Of a DNA stretch of 41,923 bases, positions 1 to 41,923 are shown piece by piece. The DNA is taken from IMG/VR virus record IMGVR_UViG_3300028418_000524, positions 1 through 41,923 of that record. One strand, written 5' to 3'. This DNA comes from a virus. Each line of letters opens with the position of its first letter. The stretch's first letter is position 1. The notes beneath the pieces are model-generated. The model saw only the letters and a list, made by a program, of their open reading frames with translations, was not told the DNA's origin and made no database searches. A program made the position numbers and the translations under genes.

Positions 1-333
1 AACTATACAAAAGTAAATGATCTATCAAGATTAAGATGGAGAATGGATCCTGTTACCAATCCTAATCTGATGAGAATAGAACACGTGCCAATGCATCTGA
101 GAGAACAAGCAATCAAGGACTTAGAGCCTCTAGTTGGCACATTACAAGATGCACACTTAAACGAAGAGTCAGAAGACATGGTTAAAGTGTTGCAAAGAAC
201 ATTGAGAAGTACAGAAAAACCAACAGAAGGATCCAAAGAAGAATTAATAGAGTACACAAAAATATTAGATGTAAAAAGAAAACAAGATGTATTAGAAATA
301 TTCCCTCATCTCAAGGAGGTGTTTGATGTCTAA
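1..333 (+). CDS. C-terminal part of an unidentified phage protein (5' truncated by window edge)
   Basis: The frame is open from the first base of the window, so this is the 3' end of a longer gene. An internal ATG at 43 is not needed as a start. The 110 visible residues are charged and mostly helical in character, ending in ...EIFPHLKEVFDV. The gene is followed directly by three radical SAM genes, and its stop (331-333) overlaps the start of the next gene (326). It could be the C-terminal extension of another phage radical SAM enzyme, but no cysteine motif is visible in the part shown, so the function is left open. Confidence 0.55.
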   Translation, partial: NYTKVNDLSRLRWRMDPVTNPNLMRIEHVPMHLREQAIKDLEPLVGTLQDAHLNEESEDMVKVLQRTLRSTEKPTEGSKEELIEYTKILDVKRKQDVLEIFPHLKEVFDV

Positions 334-1435
334 TCGTTGGCAAAAATTAGAAAACATTAAAAAGTTTGAAATAGAATTATCCAGTCACTGCAACGCAAGA
401 TGTCCTTTGTGTATCAGACAGTTGCTAGGAACAGACCAAGAAAGACCAGGATTTAGAAAAGGGCATTTAACACTAAAACAAATGGAAAGTTTTATTAAAC
501 AAATTCCAGATCCATCCAAAGTGGTTCTATACATGGCAGGCGTGGGCGGAGATCCCATGATGAATCCTGAAGCAGTAGAAATATTCAAACTTTGCAGTGA
601 TGCAGGATTCAAAGCAGTTACAATAGACACCAACGGTTCTTTGAGGTCAACAGCAGTATGGAAACAATTAGGTGAAATAAGCAAGGCATCTGGTGGTGTC
701 AAAGACGGAAGAAAAATGATGGTCACTTTCAGTGTTGATGGTTTAAAAGATACCAATCCTCTGTACAGGATAAGAACAGACTTTGACAAAATAATGGAAA
801 ATGCACAAACATATATTGACGCAGGTGGAATAGCAGAATGGAAGTACATCATATTCAAGCACAATGAACATCAAGTAGATGAAGCAGAACGTATGGCCAG
901 AGACATGGGGTTCATGACGTTCATATCTGAACCATCTGTGAGACATTATGATCCAAAAGACAATTCATATGCAAGACTAGAAGGCATGGGAGACAAAGTA
1001 CCACAACCACCAGCAGTTACTAAAAAAGAAACAATTAGATACAATGCGGCTACCGGTGAAGTAAAAGAGATTGCTTGTAAGGTAATGGAAAAAAGCATGA
1101 TGTACATAACAAACGAATTTAAACTTTTGCCGTGTTGTTATTTTCATTCATGGCAAGTCATTGACGAGTATTTGATCAGTACAAAAGAAAATCATCAATC
1201 TGATACAGTACCGTTCTTTAAAGGATTTAATAATGATTTAGATTCACGTACTTTGCGTGACATAATGGAAGACCCGTGGTGGGATATGCTTATGACTAAA
1301 TGGAACACTTGTGATCCACAGATTTGTGCAAACAACTGTAATCAAAAAAAATATTGGAACAAAGAGAAAAAATTTGATAGGTTATTCAAAGAAGGAGACA
1401 TCAATATACCAAAATACAGGAAAGAAAATGTCTAA
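326..1435 (+). CDS. Radical SAM protein with C-terminal cysteine cluster
   Basis: The N-terminal region carries the radical SAM cluster motif CNARCPLC (CX3CX2C, about residues 22-29), which binds the SAM-cleaving 4Fe-4S cluster. A TIM-barrel-like region follows. The C-terminal third has further cysteines, including CCYFHSW and CDPQICANNC, suggesting an auxiliary Fe-S (SPASM/twitch-like) domain. The start is placed at ATG 326, five bases after a strong AAGGAGG. The TTG at 323 is less likely. It overlaps the gene before it, and its last 8 bases overlap the next radical SAM gene, so the three are probably translated together. Substrate unknown. Confidence 0.85.
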   Translation: MSNRWQKLENIKKFEIELSSHCNARCPLCIRQLLGTDQERPGFRKGHLTLKQMESFIKQIPDPSKVVLYMAGVGGDPMMNPEAVEIFKLCSDAGFKAVTIDTNGSLRSTAVWKQLGEISKASGGVKDGRKMMVTFSVDGLKDTNPLYRIRTDFDKIMENAQTYIDAGGIAEWKYIIFKHNEHQVDEAERMARDMGFMTFISEPSVRHYDPKDNSYARLEGMGDKVPQPPAVTKKETIRYNAATGEVKEIACKVMEKSMMYITNEFKLLPCCYFHSWQVIDEYLISTKENHQSDTVPFFKGFNNDLDSRTLRDIMEDPWWDMLMTKWNTCDPQICANNCNQKKYWNKEKKFDRLFKEGDINIPKYRKENV

Positions 1436-2594
1436 ACTAGTAGCAACAAAATACAAGCACAACAAACTTAAAACAATGATGATCGATTGGTATATCGGTA
1501 AGAGATGTAACTTTGCTTGTTCTTATTGTGCTGACTTTATACACGACAACTATTCTAAGCACGTGCCTTTTGAAAAGATGAAAATCTTTGTAGATAAAAT
1601 TGTTGCAAGGTACGGAACAAATATTCACTGGAGTTTGACAGGTGGCGAGCCAACACTCAATCCTGACTTCATGCAATTACTAGAATACTTGCAGGACAAA
1701 AAATATCAAATATCTGTGTGTACAAACGGCAGTAGAACAATTGAATATATGTACAAGATGTATGAATTAGTAGACAACATCACATACAGTTTACACTTTG
1801 AACACATTACACCCAAGATAGAAGATTTTACAGAAAAAGCATTACAGTTGGAAACGTTCAGAAGAGAGTGGAACGATAATATTCCTAAAGACAAAGAAGG
1901 CTGGGATCTAGGACAGATGCAACCCAAACAATTTATTGCACGTTTTATGGTACTGCCTGGATTCAATAAAGAGATTGCAGACATGACGGCACATTTCAAA
2001 GAGTTCGGAATACAAAAAATTGAACATAGAGTAATACGTCCTCAAAAAGATATGTTCGTTGCAGAAAGCAAAGTTAAAACAGACAAAGGAAATTACAAGT
2101 GGAAAACCAAACCCAGTGTTAAAGATGTAGACACAGAAACTAAAGTTGCTCCGGACTGGTCCAATGCAAGTGACGTAACAGAGATATTCAAAAGAGAAGA
2201 ACGTTGGTACAGTGAAGACGACAGAGATGTATTGCAAAAAATGTACGAAGGAGTTGCCGCGGAAAGAAAATGGTTATTAGGTTTTGTAGAGGGCGAAGAC
2301 GGATCTATAAAAGAAGAGTCGTATCACTATAACAGTTTAAACTACGAATACAAAACAAGTTTCAAAGGTTGGACTTGCTATGCAGGAGTTACATTGTTAA
2401 AAGTTGCACCCAACGGAGATATCTTTATAGGAAACTGTTTCCAAGGTGGTCCATTAGCAAACATTTATACAATGGACGACTCTGTACAATTACCTACAAA
2501 ACCTGTAGTGTGTGAGAAGTTTAGATGTACAGATCCCATGGATCTAAGACAAACAAAATACATAGATGAGAAATATAAAGGATTGGTGTTATAA
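1428..2594 (+). CDS. Radical SAM protein with SPASM-like C-terminus
   Basis: The start is taken at ATG 1428 (MSKLVATK...), inside the end of the preceding gene and after CAGGAAAG. The longer in-frame extension to 1311 overlaps that gene too far. Motifs: CNFACSYC (CX3CX2C) near residue 25 and LTGGEPT, the SAM-binding GGEP motif, about 40 residues later. The C-terminal part has GWTCYAG, then GDIFIGNC, then paired cysteines near the end (VCEKFRC), a spacing typical of auxiliary-cluster SPASM domains. The stop overlaps the next ATG by one base (TAATG). Family assignment is firm, but substrate is unknown. Confidence 0.87.
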   Translation: MSKLVATKYKHNKLKTMMIDWYIGKRCNFACSYCADFIHDNYSKHVPFEKMKIFVDKIVARYGTNIHWSLTGGEPTLNPDFMQLLEYLQDKKYQISVCTNGSRTIEYMYKMYELVDNITYSLHFEHITPKIEDFTEKALQLETFRREWNDNIPKDKEGWDLGQMQPKQFIARFMVLPGFNKEIADMTAHFKEFGIQKIEHRVIRPQKDMFVAESKVKTDKGNYKWKTKPSVKDVDTETKVAPDWSNASDVTEIFKREERWYSEDDRDVLQKMYEGVAAERKWLLGFVEGEDGSIKEESYHYNSLNYEYKTSFKGWTCYAGVTLLKVAPNGDIFIGNCFQGGPLANIYTMDDSVQLPTKPVVCEKFRCTDPMDLRQTKYIDEKYKGLVL

Positions 2595-3703
2595 TGGATC
2601 TTAAATGGAGCAATTACGACTTTACAAAAATTCCTTACAACGATCTTGTATCTGTTGGACAGCGAACGTTATTATACAGAGACTTGTTTACTGTGAGTTG
2701 GTTGCTAGGTAGATTTTGTAATTACAGATGTTCTTACTGTTGGCCGTATGCAAGGTCAGATAAAAAAGACCACAGACCGACTGCACTATGTTTATCAACC
2801 ATCGATGAAATTAAAAAACAAGCAAGACAAAATGGATTCAACAGTTTTCATTTCAGTTTGTCTGGCGGAGAGCCTACTTTTCATCCAGGATATCTTGATA
2901 TTCTAAAATATCTTGCTGATGATGTTCCTAATACAAATTATACTTCCATACACATGACAAGCAACTGTTCACGACCTTTTAAATGGTTTCAAACATATGT
3001 AGAGTATGCAAAACCTTTTCACAGAGCATCAATTACAGCAAGTCTACACACAGAACACGTAAACACAAAAGAAAAAATGCAAGACCTAGCAGACAAGTTA
3101 ATATTATGCCAGGAGCATGATGTACAAGTAACAATTAATATGGTTATGGTTCCAGATGCATTTGATGAATATTACGACAATGCATTATTTTTCCATGAGC
3201 AAGGGATCAATGTAACTCTTAAACCACAGTCAGATCCTACAGCAAGTAAAGTTGTAGATGGTTATTCTAAAGAAATGTTAGACAAGTTATATAACGGAAT
3301 GCCACAAAGAGCATATACAGAAGCAAAACGTAAGTATGTTGAAAGACCAAAACCAAGATTTGCCATGCCACAAGACACAGAAGAACAAAACGATAAAAGT
3401 GTGCCAGCACATTTTCAAGTAGAGTTCAAAGACTCACATGGTAAAAAATGGTACATGGACCAAGCAGAACGTTTCAATGCATTTAACTTTAATAAATTTA
3501 AAGGTTGGTTATGCAACTCCGGGTATCAAGGCATTATCATAAGAGAGCCTGATGGTAGTATCAAACGTAGTTACAGTTGTCGAGACGTACCTTTAGGTAA
3601 TATAGAAACAGGATTTAAATTATTCAGTGCACCGATGCCTTGTATGACTGACTCATGTGTATCGAGTGCTGATTCAAAAATACCAAAAAGAAAGGTATTA
3701 TAA
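2594..3703 (+). CDS. Radical SAM protein with SPASM-like C-terminus
   Basis: This is the third consecutive radical SAM gene. The cluster motif is CNYRCSYC near residue 37, and LSGGEPTFHPG is the SAM-binding GGEP strand. The C-terminal part has GWLCNSGYQG, a SYSC segment and PCMTDSC, consistent with a SPASM-type auxiliary cluster. It resembles its neighbour in architecture but is clearly diverged, suggesting an old duplication. SPASM radical SAM enzymes commonly modify peptides or proteins or act in cofactor and sugar chemistry. The substrate cannot be read from the sequence. Confidence 0.87.
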   Translation: MDLKWSNYDFTKIPYNDLVSVGQRTLLYRDLFTVSWLLGRFCNYRCSYCWPYARSDKKDHRPTALCLSTIDEIKKQARQNGFNSFHFSLSGGEPTFHPGYLDILKYLADDVPNTNYTSIHMTSNCSRPFKWFQTYVEYAKPFHRASITASLHTEHVNTKEKMQDLADKLILCQEHDVQVTINMVMVPDAFDEYYDNALFFHEQGINVTLKPQSDPTASKVVDGYSKEMLDKLYNGMPQRAYTEAKRKYVERPKPRFAMPQDTEEQNDKSVPAHFQVEFKDSHGKKWYMDQAERFNAFNFNKFKGWLCNSGYQGIIIREPDGSIKRSYSCRDVPLGNIETGFKLFSAPMPCMTDSCVSSADSKIPKRKVL

Positions 3704-3705
3704 TG

Positions 3706-3728
3706 AAACATTATATTGTACAATGTTT
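3706..3728. terminator. Inverted repeat after radical SAM genes
   Basis: AAACATT and AATGTTT form a perfect 7-bp stem around a 9-base loop directly after the stop codon at 3703. The stem is AT-rich and the T run is short, so it may be a weak terminator or an mRNA-processing or stability hairpin rather than a full stop. Confidence 0.3.
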
Positions 3729-3751
3729 TAAACACAACAGAAGGAAAAAAA

Positions 3752-3946
3752 ATGGCGAAAGATAACGACGACGGAAAACTAGAACTTTCATTAAGAGTAC
3801 TAGGCAACGAACTTATAGGAATTAAAATGGTTGTTGATGACTTTAAAATGAAATGGTTAGCAATAGGTGTAGTAACCCTTATTGCAACTGGGTGGGCAAT
3901 AAGCACATTTGGTCCACTGGTAATGGCAACTTTTGAGAAAATATAA
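3752..3946 (+). CDS. Small single-span membrane protein
   Basis: Start at ATG 3752 (MAKDNDDGKLELS...), preceded by AGAAGGAAAAAA. An upstream in-frame start at 3716 has no ribosome site. The 64-residue protein has a charged N-terminal half (residues 1-33) and one hydrophobic helix at about residues 34-54 (WLAIGVVTLIATGWAIS). It probably sits in the inner membrane with its N-terminus in the cytoplasm. Small proteins of this layout are common in marine T4-like phages. Function unknown. Confidence 0.7.
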   Translation: MAKDNDDGKLELSLRVLGNELIGIKMVVDDFKMKWLAIGVVTLIATGWAISTFGPLVMATFEKI

Positions 3947-3956
3947 AGGAGAACAA

Positions 3957-4061
3957 ATGATTAATTGGATAAAGAATCTAATTGCAAAACTGAAATCAGA
4001 AATTGCATATAGAAAACGTATCAAAGAATTAAAGAAAAAAGATCCGTTCATATACAAATAG
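3957..4061 (+). CDS. 34-residue basic peptide
   Basis: This small gene starts at ATG 3957, seven bases after a strong AAGGAG. It encodes MINWIKNLIAKLK... and ends KKDPFIYK. The peptide is an amphipathic, lysine-rich helix with an aromatic N-terminal end. The strong ribosome site and tight packing between two genes support real translation. Similar short peptides ending in a DPFIY-like tail are remembered from marine T4-like phages, but this is not verified. Function unknown; a membrane-surface helix is possible. Confidence 0.6.
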   Translation: MINWIKNLIAKLKSEIAYRKRIKELKKKDPFIYK

Positions 4062-4072
4062 AAACAAAATAA

Positions 4073-4258
4073 ATGTGGAACAAAAAAAGAATATTAAAAA
4101 CCATTAGTTGGCAACTACTAGGTCTTGTTTGGTTTATGAGTTATGCTTTTGTTGTTGGTGGTGATCTGTGGTACACATTTGGATTATCATTAGCAAGTAT
4201 TCCTGCAGGTAGTATAATGTATTATGGGCACGAATGGTTATGGGAAAAAATTAAATGA
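4073..4258 (+). CDS. DUF2061 family small membrane protein
   Basis: The 61-residue protein has the layout of the DUF2061 family: an N-terminal KTISWQLLG segment, two hydrophobic helices (about residues 11-29 and 33-49), and a C-terminal YYGHEWLWEKIK matching the family's Y-x-HE-x-xW ending. It should be a two-span inner-membrane protein. Its stop overlaps the following ATG in an ATGA junction, implying coupled translation with the DNA glycosylase gene. The biochemical role of DUF2061 is not established. Confidence 0.8.
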   Translation: MWNKKRILKTISWQLLGLVWFMSYAFVVGGDLWYTFGLSLASIPAGSIMYYGHEWLWEKIK

Positions 4259-4641
4259 TGAGAGAAGATTTAATGGTACAGCAACAAGTCAAAAGTAAAT
4301 GGCAACACATGGTTGGGGTCATTTGTCTGAATCAAACATATAGAAAACAAGTAAAAGAAGTATTGCCAAAGTTGTTCAAGAGATATCCAACTTCTGAAGC
4401 ATACCTGCGTGGCAGATTAAAAACACAAGAAAATATGTTAAAGCCTTTGGGTATGTGGAGTGTGAGAGCAAAAAGATTAAGACAAATGAGCAAAGAGTAT
4501 CTCACATGGGATGGCAAAGAAGCATCTGACTTATATGGTATAGGCAAGTACGGCAGTGACAGTTATAAAATATTTTATAAGAATGAAATACCCGATGATG
4601 TCCAAGACAAAGAATTAAAAAGGTACGTGGAACAGTTATGA
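4255..4641 (+). CDS. HhH-GPD DNA glycosylase of MBD4 type
   Basis: The 128-residue protein is the size of a bare glycosylase domain. It resembles the catalytic domain of MBD4, which removes T or U opposite G: LNQTYRKQ near residue 25 parallels the MBD4 LNRTSGK segment, LKPLGMWSVRAKRL (62-75) parallels LKPLGLYDLRAK, and GIGKYGSDSYKIF (95-107) is the helix-hairpin-helix with the following helix. QDKELKRY (117-124) lines up with MBD4 EDHKLNKY, placing D118 as the catalytic aspartate. Start ATG 4255 sits in an ATGA overlap; ATG 4258 is an alternative. Its likely role is base-excision repair or quality control of phage or host DNA. Recognition was by eye, without alignment tools. Confidence 0.75.
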   Translation: MMREDLMVQQQVKSKWQHMVGVICLNQTYRKQVKEVLPKLFKRYPTSEAYLRGRLKTQENMLKPLGMWSVRAKRLRQMSKEYLTWDGKEASDLYGIGKYGSDSYKIFYKNEIPDDVQDKELKRYVEQL

Positions 4642-6113
4642 GAATTTTAGGAATAAATTGCATGAATCATGATGCCGCTATGGCAGTGGTAGACATACAA
4701 GGTGGCGGAGATATATTATGGGCCGCACACGCAGAACGTTACTCCAAAGTGAAGAATGATCACTACCTGAATCAAGAAATAGTCAATGAAGCAATGACGT
4801 ATGGTCCTTTTGACAAAGTGGTATATTATGAAAAACCTTTGTTGAAAAAGACCAGACAACTGTACGCAGGACAGTACGGACCTGCATTATCTTATACAGA
4901 AATGCCTCACAGACATTGTGCCATGTTTGGAATAAAAATAGATGAATGTGTTCTCCATCATGACTCACACGCCGCGGCAGGATATTTTACATCACCATTC
5001 AACGAAGCAGTAATATTAACAGTGGACGCAATAGGCGAATGGGACACAGTATCAATATCTACAGCAGTAGGAAATAAAATTGAAAGAAAAGAAACAATAC
5101 GGTATCCTCACAGTTTGGGAATATTATATTCAGCATTCACACAACGTTGTGGACTAAAGCCTGCTGAAGAAGAATACATCCTAATGGGCATGGCCGCATA
5201 TGGTGAACCCAAATACAAAGACGATATCTATGAAGACTTTGTGCAACAGTCACCGTTCAAACTTAAGAAGAACCTACACAGGGGATTGGGAGAGTGGCAT
5301 CCTGAAGCAGACGTAATGGACATTGCCGCAAGTATCCAAGAAGTAACAGTTGAATGCTTGGCAGGACTTTGGCACAAGGCATCGCAATATGCTCCCATGG
5401 GCAAACCAAAAAATTTAGTGTATGCCGGCGGAGTAGCACTTAACTGTGCGGCCAACAGTTCTTTGGCCAACATGGCATTGTTTGACAACATATGGATAAT
5501 ACCAAATCCAGGAGATGCAGGCAGTTCATTAGGTTGTATTGCCGCCGCAGAAAAACAACACCTAGATTGGAACAATCCGTTCTTGGGATACAACATAGAG
5601 GGAGAGTATCCAGTAGATGCAATCATAAAAGAATTAACAGAAAATAAAATGTGTGGTGTAGCAAGTGGCCGAACAGAGTTTGGTCCTAGAGCACTTGGTA
5701 ATAGATCACTGTTGGCAGATCCAAGAGGACCAGAGATCAAAGATTTGGTAAACGGAATCAAGAAGAGACAGAAGTTTAGACCGTTTGCTCCAGCAATATT
5801 AGAGGAAGATGTGCATGAGTACTTTACCCTGCCTAAAGGTGTTCAAAACACCCCTTATATGCAATTTACAGCGCCTTGTACGCATGGTAAAGCCTTTCCT
5901 GCCATAATACATCATGATAATACAAGTCGTGTGCAAACCGTCTCTAAAAGCGATAATCCGGGGTTCTACGAACTGCTAAAAGAGTGGAAATACAAGACAG
6001 GTTGCCCTATACTTTTAAACACCAGTTTGAACATTAAAGGACAACCAATAGTAAATGATGTCAAAGATGGTAAAGCATTTGAGCAGAAATACGGAGTAAG
6101 AGTTCTGTCATGA
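4638..6113 (+). CDS. NodU/CmcH-family O-carbamoyltransferase
   Basis: Enzymes of this family move the carbamoyl group of carbamoyl phosphate, via carbamoyl-AMP, to a hydroxyl. The N-terminal Kae1/TsaD-like ATPase fold is seen as MRILGINCMNHDAAMAVVD, with HHDSHAAAGYF near residue 107 providing metal-binding histidines, and GGVALNCAANS near residue 272. The C-terminal domain has the family signature TEFGPRALGNRSLLADPR (about 347-364). At 491 residues it is slightly shorter than many relatives. It is coupled by ATGA overlaps to the glycosylase gene before it and the epimerase after it. Substrates in the family are sugars, antibiotics and, in some phages, hydroxymethylated DNA bases; here the acceptor is unknown. 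Confidence 0.87.
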   Translation: MRILGINCMNHDAAMAVVDIQGGGDILWAAHAERYSKVKNDHYLNQEIVNEAMTYGPFDKVVYYEKPLLKKTRQLYAGQYGPALSYTEMPHRHCAMFGIKIDECVLHHDSHAAAGYFTSPFNEAVILTVDAIGEWDTVSISTAVGNKIERKETIRYPHSLGILYSAFTQRCGLKPAEEEYILMGMAAYGEPKYKDDIYEDFVQQSPFKLKKNLHRGLGEWHPEADVMDIAASIQEVTVECLAGLWHKASQYAPMGKPKNLVYAGGVALNCAANSSLANMALFDNIWIIPNPGDAGSSLGCIAAAEKQHLDWNNPFLGYNIEGEYPVDAIIKELTENKMCGVASGRTEFGPRALGNRSLLADPRGPEIKDLVNGIKKRQKFRPFAPAILEEDVHEYFTLPKGVQNTPYMQFTAPCTHGKAFPAIIHHDNTSRVQTVSKSDNPGFYELLKEWKYKTGCPILLNTSLNIKGQPIVNDVKDGKAFEQKYGVRVLS

Positions 6114-6832
6114 GAATACTGCTAACAGGTCATAAAGGTTTTATTGGTTCAAACTTACTACCAAAATTACAAGACCACGATGTGACCACCATTGATGTTC
6201 TGGACGGAAAGGATCTCCAAAGTTGTGATTTACCAGAAGACATAGATTGTGTAATTCATCTAGCAGGAAGATCAGGGGTACGCGATAGCATAAAAAATCC
6301 AAACGCATATTTTCAAAATAACGTTTTAGGGAGTTTACGCATATTTGAAAAATATAAAAACGCAAGGGTAATTTACGCAAGTTCTAGCACAGCCGCAGAA
6401 CCAGACAGGAACCCATATGCATATTCTAAAATGACTATGGAAAAACTTGCTCCTGAAAATAGTGTCGGGTTACGATTTACAACAGTATACGGACCTAAGG
6501 CAAGAGAGTTTATGTTTATACCAAAATTATTAAATCGAGATGTACGTTATGTTAATACTAATCATACAAGAGATTTTATCCATGTCGATGATATATGCAG
6601 AGCAATAATAAAAGTCATGGGTAGCGATATAGTAGGAGTAATGGATGTAGGCACAGGAGAAACAAATTCGTTAATCGACATTGTAAATCATGTTGGTTTG
6701 AAAAATGTAGAACACAAAGTTGGCGACGAACACGAAAGACTAGATAACCAAGCAGACATAAAACCATTAATGAGTATAGGATGGAAACCTACAATTAAAT
6801 TGTTTGATTATTTAGACAAGCATTATGGATAA
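6110..6832 (+). CDS. NAD-dependent sugar epimerase/dehydratase (extended SDR)
   Basis: A Rossmann nucleotide-binding motif GHKGFIGSN lies at residues 7-15, a conserved HLAGRSGVRDS at 50-60, and an active-site Y103-x3-K107 in NPYAYSK preceded by YASSSTA. This is the extended short-chain dehydrogenase family acting on nucleotide sugars. At 240 residues it is shorter than GalE-type enzymes (about 320), so the substrate-binding part is reduced. It overlaps the carbamoyltransferase by ATGA and the oxygenase by 8 bases. The context suggests synthesis of a modified sugar or other small group. The exact reaction cannot be assigned. Confidence 0.85.
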   Translation: MRILLTGHKGFIGSNLLPKLQDHDVTTIDVLDGKDLQSCDLPEDIDCVIHLAGRSGVRDSIKNPNAYFQNNVLGSLRIFEKYKNARVIYASSSTAAEPDRNPYAYSKMTMEKLAPENSVGLRFTTVYGPKAREFMFIPKLLNRDVRYVNTNHTRDFIHVDDICRAIIKVMGSDIVGVMDVGTGETNSLIDIVNHVGLKNVEHKVGDEHERLDNQADIKPLMSIGWKPTIKLFDYLDKHYG

Positions 6833-7448
6833 TACACTTCATACACCATTTGGTCCAATACTAATGAAGGGGGTTATGTCAGATGAATTGCATACTGCAC
6901 TATTAACAAAATCCAATGACAGCAGAAACAACGACAATGACTTTAGGCATCAACTAGCAGGAAACATAGCAGAAGAATACAAATTAGATTTTTCTGAAGA
7001 AGAGAAAGAACTAGTTTATGCACAATTATTAGATCTTGCACAAACATATATGTTACAAGCAAAAAAAGAGAAAAGAATTAAAAAATTTGGAAGACCTAGA
7101 ATAAAAGATTTAACAATGGTTGAACCTATCTGGGTAAACTACATGAAAGCAGGAGAATGGAATCCAAGTCATTTTCATGCAGGACTTATATCTTGTGTAG
7201 CATATCTTTCTGTACCGGAAGAAATTGAAATAGAAAATGTTGAATCTGAGCATTCTAAGAAAAGTAATATTCCTAGTGCAGGAAGAATACAATGGACATA
7301 TGGTGAAAGCATTCAATTTTCTGAAACTTATTTTACCCAAGTTCCAAAAGACAAAGATATTTGGTTCTTTCCAGCAGAACTAAAACATTATGTTTATCCG
7401 TTTAAATCAGATGTTGAACGTGTATCTATTAGTTGTAATTTTAAGTAA
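6825..7448 (+). CDS. Putative 2OG-Fe(II) oxygenase (phage type)
   Basis: The C-terminal half matches the phage 2-oxoglutarate/Fe(II) oxygenase family (the TIGR02466-like group). WVNYMKAGEWNPSHFHAG (about 103-120) holds the first iron ligand region (H116/H118), followed by the hydrophobic strand LISCVAYLSVP. ELKHYVYPF supplies the distal histidine, and ERVSISCNF the arginine that would hold 2-oxoglutarate. The protein would hydroxylate an unknown substrate. It is the last gene of the + strand operon, and its stop overlaps the end of the oppositely oriented gene at 7441. The preceding gene overlaps its start by 8 bases. Confidence 0.75.
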   Translation: MDNTLHTPFGPILMKGVMSDELHTALLTKSNDSRNNDNDFRHQLAGNIAEEYKLDFSEEEKELVYAQLLDLAQTYMLQAKKEKRIKKFGRPRIKDLTMVEPIWVNYMKAGEWNPSHFHAGLISCVAYLSVPEEIEIENVESEHSKKSNIPSAGRIQWTYGESIQFSETYFTQVPKDKDIWFFPAELKHYVYPFKSDVERVSISCNFK

Positions 7449-7788
7449 AAGACTTTTTTAATATACTAGATGTTTTCGCTTGAACATCTATTTTCAATTT
7501 AGGAATATCAAATTTAATATTAACTTTATCTATTTGATGATAATGCTTATCTAGTGCATCGGTAATTAAAGTTGCTACTTTTTTAGAATCTTTAATTTTT
7601 AATTCTTTTTCAATATCGTATCTCAACGATACAGAACTCTTTAACTGAATATTAATCCATTTAACATATACTATGGGTAGGTTTGAAAAATTAATACCGT
7701 CAAGTACCTCTGGCCACTCCTTAACAAAATCTTGTGTAAGAGTGACCCAGGTATGTTTACGTTTTCTTTTTGGAACTTTTTTTGGCAT
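7441..7788 (-). CDS. Conserved phage protein, unknown function
   Basis: A 115-residue protein with a very basic N-terminus (MPKKVPKRKRKHTW), then a folded-looking region containing EWPEVLDGINFSNLPIVYVKWINIQLK. Proteins with this layout (basic head, then a short alpha/beta domain) are remembered from T4-like marine phages without a function. The basic head suggests nucleic-acid contact. It is the last gene of the - strand block. Its start lies inside the end of the upstream gene (32-base overlap), indicating coupled translation. Confidence 0.65.
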   Translation of the reverse strand: MPKKVPKRKRKHTWVTLTQDFVKEWPEVLDGINFSNLPIVYVKWINIQLKSSVSLRYDIEKELKIKDSKKVATLITDALDKHYHQIDKVNIKFDIPKLKIDVQAKTSSILKKSFT

Positions 7789-8293
7789 CTTTGATAACTT
7801 TTTTATTTGTATCCTCTGCTTTTGAGGTATCTACTATTGCTAACTCGCTAACTTTGACGCCTTTGTCTTTCGCAATTAAGTTGTTTAGTTTCTCAAGTGA
7901 TATTTTACCGTCATCACCAAGACCGTATGTTACCATAATTGCAGTTGTTGACTGCTTCTTAAGATAGTTTCCACTATGAAGCATCTCTAACATATTCTCG
8001 CCATTAGGAAAAGTTTGTCTTCCTATGTAGGTACCAAATTCGTTTTCTGCTTGGCCACCTTCTGACTCAACCGCTTTCATTAATGCTTCATTGTATACAT
8101 CGGGTAAAAATTTCGGTGCTACAACCAAGCAACTTTCGGAATCGTTTGGCAAAGTTCTAAAAACAATAACAACAGGTGTTGAAGTTTCTTTAAACTCACC
8201 CATGTGTTTCATTCTAGTTTTCTTTGCTTGAATGTCCGCGGAGGTAGTTCCTGCATCCATAACCGCTTTATCGTGAAGTCCTGCTATTGCCAT
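7757..8293 (-). CDS. Conserved phage protein, unknown function
   Basis: A 178-residue protein that starts MAIAGLHDKAVMDAG after a TAAGGAGAT ribosome site. The central part, including VVIVFRTLPNDSESCLVVAPKFLP, reads like a compact alpha/beta domain. The last 20 residues are lysine- and serine-rich (DAKKSSKKKT), a likely flexible basic tail. It sits 11 bases after the alanine/proline-rich protein at 8305, so the two are probably one transcription unit from the promoter at 8644-8672. No family was recognised. Confidence 0.65.
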   Translation of the reverse strand: MAIAGLHDKAVMDAGTTSADIQAKKTRMKHMGEFKETSTPVVIVFRTLPNDSESCLVVAPKFLPDVYNEALMKAVESEGGQAENEFGTYIGRQTFPNGENMLEMLHSGNYLKKQSTTAIMVTYGLGDDGKISLEKLNNLIAKDKGVKVSELAIVDTSKAEDTNKKVIKDAKKSSKKKT

Positions 8294-8304
8294 GGTTTAT
8301 CTCC

Positions 8305-8610
8305 TTATCCTTGTGTGTCAGGTGCCGGAGGAGTTGCTGGTGCTCCTTCTTCGCCTTCTTGTTTAGGCGGAGCCACTTTAGCCAAAAAGGCTTGAAGTTT
8401 ATTATAAACTGCTCCTACCATTGCCATTTCATTGGCTCTAAATGCACCTCTTGTTGAAGCAACATCTATTACTGTTGAAAGGTTTCTTAAATCTCCAATA
8501 CTCAAATCATTTTGAGGCGCTTGTCCTTCTGGACCTGGAGCCGCAGTACCGGAAGCATTTGCTGGTGCTTCTGTTTCCACTTTCGCTTTTTTCTTTGTTT
8601 TTGCTACCAT
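8305..8610 (-). CDS. Conserved phage protein with low-complexity ends
   Basis: The 101-residue protein has a lysine/alanine head (MVAKTKKKAK), an A/P/G-rich linker to about residue 35, and a helical core containing LSIGDLRNLSTVIDVASTRGAFRANE. It ends in a proline/alanine-rich tail. The core pattern (D-L-x-x-L-x-x-V-I-D-V-A-S-x-R-G-A-F) is familiar from hypothetical proteins of T4-like cyanophages and marine phages. The start follows AGGAGAAAAATAA. It is the first gene after a sigma-70-like promoter. Function unknown. Confidence 0.65.
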   Translation of the reverse strand: MVAKTKKKAKVETEAPANASGTAAPGPEGQAPQNDLSIGDLRNLSTVIDVASTRGAFRANEMAMVGAVYNKLQAFLAKVAPPKQEGEEGAPATPPAPDTQG

Positions 8611-8621
8611 TTATTTTTCTC

Positions 8622-8635
8622 CTATTTGCAAATAG
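8622..8635. repeat. Perfect 14-base palindrome in leader
   Basis: CTATTTGCAAATAG is self-complementary along its whole length and lies between the promoter at 8644-8672 and the ATG at 8610. It overlaps the upstream side of the ribosome site (AGGAG), so it could be a protein-binding operator or an RNA hairpin that masks translation. Confidence 0.4.
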
Positions 8636-8643
8636 TTTCTATT

Positions 8644-8672
8644 ATTGTAACAAATAATAGTTATATTTGCAA
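8644..8672 (-). promoter_or_regulatory. Sigma-70-like promoter for the 8610 operon
   Basis: On the - strand, TTGCAA (8667-8672) is separated by 17 bases from TACAAT (8644-8649), a good sigma-70 match in the only sizeable gap of this region. The -10 box lies in the inverted repeat CTATTAT...ATAATAG (8639-8660), which could act as an operator. Confidence 0.6.
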
Positions 8673-8695
8673 GTTTTATTATCGAAAGATTGTGA

Positions 8696-8938
8696 TTATT
8701 TTGGTAATTTGTTTTTGATGAAATCCCAAGAAAGGGCACTCTTTACCAATTGTTTATCTATAGATTTTTCAAAAGCATAAAAGGCACCTGTAGAATAGAA
8801 CCAACCTTTTGACCTTTCGACCAAAACTTTATCAATTAACTCTAATAGTTCTTTCTCTAATACATCTTCTATATCTAGTACATAGAAATCGCTTTTAAGT
8901 TTGAAAAATTGTTTTGTTGTTAATTGTTTAGATGGCAT
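8696..8938 (-). CDS. Small phage protein, unknown function
   Basis: The start is placed at ATG 8938 (MPSKQLTTKQFF...), which overlaps the stop of the preceding gene in a TAATG junction. A TTG four codons further upstream would lie inside that gene. The 80-residue protein is mainly helical and charged (VLDIEDVLEKELLELIDKVL) with no visible membrane segment or metal motif. A short aromatic stretch GWFYSTGAFYAFE lies in the middle. No family was recognised. It is the last gene before the promoter gap at 8611-8695. Confidence 0.6.
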   Translation of the reverse strand: MPSKQLTTKQFFKLKSDFYVLDIEDVLEKELLELIDKVLVERSKGWFYSTGAFYAFEKSIDKQLVKSALSWDFIKNKLPK

Positions 8939-9186
8939 TAGTTGATCCAATCACTTGCTAAACCAACAATATATATTACTGTAAGTCCTGCATTTAAAAC
9001 AATCAAGGACTTTTCTTTCCATAATATGCCTATTACTACCCAACCCAAGTTTGATACTGTGAATGCATAACTGTACCAAGGGTACATATTAAACGCCGCC
9101 ATTGTTGCGGCTCCTATTAAGGTTGCAGTAAAAAACCATGCCAACGGCTGATATGGTTTAACTTGTATTTCTGTGTTAGATGGCAT
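8938..9186 (-). CDS. Small three-span membrane protein
   Basis: The 82-residue protein has three hydrophobic helices at about residues 13-33, 40-56 and 60-79. The segment NLGWVVIGILWKEKSLIVLNAGL resembles GTAAWLWVGIRWHDRALIVLN in the protein at 18754-19092, so the two look like distant paralogues. Small proteins of this type recur in marine T4-like phages. Translation is coupled to the next gene by TAATG. The role is unknown; a membrane-modifying or holin-like function has no direct support. Confidence 0.7.
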   Translation of the reverse strand: MPSNTEIQVKPYQPLAWFFTATLIGAATMAAFNMYPWYSYAFTVSNLGWVVIGILWKEKSLIVLNAGLTVIYIVGLASDWIN

Positions 9187-9541
9187 CTATATTTTCTTCA
9201 ATCTGTTTATGATATTTTACGAACTTTTCAGTTTCTTTTTTGTTAAGAAATGCAACAGAACCAAAACAAGGGTAACCGTTTACACCAGTTGGAAATGCAT
9301 CTTTCATAAAAGAATAATACATAAAAGGTTTATTTTCTACTGTATCTTTCCTTTGTACAGGATTCATTAACATCAACGGCATAAACACCATGCCAAGGTC
9401 TTGTGCATCGCGAACTTGAAGACTCGTAAACACATCACCTCTATAACAACCTACCGCAAGTTCTTTTAACTCTTTATTGGTACGACCTTTATAGACCTTA
9501 CGATCTTTTCTTTTTACTTTGTATTCTTTTATTTTACTCAT
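9176..9541 (-). CDS. Phage protein, unknown function
   Basis: The start is taken at ATG 9541 (MSKIKEYKVKRKDRK...), overlapping the previous stop by 8 bases (ATGAGTAA). ATG 9550 three codons earlier is also possible. The 121-residue protein begins with a strongly basic stretch, followed by a folded-looking region with VFTSLQVRDAQDLGMVFMPLMLM and a late FGSVAFLNKKE segment. Nothing places it in a known family. It is part of a tight run of overlapping genes from 10060 down to 8696. Confidence 0.6.
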   Translation of the reverse strand: MSKIKEYKVKRKDRKVYKGRTNKELKELAVGCYRGDVFTSLQVRDAQDLGMVFMPLMLMNPVQRKDTVENKPFMYYSFMKDAFPTGVNGYPCFGSVAFLNKKETEKFVKYHKQIEENIDAI

Positions 9542-9797
9542 CGTATTCATATAAATCCTCCCACGTTCCCATAGCCAATGCTGAGGTAGTTTTTAAACTA
9601 TGGATAGTTTTGCCTATTCTTTTTAGATGTGCTAAATGCACAGGATCTCCTTTAAGCACCTTTGCTTTCCTTGTGCAGTATTTTGCATATTCTAATATTT
9701 CACCTTCTAGTTCTTCGTACCACCATACTTTAGGATCATGCTCTGATGCTTTAGAGTGTTTTACATATGCCTTATCTAATTTAATTTCTTTTTTCAT
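9534..9797 (-). CDS. Small phage protein, unknown function
   Basis: The 87-residue protein is rich in charged residues, with a tryptophan pair in DPKVWWYEELEGE near residue 25 and a histidine-containing helix HLAHLKRIGKTIHSLK around 52-68. The start ATG at 9797 overlaps the stop of the next upstream gene by one base. The acidic aromatic C-terminus (WEDLYEYDE) is notable but too weak to call a binding tail. No family recognised. Confidence 0.55.
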   Translation of the reverse strand: MKKEIKLDKAYVKHSKASEHDPKVWWYEELEGEILEYAKYCTRKAKVLKGDPVHLAHLKRIGKTIHSLKTTSALAMGTWEDLYEYDE

Positions 9798-10060
9798 TAA
9801 TCTCCCATCAATCCACTTAAAGCGAACAAAGTTAAATCGCCAGGATTTTCAAATCCTATTTTTAATCTAGCGGAAGGATTGTCACCTTCTAACGATACAT
9901 CATCAACAATAGAATATCTTCCGTGACAATGCTCGTATATCCATGCATTAATATCTTCTACTTGTCCGTCAGTCCTCGGAGTGAGTGTTGTAGTAGTAAA
10001 GTGTGGAAGACAATATGATTGTCGTCTATCAAAGAAATTGTTTATATTAATCCTCATCAT
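9797..10060 (-). CDS. Conserved phage protein, unknown function
   Basis: An 87-residue protein whose C-terminal half contains INAWIYEHCHGRYSIVDD and LKIGFENPGDLTLFALSGLMGD, a pattern I associate with small hypothetical proteins of T4-like phages. The start lies within the last codons of the metallopeptidase/VWA gene (14-base overlap); ATG 10060 or the adjacent ATG 10057 could be used. There is no separate ribosome site, so expression probably depends on translation of the gene before it. Function unknown. Confidence 0.6.
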   Translation of the reverse strand: MMRININNFFDRRQSYCLPHFTTTTLTPRTDGQVEDINAWIYEHCHGRYSIVDDVSLEGDNPSARLKIGFENPGDLTLFALSGLMGD

Positions 10061-11285
10061 AATGTACCGTTAATCCCCAGGGTGCTTCAATGTTTCTTTC
10101 GTATGGGTTATTGATAAGAAATATGGTATCACAGTAGTGTTCGTCACCCCATGTGTTAAATGGCCATCCATCTGTAAACATGATGAATTTTTTTGGCTCA
10201 ATGCCCTCTTCTTTCATATAATCCCAATTACATTCGAACTCTGTTCCGCCACCAGCACCTAATTCATAATCAAGTATCTCGTCCATGTTATCTGGTGTGA
10301 ACACTTTTGGATTGAAGACCTTTGTGTCAAAAGACCATAAATGAATTTTAAAGTCTTTATATTGGTCCATTATATTTTTAACTTCAGTTAAAAATTCTTT
10401 GCATTGTTTATCTGATATTGATCCAGAAGCATCAAGAGATAAACATATATCAATCATTTCATCATTGTTTTGTCCTGGTAGTATAGCAGATGTATGCCAT
10501 GACTTTCTACTAGGTCTCATCCAAGTATAATCAGACTTGATAGTACTCATAATGTGTTGTTGGATAATTTCTCTCCAATCCATTTTTGGTTCTGTAAGTT
10601 CAGCAACCATTCTTTGTATAGCACCTGGCAAGTTTCCAGCACCGGTTGATTGTGCGGCACTTATCATTGCTTCTTTAACTTCATCTCTAATCTTCTTTAA
10701 TTCTTCTTTAGTGTAAACAGGTTTACCTGAACCATTTTCTTTACCTTTGTTATCTTTGCTTTGTCCTTCTCCACCACCTTTACCCCACTCTTGGTGATCG
10801 TCTAACAACTCACCCATTTTCTTCAACATCTCCTTACCGTTCTTTTTAGCCTGCTTGTAGATGTCGTCGTATATTCTTTCAGCATTCCAATCTTTATATT
10901 TCTCATCTTGGAATCCTTTGTTTTCACCTTTTTTACCTTTAGGCATTTCACCAATTCTATAATCAACTAGAATTTGATTAACGGCATAGTCTGCCGCAAT
11001 ATTCCAAATTTGATGATCTCTATCACCCTGTCTAACAAGCATATGTTCAAATACATTATGTAGAACTTCATGTCCAAACAAGAACTCTGCTTCTTTAGGA
11101 TTTAAAGAATCAATAAATTTTGTATTGTAATAAAAGTTTCTACCATCAGTACCAGCAGTTGGACACCACTCGTCAGCATTGATAAGTTTAAGTCTTGTTG
11201 CAAGGTTGCCAAAGAACGGATGCTTCAGTAGTAAGGCAATCCTTGCCGTAACCAGTTTGTCTATGATCTGTTGATCAGTTGCCAT
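10047..11285 (-). CDS. Metallopeptidase-like protein with C-terminal VWA domain (DUF2201 type)
   Basis: The N-terminal domain has the zinc-protease-like motif HEVLHNVFEH (HExxH at residues 72-76). A charged linker (about 112-200) rich in K, G and E follows. The C-terminal von Willebrand factor A-like domain carries the metal-site motif DASGS (285-289) and MFTDGWPFN further on. This order matches the DUF2201 / VWA-like family. It follows the MoxR ATPase gene directly, the two sharing an overlapping stop and start. MoxR-VWA pairs are thought to act as chaperone or metal-insertion machines in bacteria. The role in the phage is unknown. Confidence 0.85.
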   Translation of the reverse strand: MATDQQIIDKLVTARIALLLKHPFFGNLATRLKLINADEWCPTAGTDGRNFYYNTKFIDSLNPKEAEFLFGHEVLHNVFEHMLVRQGDRDHQIWNIAADYAVNQILVDYRIGEMPKGKKGENKGFQDEKYKDWNAERIYDDIYKQAKKNGKEMLKKMGELLDDHQEWGKGGGEGQSKDNKGKENGSGKPVYTKEELKKIRDEVKEAMISAAQSTGAGNLPGAIQRMVAELTEPKMDWREIIQQHIMSTIKSDYTWMRPSRKSWHTSAILPGQNNDEMIDICLSLDASGSISDKQCKEFLTEVKNIMDQYKDFKIHLWSFDTKVFNPKVFTPDNMDEILDYELGAGGGTEFECNWDYMKEEGIEPKKFIMFTDGWPFNTWGDEHYCDTIFLINNPYERNIEAPWGLTVHYDED

Positions 11286-12388
11286 TATTTAGACTCCATA
11301 GCAGTTATAACATATTTGCCAAACTTCTTATGGAACCTATCAAAAGATTTTAACTTGCTAGGATCGAATGGAAGTTTGTAGTTTGTTAAGGCAATCTTCG
11401 CACCCATAACAACCAACTCTGTTTCAAAGTTATCCATCATATAATGAAAGAACCTATCCGCTTGTTCGTTCCAATTTTTTGCTTTCTTTTCATGTGCCTG
11501 TTGTAATTCATAACACAAAGAAACTGTAAGAGAGTACATCGCTGATATCTCTTTACATTTTAGATCTTTTATCTTACCACCTAAAATATCAGATGGATTA
11601 GGAAGTTGGCCACTAACCTTACGATGACTCATAAACTTAACAGCCAACCCTTCTCCTACCGCTCCTGCAACGAGGTCTGTGAGTGTGTTTTCAGGCAGGT
11701 CGTCGGACAGAAGTTCGCTTACGAAACTCCAACTTCTTGGAGTCGCAAAACTTCTACTAGATCCTCTAGGATCAAAGTCATATAAATCTTGTTTAGCAAA
11801 TGTCACATAACCTACAACGTCTGGGTGGATATGATTTAAAGTTGCCCATTCCATCCAATCTTCGTAGTCTACTCTCAATTCAATGTGTACAAATCTGTTT
11901 GCCAACGGAGCAGGCATTCTAAAAGTTACACCTTTATCTGAATCTCTGTTACCAGCCGCCACAATCGAAACACCTTCTGGTAGTTTGTATTGTCCTACAC
12001 GTCTGTTTAAAATAAGTTGATATGCCGCCGCCTGTACAGCCGGTGCCGCCGAATTTAATTCGTCTAAAAAGATAATTGCATTAGACTTGGGATCAGTTGG
12101 CAATTCTGCCGGACTCGCCCAAACCATGTTGTTCTCTTTTGCATTGTAATAAGGAATACCTTTGATGTCTGTTGGTTCCCATAAAGGAAGTCTAATATCA
12201 ATAACTTCTCTTTCGGATTCATCACCAATTTGTTTAACGATATCTGATTTACCAATACCTGGTGCACCCCACATCATTATAGGTCTTTGTAATTTGATAC
12301 AATGTTTTAAGGCTGAAATTGCCTCATTAGGTGTGACAGTTCTATTTTGACTGCCTACTGCTTGTTCTTTGTTTTTTGGTCTTGCCAT
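11285..12388 (-). CDS. MoxR-type AAA+ ATPase
   Basis: Walker A is GAPGIGKS (residues 41-48) and Walker B is AIIFLDELN (104-112), followed by sensor-1-like VAAGNRDSD and a lid domain. Length (367) and motif spacing fit the MoxR/CoxD family that partners with VWA proteins, and the partner gene is adjacent (10047-11285). The start follows AGGAGTGTGTAA and lies downstream of a clear sigma-70-like promoter (12423-12450). The pair probably remodels a protein or metal complex. Similar pairs are known from several marine myoviruses. Confidence 0.88.
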   Translation of the reverse strand: MARPKNKEQAVGSQNRTVTPNEAISALKHCIKLQRPIMMWGAPGIGKSDIVKQIGDESEREVIDIRLPLWEPTDIKGIPYYNAKENNMVWASPAELPTDPKSNAIIFLDELNSAAPAVQAAAYQLILNRRVGQYKLPEGVSIVAAGNRDSDKGVTFRMPAPLANRFVHIELRVDYEDWMEWATLNHIHPDVVGYVTFAKQDLYDFDPRGSSRSFATPRSWSFVSELLSDDLPENTLTDLVAGAVGEGLAVKFMSHRKVSGQLPNPSDILGGKIKDLKCKEISAMYSLTVSLCYELQQAHEKKAKNWNEQADRFFHYMMDNFETELVVMGAKIALTNYKLPFDPSKLKSFDRFHKKFGKYVITAMESK

Positions 12389-12422
12389 TTACACACTCCT
12401 GCGTTAAATTGTTTATAATATC

Positions 12423-12450
12423 ATTATAGCATGAAACGGTAATAGGTCAA
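12423..12450 (-). promoter_or_regulatory. Sigma-70-like promoter for moxR-vwa
   Basis: TTGACC (12445-12450) and TATAAT (12423-12428), read on the - strand, are 16 bases apart, close to the bacterial consensus. The -35 box lies inside an inverted repeat (AACGGT...ACCGTT), so occupancy by a repressor or formation of a hairpin could affect it. The transcript would have a leader of about 25-30 bases with a good ribosome site. Confidence 0.65.
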
Positions 12451-12472
12451 CCGTTAAAAAACCGCAGTTTTA

Positions 12473-12865
12473 CTAGTCTTTTTGTTCGTCTGCTTTGCTC
12501 ATTGCTCGTGCTAACCCGTATTTTGTGATATCTCCAGCAAAAAGCATGAGTTGTAGAGCCATTTTTTCCATGGTTACTACGATTCTCTTCTTGTCTACGT
12601 AGTAAGGACAATCAACATATTCGTCTAACCATAGGTATGTTTGTGGAGTGAATATAATTTTAGCAGGAAACTTGATATCGTAAGTTTTGATTTCACAAGA
12701 TTCAATCCATTCAAAACCTAATTTGGTAAGTCTTAAGGATCTTGCTTGATATTTCTCTCTTACATTTTGCCACCAAGTATAGTAGGCAGTCTTTATACTC
12801 TCTTCATGGAGTGGTTGTTCTTTGAGCATTAGGAAGGTACGAGTGTAGGCTGTCTTTGTGTCCAT
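12473..12865 (-). CDS. Conserved phage protein, unknown function
   Basis: A 130-residue protein with features I recall from T4-like cyanophage hypotheticals: a helical head ending in WWQNVREK, then SLRLTKLGFEWIE, a central YDIKFPAKIIFTPQTYLWLDEYVDCPYYVD, and a late MEKMALQLMLFAGDITKYGLARAM. The middle part suggests a winged-helix-like or small alpha/beta fold, but this is a guess. It lies 8 bases downstream of the 12874 gene. Function unknown. Confidence 0.68.
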   Translation of the reverse strand: MDTKTAYTRTFLMLKEQPLHEESIKTAYYTWWQNVREKYQARSLRLTKLGFEWIESCEIKTYDIKFPAKIIFTPQTYLWLDEYVDCPYYVDKKRIVVTMEKMALQLMLFAGDITKYGLARAMSKADEQKD

Positions 12866-12873
12866 ACACTTAA

Positions 12874-13161
12874 TTATCTAGAAAATTTATCGCCAGTTTT
12901 TAATATGAAAACTTCAAACTTGTCTGTTTTGTGTTGAGTGTTTAATTTCTTCGCCAAGTTTTCTGCATGACCTGGATTCGAGAATGATACTTTTTTGTAT
13001 TTTGGTCCAGGATAATTTGCTACAAGACTAGACGTTTTAAGATTAATGGGTTTGCCTTCATAAAATACTGCCCATATACCTTCCGCCGCAAGTACTTCGT
13101 CAAGTTTGTACGTTTCCTTGTTTGAATTTTGTAGTATAACTTTTGGTTTTGGTCTGCTCAT
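12874..13161 (-). CDS. Conserved phage protein, unknown function
   Basis: The 95-residue protein starts MSRPKPKVILQN and contains EGIWAVFYEGKPINLK and YPGPKYKKVSFSNPGHAENLAKKLN, a pattern remembered from marine T4-like phage hypotheticals. It is basic and probably a compact alpha/beta domain. No Shine-Dalgarno-like sequence precedes the ATG; a TAAATA box lies 10 bases upstream (13172-13177). Function unknown. Confidence 0.68.
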   Translation of the reverse strand: MSRPKPKVILQNSNKETYKLDEVLAAEGIWAVFYEGKPINLKTSSLVANYPGPKYKKVSFSNPGHAENLAKKLNTQHKTDKFEVFILKTGDKFSR

Positions 13162-13171
13162 AATATAACAG

Positions 13172-13177
13172 TATTTA
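13172..13177 (-). promoter_or_regulatory. T4 late-promoter-like TAAATA box
   Basis: On the - strand the sequence reads TAAATACTGTTATATT immediately before the ATG at 13161, close to the T4 late consensus TATAAATACTATT. The spacing to the start codon is 10 bases, giving a very short leader if used. No ribosome site is present. Confidence 0.35.
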
Positions 13178-13193
13178 CCAAAAATTGTATTGA

Positions 13194-13439
13194 CTACTTC
13201 TTGTTGAACTCCCCGCCGTCCATCTCAATGTCCACCGTTGCTGACTGTTGAGCGGTTTTAAGTGCGTTAATTATTTCCTCTTGTATAGTAACCAGTCTTG
13301 TCATAACTTGAGACAAAGAGTCTGCAAGTTGTTCGGCTTCTCGAGCAGTTAACGTCATGTTAGGATCTCTCTTGTTGCGAAGCATTCTCACTCTTGCAAT
13401 AAAGTCTTCTATGTGTTGTGTTTGTATTCTGCTATTCAT
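13194..13439 (-). CDS. Small helical phage protein
   Basis: The 81-residue protein is predicted by eye to be almost entirely helical: IEDFIARVRMLRNKR, LTAREAEQLADSLSQVMTRLVTIQEEI, then a short acidic and glycine-containing tail. The heptad-like spacing of L, V and I suggests a coiled coil. It begins 2 bases after the gene at 13442 ends, so it is cotranslated with it. Function unknown. Confidence 0.62.
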   Translation of the reverse strand: MNSRIQTQHIEDFIARVRMLRNKRDPNMTLTAREAEQLADSLSQVMTRLVTIQEEIINALKTAQQSATVDIEMDGGEFNKK

Positions 13440-13441
13440 GG

Positions 13442-14002
13442 TTAAAATTTATCACATTTTGGAAATTCAAGATCTTGATTTTGTGATTCATACTCTTTGA
13501 CTGCGTTGTTTAATATTTGTTGCATTTCAATTTTTGATTTTATTGGTCCTTTGTAATCATATCTTTGAAGTGTGATCACTTTTGGACAATATGCTTTACG
13601 CCATCCTTTTTCAAAACAAATTATGTAGTAACCTGCACAAAATAAACTTTTCGATTTTGGTGTTTTGGTATAAATGGGTAATTGTTTTTGTACATCAAAC
13701 ATTGGGTTGAATGGTTTTTGAGAACAAGGGTATCCATGTACTGTATATCCTGTGCCTTCGTCGTTCTCTACTGCTTCAACTGTGCTATCTCCAGGCTCAC
13801 CTATTTTGATATCATGAGAAAATATACCTACACCAAATCTTTGAAATAAACTTTCTTGTGTATGGTACACTTGTCTTTTATCTGCCTTACTTAAAAATAT
13901 CCAGCCGTTGTTATCTTTCTTTTGTAACGTACCTAATTTTTGACCGTGTTCTTCAACAATCCAAAACTTATCTTTTACAAGTGTTTTTGCTTTTACTGTC
14001 AT
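13442..14002 (-). CDS. Conserved T4-like phage protein, unknown function
   Basis: The start is placed at ATG 14002 (MTVKAKTLVKDKFWIVEEHG...), overlapping the stop of the 36-residue membrane peptide in an ATGA junction. An in-frame extension to 14059 would overlap that peptide gene. The 186-residue protein contains HGYPCSQKPFNPMFDVQKQLP and SLFCAGYYIICFEKGWRKAYCPKV, blocks that I associate with a conserved hypothetical of T4-like cyanophages. Cysteines in those blocks could bind metal. Function unknown. Confidence 0.7.
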   Translation of the reverse strand: MTVKAKTLVKDKFWIVEEHGQKLGTLQKKDNNGWIFLSKADKRQVYHTQESLFQRFGVGIFSHDIKIGEPGDSTVEAVENDEGTGYTVHGYPCSQKPFNPMFDVQKQLPIYTKTPKSKSLFCAGYYIICFEKGWRKAYCPKVITLQRYDYKGPIKSKIEMQQILNNAVKEYESQNQDLEFPKCDKF

Positions 14003-14109
14003 ATTGCCATTCCTAAAATTGCTACCAACAAGACAACAATAACGATTGCACCGATCCATGGAGCAAGATCATATATCATCTCTTTAATATATTCCCAACC
14101 GAACCACAT
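13999..14109 (-). CDS. 36-residue single-span membrane peptide
   Basis: A short gene packed between two longer ones. Its ATG (14109) overlaps the RNase H stop as TAATG, and its TGA (13999-14001) overlaps the next ATG. The product is MWFGWEYIKEMIYDL... followed by one strongly hydrophobic helix (about residues 17-35, IGAIVIVVLLVAILGMAI). The exact overlaps on both sides argue that it is translated. A role in the membrane, for example in anchoring, is possible but unknown. Confidence 0.65.
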   Translation of the reverse strand: MWFGWEYIKEMIYDLAPWIGAIVIVVLLVAILGMAI

Positions 14110-15098
14110 TATGCTACCAACCTTGCGTTAAACGGTTCTACATACAGTTGTGCTTGTTCTGAAATTTTTTGTAAATCATATTTGCCACAAAACTTCATAA
14201 ATCTAATTCCTACTTGATCTATACTTTTATTATCTGCTATTGCTTGATCTATTGTTTGATCTAGTTCTTGTACAATAACTTCTGGTTGTGCATGAAGATC
14301 TACTAAAGATCTGTTTCTTTCATAGTCTTCCATTACCCTATGCTCTACACCATCGTGATCAACCCACTTGCTCAGCATTAGATTGTTCCATGTATAACCT
14401 TTGTCTTTACGATCTGCAAATGCTTCTGTTAAGCCTATTTTATTCTTCGTGCCTTTAGTACGCACACCTGGGTATGCTGAAAATATGTTATCACTAGGAT
14501 CACCTCTCATTGATTTCTCAAATATAATCCATTCTGGATCTGGAGCAGGTTTAGGTGCTTTTGTTTTTTTATCTATTACAGGCTTGCCTGTTTTTGCTTC
14601 GAACCAACCTTCGTGTGTCATTGTAACTTCGTTAACACCGTTGTATTGTGATACACGTTCGTTTACTAATTGATTTAAATCTTTGTCAGTACTTAAAATA
14701 AGATGTTTTTGTTCTGGGTGTCTGTCTATCCAACGTGCAATTAAGTCGTCTGCTTCTACTCTGCTGTTTTGTAATACTGTGGCGTTTGTTTTTGTTTTAA
14801 TAAAATTACAAAAATCATCATACACCTCCCAAAATATATCGTTTTCTTCTTTTTCTTTCACAGTCATTGCATCAACTGTTTCTTTACGATTTCTTTTGTA
14901 CGGTGCGTATAAATCTTTTCTAAAAGATCTACCTTCTAAACAAAATACTAAATGAGAACCATCAAAGTCTGCCCATGCTTTTTTGATAGAGTTCATTGTA
15001 ATATGGATAGCCATACCAATTTTTTCAGATGTATCTCCTCTGATAACGTGTCTAGCACGAAAAAAAGTATTTGCCGTGTCAATTAGTATGTGTGTCAT
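14109..15098 (-). CDS. rnh: RNase H / 5'-3' exonuclease (T4 Rnh, FEN family)
   Basis: The 329-residue protein has the acidic clusters of the PIN/FEN nuclease family: MTHILIDTANTFFRAR at the N-terminus, LYAPYKRNRK in the arch region, RVEADDLIARW and LILSTDKDLNQL (metal-binding aspartates), and SMRGDPSDNIFSAYPGV as the helix-hairpin DNA-binding segment. Length is close to T4 Rnh (305). In T4 this enzyme removes RNA primers from Okazaki fragments behind the fork. It lies upstream of two overlapping small genes and downstream of the 44-residue gene at 15105. Confidence 0.85.
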   Translation of the reverse strand: MTHILIDTANTFFRARHVIRGDTSEKIGMAIHITMNSIKKAWADFDGSHLVFCLEGRSFRKDLYAPYKRNRKETVDAMTVKEKEENDIFWEVYDDFCNFIKTKTNATVLQNSRVEADDLIARWIDRHPEQKHLILSTDKDLNQLVNERVSQYNGVNEVTMTHEGWFEAKTGKPVIDKKTKAPKPAPDPEWIIFEKSMRGDPSDNIFSAYPGVRTKGTKNKIGLTEAFADRKDKGYTWNNLMLSKWVDHDGVEHRVMEDYERNRSLVDLHAQPEVIVQELDQTIDQAIADNKSIDQVGIRFMKFCGKYDLQKISEQAQLYVEPFNARLVA

Positions 15099-15104
15099 TG
15101 TATA

Positions 15105-15239
15105 TTACCCGAACCAGTTTTGAATAGATTTTGGAAGTCTTTTTTTAATAGGTGACCATATGGCAATTTCTGCCCTGCCAATAAACTTTGGTCTTGGTAC
15201 TAACCAACCTACTAATATTCCAAGTAAAAAATATCCCAT
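15105..15239 (-). CDS. 44-residue membrane-anchored peptide
   Basis: The product starts MGYFLLGILVGWLVPRPKF and ends SIQNWFG. One N-terminal hydrophobic helix (about residues 2-14) is followed by a basic amphipathic tail with PIKKRLPKS. The ATG (15239) overlaps the stop of the preceding gene as TAATG. Similar short peptides (hydrophobic head plus VPRP turn) are remembered from marine T4-like phages. Function unknown. Confidence 0.62.
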   Translation of the reverse strand: MGYFLLGILVGWLVPRPKFIGRAEIAIWSPIKKRLPKSIQNWFG

Positions 15240-15589
15240 TATGATACCTCTGTTTTTCCGTCTGGTGTTCTGTTAATATTAATATAACCAGCACCCTCGA
15301 TATTAACTTGTTGTTCACTGCCGATTGTTCTGCAAAGTGTCTGGAACCATCTGTCTACGATCTCTTCTTCAGATTGCCCTTCATATCCATTTTGCTTTAA
15401 CATATTAACAAACTCATCATTCCAGTCTAGTTCAAAAAATCCGTTTCTAGGATTTTCTGGATTAACATTCATGTCTAAAACTTTAACCCAAGGCTTTTCG
15501 CTTTTTGCTTCTTTTGTTTTCGCTTTCGCTTTTGCTTTTGGTTTAACAGTTTTTTTAGTTTTTGTTTCTGCTTTTTTTATTGTTGCCAT
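15239..15589 (-). CDS. Conserved phage protein with histone-like basic head
   Basis: Residues 1-32 are a repetitive lysine/alanine/threonine stretch (ETKTKKTVKPKAKAKAKTKE), resembling histone H1-type tails. From W34 a folded domain follows with VKVLDMNVNPENPRNGFFELDWNDEF and EEIVDRWFQTLCRTIG, which I associate with a conserved hypothetical of T4-like marine phages. The basic head should bind nucleic acid. The gene is first after the sigma-70-like promoter at 15614-15642 and has GAGG upstream of its ATG. Function unknown. Confidence 0.7.
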   Translation of the reverse strand: MATIKKAETKTKKTVKPKAKAKAKTKEAKSEKPWVKVLDMNVNPENPRNGFFELDWNDEFVNMLKQNGYEGQSEEEIVDRWFQTLCRTIGSEQQVNIEGAGYININRTPDGKTEVS

Positions 15590-15613
15590 TTTATATGCCT
15601 CATTTATTTGTAT

Positions 15614-15642
15614 ATTGTATATGAATATACGTTAGTTGTCTA
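15614..15642 (-). promoter_or_regulatory. Sigma-70-like promoter
   Basis: TAGACA (15637-15642) and TACAAT (15614-15619) on the - strand are 17 bases apart. A short inverted repeat GTATAT-TC-ATATAC overlaps the upstream edge of the -10 box. It would drive the gene at 15589 and the RNase H cluster behind it. Confidence 0.55.
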
Positions 15643-15650
15643 CTGGTTTT

Positions 15651-16562
15651 TTATGTTCCTATTGCATTACCAAAAAGATATACATGAACTCTTGCCGCAA
15701 CATTGTATCCTCTTTTAAATGCCTTCTCTGCCACTTTACCAGCACTAGCAGTTTGTTCTTCTTCTCTTGCACCTACAGGCATGACCCAAACTGGCCAATC
15801 AACACCTGCTTCTTTAAATTGTTTGATTGCTGATTCCATTTCTTCCCATTCTCTATCATCGGGACCTACCACAAACTTTAATTGTCCTTTGTTGGAGAGT
15901 TTTCTATATTCTGCTACTATCTCAGGTTTGATTGCTTTCTCAGGTTTTTCACCTGATACTGTGAACAATTTAGGACTACAACTAAAGAATATTTCTGTAT
16001 CAATTCTGTTCACCCACTCTTTAAATGGCTCTCTTAACTTTTGTGTACCATTTGTTTCGAATGTCATTGAGTCTGGTAAGTTATTCTGTCTTTCAAGTTC
16101 TTCATATATTCCTATTGTAGCCATTTGTCCTGTAACCATTAATGGTTCTCCGCCTGTAATACATAAGTGTTGCCTTTGTCCTGTTACAGGATGTAAAAAT
16201 AATCCATTTGGATTACTTTCGTTTTTCATGATATCTACTATTTTGTTTGCTAGTACTGTGGGTGTTTCTTGCCCCATTAAACTTTTAAATTTCTTTGCCC
16301 ATGTGTAACTTGAGTCACATCCTTTATCCCATACAGGTAAATCTTCAACTCGTTTTACACTGGAAACGTCAAAGTCTTCAAATGGTAATTCATATGTGTC
16401 TGGATCGGTTGGATCTTTTTGTCCAAATCCATTGCATTGTAGATTACATAAAAAGAATCTAATCCATGCTGTAGGAACACCTGTATAATGTCCTTCACCT
16501 TGTATGCTGTGAAATATTTCTGAATAATAGTATTTTTTTTCTACTTCCATAACTCCGGACAT
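15651..16562 (-). CDS. queE: QueE-like 7-carboxy-7-deazaguanine synthase with split cysteine motif
   Basis: QueE converts 6-carboxytetrahydropterin to 7-carboxy-7-deazaguanine using a radical SAM reaction. Here SEIFHSIQGEGHYTGVPTAWIRF (14-36) and CITGGEPLM match the family. The Fe-S cysteines are C39-x3-C43, then a 38-residue insertion, then C82 in GCDSSYTW, which looks like the displaced third cysteine of the usual CxxCDTxxxW. The start may be 16562 or ATG 16550 (MEVEKKYY); both overlap the small gene at 16541. The operon has a consensus promoter at 17101-17129. This supplies the preQ0 pathway with FolE and the QueD-like protein. Confidence 0.88.
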   Translation of the reverse strand: MSGVMEVEKKYYYSEIFHSIQGEGHYTGVPTAWIRFFLCNLQCNGFGQKDPTDPDTYELPFEDFDVSSVKRVEDLPVWDKGCDSSYTWAKKFKSLMGQETPTVLANKIVDIMKNESNPNGLFLHPVTGQRQHLCITGGEPLMVTGQMATIGIYEELERQNNLPDSMTFETNGTQKLREPFKEWVNRIDTEIFFSCSPKLFTVSGEKPEKAIKPEIVAEYRKLSNKGQLKFVVGPDDREWEEMESAIKQFKEAGVDWPVWVMPVGAREEEQTASAGKVAEKAFKRGYNVAARVHVYLFGNAIGT

Positions 16563-16708
16563 ATCCTTTTTGTTGCTTCAACTACTTCTTCTATTGTATA
16601 TGTAGAATTCGATTTTGTCAAATCAACCCAATTGACATTACCATAATAATCTATGGTAATCTGCCATTTACCGTCTGGAGATGTGTTATTGTTTTTTTGA
16701 TTTGTCAT
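16541..16708 (-). CDS. 55-residue protein upstream of queE
   Basis: This short gene begins at ATG 16708 inside the end of the cupin gene and ends inside the start of queE. The product begins MTNQKNNNTSPDGKW, continues with QITIDYYGNVNWVDLTKS and ends with a helix plus ELWK. It looks like a small beta-hairpin followed by a helix. The overlaps on both sides suggest translation links cupin, this protein and QueE. No family was recognised. Confidence 0.6.
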   Translation of the reverse strand: MTNQKNNNTSPDGKWQITIDYYGNVNWVDLTKSNSTYTIEEVVEATKRICPELWK

Positions 16709-17087
16709 TTTTCTTATCCAGCCGTACTATGTTGCTTGATTTTAAATGACCTACTGATTCTCTTACTATATCGTTGTGTCTGAATTCCGCCCAATACAAC
16801 TCAAACGCAACACCTGATTCTAATCCTTCAAAAGAATGATATAGTCCTGGCTTAACTGCTGTGAAGTCACCGGCTTTAAGTATGGTTTCGTCTACTAGAT
16901 CGTAGTCCTTTTGCCATACACGGATTTTCATCTCGCCTTCCATTACGTAGAAACCATTCCATTTCCATTCGTGTTTGTGCTTGGAACACACACCACCTTT
17001 TATGAAATCTATTCTGTGGAATTCACAAGAACTATTTGCTAGAATAAGTTCCGTTGATCCCCAAATTTTTCCTGCTTTGTTTCCCAT
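16686..17087 (-). CDS. Cupin-fold protein
   Basis: A single-domain cupin of 133 residues. The first metal motif is HKHEWKWNGFYVMEGEM (H37, H39), although the usual glutamate after the histidines is replaced. The second motif is AGDFTAVKPGLYHSFEG, with the conserved histidine after PGLY. Such proteins bind a metal and often act on sugars or as small-molecule sensors. The ATG at 17087 follows AAGGAC. It is the first gene of the cupin-queE unit, under a perfect sigma-70 promoter. Substrate unknown; the adjacency to queE may reflect shared regulation only. Confidence 0.78.
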   Translation of the reverse strand: MGNKAGKIWGSTELILANSSCEFHRIDFIKGGVCSKHKHEWKWNGFYVMEGEMKIRVWQKDYDLVDETILKAGDFTAVKPGLYHSFEGLESGVAFELYWAEFRHNDIVRESVGHLKSSNIVRLDKKNDKSKKQ

Positions 17088-17100
17088 AATGTCCTTTTAT

Positions 17101-17129
17101 ATTATATGTTTATTTAGGCTTTTTGTCAA
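17101..17129 (-). promoter_or_regulatory. Consensus sigma-70 promoter for cupin-queE
   Basis: On the - strand TTGACA (17124-17129) and TATAAT (17101-17106) are separated by exactly 17 bases, a perfect match. The spacer contains CTAAATA (17111-17117), which resembles a T4-type late box, so the site might serve both early and late transcription. The ATG lies 13 bases past the -10 box, with AAGGAC between. Confidence 0.75.
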
Positions 17130-17133
17130 CTGT

Positions 17134-17541
17134 TTAAAAATTAATTCTTATACCTAAATTATGATTATCACGAATGACATCGTAGTTGTATACCACGTTG
17201 TATGTGTGCCAGATGTTTCTGTATTTCAATGGTATCATTTTAGTTGCGTGATAATGTGCAAATCCTCTTGCAATAAAATAAGTTACCACGGCTGTTTCAC
17301 TTGGATGTTTTCCTAGTATTGGATTTTTTTCGTAGTAGGCATCATTATTTGCAATTTCTAAAGTTTGCAACATATCAATACCTTGTAATACATTGAACAA
17401 AACAATGTTCGCTTTGTCTACCTGTGTAAGATCTTCTTTGTAATATTGTTCTAAGTCTATCGCTTTTGCAGGTTTAATAAGAAACGCAACAAAAACAATT
17501 AATAAAACAAGTATTCCTCTATGTAAATTTTGATTGTTCAT
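17134..17541 (-). CDS. Exported protein with signal peptide, unknown function
   Basis: The 135-residue protein has a typical signal peptide: basic start MNNQNLHRG, hydrophobic core ILVLLIVFVAFLI, and an AKA cleavage site near residue 27. The mature part begins IDLEQYYKEDL and carries a helix with VLQGIDMLQTLEIA, then YYEKNPILGKHPSETAVVTYFIARGFAHYHATKMIP. This looks membrane-associated, since VTYFIARGFAHYH could insert. The stop is followed by the gap containing the cupin promoter. It would act in the periplasm or inner membrane. Family not recognised. Confidence 0.65.
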   Translation of the reverse strand: MNNQNLHRGILVLLIVFVAFLIKPAKAIDLEQYYKEDLTQVDKANIVLFNVLQGIDMLQTLEIANNDAYYEKNPILGKHPSETAVVTYFIARGFAHYHATKMIPLKYRNIWHTYNVVYNYDVIRDNHNLGIRINF

Positions 17542-17553
17542 ACTAATAATTAT

Positions 17554-17571
17554 GGGGGAGATAACTCCCCC
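17554..17571. terminator. GC-rich perfect hairpin
   Basis: GGGGGAG-ATAA-CTCCCCC is a perfect 7-bp stem with a 4-base loop, by far the most GC-rich inverted repeat in this AT-rich window. It lies between the yhhQ stop (17579) and the next ATG (17541). No long T run follows on the - strand, so it may be an attenuator or an mRNA end-protecting hairpin rather than a simple terminator. Confidence 0.5.
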
Positions 17572-17578
17572 TGATAAT

Positions 17579-18229
17579 TTATTTTATATTTTTATACTTT
17601 TTTTGTAATCTATTGAGTAAGATACCATATGCTGGTAAGAACACAATTAACCCAACTACAATTTTAGTAAGTGTATTGTTCTGTGCAACTATGTGCCAGT
17701 TTGCACCAATCCATGATACATTACCTTCTGCATCTAATGAACCTGCAAACGCAACATAAAAGAACGAGTAAGTATCAATTATGTTTGCCGCAATAGTCGA
17801 GATTGCCGGTGCCGCCCACCATGCCTTTGACTTCTCTCTGATTGCTTGGAATACATATACGTCAAGCATAGTACCAATAGCATAAGCAGTACCACTTGCA
17901 AATCCAACTCTGTATGCGTGTGGGTCACCTAATGCCAACAGTACAAGTACTGATGCAACGATTGCCGGAATGATTGCCATTGCAACAACGGCCCTTCCTG
18001 CTTCTTTGCCAACCATACGTACTGTAAGGTCAGTTGCTACTACAACAATCGGAAATGTAAACGCCGCCGCCGCTAGTGGAAACGATCCAAATAATGGAAG
18101 TTCCGCACCGGGGAATAAATCAAACCTGATTGTTACTAGATAATTTGACAAGGCAATTACTGCCGTGTGTAAAATAACTAGATTTCTAACAAGTGTTTTG
18201 TCAACACCTGCCAATATTGATTTTAACAT
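17579..18229 (-). CDS. yhhQ: YhhQ/VUT-family queuosine-precursor transporter
   Basis: A 216-residue integral membrane protein with about six helices. It contains PIVVVATDLTVRMVGKEAGRAVV and FASGTAYAIGTMLDVYVFQAIREKSKAWWAAP, signature parts of the VUT (DUF165) family. The E. coli member YhhQ imports preQ0 and preQ1. The ATG at 18229 follows TAGGAGGA, and a TTGACA-17-TAAAAT promoter lies upstream. In this window it sits beside QueE, FolE, a QueD-like protein and DpdA, so importing deazaguanine bases for DNA modification is the natural reading. Confidence 0.88.
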   Translation of the reverse strand: MLKSILAGVDKTLVRNLVILHTAVIALSNYLVTIRFDLFPGAELPLFGSFPLAAAAFTFPIVVVATDLTVRMVGKEAGRAVVAMAIIPAIVASVLVLLALGDPHAYRVGFASGTAYAIGTMLDVYVFQAIREKSKAWWAAPAISTIAANIIDTYSFFYVAFAGSLDAEGNVSWIGANWHIVAQNNTLTKIVVGLIVFLPAYGILLNRLQKKYKNIK

Positions 18230-18262
18230 TAAATCCTCCTAGGGTTTTATTAATGTGATTGT

Positions 18263-18291
18263 ATTTTAGCATTGTACCAAGATTGTGTCAA
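18263..18291 (-). promoter_or_regulatory. Sigma-70-like promoter for yhhQ
   Basis: TTGACA (18286-18291) and TAAAAT (18263-18268) on the - strand are 17 bases apart: perfect -35, 5 of 6 in the -10. The region between the phosphoribosyltransferase stop (18305) and the yhhQ ATG (18229) holds little else. Confidence 0.65.
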
Positions 18292-18304
18292 CACAACTTT
18301 TACG

Positions 18305-18769
18305 TTACTTGTCCCATTCTTCCCATGGAAAAACAATCCATGCGGGTGCTTCGTCTTTGTTGATTTCGTATCCTTGGTAATCTACTTTTACCTCACTTGG
18401 TTTATTATGTATAAGTGCGGCAAATTTTATTCTTCCGTCGCCTTTGCCAAAATTATCTTCAATATATTTGAAAGTTGCTCCGGAATCGTTTATATCATCG
18501 ATGATTAATATCTTTTTTTGAAAAGCATATGCTTTCTCTAGTGTAGAAAGGTTTGGTTTGGTTGAATGGTCTCTCAACCTAATATCAAGAACCTCGTGTG
18601 CAGTTTTCAATCGATGTGAAAGATATACACCAGGAATGCAACCTCCTCTGTTTATTCCTAAAATTATAGTAGGCATCCATGCATCGTGAACCATTTGATC
18701 TTCTATTTGGATCAATGCGTTACGCATTTGTATAGTCGTAAAATAATTTTTCTTTACATCATCAGCCAT
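18305..18769 (-). CDS. Purine-type phosphoribosyltransferase
   Basis: The PRPP-binding signature ILIIDDINDSGATF spans residues 87-100, and the N-terminal PPi-loop region is ILGINRGGCIPGVYLSHRL (36-54). With 154 residues and an aromatic C-terminal segment WIVFPWEEWDK, it resembles xanthine-guanine phosphoribosyltransferase-type enzymes, which join a purine base to PRPP. Its gene follows GuaC and a membrane protein with overlapping ends. A role in purine salvage, supplying GTP-pathway nucleotides, is likely. The base used is not certain. Confidence 0.82.
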   Translation of the reverse strand: MADDVKKNYFTTIQMRNALIQIEDQMVHDAWMPTIILGINRGGCIPGVYLSHRLKTAHEVLDIRLRDHSTKPNLSTLEKAYAFQKKILIIDDINDSGATFKYIEDNFGKGDGRIKFAALIHNKPSEVKVDYQGYEINKDEAPAWIVFPWEEWDK

Positions 18770-19092
18770 TGTACAATATACCTCGCTCCTCCTGATACTA
18801 GCATTGCCAGTAGTATCGTGTTTAAAACTATTAATGCTCTGTCATGCCATCTTATTCCTACCCATAACCATGCCGCAGTACCTATTACTGAGAACGCAAC
18901 ATCATATATTTTTGGAACCTCATCTATGGATCTGCATAGCACCGCACAACAAACAAAAAATACACCAATCCATTTCACGTACCAAGTTGCATCATGCAAC
19001 GGTGTGACCTTGCGAACACTGGTCAATTGACCTTCTAGTGTTTCTATCTGATCTTCTATTTCATCTATTCTTTTATTTTGTGTATTGCTCAT
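18754..19092 (-). CDS. Small membrane protein with coiled-coil head
   Basis: Residues 1-30 form a short coiled coil (RIDEIEDQIETLEGQLTSVR). Three hydrophobic helices follow at about 37-53, 62-80 and 86-104. The segment TAAWLWVGIRWHDRALIVLN is similar to a segment of the 82-residue membrane protein at 8938-9186. The ATG overlaps the end of guaC by 20 bases and the stop overlaps the next gene. Function unknown. Confidence 0.68.
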   Translation of the reverse strand: MSNTQNKRIDEIEDQIETLEGQLTSVRKVTPLHDATWYVKWIGVFFVCCAVLCRSIDEVPKIYDVAFSVIGTAAWLWVGIRWHDRALIVLNTILLAMLVSGGARYIVQWLMM

Positions 19093-20128
19093 AGACTTTA
19101 TTGATAGGGTTATGTGTTGTTACAAAACTTGCACACTTGGCCATGTCTTTGAGTCTTCTTGCACCGATGTATGTACAAGCACTTCTTACTCCGCCTAGTA
19201 TATCTTCGACTGTGTTATTAACAGGACCTCTGTCGGGCAGTTCGATTAATCTACCTTCGTTGCCTCTGTATCCATCTTTTCTTTTACCATGCACCTCTCT
19301 TGCACGATCTGAACTCATTCCGTAAAATTCTCTTCTGCCAGTATCTAAATTAACTTCTTCTTCGGACTCATCGTGTCCTGCTAACATACCACCTATCATG
19401 ACCATATGGGCACCACCACCAAATGCTTTTGCAATATCTCCTGGATGTACACAACCACCATCTGCCATTATGTGTCCACCAACACCGTTGGCCGCATCTG
19501 CACAATCTACGATTGCTGAGAATTGTGGTACACCAACACCAGTCATTGTTCTTGTAGTACATACTGATCCAGGACCAATACCAATTTTAACAACGTCAGC
19601 ACCATTAATAATTAATTCTTCTGTCATTTCGGGTGTTACTACATTACCTGCTACAATTACTTTGTCGGGATATTCATCTCTAACTCTTGCAACAAACCCA
19701 ACCATGTTTTGATGGTATGCATTTGCAACATCTATTGTAATCATCTTAACATCTGGAAAACTTTTTAATATTTCTTGCATATTAGCATAATCTTGTGCAT
19801 TATCGTCGAATACTTTGTTTGTACCTGTGCATACACTAACACTTTGTAATCTAACACCATTGCCTACTGCCGCTTTCCATTGCTCGGGTGTAGTTGTTTT
19901 TGTTATTACAGTCATCATCTTATGTTCTTGTAATGCTTTTGCCATAGAGAATGTACCTACGCCATCCATGTTACTTGCAAAGATTGGTGTGAAGTTCATA
20001 ACTTTGCCTGAATTTCTAAATGTAAACTTACGTGTCATATCTACATCTTTACGAGATGTAAGTGTAGAACGTTTTGGTTGTAATAAAACGTCTTCGAAAT
20101 TTAATTTTGTTTCGTAATTAATCCTCAT
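19073..20128 (-). CDS. guaC: GMP reductase (GuaC), IMPDH/GMPR family
   Basis: GMP reductase converts GMP to IMP and ammonia with NADPH. The 351-residue length (E. coli GuaC 347) and absence of CBS domains favour GMP reductase over IMP dehydrogenase. Visible motifs: FEDVLLQPKRSTLTSR (11-26), ASNMDGVGTF (51-60), the catalytic loop KIGIGPGSVCTTR with C190, and MADGGCVHPGDIAKAFGGGA. EFYGMSS further on matches the family flap region. It overlaps the next gene by 11 bases. In a phage making 7-deazaguanine it may adjust guanine pools. Low similarity to IMPDH cannot be excluded as an alternative activity. Confidence 0.85.
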   Translation of the reverse strand: MRINYETKLNFEDVLLQPKRSTLTSRKDVDMTRKFTFRNSGKVMNFTPIFASNMDGVGTFSMAKALQEHKMMTVITKTTTPEQWKAAVGNGVRLQSVSVCTGTNKVFDDNAQDYANMQEILKSFPDVKMITIDVANAYHQNMVGFVARVRDEYPDKVIVAGNVVTPEMTEELIINGADVVKIGIGPGSVCTTRTMTGVGVPQFSAIVDCADAANGVGGHIMADGGCVHPGDIAKAFGGGAHMVMIGGMLAGHDESEEEVNLDTGRREFYGMSSDRAREVHGKRKDGYRGNEGRLIELPDRGPVNNTVEDILGGVRSACTYIGARRLKDMAKCASFVTTHNPINKVYEQYTK

Positions 20129-20423
20129 TTTCTTCTTTCTCTCTAGTTTCGCACATTTGCTTTACTGCTTGATAATGATCATATGCTTGTTGTAGTGCAG
20201 GGTATTTCATTCTCAAATCTTCTTCGAATAAATCTTTTTCGCCATTTAGGTCATCAAATGTATAAGTGAAACCTTCAGTACCAGGATCTAAACTATCTAT
20301 TGTTCCTGTTCCGATCGTAGTATAATCAGTAGATTCTGCTAGATCAAATGAAACGTCAACGCCGTCAATGTCACCAGACATCGCTATTCCATCTGATGTC
20401 AATTTGTCTTTTTTCTTACCCAT
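20118..20423 (-). CDS. Small acidic phage protein, unknown function
   Basis: A 101-residue acidic protein. A lysine cluster (MGKKKDK) precedes a glycine- and aspartate-rich beta-type region (DGVDVSFDLAESTDYTTIG) and a C-terminal helix EEDLRMKYPALQQAYDHYQAVKQMCETREKEENED. The C-terminal pattern (YPALQxAxxxY) is remembered from cyanophage hypotheticals. It lies between folE and guaC with short overlaps on both sides. Function unknown. Confidence 0.62.
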   Translation of the reverse strand: MGKKKDKLTSDGIAMSGDIDGVDVSFDLAESTDYTTIGTGTIDSLDPGTEGFTYTFDDLNGEKDLFEEDLRMKYPALQQAYDHYQAVKQMCETREKEENED

Positions 20424-21138
20424 GACCCTTCATGCTCATACAAATTTTATAAAATTCGTCTCTGGTTGCTGGATCTTCTTTGAAATGTCCAAGCATAATT
20501 GCAGTGGTCATATCAGATTCATGTTCTCGTACGCCTCTGTGTGTCATACAATGATGTTCTGCTTTTACTACAACTGCAAGATTCTCAGTCTTTGCATATT
20601 TTTTTAATTCGTCTGCAATCTGTGTAGTCATTTCTTCTTGTATTTGTGGTCTTTCTACTATATGATGTACAATCCTATTAAACTTTGATAATCCAATCAC
20701 TTCACCGTTTGGAATAATACCTACCCAGGCCTTGCCCACAATGTTCTGGAAGTGATGGGCACAGGTTGATCGAATCGATATTGGTCCACTGGTGTACATA
20801 CTTTTGTAACCCATGTTGGGAAAACTTGTAACTCTTGGTGCTGGTTTAAATCTACCACCAAATGTTTCTCTGATGTACATCTTGGCCACACGTTTTGCAG
20901 TTTCCTGTGTGTTGTGATCGTTTTCTGTGTCAATAACAAGACTGTCTAACACACCTTGTAGTTTTTCTTGTACTTCTGCTTGTAACTTATCCATCTCACC
21001 TTCTTCTATAAATTCAGAGATGTTGTCATTGGAATGAAATCTTTTGCCTGCTTTTTTAATTCTTTCTTTTATTTGTTTACTAATAGGATCATTTGAATTA
21101 TCCCAAGTGTCTTGCAATTCGTTTATAATATCACTCAT
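20416..21138 (-). CDS. folE: GTP cyclohydrolase I (FolE)
   Basis: FolE opens GTP to 7,8-dihydroneopterin triphosphate, the first step of both folate and 7-deazaguanine synthesis. The zinc and substrate motifs are clear: ISIRSTCAHHFQNI (cysteine and histidines) and VVVKAEHHCMTHRGV (second cysteine and histidine). GEVIGLSKFNRIV and ERPQIQEEMTTQIADEL complete the core. The 240-residue protein has an N-terminal helical extension of about 40 residues. It lies one base from galE's end and overlaps the next gene by 8 bases. Its likely product use here is the preQ0 branch. Confidence 0.92.
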   Translation of the reverse strand: MSDIINELQDTWDNSNDPISKQIKERIKKAGKRFHSNDNISEFIEEGEMDKLQAEVQEKLQGVLDSLVIDTENDHNTQETAKRVAKMYIRETFGGRFKPAPRVTSFPNMGYKSMYTSGPISIRSTCAHHFQNIVGKAWVGIIPNGEVIGLSKFNRIVHHIVERPQIQEEMTTQIADELKKYAKTENLAVVVKAEHHCMTHRGVREHESDMTTAIMLGHFKEDPATRDEFYKICMSMKGHG

Positions 21139-22179
21139 TTAATTTATTTTCTTTTTGTTGATTGTATTATTCCATTTTACAGCAGTTGATACAATATTGT
21201 CAATAGAACTGTTGTCTGGATTCCAATTTAAATCTGCTTTTGTTCTAGAAATATCAGCAACCAACATATCTGGATCACCTTCTCGTCTAGGATTAATTGT
21301 TATTTCCATATTTCCTGCATATTTTTGCACAGAGTCTAACATCTGTTTGTTCGATGTAGGAATACCCGAACCAAGATTGTACGAAGCACATTTAATTTCA
21401 TTGCCTACTAAATTCAATGCTTTTAAATGAGCATCTGCAATATCCATGACATGGATGTAATCTCTAACACAGGTTCCGTCCTTGGTGTTATAGTCATCGC
21501 CATTTAACTTAAAACCTTTACCTGACATAGCGGCCTTAATGGCTAGTGGTATAATATGTGTTTCTTCAGTTCTTAATTCACCTACTTCTGCTTCTGGATC
21601 TGCCCCTGCGGCATTGAAGTATCTTAAACTAATACTGTTAAAATCATATGCAGTATTGTAATCACGTAACACTTGTTCTATCATTAATTTACTTGCACCG
21701 TATGGATTGATAGGTTTTAGGAATTCGTCTGAGTCTTTACATATACCGTCTTTTGGAATTCCATAAACTGCCGCACTAGAACTAAAAATAAATTTTTTAA
21801 TGCCTGCAGAATGTAGATAATCAAGTAGTTGTAAAGTCATTACCACATTGTTCTTGTAATACTTTGTAGGATTTTTTACAGATTCGCCTACGGCGGTGTA
21901 TGCCGCTAAATGCATACATGAATCTACATTATATCGTTTAACAATCTCATCTAAACGATTCATTTCTTGAGGTAAATTTAAGTTAAACGCCAATCCAAAT
22001 GAAGTTGCCCATGGCTTCTCTTCAATGTTATGATCTATAACAATTGGTGTGTGTCCGTTTTTAGATAGGACTTTGCATATGTGTGAACCAATATATCCTG
22101 CTCCGCCAATTACTAGAACGCATTTATTGTTAATGCTAGTATTTGGATTCGCAGACTGGTGTTCTATAGTGTCTTCCAT
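21139..22179 (-). CDS. galE: UDP-glucose 4-epimerase (GalE)
   Basis: The NAD-binding motif GGAGYIGSH is at residues 25-33 after an 18-residue extension, the catalytic Y160-x3-K164 is in NPYGASKLMIEQ, and FSSSAAVYG and YFNAAGADPEAEVGE are typical GalE blocks. Length 346 is normal. GalE interconverts UDP-glucose and UDP-galactose. The 5' end overlaps the glycosyltransferase by 44 bases, so the two are coupled, and the product may supply that enzyme with a sugar nucleotide. Confidence 0.9.
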   Translation of the reverse strand: MEDTIEHQSANPNTSINNKCVLVIGGAGYIGSHICKVLSKNGHTPIVIDHNIEEKPWATSFGLAFNLNLPQEMNRLDEIVKRYNVDSCMHLAAYTAVGESVKNPTKYYKNNVVMTLQLLDYLHSAGIKKFIFSSSAAVYGIPKDGICKDSDEFLKPINPYGASKLMIEQVLRDYNTAYDFNSISLRYFNAAGADPEAEVGELRTEETHIIPLAIKAAMSGKGFKLNGDDYNTKDGTCVRDYIHVMDIADAHLKALNLVGNEIKCASYNLGSGIPTSNKQMLDSVQKYAGNMEITINPRREGDPDMLVADISRTKADLNWNPDNSSIDNIVSTAVKWNNTINKKKIN

Positions 22180-23314
22180 CTCTTCTCCATTGTTCTCCCG
22201 TGCCTGTCATAATGTCTACCATTCTGTCTATTGTACCGTCTGTCCAATCAGAAATTAAACCTATACTAGGGGATGGTTTTGTTAATAATACTTTTAATTT
22301 TTCCATTGCGTCTCTACCAGACCATGGAACGTACATTCTTGTTTCATCATTTGCGAATGTTTCAGGAAACGATCTATATGCAGGAAATAAAACGTTACAA
22401 CCCATTGCATCTGCTTCTGATACTGTGTTGGATACCCAATCTTGTAATGCACAGTTAAACAATACTCTTGAATCTGCAAGTATATCGTAATACTCGTTCT
22501 TCTTAAGGTTCTCATATATTTTAAGTGTGCCTTCTTTTTCCATCTGTCTTGCTTGATCAACATACACTTGGTTGTTGCTTCTCAAAGGTCCTCCGCAACA
22601 GATTGCAAATTCTACTTCGGGCAATAGTTTAGTATTGTGTTTCCAGTGTCTGATCATATCCATAAAAAATGCAGGTTGTTTTTCTTGATCCCAACGAGCA
22701 CCAAAAATAACTCTCATTTTTCTTTCTTCAAATGGTTTACGTTCTGGAACTCTGCTTTGTACTTCTTCTTTGCCAAAACTCAAACCTGATATATTGTATA
22801 TAGGTGCGTTCCAATTTGCGATACGCATATGTGCAACCATTTCTTCGTTAGTTGCAAGTATATTAACATTTGGTATTTCATTACACATCTGTTCATACAA
22901 AGACATCCATTTACTCATACCCCAAACGTGTACAAAGTCATCAGGATCGATTGCCTGTGCTAGACATCTCAAATATATCTTTGGTCTATGTTTCTCTTCT
23001 ACTTGGTGTAATATATAAGGAAGTGATTCCATACCTGGTTGAAACATATCTTCAAAGAATATGATATCTTTACTTGTGACCCTACCATTACGCATCATCT
23101 GTACTAGGTTCATCATCTGGCTCATGCCAAAGTATGATCTACCATGTGCATCAAGCACCTGTCCAACACTGATTGCTTTTGTGTCGTCTATTGTAGTTCC
23201 TGGAACAATAGTGTAATCAATTCTTCTTTTCTTGTATGCTCTCTCTGTCCAGTCCTGTAACTGTAATGTGTATCTACCCTCGTATGGCTCTAGGCCCATG
23301 TAAAATATTTCCAT
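22136..23314 (-). CDS. GT-B type glycosyltransferase
   Basis: The 392-residue protein has the two-domain GT-B look. The C-terminal half has RVIFGARWDQEKQPAFFMDMI, a typical start of the nucleotide-sugar domain, a LADSRVLFNCALQDWVSNTVSEADAMGCNVLFPAYRSFPE block matching the E-x7-E type region, and NDETRMYVPWSGRD. Group 4-like enzymes of this form transfer sugars to lipids, proteins or other acceptors. It overlaps galE. The acceptor might be phage DNA or a host surface component; nothing in the sequence decides. Confidence 0.78.
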   Translation of the reverse strand: MEIFYMGLEPYEGRYTLQLQDWTERAYKKRRIDYTIVPGTTIDDTKAISVGQVLDAHGRSYFGMSQMMNLVQMMRNGRVTSKDIIFFEDMFQPGMESLPYILHQVEEKHRPKIYLRCLAQAIDPDDFVHVWGMSKWMSLYEQMCNEIPNVNILATNEEMVAHMRIANWNAPIYNISGLSFGKEEVQSRVPERKPFEERKMRVIFGARWDQEKQPAFFMDMIRHWKHNTKLLPEVEFAICCGGPLRSNNQVYVDQARQMEKEGTLKIYENLKKNEYYDILADSRVLFNCALQDWVSNTVSEADAMGCNVLFPAYRSFPETFANDETRMYVPWSGRDAMEKLKVLLTKPSPSIGLISDWTDGTIDRMVDIMTGTGEQWRRDGRHYRTPVCESKY

Positions 23315-23317
23315 ATA

Positions 23318-23959
23318 TTACTCCGGTGAAATTGGATCTGTTAATGTTGCCATTTGCTCTAGTCTAGTAGTTGGTTTACCTTCTAAAAAATCTAGCATTG
23401 TTCCAGCATCTGAAACTTCAAACGGATCGTCGTCGTCACTCATGTCATTTTTTCCATTTTCAACAAACATTCTTACAACTTTTCCGTTGTCTAGATATGC
23501 TGAATATCTCCATGATCTTTTTCCAAAACCCTGTGCTGGTTTATCCACTAGCATACCCATTTGCTCTGTAAACTTACCTTCTCCGTCTGGAATAAATTTA
23601 ACTTTTTTACATTGTTGATCTTTACACCATGCGTTCATTACAAATGCATCGTTTACAGATACACAATATACTTCATCAACATATTTTTTTAGTTTGTCGT
23701 ACATACCTTCATACCCAGGTAAGTGTGTTGAAGAACAAGTTGGAGTGAATGCACCTGGTAATGAAAATATAACAACTTTTTTATCTTTAAAATAATCATC
23801 TGATGTCACATCTTTCCATGTTCCGTTACCTTCACTGTCTAGTACTCTTGTCTTGAATGTAATATTTTCACCATATCCTAAACCTTCTACCATGGGTTTA
23901 GTCTCTACAGGTGATAGAGTTTGGTGTTGCTCCATCTCTGGTCGGTCTATTCCTGCCAT
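23318..23959 (-). CDS. Peroxiredoxin (Prx5-type)
   Basis: The redox core is KVVIFSLPGAFTPTCSSTHLPGY with the peroxidatic C75, in the PGAFTPTCS pattern of the Prx5/atypical group. The N-terminal 25 residues (MAGIDRPEMEQHQTLSPVE) and the long C-terminal tail are phage-specific extensions. The protein would reduce hydroperoxides in the host cytoplasm during infection, protecting DNA and Fe-S enzymes such as the many radical SAM proteins here. The gene is separated by 3 bases from the glycosyltransferase. Confidence 0.88.
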   Translation of the reverse strand: MAGIDRPEMEQHQTLSPVETKPMVEGLGYGENITFKTRVLDSEGNGTWKDVTSDDYFKDKKVVIFSLPGAFTPTCSSTHLPGYEGMYDKLKKYVDEVYCVSVNDAFVMNAWCKDQQCKKVKFIPDGEGKFTEQMGMLVDKPAQGFGKRSWRYSAYLDNGKVVRMFVENGKNDMSDDDDPFEVSDAGTMLDFLEGKPTTRLEQMATLTDPISPE

Positions 23960-24280
23960 TTACTTTGCCTCCTTTATTAATTTAACATCGCCTTTGCTGG
24001 TGTGTCTTATTTTGTGTTCATTCTTGAGTGCAAGGTGTAAAAATGTTTCGTATTTTTCTTCTTTCACCATGAGAGTTACACAATCATCACTTTCATCATC
24101 ATATCCATGATATGCCCAAATGAAATCTTTTCCATATCTCATACCTAGATTGCCTGCTGTGGTACAGATATTTGCAACAGCATCAACAAATGTATATGAG
24201 GCATTCAAGGCTCCTCCGCCTATAGGTATGTAACCCATTCTTGTTGTTGCTCTTTTTTCTTTTATACTAACTTCTTTCAT
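23960..24280 (-). CDS. Small phage protein, unknown function
   Basis: The start is taken at ATG 24280 (MKEVSIKEKRATTR...), overlapping the previous stop by 14 bases. A longer in-frame start at 24319 would extend far into that gene. The 106-residue protein holds MGYIPIGGGALNASYTFVDAVANICTTAGNLGMRYGKDFIWAYHGYDDESDDCVTLMV, which looks like a small alpha/beta domain with one glycine-rich turn. No family recognised. Confidence 0.58.
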   Translation of the reverse strand: MKEVSIKEKRATTRMGYIPIGGGALNASYTFVDAVANICTTAGNLGMRYGKDFIWAYHGYDDESDDCVTLMVKEEKYETFLHLALKNEHKIRHTSKGDVKLIKEAK

Positions 24281-24707
24281 AAACTGCGTGTGATCCGTTT
24301 TCTCCATCTTCAGAAACATCTATTTCTATTTTTCTGCCTGGATATTTTTTTGTTATTGCTACATATAAATCATCTGACATCATTTCACAAGATTTGTAAT
24401 CTAAACTCATTGTGCCATCTGCATACATATTTTCCATCCATCTTTTAAATTGTATAAATTCTATATCTCTGTCATCGTGGAATACTTCTATTGCTACCTT
24501 AAAGTGGAATATGTGTCTGTGAGGATAACCTAAAAAACTAACGTCATACATATCGCCTGTTGCTAGTTTTGGATCATCAAGTGCCGCTGGATACTTGTGG
24601 ATACCTTCTTTACGAAAGGTAACCCATATCATTTTACTGCCTTGTTTGGCTTGTTCTACTAATGCAACGTCTCTTAATTGCTCTGTGCTGATACTACCGT
24701 CGGCCAT
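24267..24707 (-). CDS. queD: QueD/6-pyruvoyltetrahydropterin synthase-like protein lacking the catalytic cysteine
   Basis: The fold order matches the T-fold QueD/PTPS family. GIHKYPAA (H37) resembles the first zinc ligand, PHRHIFHFKVAIEVF (H63, H65) the HxH zinc pair followed by a beta strand, EFIQFKRWMENMY the xxDFxxLKxx helix, SCEMMSDDLYVAI the PTxExxAxxI helix, and IEIDVSEDGENGSHAVYE the last strand with the conserved glutamate. The cysteine expected just before the HxH is absent (VSFLGYPHRH). It may run an altered reaction or be a diverged relative. The start could be 24707 (after GAGGAT) or ATG 24632. Assignment is by eye and tentative. Confidence 0.5.
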   Translation of the reverse strand: MADGSISTEQLRDVALVEQAKQGSKMIWVTFRKEGIHKYPAALDDPKLATGDMYDVSFLGYPHRHIFHFKVAIEVFHDDRDIEFIQFKRWMENMYADGTMSLDYKSCEMMSDDLYVAITKKYPGRKIEIDVSEDGENGSHAVYERS

Positions 24708-25228
24708 ATTTGTCTATCCTCTATTGGTTCGTCTTGTTTATATTCATCCCATGTTGTAACACCTGCTTTGGATTTAAAGTCTTCCATGCTCATGGTCCAT
24801 ACACCTGTGTTTGTCTTGTTAAAGTCTATGTCATCTATTTTAAAACAAAGTTTTTTATCTTCCTCACTATTTTCAAATATTACAGAACAAAACGGTATAA
24901 ACTTTTCGTGTTGCCAAACTGCACTATATCTCTTTTTAACTTCGTTGTGTATAGCATATTGATAGTCAATAGTAACAAAGTACCCATCATTGAGTAATTT
25001 GTTTATTTGTAAAGGTTGATTTGCTATGTTATTTAGAAAACTTCTGTTAGCACCAAAATAAACTGCTTCTACATCGGCTTTAACACATAACTCTTTTATT
25101 TGATCGTATGTTAAATCATTTCGAGCCAGAAATAATGTTTGTAACCCATATGCCGGAGTGTGTTCTACCTCTTTACCAGAGAACACTTTTACATCTTCTT
25201 TTATTCCTGTTGTATAATCTCGAATCAT
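24674..25228 (-). CDS. Conserved T4-like phage protein, unknown function
   Basis: A 184-residue protein with blocks I recall from T4-like cyanophage hypotheticals: GKEVEHTPAYGLQTLFLARND, VYFGANRSFLN, and a C-terminal KIDDIDFNKTNTGVWTMSMEDF. It contains no membrane helix or obvious catalytic motif. The ATG is right after a perfect TTGACA-16-TATAAT promoter with no ribosome site, so the transcript may begin at the start codon. It overlaps the QueD-like gene by 34 bases. Function unknown; the conserved GAN/IDDID parts suggest a nucleotide- or metal-binding role only by analogy. Confidence 0.68.
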   Translation of the reverse strand: MIRDYTTGIKEDVKVFSGKEVEHTPAYGLQTLFLARNDLTYDQIKELCVKADVEAVYFGANRSFLNNIANQPLQINKLLNDGYFVTIDYQYAIHNEVKKRYSAVWQHEKFIPFCSVIFENSEEDKKLCFKIDDIDFNKTNTGVWTMSMEDFKSKAGVTTWDEYKQDEPIEDRQIWPTVVSAQSN

Positions 25229-25234
25229 AGTACA

Positions 25235-25262
25235 ATTATAAGATATTTTTTTTATCTGTCAA
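25235..25262 (-). promoter_or_regulatory. Consensus sigma-70 promoter with no leader
   Basis: TTGACA (25257-25262) and TATAAT (25235-25240) on the - strand are both exact consensus boxes with 16 bases between. The ATG at 25228 lies 6 bases beyond the -10 box, where transcription would normally begin. The boxes overlap the stop-codon end of the upstream gene. Confidence 0.7.
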
Positions 25263-25454
25263 TGTTTTTAACTTATTTTTTATTTTTACCATCTCGTCTT
25301 TTATTGCCAGTTTGGTTTTTTTAAGACGCATTAATATTGTTTTGCTTTCACCACTTCTATCTCTTTTTCTTTCTTCAGTAAGTTCAGTTACCTTTCTATT
25401 TAGATAATCGTGATGATCCTCTAACTTTTTTAGTTTTTTGCTTTTGCCCGACAT
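25236..25454 (-). CDS. DUF465/YdcH-like small coiled-coil protein
   Basis: Start at ATG 25454 (MSGKSKKLKKLED...), preceded by AGGAGGAAT. The TTG-initiated longer form is unlikely. The 72-residue helical, highly charged protein has the pattern of DUF465/YdcH: HHDYLNRKVTELTEERKRD then SKTILMRLKKTKLAIKDEMVKIK. It probably forms a coiled-coil dimer. It lies between DpdA and the next promoter. Function unknown. Confidence 0.62.
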   Translation of the reverse strand: MSGKSKKLKKLEDHHDYLNRKVTELTEERKRDRSGESKTILMRLKKTKLAIKDEMVKIKNKLKTLTDKKNIL

Positions 25455-25461
25455 ATTCCTC

Positions 25462-26904
25462 CTATTCAAATAATGAACTAAAGTTATTTTTACCTTTTCC
25501 GCCGCCTGTTGCTCTTTGCCATCTAGTTCCTCTTATATCTGCTAGAAAACTAGAAGCATTAGATATTACTTCCATTGGTTTTTCGGAAGTGAATACTTCT
25601 TCAACTAAAGTATTAAAATACAATATATTCCTTGGAACATACTCACTCATTTCGTCAGTTGTATCAGAACCTTTAGTTTTTCTCCAATGTCCAACTTGTG
25701 GTTGGTATTTTAAACGTTCTATGTCGTTTAAATCATTGGCAGTTTGAACTGCTCTAATTTGATTGTATACATTGTGAGCCATCATTAATACATATGAAAA
25801 ACTATCCCAACTAGTTTTTCCTTCTTTGTTGTTTTTATTTAGGTCGCCTTCGCCGTACCAACAAATATCTTTCATCTTTAATCTATCTCCAATTGCACTA
25901 GCAAAAGGAAAACTGATGTTAGATCCTTTTAATCTTTTGTCATCTGGTGCTTTGTCCATAATAAAAGAGAATCTGCTTGGTGTAAATGTGTTCTGTGTAT
26001 AAACTAAACCGTTTGCAGTTGATAAGAATGCCGAGGCAGAATCAAAACTAATTGTAAAGTTTTCGTTGATATGCTTTCTAACTTGTCTTTGCACTTGTGT
26101 TAAGTAGCAGGCCCAATCTAATTGCGATGTACCAAGTACGTGCATCCAGTCCTTGCCATCTAATTTTTTCTCGTCTCTCATTATAATTAGACGTTTAAGC
26201 ATAACTTCCATGTCACACATATTAATACCGCCCATTGCCCAGCCTTCAAATTCAAAATCTTTTACAGTATCATACCATATTTGTGCTGATTCCCAATCAT
26301 CGCCTTGCAGTACATTTAAGAATTTTGTTTGTCCTATTCTATTTTTTTGAAAGAACTTGTTATTGTATATTGTTCCATCTAGACAGTCTTGAAAACTTGT
26401 TAGTCCTGTCTTTGGACTATTAAGATCATCTGCCGCCCAACTAGGAACATCTAGTGTCATTGCCCAGTCTGATGTTAATTCTAACCAGTTAAGTATGTTA
26501 CTTCTAACGGCGTTTGCTTTGTTACCTTCAAAATCTTTCCAATCAAATTTGATTACACCTTTTCCTAATTGATATCCACCTGAGTCACCTACTATCGTAC
26601 TAAATTTTCTATCTCTGTTAACAACCATAGAATCCCTGTCTGCAACTTTGTTCATATCTAAACAGGCGTGTCCTGCCGAATACAATGCAGTTGGGTAAGT
26701 GTACATACCTTCGTCTGGATTAATAAAATTTAATCCTTCGACTCCACTATCAAATCCTTGTGGAATTCTTTCTGCAGGAATATGTGTACCACCAGTTACT
26801 CTTTGTTTTGAAACAAATGTATTATAAAAATTTGAGATAGCAGGCAAGAATACTGCGAAGTCTCTGCTTAACTCTCCTAAATGTTCTTGCCTTTTATCCG
26901 TCAT
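25462..26904 (-). CDS. dpdA: DpdA-like DNA 7-deazaguanine transglycosylase (TGT superfamily)
   Basis: TGT-family enzymes swap guanine for a 7-deazaguanine; DpdA proteins do this in DNA. The motifs are in TGT order: GDSGGYQLGKG (D107, general acid site), LTSDWAMTLDVPSWA (D152), FLNVLQGDD (Q200-G201), WAMGGIN (G225-G226), HVLGTSQLDWACY and then TISFDSASAF (D288, at the nucleophile position). Length 480 suits DpdA better than tRNA TGT (about 380). No tRNA-TGT zinc motif (CxCxxC) was seen. The C-terminus ...NNFSSLFE resembles the polymerase clamp-binding tail. The gene overlaps the sliding clamp gene by one base (TAATG). Confidence 0.8.
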   Translation of the reverse strand: MTDKRQEHLGELSRDFAVFLPAISNFYNTFVSKQRVTGGTHIPAERIPQGFDSGVEGLNFINPDEGMYTYPTALYSAGHACLDMNKVADRDSMVVNRDRKFSTIVGDSGGYQLGKGVIKFDWKDFEGNKANAVRSNILNWLELTSDWAMTLDVPSWAADDLNSPKTGLTSFQDCLDGTIYNNKFFQKNRIGQTKFLNVLQGDDWESAQIWYDTVKDFEFEGWAMGGINMCDMEVMLKRLIIMRDEKKLDGKDWMHVLGTSQLDWACYLTQVQRQVRKHINENFTISFDSASAFLSTANGLVYTQNTFTPSRFSFIMDKAPDDKRLKGSNISFPFASAIGDRLKMKDICWYGEGDLNKNNKEGKTSWDSFSYVLMMAHNVYNQIRAVQTANDLNDIERLKYQPQVGHWRKTKGSDTTDEMSEYVPRNILYFNTLVEEVFTSEKPMEVISNASSFLADIRGTRWQRATGGGKGKNNFSSLFE

Positions 26905-27641
26905 TATTGCGCCTGTGCCGGGATTATGTATTGATACTTGCCTAATCCTGAGTCTACAGTAATCATCATTGCACCTTCATTTGAAAAATGCAACATAACT
27001 TTTGCTGAATCAGACAGTTTAAGTATTTGTAATACCTGTGCAACTGGCCAACTCCAACCTTTATTAAGACTTCCACTTACTTCGTTAGCAAATACAAATT
27101 CTCCACCGTGTGATGCTTGATCACCAAAAGTGAAAATTAAGTTTCCTTCCTCTGTTCTAACAACAAAAGAATTGTGTTCTGTGTTTGCTACTGATTGAAA
27201 GTTGAATCTTTGTACACTAGCCACTGTAGGTTCAATTTCAACGTCCCACTTAACACCCTTAAATTTAACAGTCTTAAGTTTCTCGTTGATAATTTCAGCA
27301 TTCATAAATCTGTAATCGTTCTTAAAGTCACCCTTTTCATTCTCAAAGTGTATACCTGTCGGAACTGTGGCTCCATTTCTTTCGCCTGATAGTACAGTTA
27401 TTTTTGCTTTGTCTTTATATTCCGGACACTTCAGGTGGATATCTAATTTACCCAACTGAGGCATTCCAAACGTGCCAGACATTTCTGCTTGTGGCTTATT
27501 AAAGGTTCCTTGCAAGATTACTGATCTGTCTTCTGCCATACTGTCGATTGCAGTCTCTTTGTCGTCTCCGGAGATTTTGACAAGATCTAAAAATCCTAGT
27601 CCATGCGTGTGTTTAACTATGTCTTGTAAGATATCTTTCAT
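26904..27641 (-). CDS. 45: Sliding clamp (T4 gp45 type)
   Basis: The 245-residue protein resembles T4-like clamps (T4 gp45 is 228 aa): MKDILQDIVKHTHGLGFLDLVKISG at the start, an early beta-domain with QLGKLDIHLKCPEY, and repeated strands such as FVVRTEEGNLIFTFGDQASHGGEF and KVMLHFSNEGAMMITVDSGLGKYQYIIP at the end. The clamp ring tethers DNA polymerase and, in T4, is also required for late transcription. It precedes DpdA by a TAATG overlap and has its own promoter at 27651-27679. Recognition is by pattern; its place directly beside the polymerase gene supports it. Confidence 0.85.
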   Translation of the reverse strand: MKDILQDIVKHTHGLGFLDLVKISGDDKETAIDSMAEDRSVILQGTFNKPQAEMSGTFGMPQLGKLDIHLKCPEYKDKAKITVLSGERNGATVPTGIHFENEKGDFKNDYRFMNAEIINEKLKTVKFKGVKWDVEIEPTVASVQRFNFQSVANTEHNSFVVRTEEGNLIFTFGDQASHGGEFVFANEVSGSLNKGWSWPVAQVLQILKLSDSAKVMLHFSNEGAMMITVDSGLGKYQYIIPAQAQ

Positions 27642-27650
27642 AATGTTTAT

Positions 27651-27679
27651 ATTGTATACTCCTTTTTATAGTTTGTAAA
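27651..27679 (-). promoter_or_regulatory. Sigma-70-like promoter for gp45-dpdA
   Basis: TTTACA (27674-27679) and TACAAT (27651-27656) on the - strand are 17 bases apart (5/6 matches each). The ATG at 27641 is 9 bases past the -10 box, so the leader would be very short. An AAGGAG occurs inside the spacer, too far from the ATG to act as a ribosome site. Confidence 0.55.
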
Positions 27680-27699
27680 GTTAAAAATTGATTTTACCA

Positions 27700-30363
27700 T
27701 TAAAATTCAAATAATGAATTAAAAGTGCTAGATTGTGTAGTAGATTTTAAATCCCAATTCAATACTCCAATTAGGTTATCTAATTTACCATCAAGCACAG
27801 TTTCTTCCATAGCATCGTTATCAAATGGAAGTTCTTGGAACCATCGAGGGATTCTTAATTCGTCAACGGGATATGCAACCGATGTATAACCAAGTGGATT
27901 GTTTTTCAACTTACACACAATTACCTTTGCACCATCTAGTATAGGTAAACTAAATTTATCTCCATATATTTCCCTACACCTATTCCAATTCATACTTGCC
28001 CTTACGTGGCCTGGCATATTTGCTCTGCCTTGTTTTTCTTCTGCGGCAGTATATTTGGTCATATTATTTGCTCTTTTTGGTGAACCAATTTCCCACCCTG
28101 CCATTTGTTTAAATTTTTGTCTAAATTCTGTAATTGCTTCAAGTACTTCTTCTTCGCTATTACCTGTTAGCACCATGTATAAGATGTCACTTAAAAAGTC
28201 TTGAACAAATATTGGTGTGTCAGATCTCTTTAAATCTAACCCCATTGCTTTTACTTTTCCTTCTTTGCCATTAATATCTAAACGATCTCCTTCGAGATCA
28301 TATATCAATGCCGCATATCTTTTCTTTGTAATAAACAAACCTTTTGATGCTACTGCTTCTCTACCACCTTTAATAACTTCTCCTCTAGATTTAGGACAAT
28401 GAAATGCTTTTGACATAAATCCAGGAAATGTAGTATTTGTTTCTTCTGCAATTTTATCATACAACGCAATTACTGATTCCTTAGTCCATTCTATATTACC
28501 GGCATCAATATCTTTTTTCAAAGTTTTATAGGCTGAAAAATATACAGAATCAGTATCACCATATATTATTGCTTCGCCTCTGTGGTCATATTTGCCTGCT
28601 ACAATTTCATTAATCTTTGATCCCATATGCTTTGTAATACATCTACCTGTTAGTGTTACTGATTGTCCGATTCTAATGTCAAAGAATCTACAACCAGGAT
28701 TTAGTATTGCACCATACAAACTATTTAGATTAATTTTCTTAACAAGTTGTCTTTTATCCCAGTATGATCTTTCAATTTCGTTGTCACCACAAGCCGCTTT
28801 TTTACGTTGCATCTCTTGTCTTTCAGCATACCAACGTTTTAATAGTCCTGGAATAATCCCTTCAAACTCATATGTGAATATAGTACCATTTGCAGATAAC
28901 ATCCATTGATTGTTTCCATCAAATATTATTTCATACAGTTGTGCCGCTGACATCTTTACTGATGTTTCATCTGCCCAGTCAATCACAACTTCCGTTGCTT
29001 TGTCTTTCTTCATAACTGCTTGATATTCCCAACATCCAAATTGTCCATCCCAAGCACTTGCAAATGATTTCTTTTGAGCCTTTGCTCTGTTTATTTCAGC
29101 AGATGTTATCACAGGACGTATTTGTCCTACAATAGTTTCAGGTCCCATGTTCAATGCTCTAATAACAGATGGATACAGAGAATTAATGTCAACAGATCCT
29201 ATCCAGTCTTGTAATCCTTTTTGCGGAGTTGCCACGTGAGCACCTGCCGCCGATACCGGCTCTGCATCTTTGTCTCTGTACTTTCTACCCGGCACTTGCA
29301 TACCACGTCTATGTGCTTCGTTAACAATCGCTTGTTCAGTAACTGCTACTGCACCCATTGTAGTTTGTAGCAACACAGTATTTTGGTGTGCAATCTCATT
29401 GGCTAGTTCTATGAACCTTAATTTTTTTTCAAGTTTGGCCAGTAGTGCAGTATCTTGTCTGTTGTATTCTATAAACAATCCAAAGTCTTCGTTGTACAAT
29501 CTGTCTAAAGATCCTTCATATACAGTTTTCTTTTCACCCAATTCATGTTCACCGATTGCATCTAATCTAAAACTGTGTCTTTCTTCATATGTGTATTTTC
29601 TGTAAAGTTCTAACAAATCTAAATGTACTCGACCGATAAGATCAAAACTTAATTGTTCTCTGCCATATTTTTCAAATAATCTTCTCTTTGGTTTTTGTCC
29701 CCAAAAACAAAGACGTCTTGTGTCATCTGAACTTAATACTTTTTGTATTCTACCTACTGTGTATGGAATATCGTATCCTTCTGAATTCCACCCACTTAAA
29801 ATATCAGCATCTTCGATTAAAGTTAAGAATGCATCTAACATCTCTTTTTCGTTATCAAACAGCATTGTATTATCAAATCTTTCTGTCTGTAACAATGCAG
29901 TTGCCATGTTCATTCCTTTTGGAATTTTAGCAAAAGTGACTAATTGATCTGTCCAACTCATGTAACAACTTATTGCAGTTATTGGCATAAACGGATCATC
30001 GGTTGAAGCATATCCACGTTCAGGATCAAAGTCTACTTCAATATCAAAGAAACATACATTTAATTTTGGAGATTCTTTTCCAAGATAATTTTCTTCTAAA
30101 CATCTAAAAACAGGATTAATGTCGTTCTCGAAAAGTTTTTTGTTAGATCTTATTCTCTGTTCTTTAATGAATTCTTTTTGAGTACTGCATTGTATTTTTT
30201 GTAATACTTCACCTGTCATGCTTCTGTGCTTACCTCTAGCATCTGGATAATAAAACACATACCTAGCATCGTAATCTACAAAGACTCTTTCGCCTTTTTC
30301 ATTACGTTCAACTACATAAACTTTATCTTCGTCTTTTTTGTATAAGGCGTCTATATAACTCAT
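27700..30363 (-). CDS. 43: Family B DNA polymerase (T4 gp43 type)
   Basis: An 887-residue replicative polymerase (T4 gp43 is 898). Proofreading motifs: FFDIEVDF (Exo I), ILSGWNSEGYDIPY (Exo II), EYNRQDTALLAKL (Exo III). Polymerase motifs: SVDINSLYPSVIRALN (A), KKINLNSLYGAI (B) and IIYGDTDSVYFS (C, with the catalytic D-T-D). The C-terminal tail SSTFNSLFEF resembles the clamp-binding peptide of T4/RB69 polymerase. The start overlaps the preceding membrane-protein stop by 4 bases. All catalytic residues appear present. Confidence 0.97.
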   Translation of the reverse strand: MSYIDALYKKDEDKVYVVERNEKGERVFVDYDARYVFYYPDARGKHRSMTGEVLQKIQCSTQKEFIKEQRIRSNKKLFENDINPVFRCLEENYLGKESPKLNVCFFDIEVDFDPERGYASTDDPFMPITAISCYMSWTDQLVTFAKIPKGMNMATALLQTERFDNTMLFDNEKEMLDAFLTLIEDADILSGWNSEGYDIPYTVGRIQKVLSSDDTRRLCFWGQKPKRRLFEKYGREQLSFDLIGRVHLDLLELYRKYTYEERHSFRLDAIGEHELGEKKTVYEGSLDRLYNEDFGLFIEYNRQDTALLAKLEKKLRFIELANEIAHQNTVLLQTTMGAVAVTEQAIVNEAHRRGMQVPGRKYRDKDAEPVSAAGAHVATPQKGLQDWIGSVDINSLYPSVIRALNMGPETIVGQIRPVITSAEINRAKAQKKSFASAWDGQFGCWEYQAVMKKDKATEVVIDWADETSVKMSAAQLYEIIFDGNNQWMLSANGTIFTYEFEGIIPGLLKRWYAERQEMQRKKAACGDNEIERSYWDKRQLVKKINLNSLYGAILNPGCRFFDIRIGQSVTLTGRCITKHMGSKINEIVAGKYDHRGEAIIYGDTDSVYFSAYKTLKKDIDAGNIEWTKESVIALYDKIAEETNTTFPGFMSKAFHCPKSRGEVIKGGREAVASKGLFITKKRYAALIYDLEGDRLDINGKEGKVKAMGLDLKRSDTPIFVQDFLSDILYMVLTGNSEEEVLEAITEFRQKFKQMAGWEIGSPKRANNMTKYTAAEEKQGRANMPGHVRASMNWNRCREIYGDKFSLPILDGAKVIVCKLKNNPLGYTSVAYPVDELRIPRWFQELPFDNDAMEETVLDGKLDNLIGVLNWDLKSTTQSSTFNSLFEF

Positions 30364-30641
30364 ATTACAAATACTTTAAATAATCCTATAGTGTTCATTA
30401 CAGTAAACCAACTAGTCAAAGTGCATAACCATATTTGTCGTCTTCTTATTGATGCTACTAACAACGTACTTGATCCTAACCAGTATATCGGAAATACTAT
30501 ACTCATTATAGGCATAGGTGACGTAAAAGTCAAGACACACGATCCTGCGATCGTTAGAACGACTGATACTAGTTCAAACCAAAATGCTGTTGTGTCGGAT
30601 TTATAACTTTCTACCCAAAATTCCTTAATGAGTCGATACAC
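30360..30641 (-). CDS. Small three-span membrane protein
   Basis: A 93-residue protein with a GTG start at 30641, which overlaps the dsbA-like stop as TAGTG. It has a charged N-terminal helix (MYRLIKEFWVESYKSD), then hydrophobic helices at about 20-38, 44-65 and 72-92. The start codon lacks a ribosome site, so it should depend on translation of the gene before it. It resembles the other small membrane proteins of the window in size and layout, not clearly in sequence. Function unknown. Confidence 0.68.
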   Translation of the reverse strand: MYRLIKEFWVESYKSDTTAFWFELVSVVLTIAGSCVLTFTSPMPIMSIVFPIYWLGSSTLLVASIRRRQIWLCTLTSWFTVMNTIGLFKVFVI

Positions 30642-30898
30642 TAAATCTTACCAACTGCAACTAAGATTGAATCTAGTAAGTCAGCATCGTCTTGTAGACT
30701 TCTATAATTGTCTTTGTGTGCAATAGTAATTGCCTTGTTAATCATTGCTGGTTTAATTTCCATTTCTTCAGCAATCGCTTTCACGGTATCTTTTAAACCA
30801 CCACGTAGGTCGTCTATCTCACCTAGCACCTGAGAGCCTTCTTTTATTATCTGCATGAGTTTTTGTTTTTCTTCTGGATTGAAGTTTCTTACTGCCAT
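30641..30898 (-). CDS. dsbA: DsbA-like double-strand DNA-binding protein (T4 DsbA type)
   Basis: The 85-residue protein matches T4 DsbA in length (89) and pattern: a helical head with EEKQKLMQIIKEGSQVLGEIDDL, then IAEEMEIKPAMINKAITIAHKDNYRSL, where AHKDN parallels the T4 YHKDN motif, and a leucine-rich end DADLLDSILVAVGKI. T4 DsbA binds double-stranded DNA and helps late transcription. The ATG follows AAGGAGAAACAA and a sigma-70-like promoter (30923-30951). Recognition rests on a short motif and size. Confidence 0.75.
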   Translation of the reverse strand: MAVRNFNPEEKQKLMQIIKEGSQVLGEIDDLRGGLKDTVKAIAEEMEIKPAMINKAITIAHKDNYRSLQDDADLLDSILVAVGKI

Positions 30899-30922
30899 TT
30901 GTTTCTCCTTGATTAAGTGTAG

Positions 30923-30951
30923 ATTATACTACACAATCAAAAAAGAATCAA
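30923..30951 (-). promoter_or_regulatory. Sigma-70-like promoter for dsbA-polymerase
   Basis: TTGATT (30946-30951) and TATAAT (30923-30928) on the - strand are 17 bases apart. The -10 box is embedded in the palindrome GTGTAG-TATAAT-CTACAC (30917-30934), a layout that suits an operator. It would express dsbA, the membrane protein and DNA polymerase. Confidence 0.6.
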
Positions 30952-30971
30952 TTGAAATTTTGAATTACCAG

Positions 30972-31181
30972 TTAGTCTAGGATTATTGCTTTAATAGACT
31001 TCTCGCCCATATAGACTTCTGTCTGTGCTTTGGCTTTGATGCACTGGTACTTGACGTTCTCGTTGTAATTACGTTCAGCAGTACGTTTACCTCTTAGGCA
31101 CTTGGCCATAGACTCCTGAATCCTGTGTTCCTTTATCTCTCCGTTGACCAACATCAACAATGCTACAACTGTTTCTATCAT
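30972..31181 (-). CDS. Small protein with hydrophobic N-terminus
   Basis: The 69-residue protein begins with a short hydrophobic stretch (MIETVVALLMLVNGEIKEH) and continues with SMAKCLRGKRTAERNYN and YQCIKAKAQTEVYMGEKSIKAI. Two cysteines, at about 28 and 47, could form a disulphide if the head is a signal or anchor sequence. The ATG overlaps the next gene's stop by one base. This type (short hydrophobic head, one cysteine pair) recurs in T4-like marine phages. Function unknown. Confidence 0.62.
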   Translation of the reverse strand: MIETVVALLMLVNGEIKEHRIQESMAKCLRGKRTAERNYNENVKYQCIKAKAQTEVYMGEKSIKAIILD

Positions 31182-31627
31182 TAGTGTGAATCTCCATTAC
31201 CGTTCTTGTATACAATTTCTCTGTCAGCGTCTTTTAATTTTTCAATATTTGTTTGTGCTTTTTCCATTTGCTTTGTTAAAAATTCAATGTTTATTTTGTT
31301 GTTTGCCATGTCATCGATATGCTTCTGCATTCTTTCAAAAGACTTGTATAAATCCTCAATCAACATAAACTGTTCTATGTCCTGTGAACTTTGACCTAAC
31401 TCACCTCTAGGATATTTGATTCTAAAGTTTGTGTTTTTTGTAACTTCGCCGTGCAGTCTTTCATCTTCCGCAGTCATGTCTTTTTCTATCAGAACTGATT
31501 TTGTTTCTAGTATGTTCAATCTTTCTATTACACCAAAGTATGCCCATACACCTACTGCCACTGCCGCTACAATAGACAACAGATTTCGCATAGGCATTGA
31601 TATTGCTGTTTTATCGCTAATTTTCAT
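31181..31627 (-). CDS. Membrane-anchored coiled-coil phage protein
   Basis: The 148-residue protein has one hydrophobic helix (about residues 13-32, RNLLSIVAAVAVGVWAYFGV) and a long charged region with coiled-coil spacing (ERLNILETKSVLIEKDMTAED, then IEDLYKSFERMQKHIDDMANN and FLTKQMEKAQTNIEKLKDADRE). FRIKYPRGELGQSSQDIEQFMLIE in the middle is remembered from T4-like cyanophage proteins. No ribosome site precedes the ATG; a TAAATA box is 8 bases upstream (31636-31641). Topology suggests an inner-membrane protein with a long soluble part. Function unknown. Confidence 0.68.
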   Translation of the reverse strand: MKISDKTAISMPMRNLLSIVAAVAVGVWAYFGVIERLNILETKSVLIEKDMTAEDERLHGEVTKNTNFRIKYPRGELGQSSQDIEQFMLIEDLYKSFERMQKHIDDMANNKINIEFLTKQMEKAQTNIEKLKDADREIVYKNGNGDSH

Positions 31628-31635
31628 AATAGCAG

Positions 31636-31641
31636 TATTTA
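31636..31641 (-). promoter_or_regulatory. Late-promoter-like TAAATA box
   Basis: The - strand reads TAAATACTGCTATT then ATG (31627), very close to the T4 late consensus TATAAATACTATT. No ribosome site lies between, so the transcript would start about 2-3 bases before the ATG. Confidence 0.45.
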
Positions 31642-31956
31642 TTTTTTAGTGATAGAGTCTATCTGTGTCAAAATAACTTTTATATCTTCTAGTGCGTTTT
31701 GACGCCATACACCGTGGTTGCCCTTCATCATCTGAGTGGGCCTATTAAACGCAAAATCGTGTATTTTGCTCAATCCTCTAGCACCTGCAGATATTGGACT
31801 GTTTTTTTGCTTATCGCTTGATACGTGTCCTGTGTGTACTAATTTAGTAACGTCATTTAGGTACTTCTGATGTGAGAATGGAGAAGCGGTAGTATGTCTA
31901 GATGGATCATCACCTAGTCCTTCATTTACTTTTTTGATAGATTTATCTTGCTCCAT
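31639..31956 (-). CDS. Phage protein, unknown function
   Basis: A 105-residue basic protein containing DDPSRHTTASPFSHQKYLNDVTKLVHTGHVS and ARGLSKIHDFAFNRPTQMMKGNHGVWRQNALEDIKVIL. No membrane helix is seen. It lies between the cold-shock gene and the coiled-coil protein, and a TAAATA box stands 5 bases upstream of its ATG. The distribution of histidines and lysines hints at nucleic-acid or metal contact. Function unknown. Confidence 0.55.
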   Translation of the reverse strand: MEQDKSIKKVNEGLGDDPSRHTTASPFSHQKYLNDVTKLVHTGHVSSDKQKNSPISAGARGLSKIHDFAFNRPTQMMKGNHGVWRQNALEDIKVILTQIDSITKK

Positions 31957-31961
31957 AAAAC

Positions 31962-31967
31962 TATTTA
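31962..31967 (-). promoter_or_regulatory. Late-promoter-like TAAATA box
   Basis: The - strand reads TAAATA-GTTTT-ATG, with 5 bases between box and start codon. In the T4 late layout the +1 base would be the A of the ATG (31956). There is no ribosome site. Confidence 0.4.
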
Positions 31968-31980
31968 TTGTTAAATGGAT

Positions 31981-32211
31981 CTAGTTAGATTCGTGTGGAA
32001 GGATGTCTGGTCTTTGCAGGTTTACTGCACAAGGTCCTTTTGCCGCTATATCAACATCAAAGATGATTTTTTCACCTTCTTTTAACGGATTAAGACCTGC
32101 GGCCTTAACTGCTGATATATGGACAAACACGTCTTTCTCTTTATCTTCACGTTCAATGAAACCAAACCCTTTTGTTCCGTTGAACCATTTTACTTTACCT
32201 GTTACTGCCAT
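31981..32211 (-). CDS. Cold-shock domain protein (CspA family)
   Basis: The 76-residue protein is a complete cold-shock domain. It starts MAVTGKVKWFNGTKGFGFIE (RNP1 KGFGFI), continues with DVFVHISAV (RNP2), and GEKIIFDVDIAAKGPCAVNLQRP. Such proteins bind single-stranded RNA or DNA and act as RNA chaperones. In the phage it may help translation or protect single strands. The gene lies between an acidic protein and a small protein in the 31-33 kb block. No TAAATA box was noticed directly before it. Confidence 0.9.
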   Translation of the reverse strand: MAVTGKVKWFNGTKGFGFIEREDKEKDVFVHISAVKAAGLNPLKEGEKIIFDVDIAAKGPCAVNLQRPDILPHESN

Positions 32212-32223
32212 AAATGTCTTTGA

Positions 32224-33042
32224 TTATTTTTTGTCTGCTGGATCGAGATCGTTTGTAAACTTATCTTCTGCAGGCTCTTCTACTACTTCGTTTGCTGGAG
32301 TATCCAACTCAACATCTTCTCCTACATCTTCGTCTTCTAAAGGTATAGTAGAATTAGGTGTACCTTCTTGCTCTTCCGGTTCTGGTGTAGTTTCTTCTTC
32401 CGGTTCTTTTTCTTGTACAACTTCTTCTGGTGCTTCGGCCTGTTCAGCATCAGCAATAATTTCTTTTGTTTCTGGTGTTTTCATAACAAATGCATTTTCG
32501 TTTGCTTCAACTTCATTACCTGAAAACGTATTATACATTTCTACTAAATCATTTGCATCTGCTTCTTTTACAAATTCTGTAATGTCTTTTAAGAATACTT
32601 CTCTGAATGCTTTGTCATCCATAGTAGCATCTTCTTTTTCCTGTGATTTTAATTCTGCTAATTGCGTTTCTAATTCTGCAATTTTATCTAATCTTTTGCT
32701 TTCTTCGTTTACTGATTTTCTAATAGTAGTTGCTAATGAATCATCTGCGTCTGCTTCTTTAATTGCTTTTGTAATATCAGATTCTGTTTTTGGTTCAGCA
32801 ACAATCGATTCTACTAATTTTTCTGCTTCTGCAGAATGTTTTACAGGCTCAGCATATTCTTTGATCCCTGCTAGTTTGGCAATATCTGCCAATGAAACTT
32901 CTTTATCGTCTAAAATTTTAGGTTCAGCACTTGCCGCCTCTAACAATGAAGTTCTTTCTTCTTCAGGAGTCATGTTACTCATTTGGTTTAAACGAGCAAC
33001 TAGGTCTGCAAAGTTGTCTGTGTATTGTTTCTTATGTGCCAT
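32224..33042 (-). CDS. Acidic, largely disordered phage protein
   Basis: The 272-residue protein has a short helical head (MAHKKQYTDNFADLVARLNQM), a middle with coiled-coil-like LDKIAELETQLAELKSQ, and a very acidic C-terminal third rich in E, P, T and D (PEEETTPEPEEQEGTPN). The composition suggests a scaffold-like or flexible structural role rather than an enzyme. A TAAATA box lies 5 bases before its ATG with no ribosome site. A large open frame on the opposite strand is a shadow of the acidic composition. Function unknown. Confidence 0.6.
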   Translation of the reverse strand: MAHKKQYTDNFADLVARLNQMSNMTPEEERTSLLEAASAEPKILDDKEVSLADIAKLAGIKEYAEPVKHSAEAEKLVESIVAEPKTESDITKAIKEADADDSLATTIRKSVNEESKRLDKIAELETQLAELKSQEKEDATMDDKAFREVFLKDITEFVKEADANDLVEMYNTFSGNEVEANENAFVMKTPETKEIIADAEQAEAPEEVVQEKEPEEETTPEPEEQEGTPNSTIPLEDEDVGEDVELDTPANEVVEEPAEDKFTNDLDPADKK

Positions 33043-33047
33043 ATGAT

Positions 33048-33053
33048 TATTTA
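33048..33053 (-). promoter_or_regulatory. Late-promoter-like TAAATA box
   Basis: The - strand reads TAAATA-ATCAT-ATG, again exactly 5 bases from the box to the start codon at 33042, with no ribosome site. The same spacing is seen at 31962 and 37597. Confidence 0.4.
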
Positions 33054-33067
33054 TTATTTGTTACTGT

Positions 33068-34348
33068 TTATTTAAGACGTTGTTTTAGCATATCAGTTAG
33101 TTTTGACTCATATGCACTGGATTTTAACCCTAGTTTTTTAACATTTTTGTACTCGTCACCTGGTTTTACATCTGATGTTGTATTCTGTTTAGTTATAATA
33201 CCAACCCCAGCGGCATCTTCATCTGCTTGTTTTCTATTTTCTTTAGCAATTTTTTTTTCAACATCGTTAACTCTTTTGCCTAGTATTCTCATCATGCCTG
33301 GTTTTGTATCAACGTCATCGATTTGTGTTTCACGTGCTAATATTTCGTCTATATTTTTTTTAACAATTTCTGAATGTTTTGTAAATGTGTTTGAATCTAT
33401 TTGTTCTCTGTAAGGATTTAACTTTTGATATTCTTCATAGTGATGTACTGCTTGTAAGTAGTCTGCGGCAAGATTTAATTTTGTTTGTACCCATGCTTCT
33501 AAATCATCTCCATGCTTGATCATCTCAATTAATTCAATAGCCATTTTTGCAGTCTGGTACAACTGGCTCTTGCTCATGTGTCCTTCGCCTGCATTTTCAA
33601 ACTTGCCTGCGTGTGCACCACCAGACATCTTCTCGTAATGTTCTGCGGCCTCTTCTGGAGTTAATCCTAATTCATCAGCATGACTCATAAACTCGTCCTT
33701 GCTCATGTTCTGTGCCATGTTAGCGATCTTTTCGCCTGCGTCTTCATCAAAACCTATATCTAATACATCATCGTCTTCTTCTCCAGGACCAAAATCTTCA
33801 TCATTAAAATCTACATCGTCTTGCTTGAACCACTGTGCTTCTTTTCCGAATCCTACAAGTACATTGCCGTCATCATCTCTATCTAACAGTTTTCCTAGAG
33901 TTCCTCCCCATTCACCTTCAACATCTGTACTAATCCTAACTGATTGATCTTCGTTGAATTGTAGTAATGCTTTTTCTACAGAAGTGTTTTTTGATAGATC
34001 TTTTTGTAGTTTCTCAATCTGTCTTACAGCACCACTGTAATTACCCGCCATTTTTTTAGCAATTTCTTTTGCTTGTGAAACTAATTTCCAACCAGAGGCG
34101 TCTTCTGACATACCATCATCATCGTATGCACCTGCTTTGGATCCTGCTGTGTAACCGTGTACACTCTTGACGTAGTTTGATGCAAGGTCAATCTTCTTGG
34201 CCACCCATGATTCCATCTCTTGCTCATTTTTAAGTAAGTTATGAATCTGTATTGAGTGCGTACCAATTTTTAACAATTGGTTCTGTGCCATACTTGCTTC
34301 GTATGTGTCTGGTTGTACTGGTTGATTGTGTAATTCGTTTATTTTCAT
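33068..34348 (-). CDS. Phage protein with two copies of a helical domain
   Basis: The start is taken at ATG 34348 (MKINELHN...), one base after the previous stop; the TTG five codons earlier is unlikely. Numbered from this ATG, the protein has a duplicated block of about 48 residues (19-66 and 258-305) with the shared pattern W-V-x-K-x-x-L-A-x-x-Y-x-x-x-V-H. Between them is an acidic linker (DFNDEDFGPGEEDDDVLDIGFDED) and a helix-rich stretch. The N-terminal MKINEL resembles the starts of several nearby genes. It looks like a structural or DNA-organising protein; family not identified. Confidence 0.62.
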   Translation of the reverse strand: MKINELHNQPVQPDTYEASMAQNQLLKIGTHSIQIHNLLKNEQEMESWVAKKIDLASNYVKSVHGYTAGSKAGAYDDDGMSEDASGWKLVSQAKEIAKKMAGNYSGAVRQIEKLQKDLSKNTSVEKALLQFNEDQSVRISTDVEGEWGGTLGKLLDRDDDGNVLVGFGKEAQWFKQDDVDFNDEDFGPGEEDDDVLDIGFDEDAGEKIANMAQNMSKDEFMSHADELGLTPEEAAEHYEKMSGGAHAGKFENAGEGHMSKSQLYQTAKMAIELIEMIKHGDDLEAWVQTKLNLAADYLQAVHHYEEYQKLNPYREQIDSNTFTKHSEIVKKNIDEILARETQIDDVDTKPGMMRILGKRVNDVEKKIAKENRKQADEDAAGVGIITKQNTTSDVKPGDEYKNVKKLGLKSSAYESKLTDMLKQRLK

Positions 34349-34349
34349 T

Positions 34350-35201
34350 TTAATTGAATCCAAAATGTGTTACTTCTGGATACTTTGCTAATACTTTTCT
34401 TGCTATTTCGTTGTGTGCTTTAACCATCTGATTCATATAGCCTTCGTCTCTACCGCCTGAGTATATTGTTGGACCACCCGGAGTTTTATCAACAGTTGTT
34501 GGCTCGTATGCAGACGGCTTATCAATATTCTTTTGTAGCCATTGCGTAGTTCTTGCTATAAATTCTTTTGCTGGAACTGGTCCTGCATCTTCAAAATTTG
34601 AATCATACCCAAGTGCATCTAAGAAGTTTCTCATACTTGCGTTACTCATGTAAGGACTTTCTACTTCTTCGTCATTTTGATAATCCTTAGGAAAAGTCCA
34701 CAACTTGTCATCTTCCGGATGTTTATGGTATGCAATCATTTCAGCACCTTCTTCAACTACATCGTCTTCTGCTACTGTGATTCTATCATCATGATCCATT
34801 CCTGTTTCGTAAGGTACAAATATTGTTTGTCCGATACGTCTTTCTTTAGGTTCTTCTTTTTCTACTTTAATATGATATCCTAATGCTCCAGGTTGTGACA
34901 TTGATTCAGCATCAACTTTTGTTACAGTACCTACAACAAACCTATCTGGTCTGTCTGGCATAGGTTCAAAGTCGTATGCTTTGATCTTATCACCTACTTT
35001 AAATTTGTCTTGGAATTTTAATCCTTCTTTCACAGATTCGTCTTTAATTAAATCATGTTGATGTTTCTGCAAATCCGCCATGTTGTCGAACGTGCCTGTA
35101 AGTTTGCCGTGTCTGTATGAATAGAATTTTCCGTCTTTGTTTCTTGCGGCAAGTCCGTATTTGTTCATACCTCTGTCTGAATTAAATTCATTAAATCTCA
35201 T
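34350..35201 (-). CDS. Phage protein with KOW-like region, unknown function
   Basis: The 283-residue protein begins MRFNEFNSDRGM, followed by NKYGLAARNKDGKFYSYRHGKL. The middle FKVGDKIKAYDFEPMPDRPDRFVVGTVTKVDAESM reads like a small beta-barrel (KOW/SH3-like) region. A later part is MIAYHKHPEDDKLWTFPKDY. It begins within the stop-codon region of the gene at 35198 and lies just 1 base before the duplicated-domain gene. Its start shares the M-[KR]-x-x-E pattern of nearby genes. Function unknown. Confidence 0.58.
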   Translation of the reverse strand: MRFNEFNSDRGMNKYGLAARNKDGKFYSYRHGKLTGTFDNMADLQKHQHDLIKDESVKEGLKFQDKFKVGDKIKAYDFEPMPDRPDRFVVGTVTKVDAESMSQPGALGYHIKVEKEEPKERRIGQTIFVPYETGMDHDDRITVAEDDVVEEGAEMIAYHKHPEDDKLWTFPKDYQNDEEVESPYMSNASMRNFLDALGYDSNFEDAGPVPAKEFIARTTQWLQKNIDKPSAYEPTTVDKTPGGPTIYSGGRDEGYMNQMVKAHNEIARKVLAKYPEVTHFGFN

Positions 35202-35464
35202 CTTCTCACTACTCCTGGTCCGCCAAATAAACTAACTCCGCCTAATGCATGAGCACCCTTGGCAGTTCCGTTTGGATTTTTAGGTTGTACTACTTTTGGA
35301 ACTCTAGGTGCTTTTGTACCTGAAACTCCTGGTGTACCTGTGTATGATTTGTTACCTCTGTCTTTGCCAATTGCTATGTGCGGAGATACGACTGTGGCTA
35401 TATTACCTGCACTTGTGGCACCTGCCGTTGCGGCCTCTCGCATTATGACTTCACTTATCTTCAT
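35198..35464 (-). CDS. Small Gly/Ala/Thr-rich protein coupled to a radical SAM gene
   Basis: An 88-residue protein of low complexity: MKISEVIMREAATAGATSAG, then IATVVSPHIAIGKDRGNK, then PGVSGTKAPRVPKVV and a C-terminal GGVSLFGGPGVVRR. The ATG overlaps the radical SAM stop as ATGA. The glycine-, alanine- and proline-rich sequence with a helical MKISEVIMRE head could be a structural or processed protein. Similar proteins are remembered from marine T4-like phages. A substrate role for the upstream radical SAM enzymes is possible but unproved. Function unknown. Confidence 0.58.
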   Translation of the reverse strand: MKISEVIMREAATAGATSAGNIATVVSPHIAIGKDRGNKSYTGTPGVSGTKAPRVPKVVQPKNPNGTAKGAHALGGVSLFGGPGVVRR

Positions 35465-36537
35465 ACTGTTGTATTTATTTTGTGTTTGTCAGCAACAACG
35501 TCAATTTTGCACGAGCACCATTCTACTGGACACGGTATATACTTGTCGTATATTTTAAAATTATCCTTGTTAATATTGCCCATAAGGTGCATACTGGGTT
35601 TAATTGCATCATCTGTTATAAATTTCCTTGCTTCACCCTCTTTTTTATGTACTCGAATAAGTTGTGAACAAGGGTAGATATCACCGTTTGGTTGTATGTA
35701 AAATCGTCTAGATCCTGCCGAGCATTTCCACCCTTTGAATGAATGCTGTTGGTTTACTAATACAGATTGCCAGTGTACACGTTCATGATCACCTTGTACT
35801 TCCATAGGCCAACCAATATTTGCACCTTTTACATTAAATTGACCACGTGCATAATTGTTCATACCCAGCCTCTCGTCGTGTATCCATTCCAGCATTTCTT
35901 CTGTGTATCCGTCAATCAGTTTGTGTGTGCCTAGGTTTGGCCTTAGACACTTGGTTGCATAATCAACAGGTATTTTGTCTTTTATTCTTTTTATTAGATC
36001 TACCACTTTCCAAAAATGTTTTGGATCCAACATTAGGTTTGCATTTGTTTGATATGTATGAGAAATTATTTCTAAGTTTGAAAAATATAGATCAGGATCA
36101 CAAAAATCTGCATGGAAACTTGAGTTAACAACAGCCACGTCCCACAGTTCTGCATCTCTTAATTTTTTAAACCATCGATTGGTTCTACTTGCGTTAGTGT
36201 CAATCATAAGGCAAATCTTTTGCTCACCGTTTAGAAATAGATTTCTCATGGCAACTAAAAATTCAATTAATTTTGGCCACATGGTTGGTTCACCACCAAG
36301 CAGTTCTATTGTGATATAACACTTTTTTGGTAACTGTTCTTTCAGTATTTTAAAAAAATTCAATGCTTTGTCGTATTCAGGAAATCCATATTCTCCATCA
36401 TGTAATTCTGTTGGACAATATCTACAAGCAAAGTTGCAAGTTGTTGTAAAATTCCACGTAACATAAACCAGTTCTTCTGGTTTGTATCCATAAAGGCGAG
36501 AATGTATTCTGTTAACTTTGGATATATCTTTTAACAT
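35461..36537 (-). CDS. SPASM radical SAM protein A
   Basis: The radical SAM motif is TTCNFACRYCPTELHDG (CX3CX2C near residue 34), with LLGGEPTMWPKL about 55 residues later. The C-terminal SPASM domain has GWKCSAGSRRFYIQPNGDIYPCSQL and CPVEWCSCKIDVVADK. The 358-residue protein is a close paralogue of the two upstream genes (36542 and 37614), so they arose by tandem duplication. The stop overlaps the small protein at 35464. Substrate unknown; SPASM enzymes often act on peptides. Confidence 0.88.
   Translation of the reverse strand: MLKDISKVNRIHSRLYGYKPEELVYVTWNFTTTCNFACRYCPTELHDGEYGFPEYDKALNFFKILKEQLPKKCYITIELLGGEPTMWPKLIEFLVAMRNLFLNGEQKICLMIDTNASRTNRWFKKLRDAELWDVAVVNSSFHADFCDPDLYFSNLEIISHTYQTNANLMLDPKHFWKVVDLIKRIKDKIPVDYATKCLRPNLGTHKLIDGYTEEMLEWIHDERLGMNNYARGQFNVKGANIGWPMEVQGDHERVHWQSVLVNQQHSFKGWKCSAGSRRFYIQPNGDIYPCSQLIRVHKKEGEARKFITDDAIKPSMHLMGNINKDNFKIYDKYIPCPVEWCSCKIDVVADKHKINTTV
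35472..35477 (-). promoter_or_regulatory. Late-promoter-like TAAATA box
   Basis: The - strand reads TAAATA-CAACAGT-ATG before the gene at 35464, 7 bases from box to ATG. The box lies in the last codons of the radical SAM gene. No ribosome site is present. Confidence 0.35.
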
Positions 36538-36541
36538 ACAG

Positions 36542-37591
36542 TTATTTAAGTTTTTCTGCTAACACGTCGAATCGACATGGGCACCAATTTTCTGGACAAA
36601 TTATATAATCTTTAAGTGGTTGAAACGTGCCTTCGTTTATGTTTCCCATAAAGTTTTTGTGTGTACGATCTGAAGCAAATTTTCTTTTACCATCAACTAG
36701 TATTCTTGGAGATATCAATTTTGAGCAAGGATAGATATCACCATTTGGTTCGATAAAAAACCTACGTGAACCTGCTGAACATTTCCACCCTTTAAAAGAA
36801 TGTTGTTTTTTTGCAATTATATCTAAAAAATTTACTTTTTTATGATCGTAATATACCTGTTGAGGCCAACTTGGTTCAGCATCTCTATCTTTTCCGTATT
36901 TGTTTCCATCAAAGAAAAAACGATTTTTATTATGATCTGTTATGTATTCCAATTGATCTTCGGTATAGTCATCATTAATGTCATGTTTGAAATTATCTCT
37001 GATAGGAACAATCATTGTATCTACAGGTAGAGTTGCATTAACACGTTTTATTAAGTTCTTGATATGCCCGAAGTTCTTTGGTTCAAGTAAAAAACTTGCA
37101 TTTACTAAATGCTCTTGTGAGATTATTTCTAAATTATCATAAAACAATTCTTCGTTGTATTTCATTTCGTCTGCATGATAACTTGGATGCAATACAACAA
37201 AGTGTCCTAGATTGTTTGAAACGAAAGTTTCCCAATATCTATTTGTTCTACTTAAATTGGTATCAATTTGTATTACTATTTTTTGTGTTGTACTCTCAAA
37301 CATGGTTTCAACTGCTTTTAAAAAATCTACAAGTTTAGGCCACATTGATGGCTCACCGCCTGTTATACCGAGATTGATGTATGCATTTTTAGGCAGAGTT
37401 GTGATTAAGGTCCCGATAAAATTTATAGCACCTTCATAGTTGGGAAATTTATAATCTTTATCATGTAATTCATCTGGACAGTATGCACATGAAAAGTTAC
37501 AGGTACTAGTTAATGTCCAGGTTACATAGACTAAATCATTTGGTAAATGACCTCCTAGGTGTGAACCAACGTGTGTGATTTGTTCTGGCAT
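36542..37591 (-). CDS. SPASM radical SAM protein B
   Basis: The motifs are STCNFSCAYCPDELHD (CX3CX2C), GITGGEPSMWPKLVDFL, and a C-terminal GWKCSAGSRRFFIEPNGDIYPCSKL then CPENWCPCRFDVLAEK. The layout is identical to its neighbours at 35461 and 37614 but the body is diverged, so the three may act on related but different substrates. A TAAATA box stands 5 bases before the ATG and no ribosome site is seen. Confidence 0.88.
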   Translation of the reverse strand: MPEQITHVGSHLGGHLPNDLVYVTWTLTSTCNFSCAYCPDELHDKDYKFPNYEGAINFIGTLITTLPKNAYINLGITGGEPSMWPKLVDFLKAVETMFESTTQKIVIQIDTNLSRTNRYWETFVSNNLGHFVVLHPSYHADEMKYNEELFYDNLEIISQEHLVNASFLLEPKNFGHIKNLIKRVNATLPVDTMIVPIRDNFKHDINDDYTEDQLEYITDHNKNRFFFDGNKYGKDRDAEPSWPQQVYYDHKKVNFLDIIAKKQHSFKGWKCSAGSRRFFIEPNGDIYPCSKLISPRILVDGKRKFASDRTHKNFMGNINEGTFQPLKDYIICPENWCPCRFDVLAEKLK

Positions 37592-37596
37592 ATCAG

Positions 37597-37602
37597 TATT
37601 TA
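37597..37602 (-). promoter_or_regulatory. Late-promoter-like TAAATA box
   Basis: The - strand reads AGTAAATACTGATATG, placing TAAATA 5 bases upstream of ATG 37591, with CTG following the box as in the T4 late consensus. No ribosome site is seen. Confidence 0.45.
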
Positions 37603-37613
37603 CTGTAAAATTG

Positions 37614-38633
37614 TTAGGCTACTTTAACTTTTTCAGCAATAGCATCCATTTTGCACGGACACCACTGCACAGGGCAAGTGATATAGTCACTGTGTATTTT
37701 AAAGTCTTGGTCTGCTATGTTACCCATGTTAGAAGTTCTTTTTCTTATCAACGAGCAGGGATATATGTCTCCACCTGGCTCAATGTAAAACCTACGTGAA
37801 CCTGCTGAACATTTCCACCCTTTAAAGGAGTGTTGCTGATTTACTAATACATTTTGCCACTCGACTCGTTTATTATCAAAGTACATTGTGAGAGGCCAAA
37901 TAAGTTCGTTACCAGGAATGTTGTATATTTTTCTATCAAAATTAAATCTATGCTTCATTTTGTTTTTAATATAGTCTAACATTTCTTCACTGTATCCGTC
38001 TATGATATTACCAGTGTTTAATGCATCAACATCTTTGTCCACAGGTCTCAATACTTTTGTTACTGTGTCTACAGGTAAATTTTTATTAACACGTTCTAAA
38101 AGATTAATAATTTTATCAAAGTGTCTAGGATCCAACATAAAATTTGCATTGGTTAGATATTTGCTTGATGCTATTTTCAAATTAGAATAAAACAATTCCG
38201 GATCACACATATCAGCATGATAACTGAAATTAAAGATAATAGATTTATACAAGTTTTTTTCAACCATTGTGTTAAACCATCTGTTGGTTCTACTGCCGTT
38301 TGTATCCAACTGTAATATTATTTGTTGTTTTTTATCAGCAAAAAACTCTTGCACAGCAGTTCCAAACTCGATAAGTTTAGGCCAAAGTGTTGGCTCACCG
38401 CCTATCAGTTCAAATATTATATGTGCATTCTCAGGTGATTGTTTTGATAAGGATTTTATAAAGTGTAATGCATCTTCGTATTTAGGAAATCCATACTTGC
38501 CATCATGCAAATGATCTGGACAATATGAACACGAAAAATTACAAGTTGTCGTAAAACTCCACGTAACATAAATTAAATCGTTTGCGGTTTTACCCGGGAC
38601 ATAACCACCAACCTGTTTAACATCATTTAACAT
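37614..38633 (-). CDS. SPASM radical SAM protein C
   Basis: The motifs are TTCNFSCSYCPDHLHDG (CX3CX2C), LIGGEPTLWPKLIEFG, and a C-terminal GWKCSAGSRRFYIEPGGDIYPCSLI then CPVQWCPCKMDAIAEK. The 339-residue protein is the first of three tandem paralogues on the - strand. Its ATG overlaps the end of the QueC-like gene by 11 bases, so the PP-loop enzyme and the radical SAM enzymes are probably one unit. Substrate unknown. Confidence 0.88.
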   Translation of the reverse strand: MLNDVKQVGGYVPGKTANDLIYVTWSFTTTCNFSCSYCPDHLHDGKYGFPKYEDALHFIKSLSKQSPENAHIIFELIGGEPTLWPKLIEFGTAVQEFFADKKQQIILQLDTNGSRTNRWFNTMVEKNLYKSIIFNFSYHADMCDPELFYSNLKIASSKYLTNANFMLDPRHFDKIINLLERVNKNLPVDTVTKVLRPVDKDVDALNTGNIIDGYSEEMLDYIKNKMKHRFNFDRKIYNIPGNELIWPLTMYFDNKRVEWQNVLVNQQHSFKGWKCSAGSRRFYIEPGGDIYPCSLIRKRTSNMGNIADQDFKIHSDYITCPVQWCPCKMDAIAEKVKVA

Positions 38634-39306
38634 TGTTAAATCCCCATTTTCGTTCTTTACACCACCAACATTTATTACAATGACCTATACCTGGATCAGG
38701 AACATCTTTCTTCCATTCCTCACTATTTGTTTGCCAATAAATGTCGTACTCACAAGATCTCGTAATTGGAAAAAGTGAATCTAATAAGTTTAATTCTTTA
38801 TACATTTCTGCAATTATTTTTTTATTGATATTTGTCCATGGTGTATACCAATATCTGTTTGGAATTAATTCGTCAATGTTTAATTTAGTACGTGGATTTT
38901 TGTTTCGTGTGGATTCTGTGGTTTCTAATCCAAATGTATCTGTTATTTCTTTGGGCGGATTTGCAGTTACTCCTGTATAGATAACATTGACATCGTTTAG
39001 ATATGTTCGAAGTTTTGGCCATAAATTTGCTGGTGTTTGTGTTTTACAATAACTGCTATGATGTTCAATATTTGAATTGCCAGTTAGTTGTATACATTTT
39101 TCAATAACATTATTTGCAACTAAAACATTATATCTATTCCGGTCGTTGTTACCAGTAGTAAAAATATGTAATTTATCAGATGAATGCTTCATTAACAAAT
39201 ATAAAAGTAAACTACTATCAGTACCCCCACTACAACTTATTCCAAGTGGTCCTTTATAAATGTCTAAGGGTACATTGGCAACTGTGATGGTATCAACAGG
39301 AGTCAT
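38623..39306 (-). CDS. queC: QueC-like PP-loop ATPase
   Basis: The N-terminal ATP-pyrophosphatase loop is SGGTDSSLLLY (26-36). The C-terminal zinc site has four cysteines: C185 in ITRSCEYD, and C210, C213 and C216 in HCNKCWWC, in the same order as QueC (7-cyano-7-deazaguanine synthase), which makes preQ0 from CDG. IYTGVTANPPKEITDTFG loosely matches the QueC iGvN...D segment. The 227-residue length fits QueC (about 230). The central region is diverged and the gene sits with radical SAM genes rather than with queE, so another PP-loop function is possible. Confidence 0.58.
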   Translation of the reverse strand: MTPVDTITVANVPLDIYKGPLGISCSGGTDSSLLLYLLMKHSSDKLHIFTTGNNDRNRYNVLVANNVIEKCIQLTGNSNIEHHSSYCKTQTPANLWPKLRTYLNDVNVIYTGVTANPPKEITDTFGLETTESTRNKNPRTKLNIDELIPNRYWYTPWTNINKKIIAEMYKELNLLDSLFPITRSCEYDIYWQTNSEEWKKDVPDPGIGHCNKCWWCKERKWGFNNVK

Positions 39307-39309
39307 TTT

Positions 39310-39492
39310 TTATTTTTGATCTAGTGCGTTATTTTTAAATGCTTTGTCCATGCCTATTTTATTTGCCAATGCTCTACGTTGTTTAATTTTATCTGCAATA
39401 CTGTCTTGTTCTGGCGGACGTTTTTTTATAACTTTTTTTGTCTGTGTTTTTGGACGGTATGTTGCAAAACCAAATATTTCATTTATCTTCAT
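39310..39492 (-). CDS. Small basic protein with MKINEI head
   Basis: A 60-residue, lysine/arginine-rich protein: MKINEIFGFATYRPKT, then KKVIKKRPPEQDSIADKI, then KQRRALANKIGMDKAFK. The head matches the M-K-I-x-E-I pattern of nearby genes; the rest is a basic helix. Its start overlaps the next gene's stop by 4 bases. It may bind DNA. Function unknown. Confidence 0.55.
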   Translation of the reverse strand: MKINEIFGFATYRPKTQTKKVIKKRPPEQDSIADKIKQRRALANKIGMDKAFKNNALDQK

Positions 39493-39800
39493 TTTTTTCC
39501 GCCCTTCATGTTAGCACACCAGTGATACATCTTTGCTCGTTCACCAGATGCTTTTTTTGCCTTTGCTCTAAGATCTGTTACTGACCCTTTACAACTGGCA
39601 CCTGCTCTTTTTACTCTACCCGGTCTGCTTTTGCCTTTCTTTTTACCATCAGCAAAGTTTTCACCTACTCTGTATGGATATGCCATCATGGAGTGGAACC
39701 CCATCTGCATTTTGCCTTTAATTTTTTTTTCGTATTTGTTTAGTTGTTTTTCAACGTCAGGATGTACGTATTTTGTGGCCAATATTTCTTTTATTTTCAT
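39489..39800 (-). CDS. Small basic protein with cysteine/tryptophan module
   Basis: The 103-residue protein starts MKIKEILATKYVHPD and carries in its second half GKSRPGRVKRAGASCKGSVT and DLRAKAKKASGERAKMYHWC, then ANMKGGKK. This C-terminal module (SCKGSVT...MYHWC) is one I remember in several otherwise unrelated marine phage proteins. It is strongly basic and has two conserved cysteines. A DNA-binding or capsid-packaged role is plausible. Function unknown. Confidence 0.6.
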   Translation of the reverse strand: MKIKEILATKYVHPDVEKQLNKYEKKIKGKMQMGFHSMMAYPYRVGENFADGKKKGKSRPGRVKRAGASCKGSVTDLRAKAKKASGERAKMYHWCANMKGGKK

Positions 39801-40402
39801 TATTCAACATTGCCTTTGTGCCTGGCCTTTTTTGCAGTTTCACCTTTTTCCATTGCCTCTGCCCATACAACCATGTTGTTTACAAGACTCTTAACCATGC
39901 CGATAGTTTCTGAATCTTTTAAAATTTCATTTCTGCCTTGTGCTTCTGATTCTATGTTACAAAGTGGCGGTGTTGTTAGTGCTAAATTAGATGCAAAACT
40001 ATATAATGTTCCTGTTATGTGTTGCCAACCATCTACACCTCCAGAAACAATGCTACCAAACACTTTGCCAAACATTGGTTTGTAATGGTTATCATCTAAA
40101 CTCCATGTATCGATGTAATCTAATCTTTCAATTAATGCCTGTGTATGACTGCTGAACATACCCCACCATATAGGAGTAGCAACAATAATACCTGCCATGT
40201 CCGGTTGTATCATTCTATGAATTACTGGACGTAAGTCGTCATCTTCATCTTTTGTACTGTTTTTGTAGTTCAATTCTGCCATGTTTACTATCTCGCATTC
40301 ATGACCTACTTTTTCAAAACCTAGTTTGACCATTTCACAAACAACAGATGTGTTTGATTCTGTGCTTGGTGTTAGTGTTCCGTTTACAATTATAAATTTC
40401 AT
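39800..40402 (-). CDS. Flavodoxin-fold NAD(P)H-dependent reductase
   Basis: The 200-residue protein has the flavin-binding pattern of NADPH-dependent FMN reductases: MKFIIVNGTLTPSTESNTSVV, where the phosphate-binding loop sits after the first strand, and GIIVATPIWWGMFSSHTQALIERLD (about 93-117) with the family motif P-x-x-W/Y-x-x-x-x-x-x-x-x-x-x-x-D. A later SIVSGGVDGWQHITGTLY fits the flavin-contact loop. It would reduce flavin or quinone-type substrates and might supply electrons to the Fe-S enzymes here. Overlap with neighbours is by 1-2 bases. Confidence 0.78.
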   Translation of the reverse strand: MKFIIVNGTLTPSTESNTSVVCEMVKLGFEKVGHECEIVNMAELNYKNSTKDEDDDLRPVIHRMIQPDMAGIIVATPIWWGMFSSHTQALIERLDYIDTWSLDDNHYKPMFGKVFGSIVSGGVDGWQHITGTLYSFASNLALTTPPLCNIESEAQGRNEILKDSETIGMVKSLVNNMVVWAEAMEKGETAKKARHKGNVE

Positions 40403-40403
40403 A

Positions 40404-40796
40404 TTACTTCTTTGTTTTTACGTTCTTGGCTTTGCCAGTTCTGTTTGCGTTGGGATCTTTTCTTCTCTTTCTACTTGCCGCAGACTTCCTGCCTTTCTTG
40501 CCCAGTGCGTTTGCTTTTGACCTTGGTAGGCATTTAGGTTTACCTTCTTTTGAAGAACCTCTCGCACAGTCTCCTCTGATTTTTCCATCTGGACCAAAAC
40601 GTACCCATTTGTCTTTGAACCATTTTTTTAAATTTTCATTTAGTGTTTCTTCAAATACTAATTCACCGCAGTTCACACAGAAGTCTACGTCTTCTGCTTT
40701 AACACAGTTGGGTACACGTTTGCCGAACATGGTCTTCATGCCCTTCTTTGTGTAACCTTTCCAACACTTTTCTGTTACTATTTCTGCGTATCTCAT
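40404..40796 (-). CDS. Basic phage protein with two cysteine modules
   Basis: A 130-residue protein starting MRYAEIVTEKCWKGYTKKG, then MKTMFGKRVPNCVKAED, a CVNCGE pair, and RFGPDGKIRGDCARGSSKEG followed by KPKCLPRSKANALGKKGRKS and a lysine/arginine tail. These modules (CWKGY...VPNCVK and RGDC...KCLPRSKA) recur in marine T4-like phages, from memory. The C-terminus should bind nucleic acid. The MRYAEI start fits the shared head pattern. Function unknown. Confidence 0.6.
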   Translation of the reverse strand: MRYAEIVTEKCWKGYTKKGMKTMFGKRVPNCVKAEDVDFCVNCGELVFEETLNENLKKWFKDKWVRFGPDGKIRGDCARGSSKEGKPKCLPRSKANALGKKGRKSAASRKRRKDPNANRTGKAKNVKTKK

Positions 40797-41413
40797 TTTA
40801 CAAATGCTCCAATCCTTCCGTGTATGTCAGGATGTTTTATATATTTATAGCCTTCCGGAGCCTTGGTTGCTTGTCCTTTCCATACGGGCAAATACTCCTG
40901 TCGGTCTCCTTCAAAATCTACATTGTGTCTAAAGTGCATTTCAATTACTTTACCACCGATATATTCAACGTTCAATCTAGGCTTGTTTGCAAAGTGTTTT
41001 TTTATTAACGGATGTAAAGGACAGTCTTCGTCCACACGTATCCATTTGTCCCAACGTTGGAGTGTGTTTTCTTTTTTAAATCCTTCAACACATCTCACTT
41101 GTTTGCCTTTGTCATAGTCAACTGTGAAATGCCTTCCTTCGAACCATTCACACCAAAATGTTCCTATGGGTAAATGTGCTGTGCTTTTTTTGAGATGCAT
41201 TTTCTTTGCACCCATACCCAAACCAAACACATTAAGAACTGGTCGAACTATGTAGTCACCTTCTTTGGGTACTTCTATACCTGCAGGTCCACAGTTGTAT
41301 CCTAATTTTTTTGAAAGTATAAGTTTATCCAATGCCCAGAGATCATCTGCCTTTGGATTTTTCCAATACAGATCTTCTGCATCAGGTTGTTGTGTTAATT
41401 CAAATAGTTTCAC
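40793..41413 (-). CDS. Conserved phage protein with ATP-grasp-like features
   Basis: The 206-residue protein begins MKLFELTQQPDAEDLYW. It contains KEGDYIVRPVLNVFGLGMGAKKMHL, IGTFWCEWFEGRHFTVDYDKGK and NVEYIGGKVIEMHFRHNVDF. The last resembles the N-x-E...E-x-x-x-R metal-site strand of ATP-grasp enzymes, and IVRPV...GxGxK resembles an ATP-lysine region, but the match is weak. It overlaps the 41410 gene by 4 bases. No reaction can be assigned. Confidence 0.6.
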   Translation of the reverse strand: MKLFELTQQPDAEDLYWKNPKADDLWALDKLILSKKLGYNCGPAGIEVPKEGDYIVRPVLNVFGLGMGAKKMHLKKSTAHLPIGTFWCEWFEGRHFTVDYDKGKQVRCVEGFKKENTLQRWDKWIRVDEDCPLHPLIKKHFANKPRLNVEYIGGKVIEMHFRHNVDFEGDRQEYLPVWKGQATKAPEGYKYIKHPDIHGRIGAFVK

Positions 41414-41595
41414 TTTTTGCTCTTGTTACCCCAGTTGGCCGCACCTTTTTTACGACACTGAACTAGAGCACCAGAGGCATAGGCTGAAGGCCAAACTTTG
41501 TATCTTGATTTTACTTTGTGATAGCAGGCATCTTGTTTCTCTGCTAGTTGTTCAAATTGTTCTTCTGTGATTCCTGTAATCTCGTTGATCTTCAT
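41410..41595 (-). CDS. Small basic protein with KVKSRY...CRKKG module
   Basis: The 61-residue protein starts MKINEITGITEEQFEQLAEK, then DACYHKVKSRYKVWPSAYAS, then GALVQCRKKGAANWGNKSKK. The C-terminal 40 residues form a compact basic module with two cysteines and aromatic residues that I remember from many marine phage proteins. The MKINEI head and the QLAE-K step resemble a T4 prohead-protease site. Its stop overlaps the next start by 4 bases. Function unknown. Confidence 0.6.
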   Translation of the reverse strand: MKINEITGITEEQFEQLAEKQDACYHKVKSRYKVWPSAYASGALVQCRKKGAANWGNKSKK

Positions 41596-41598
41596 GTA

Positions 41599-41923
41599 TT
41601 ACCACTTTCTACACGACCAATATCTTGCTTTGGTTTTTGGTCCTGGGTTCGCACAGTTGTGACGTGCTCTAAATGATTTTCTTGCTTTTGGATTGCTCTT
41701 TCTAATTCTCATTGTTTTTCTTTTTGCACTTGTACCGCCGTGTCCAAAGTTAACTTTTTTTACATTGCCTGTTTTTGGATCCTTGACGTACACTTTAAAT
41801 TTTTTGGTGTCACCACGCATGGGTTTGTTAAGTGGAACTTTTCTACCTTGATATTCTGCTTCGAACAGATCGTTTTCATCAATGCTGTATGCTAGATAAC
41901 CAAACTCTTCATGAAAATCTTGT
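41599..41923 (-). CDS. C-terminal part of a phage protein with a basic tail (5' truncated by window edge)
   Basis: The frame is open to the right edge, so the start lies outside the window and the ATG at 41820 is internal. The visible part reads ...FGYLAYSIDENDLFEAEYQG, then RKVPLNKPMRGDTKKFKVYV, then a basic end KSFRARHNCANPGPKTKARY followed by WSCRKW. The RARHNC...ARYWSC module, with two cysteines, recurs at the ends of marine phage structural or head-associated proteins, from memory. Function unknown. Confidence 0.58.
   Translation of the reverse strand, partial: QDFHEEFGYLAYSIDENDLFEAEYQGRKVPLNKPMRGDTKKFKVYVKDPKTGNVKKVNFGHGGTSAKRKTMRIRKSNPKARKSFRARHNCANPGPKTKARYWSCRKW

Follow-up and report, generated by a model that had tools for sequence, protein, structure and literature searches.

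Why does a putative DNA base-exchange enzyme end in nearly the same short peptide as the DNA polymerase encoded nearby? The window, the whole stretch of DNA that was analyzed, is a 41.9-kb virus record (41,923 nucleotides), and its minus strand encodes, in order of transcription, a DNA polymerase, a 245-amino-acid sliding clamp, and a 480-amino-acid DpdA-like protein (Table 1). The initial annotation read the end of the last of these as a sliding-clamp-binding tail. Translation of the open reading frames (ORFs) verified both peptides that it compared, NNFSSLFE for the DpdA-like protein and TFNSLFEF for the polymerase; positions 25462-25500, where it placed the tail, comprise exactly the dpdA stop codon and the last 12 codons, and the clamp gene does directly precede dpdA, with a TAATG stop/start overlap.

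The polymerase, clamp, and dpdA locus

Table 1. Coordinates of features discussed in the text
Feature	Position in the window	Strand	Remarks
Family-B DNA polymerase, 887 aa	27700..30363	-	ends STFNSLFEF, then stop
DNA polymerase C-terminal motif FNSLFEF	27703..27723	-	
PCNA/gp45-fold sliding clamp, 245 aa	26904..27641	-	Foldseek PCNA
Clamp A224 codon	26970..26972	-	aligned with PCNA P234 of the PIP-box pocket; L/V in FF-tail genomes
Clamp T124 codon, interdomain connector	27270..27272	-	aligned with PCNA I128; E/D/A in FF-tail genomes
DpdA-like TGT-fold guanine/7-deazaguanine exchange enzyme, 480 aa	25462..26904	-	Foldseek, motifs, context
DpdA C-terminal clamp-docking-type motif NNFSSLFE	25465..25488	-	residues 473-480; key F475, L478, F479
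FolE, GTP cyclohydrolase I	20416..21138	-	
QueE-like radical SAM, 7-carboxy-7-deazaguanine synthase	15651..16562	-	below curated cut-off
QueC-like, marginal	38623..39306	-	PF06508, 22.1 bits vs cut-off 22
YhhQ-type queuosine-precursor transporter	17579..18229	-	
QueD-like candidate	24267..24707	-	HRHIFHFK motif, no family match; function inferred
GT-B-like glycosyltransferase	22136..23314	-	recurrent dpdA neighbor

The AF2 model of the DpdA-like protein (pLDDT 88.3) has a TGT-type TIM-barrel fold, for which the best Foldseek match was Z. mobilis TGT (E 4e-8), and DpdA 7ui4 was also matched (E 1.3e-5). D107-S108-G109-G110 and D288 were invariant in 46 sequences, and we infer that D107 and D288 correspond to the catalytic pair Asp102/Asp280 of Z. 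mobilis TGT, which is accompanied by a DSGG motif. TGTs carry a C-terminal zinc site, CxCxxC...H; neither this motif nor a CxC pattern occurs in the window protein. Searches of Pfam, PHROG, and NCBIfam, and of the PDB by single sequence or profile, returned nothing credible. With the zinc site absent, membership rests on fold, motifs, and context, hence the name DpdA-like.

The context resembles that of phage DpdA and DpdA2, which likewise have the TGT fold and adjoin genes for preQ0 synthesis (Hutinet et al. 2019, PMC6884629). The presence of FolE, a QueE-like protein, YhhQ, and a marginal QueC in the window makes a preQ0-fed DpdA the natural reading. Homologues of the QueD-like candidate were found in 203 of the 216 related loci of at least 11 kb, and the GT-B-like glycosyltransferase, or its counterparts in phages PA5oct and Phosso, lay near dpdA in 199 of them; in PA5oct, the glycosyltransferase gene follows dpdA immediately. 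The recurrence of this glycosyltransferase suggests a sugar-bearing 7-deazaguanine base. A 184-amino-acid protein of unknown function (24674-25228, minus strand), with relatives in 204 of 216 dpdA loci, may belong to the modification cluster. A GMP reductase gene (19073-20128, minus strand) adjoins folE, and its product perhaps adjusts the guanine nucleotide pool during modification.

On its predicted fold, the 245-amino-acid protein is a clamp: the single-chain model (pLDDT 91.5) matched PCNA in Foldseek with an E value of 3.8e-12, probability 1.00, and TM 0.68. By sequence, Pfam, NCBIfam, and the PDB (single or profile) gave no credible match and only an unnamed PHROG was hit, and a profile comparison with T4 gp45 gave no signal. 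The clamp gene lay immediately before dpdA in 147 of the 148 loci containing both, and with the polymerase gene also near, this arrangement suggests that dpdA is expressed together with the replisome. In five other jumbo phages with a window-type clamp, DpdA was not detected. A 440-amino-acid ORF behind the clamp of SCTP-2 was considered and was not DpdA.

Conservation of the tail and comparison with chance

The window's DpdA-like protein ends in GKGKNNFSSLFE, followed by the stop codon. Its last 21 residues (460-480) have pLDDT below 50 and are predicted to be disordered, which indicates that the tail is a flexible appendix. DpdA was traced through approximately 280 contigs and, at greater distance, to phage PA5oct (39% identity), Sinorhizobium phage Phosso (29%), and Vibrio phage 2.275.O (27%). 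Loss of the tail in close homologues would have spoken against the initial annotation, and FSSLF[ED] was kept in 65 of 65. All eight codons of NNFSSLFE vary synonymously among 76 close relatives, with the residues fixed except for one E-to-D change.

An F-x-x-L-F-type motif was present at the homologous site in nearly every clamp-adjacent DpdA, in relatives down to approximately 36% identity, including the DpdAs at 36-52%. Examples are FANLFEEV at the very end of one protein of 41% identity (L353), FSDLFDI in another (L351), and FNSLFDV in PA5oct. In a clade at 57-63% identity, the motif takes the form N-x-[FYIV]-x-x-[LMI]-F with an invariant last F, and it stands approximately 25-36 residues before the end, followed by an acidic extension. 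Distant clamp-adjacent DpdAs keep [FYIVLM]xx[LMIF]F. Exceptions were A or S at the first residue in one subclade, H or T for L in a few proteins, W for the motif F in L431, and a protein without a clear motif in L447.

Away from the clamp gene, the Phosso DpdA, whose gene is distant from it, ends in a weak VEGLF, and a DpdA of 30% identity with no clamp or polymerase nearby (L354) has no motif. The presumed DpdA2 of the T4-like Vibrio phage nt-1, taken to be the 464-amino-acid ORF between folE and queC, has no such tail, and so the motif is not a general DpdA feature; a PF01702 search in nt-1 returned nothing. A scan using the Vibrio phage 2.275.O DpdA alone gave no match. An internal TSSLFG in the DpdA of Voja-6 was given no weight, since Voja-6 had no match to the window clamp or polymerase. 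The nt-1 ORF immediately before folE (L347, 236415-237095) ends in KENSLANFF, loosely like TLESFFG, the tail of the nt-1 gp43.

Among the long ORFs of the window, only those of DpdA and the polymerase end in this way. Across five related genomes, FxxLF occurred within the final nine residues of 7 of 2393 ORFs, namely four polymerases, two DpdAs, and one unknown protein. Each genome's polymerase tail was also compared with the C-terminal 45 residues of every ORF in that genome. With the window polymerase tail, DpdA scored 26 and the next ORF 16. DpdA was the top non-polymerase match in three of six genomes (the window, G001, and Vibrio phage 2.275.O); it ranked lower in G002 (L112) and was not the top match in PA5oct. 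With the gp43 tail as the query in T4, gp55 ranked second and gp33 fourth, so that this control recovered two proven gp45 clients, whose sliding clamp-binding motifs (SCBMs) have been described (PMC7892883).

Several other proteins with polymerase-like tails were observed. The best non-polymerase match to the G002 polymerase tail was a 163-amino-acid orphan ORF (L112, 15652-16143) that ends in TNFNSLFS and has no relatives among the related loci compared. In Phosso, where the polymerase ends in FNDLFTF, a 290-amino-acid protein annotated as a glycosyltransferase (L165, 3052-3924, the same as L499, 7053-7925) has the closely similar ending QLSDLFDFG. It is weakly similar to TAGT and alpha-glucosyl-HMC transferase, has no relatives in the viral collection, and is possibly another clamp-borne DNA modifier. 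The 135-amino-acid unknown protein of Phosso gene 228 (L498, 2988-3395), located between folE-like and queE-like genes, also resembles the polymerase tail in its ending, NLNDLFDFG. The PA5oct polymerase itself is encoded by two ORFs that flank a Hef-like homing endonuclease (L082, 8608-13834), and the sequence at the joints looks like that of an intein.

Covariation of the DpdA tail with the polymerase and the clamp

In some genomes the polymerase tail carries -FF- in place of -LF-. Among 166 non-redundant genomes, an -FF- polymerase was found in 13 of the 14 with an -FF- DpdA compared to 1 of the 152 others (both 13, discordant 1 and 1, neither 151); the genomes in this table are related to one another, and a Fisher p value from it is not a chance probability. 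In one clade both the polymerase and DpdA carry FFEF; a contig of this kind (L360) encodes a polymerase with EVMDNFFEF and a DpdA with EVMDTFFEF. The two proteins also match in Vibrio phage 2.275.O, ending in NNTDLFDW and NNNDLFGW, respectively.

On a polymerase tree built without the tail, the polymerase FF arose four times; the DpdA FF was present in three of these cases, and clamp position 224 had left A in all four. Under length-weighted random placement, three or more shared branches would coincide with a probability of approximately 1e-4. Strict independent-pairs sign tests had three or four informative pairs, and hence low power, and gave p values of 0.125-0.25.

Clamp columns 124 and 224, chosen after looking at the data, were the best two of approximately 245 in separating FF from LF genomes. 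They were aligned using a human PCNA sequence that we presume to be correct. I128 and P234, their PCNA counterparts, are listed among the residues of the PIP-box pocket (PMC8468184). In phages outside the sample from which the columns were picked, position 224 was M, M, and L in GAP32, 121Q, and RaK2, which have GFF polymerases, and A in Atu_ph07, PA5oct, and Phosso, which have LF. Vibrio phage 2.275.O (V), L425 (I), and SCTP-2 (L) fell cleanly on neither side.

Probable docking on the clamp and its possible purpose

Given the conservation of the tail and its covariation with both the polymerase tail and the clamp columns that correspond to the PCNA peptide pocket, the best reading of these sequences and models is that DpdA very probably binds the phage clamp in the pocket used by the polymerase. 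Its C-terminus would be a short linear docking motif carried by a flexible linker, occupying the same hydrophobic pocket of the PCNA/gp45-type clamp as the polymerase tail. The clamp trimer could hold both proteins together, or DpdA could take the clamp after the polymerase leaves. Tethering would raise the local concentration of DpdA on the freshly synthesized phage duplex and restrict its action elsewhere, and the tethered enzyme may then work processively, replacing guanine by 7-deazaguanine selectively in phage DNA that is being replicated. The exchange would ride behind the fork, as the initial annotation supposed.

It is possible, though unlikely, that the tail docks on the clamp for a purpose other than coupling to replication, such as a role on leftover clamps, in late transcription, or in competing with the polymerase for timing. 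T4 gp45 carries the transcription factors gp33 and gp55 through motifs of this kind, and clamp binding by T4 alpha-glucosyltransferase was not the main determinant of the share of DNA modified, for which expression mattered more (PMC13216743). The near-constant gene order described above, which suggests co-expression with the replisome, argues indirectly for replication. A second alternative is improbable: the partner of the tail would be the host beta clamp, which takes QLxLF-like peptides, or some other replisome component shared with the polymerase. FSSLF and NDLF do resemble the bacterial beta-clamp motif, and any partner could be common to the polymerase and DpdA, but a PCNA-fold clamp of the phage itself is encoded between these two genes and the tail variants covary with the pocket positions of that clamp. 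That the resemblance reflects chance or common descent without function is hardly credible: although the motif has few residues and AT-rich genomes encode F and L often, six of the seven FxxLF tails noted above belong to polymerases or DpdAs, the residues stay fixed while their codons change, the tails covary, and descent cannot explain a tail shared by two proteins that are not homologous.

Docking of DpdA on the clamp could also be part of a larger arrangement. A rather doubtful extension is that the clamp serves as a tool belt for the whole modification module, in which DpdA exchanges guanine at the passing fork and the recurrent neighboring glycosyltransferase decorates the 7-deazaguanine, which would yield a sugar-bearing base not yet described. 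The Phosso glycosyltransferase with its polymerase-like ending QLSDLFDFG belongs to this picture.

Clamp-docking tails as such are textbook knowledge. DNMT1, a eukaryotic PIP-box client of PCNA, is like DpdA an enzyme that modifies DNA and carries a peptide for the pocket of a clamp, here one of the same fold and with aligned pocket positions; however, DNMT1 copies methyl marks and has its PIP box at the N-terminus, whereas DpdA replaces the base and its motif is C-terminal. The SCBMs of T4 gp43, gp33, and gp55 resemble the DpdA tail in being short hydrophobic-acidic C-terminal motifs on a linker. Their bearers in T4 are the polymerase and late transcription factors, whereas here the bearer is a TGT-fold enzyme, and the consensus here is FNxLFEF or xxFFEF compared to SLDFLxx in T4.

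The closest likeness is T4 alpha-glucosyltransferase, also a phage DNA-modification enzyme associated with the phage clamp. It binds gp45 according to Sommer et al. 2004, as cited in PMC13216743, and the association was confirmed by pull-down (PMC13216743). It transfers glucose to hmC, whereas DpdA exchanges the base. Its C-terminus ranked only 18th of 275 against the gp43 tail, and this low score indicates that it probably binds the clamp otherwise than by a gp43-like tail. The initial annotation held that the coupling was undescribed. This stands for the tail on DpdA, as the searchable literature, which covers few subscription journals, yielded no description of a clamp-docking tail in DpdA or another enzyme of base exchange; it does not stand for clamp-bound modifiers, for which T4 alpha-glucosyltransferase is a precedent.

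The proportion of G modified to 7-deazaguanine in phages ranges from approximately 0.02% to tens of percent (PMC6884629). For this group, a clamp-docking tail would offer a direct and testable answer to how DpdA reaches the right DNA and to what sets the modification level, and the covariation of polymerase, DpdA, and clamp means that tails which match or mismatch a given clamp already exist in nature for use in binding experiments. Annotations would also follow for hundreds of phage clamps and DpdAs that now have none. If the reading is true, base exchange joins the short list of DNA modifications linked to a replication clamp. Taken together, these data suggest that, in a large and mostly marine group of phages, the enzyme that chemically marks the DNA is tethered to the replication machinery.
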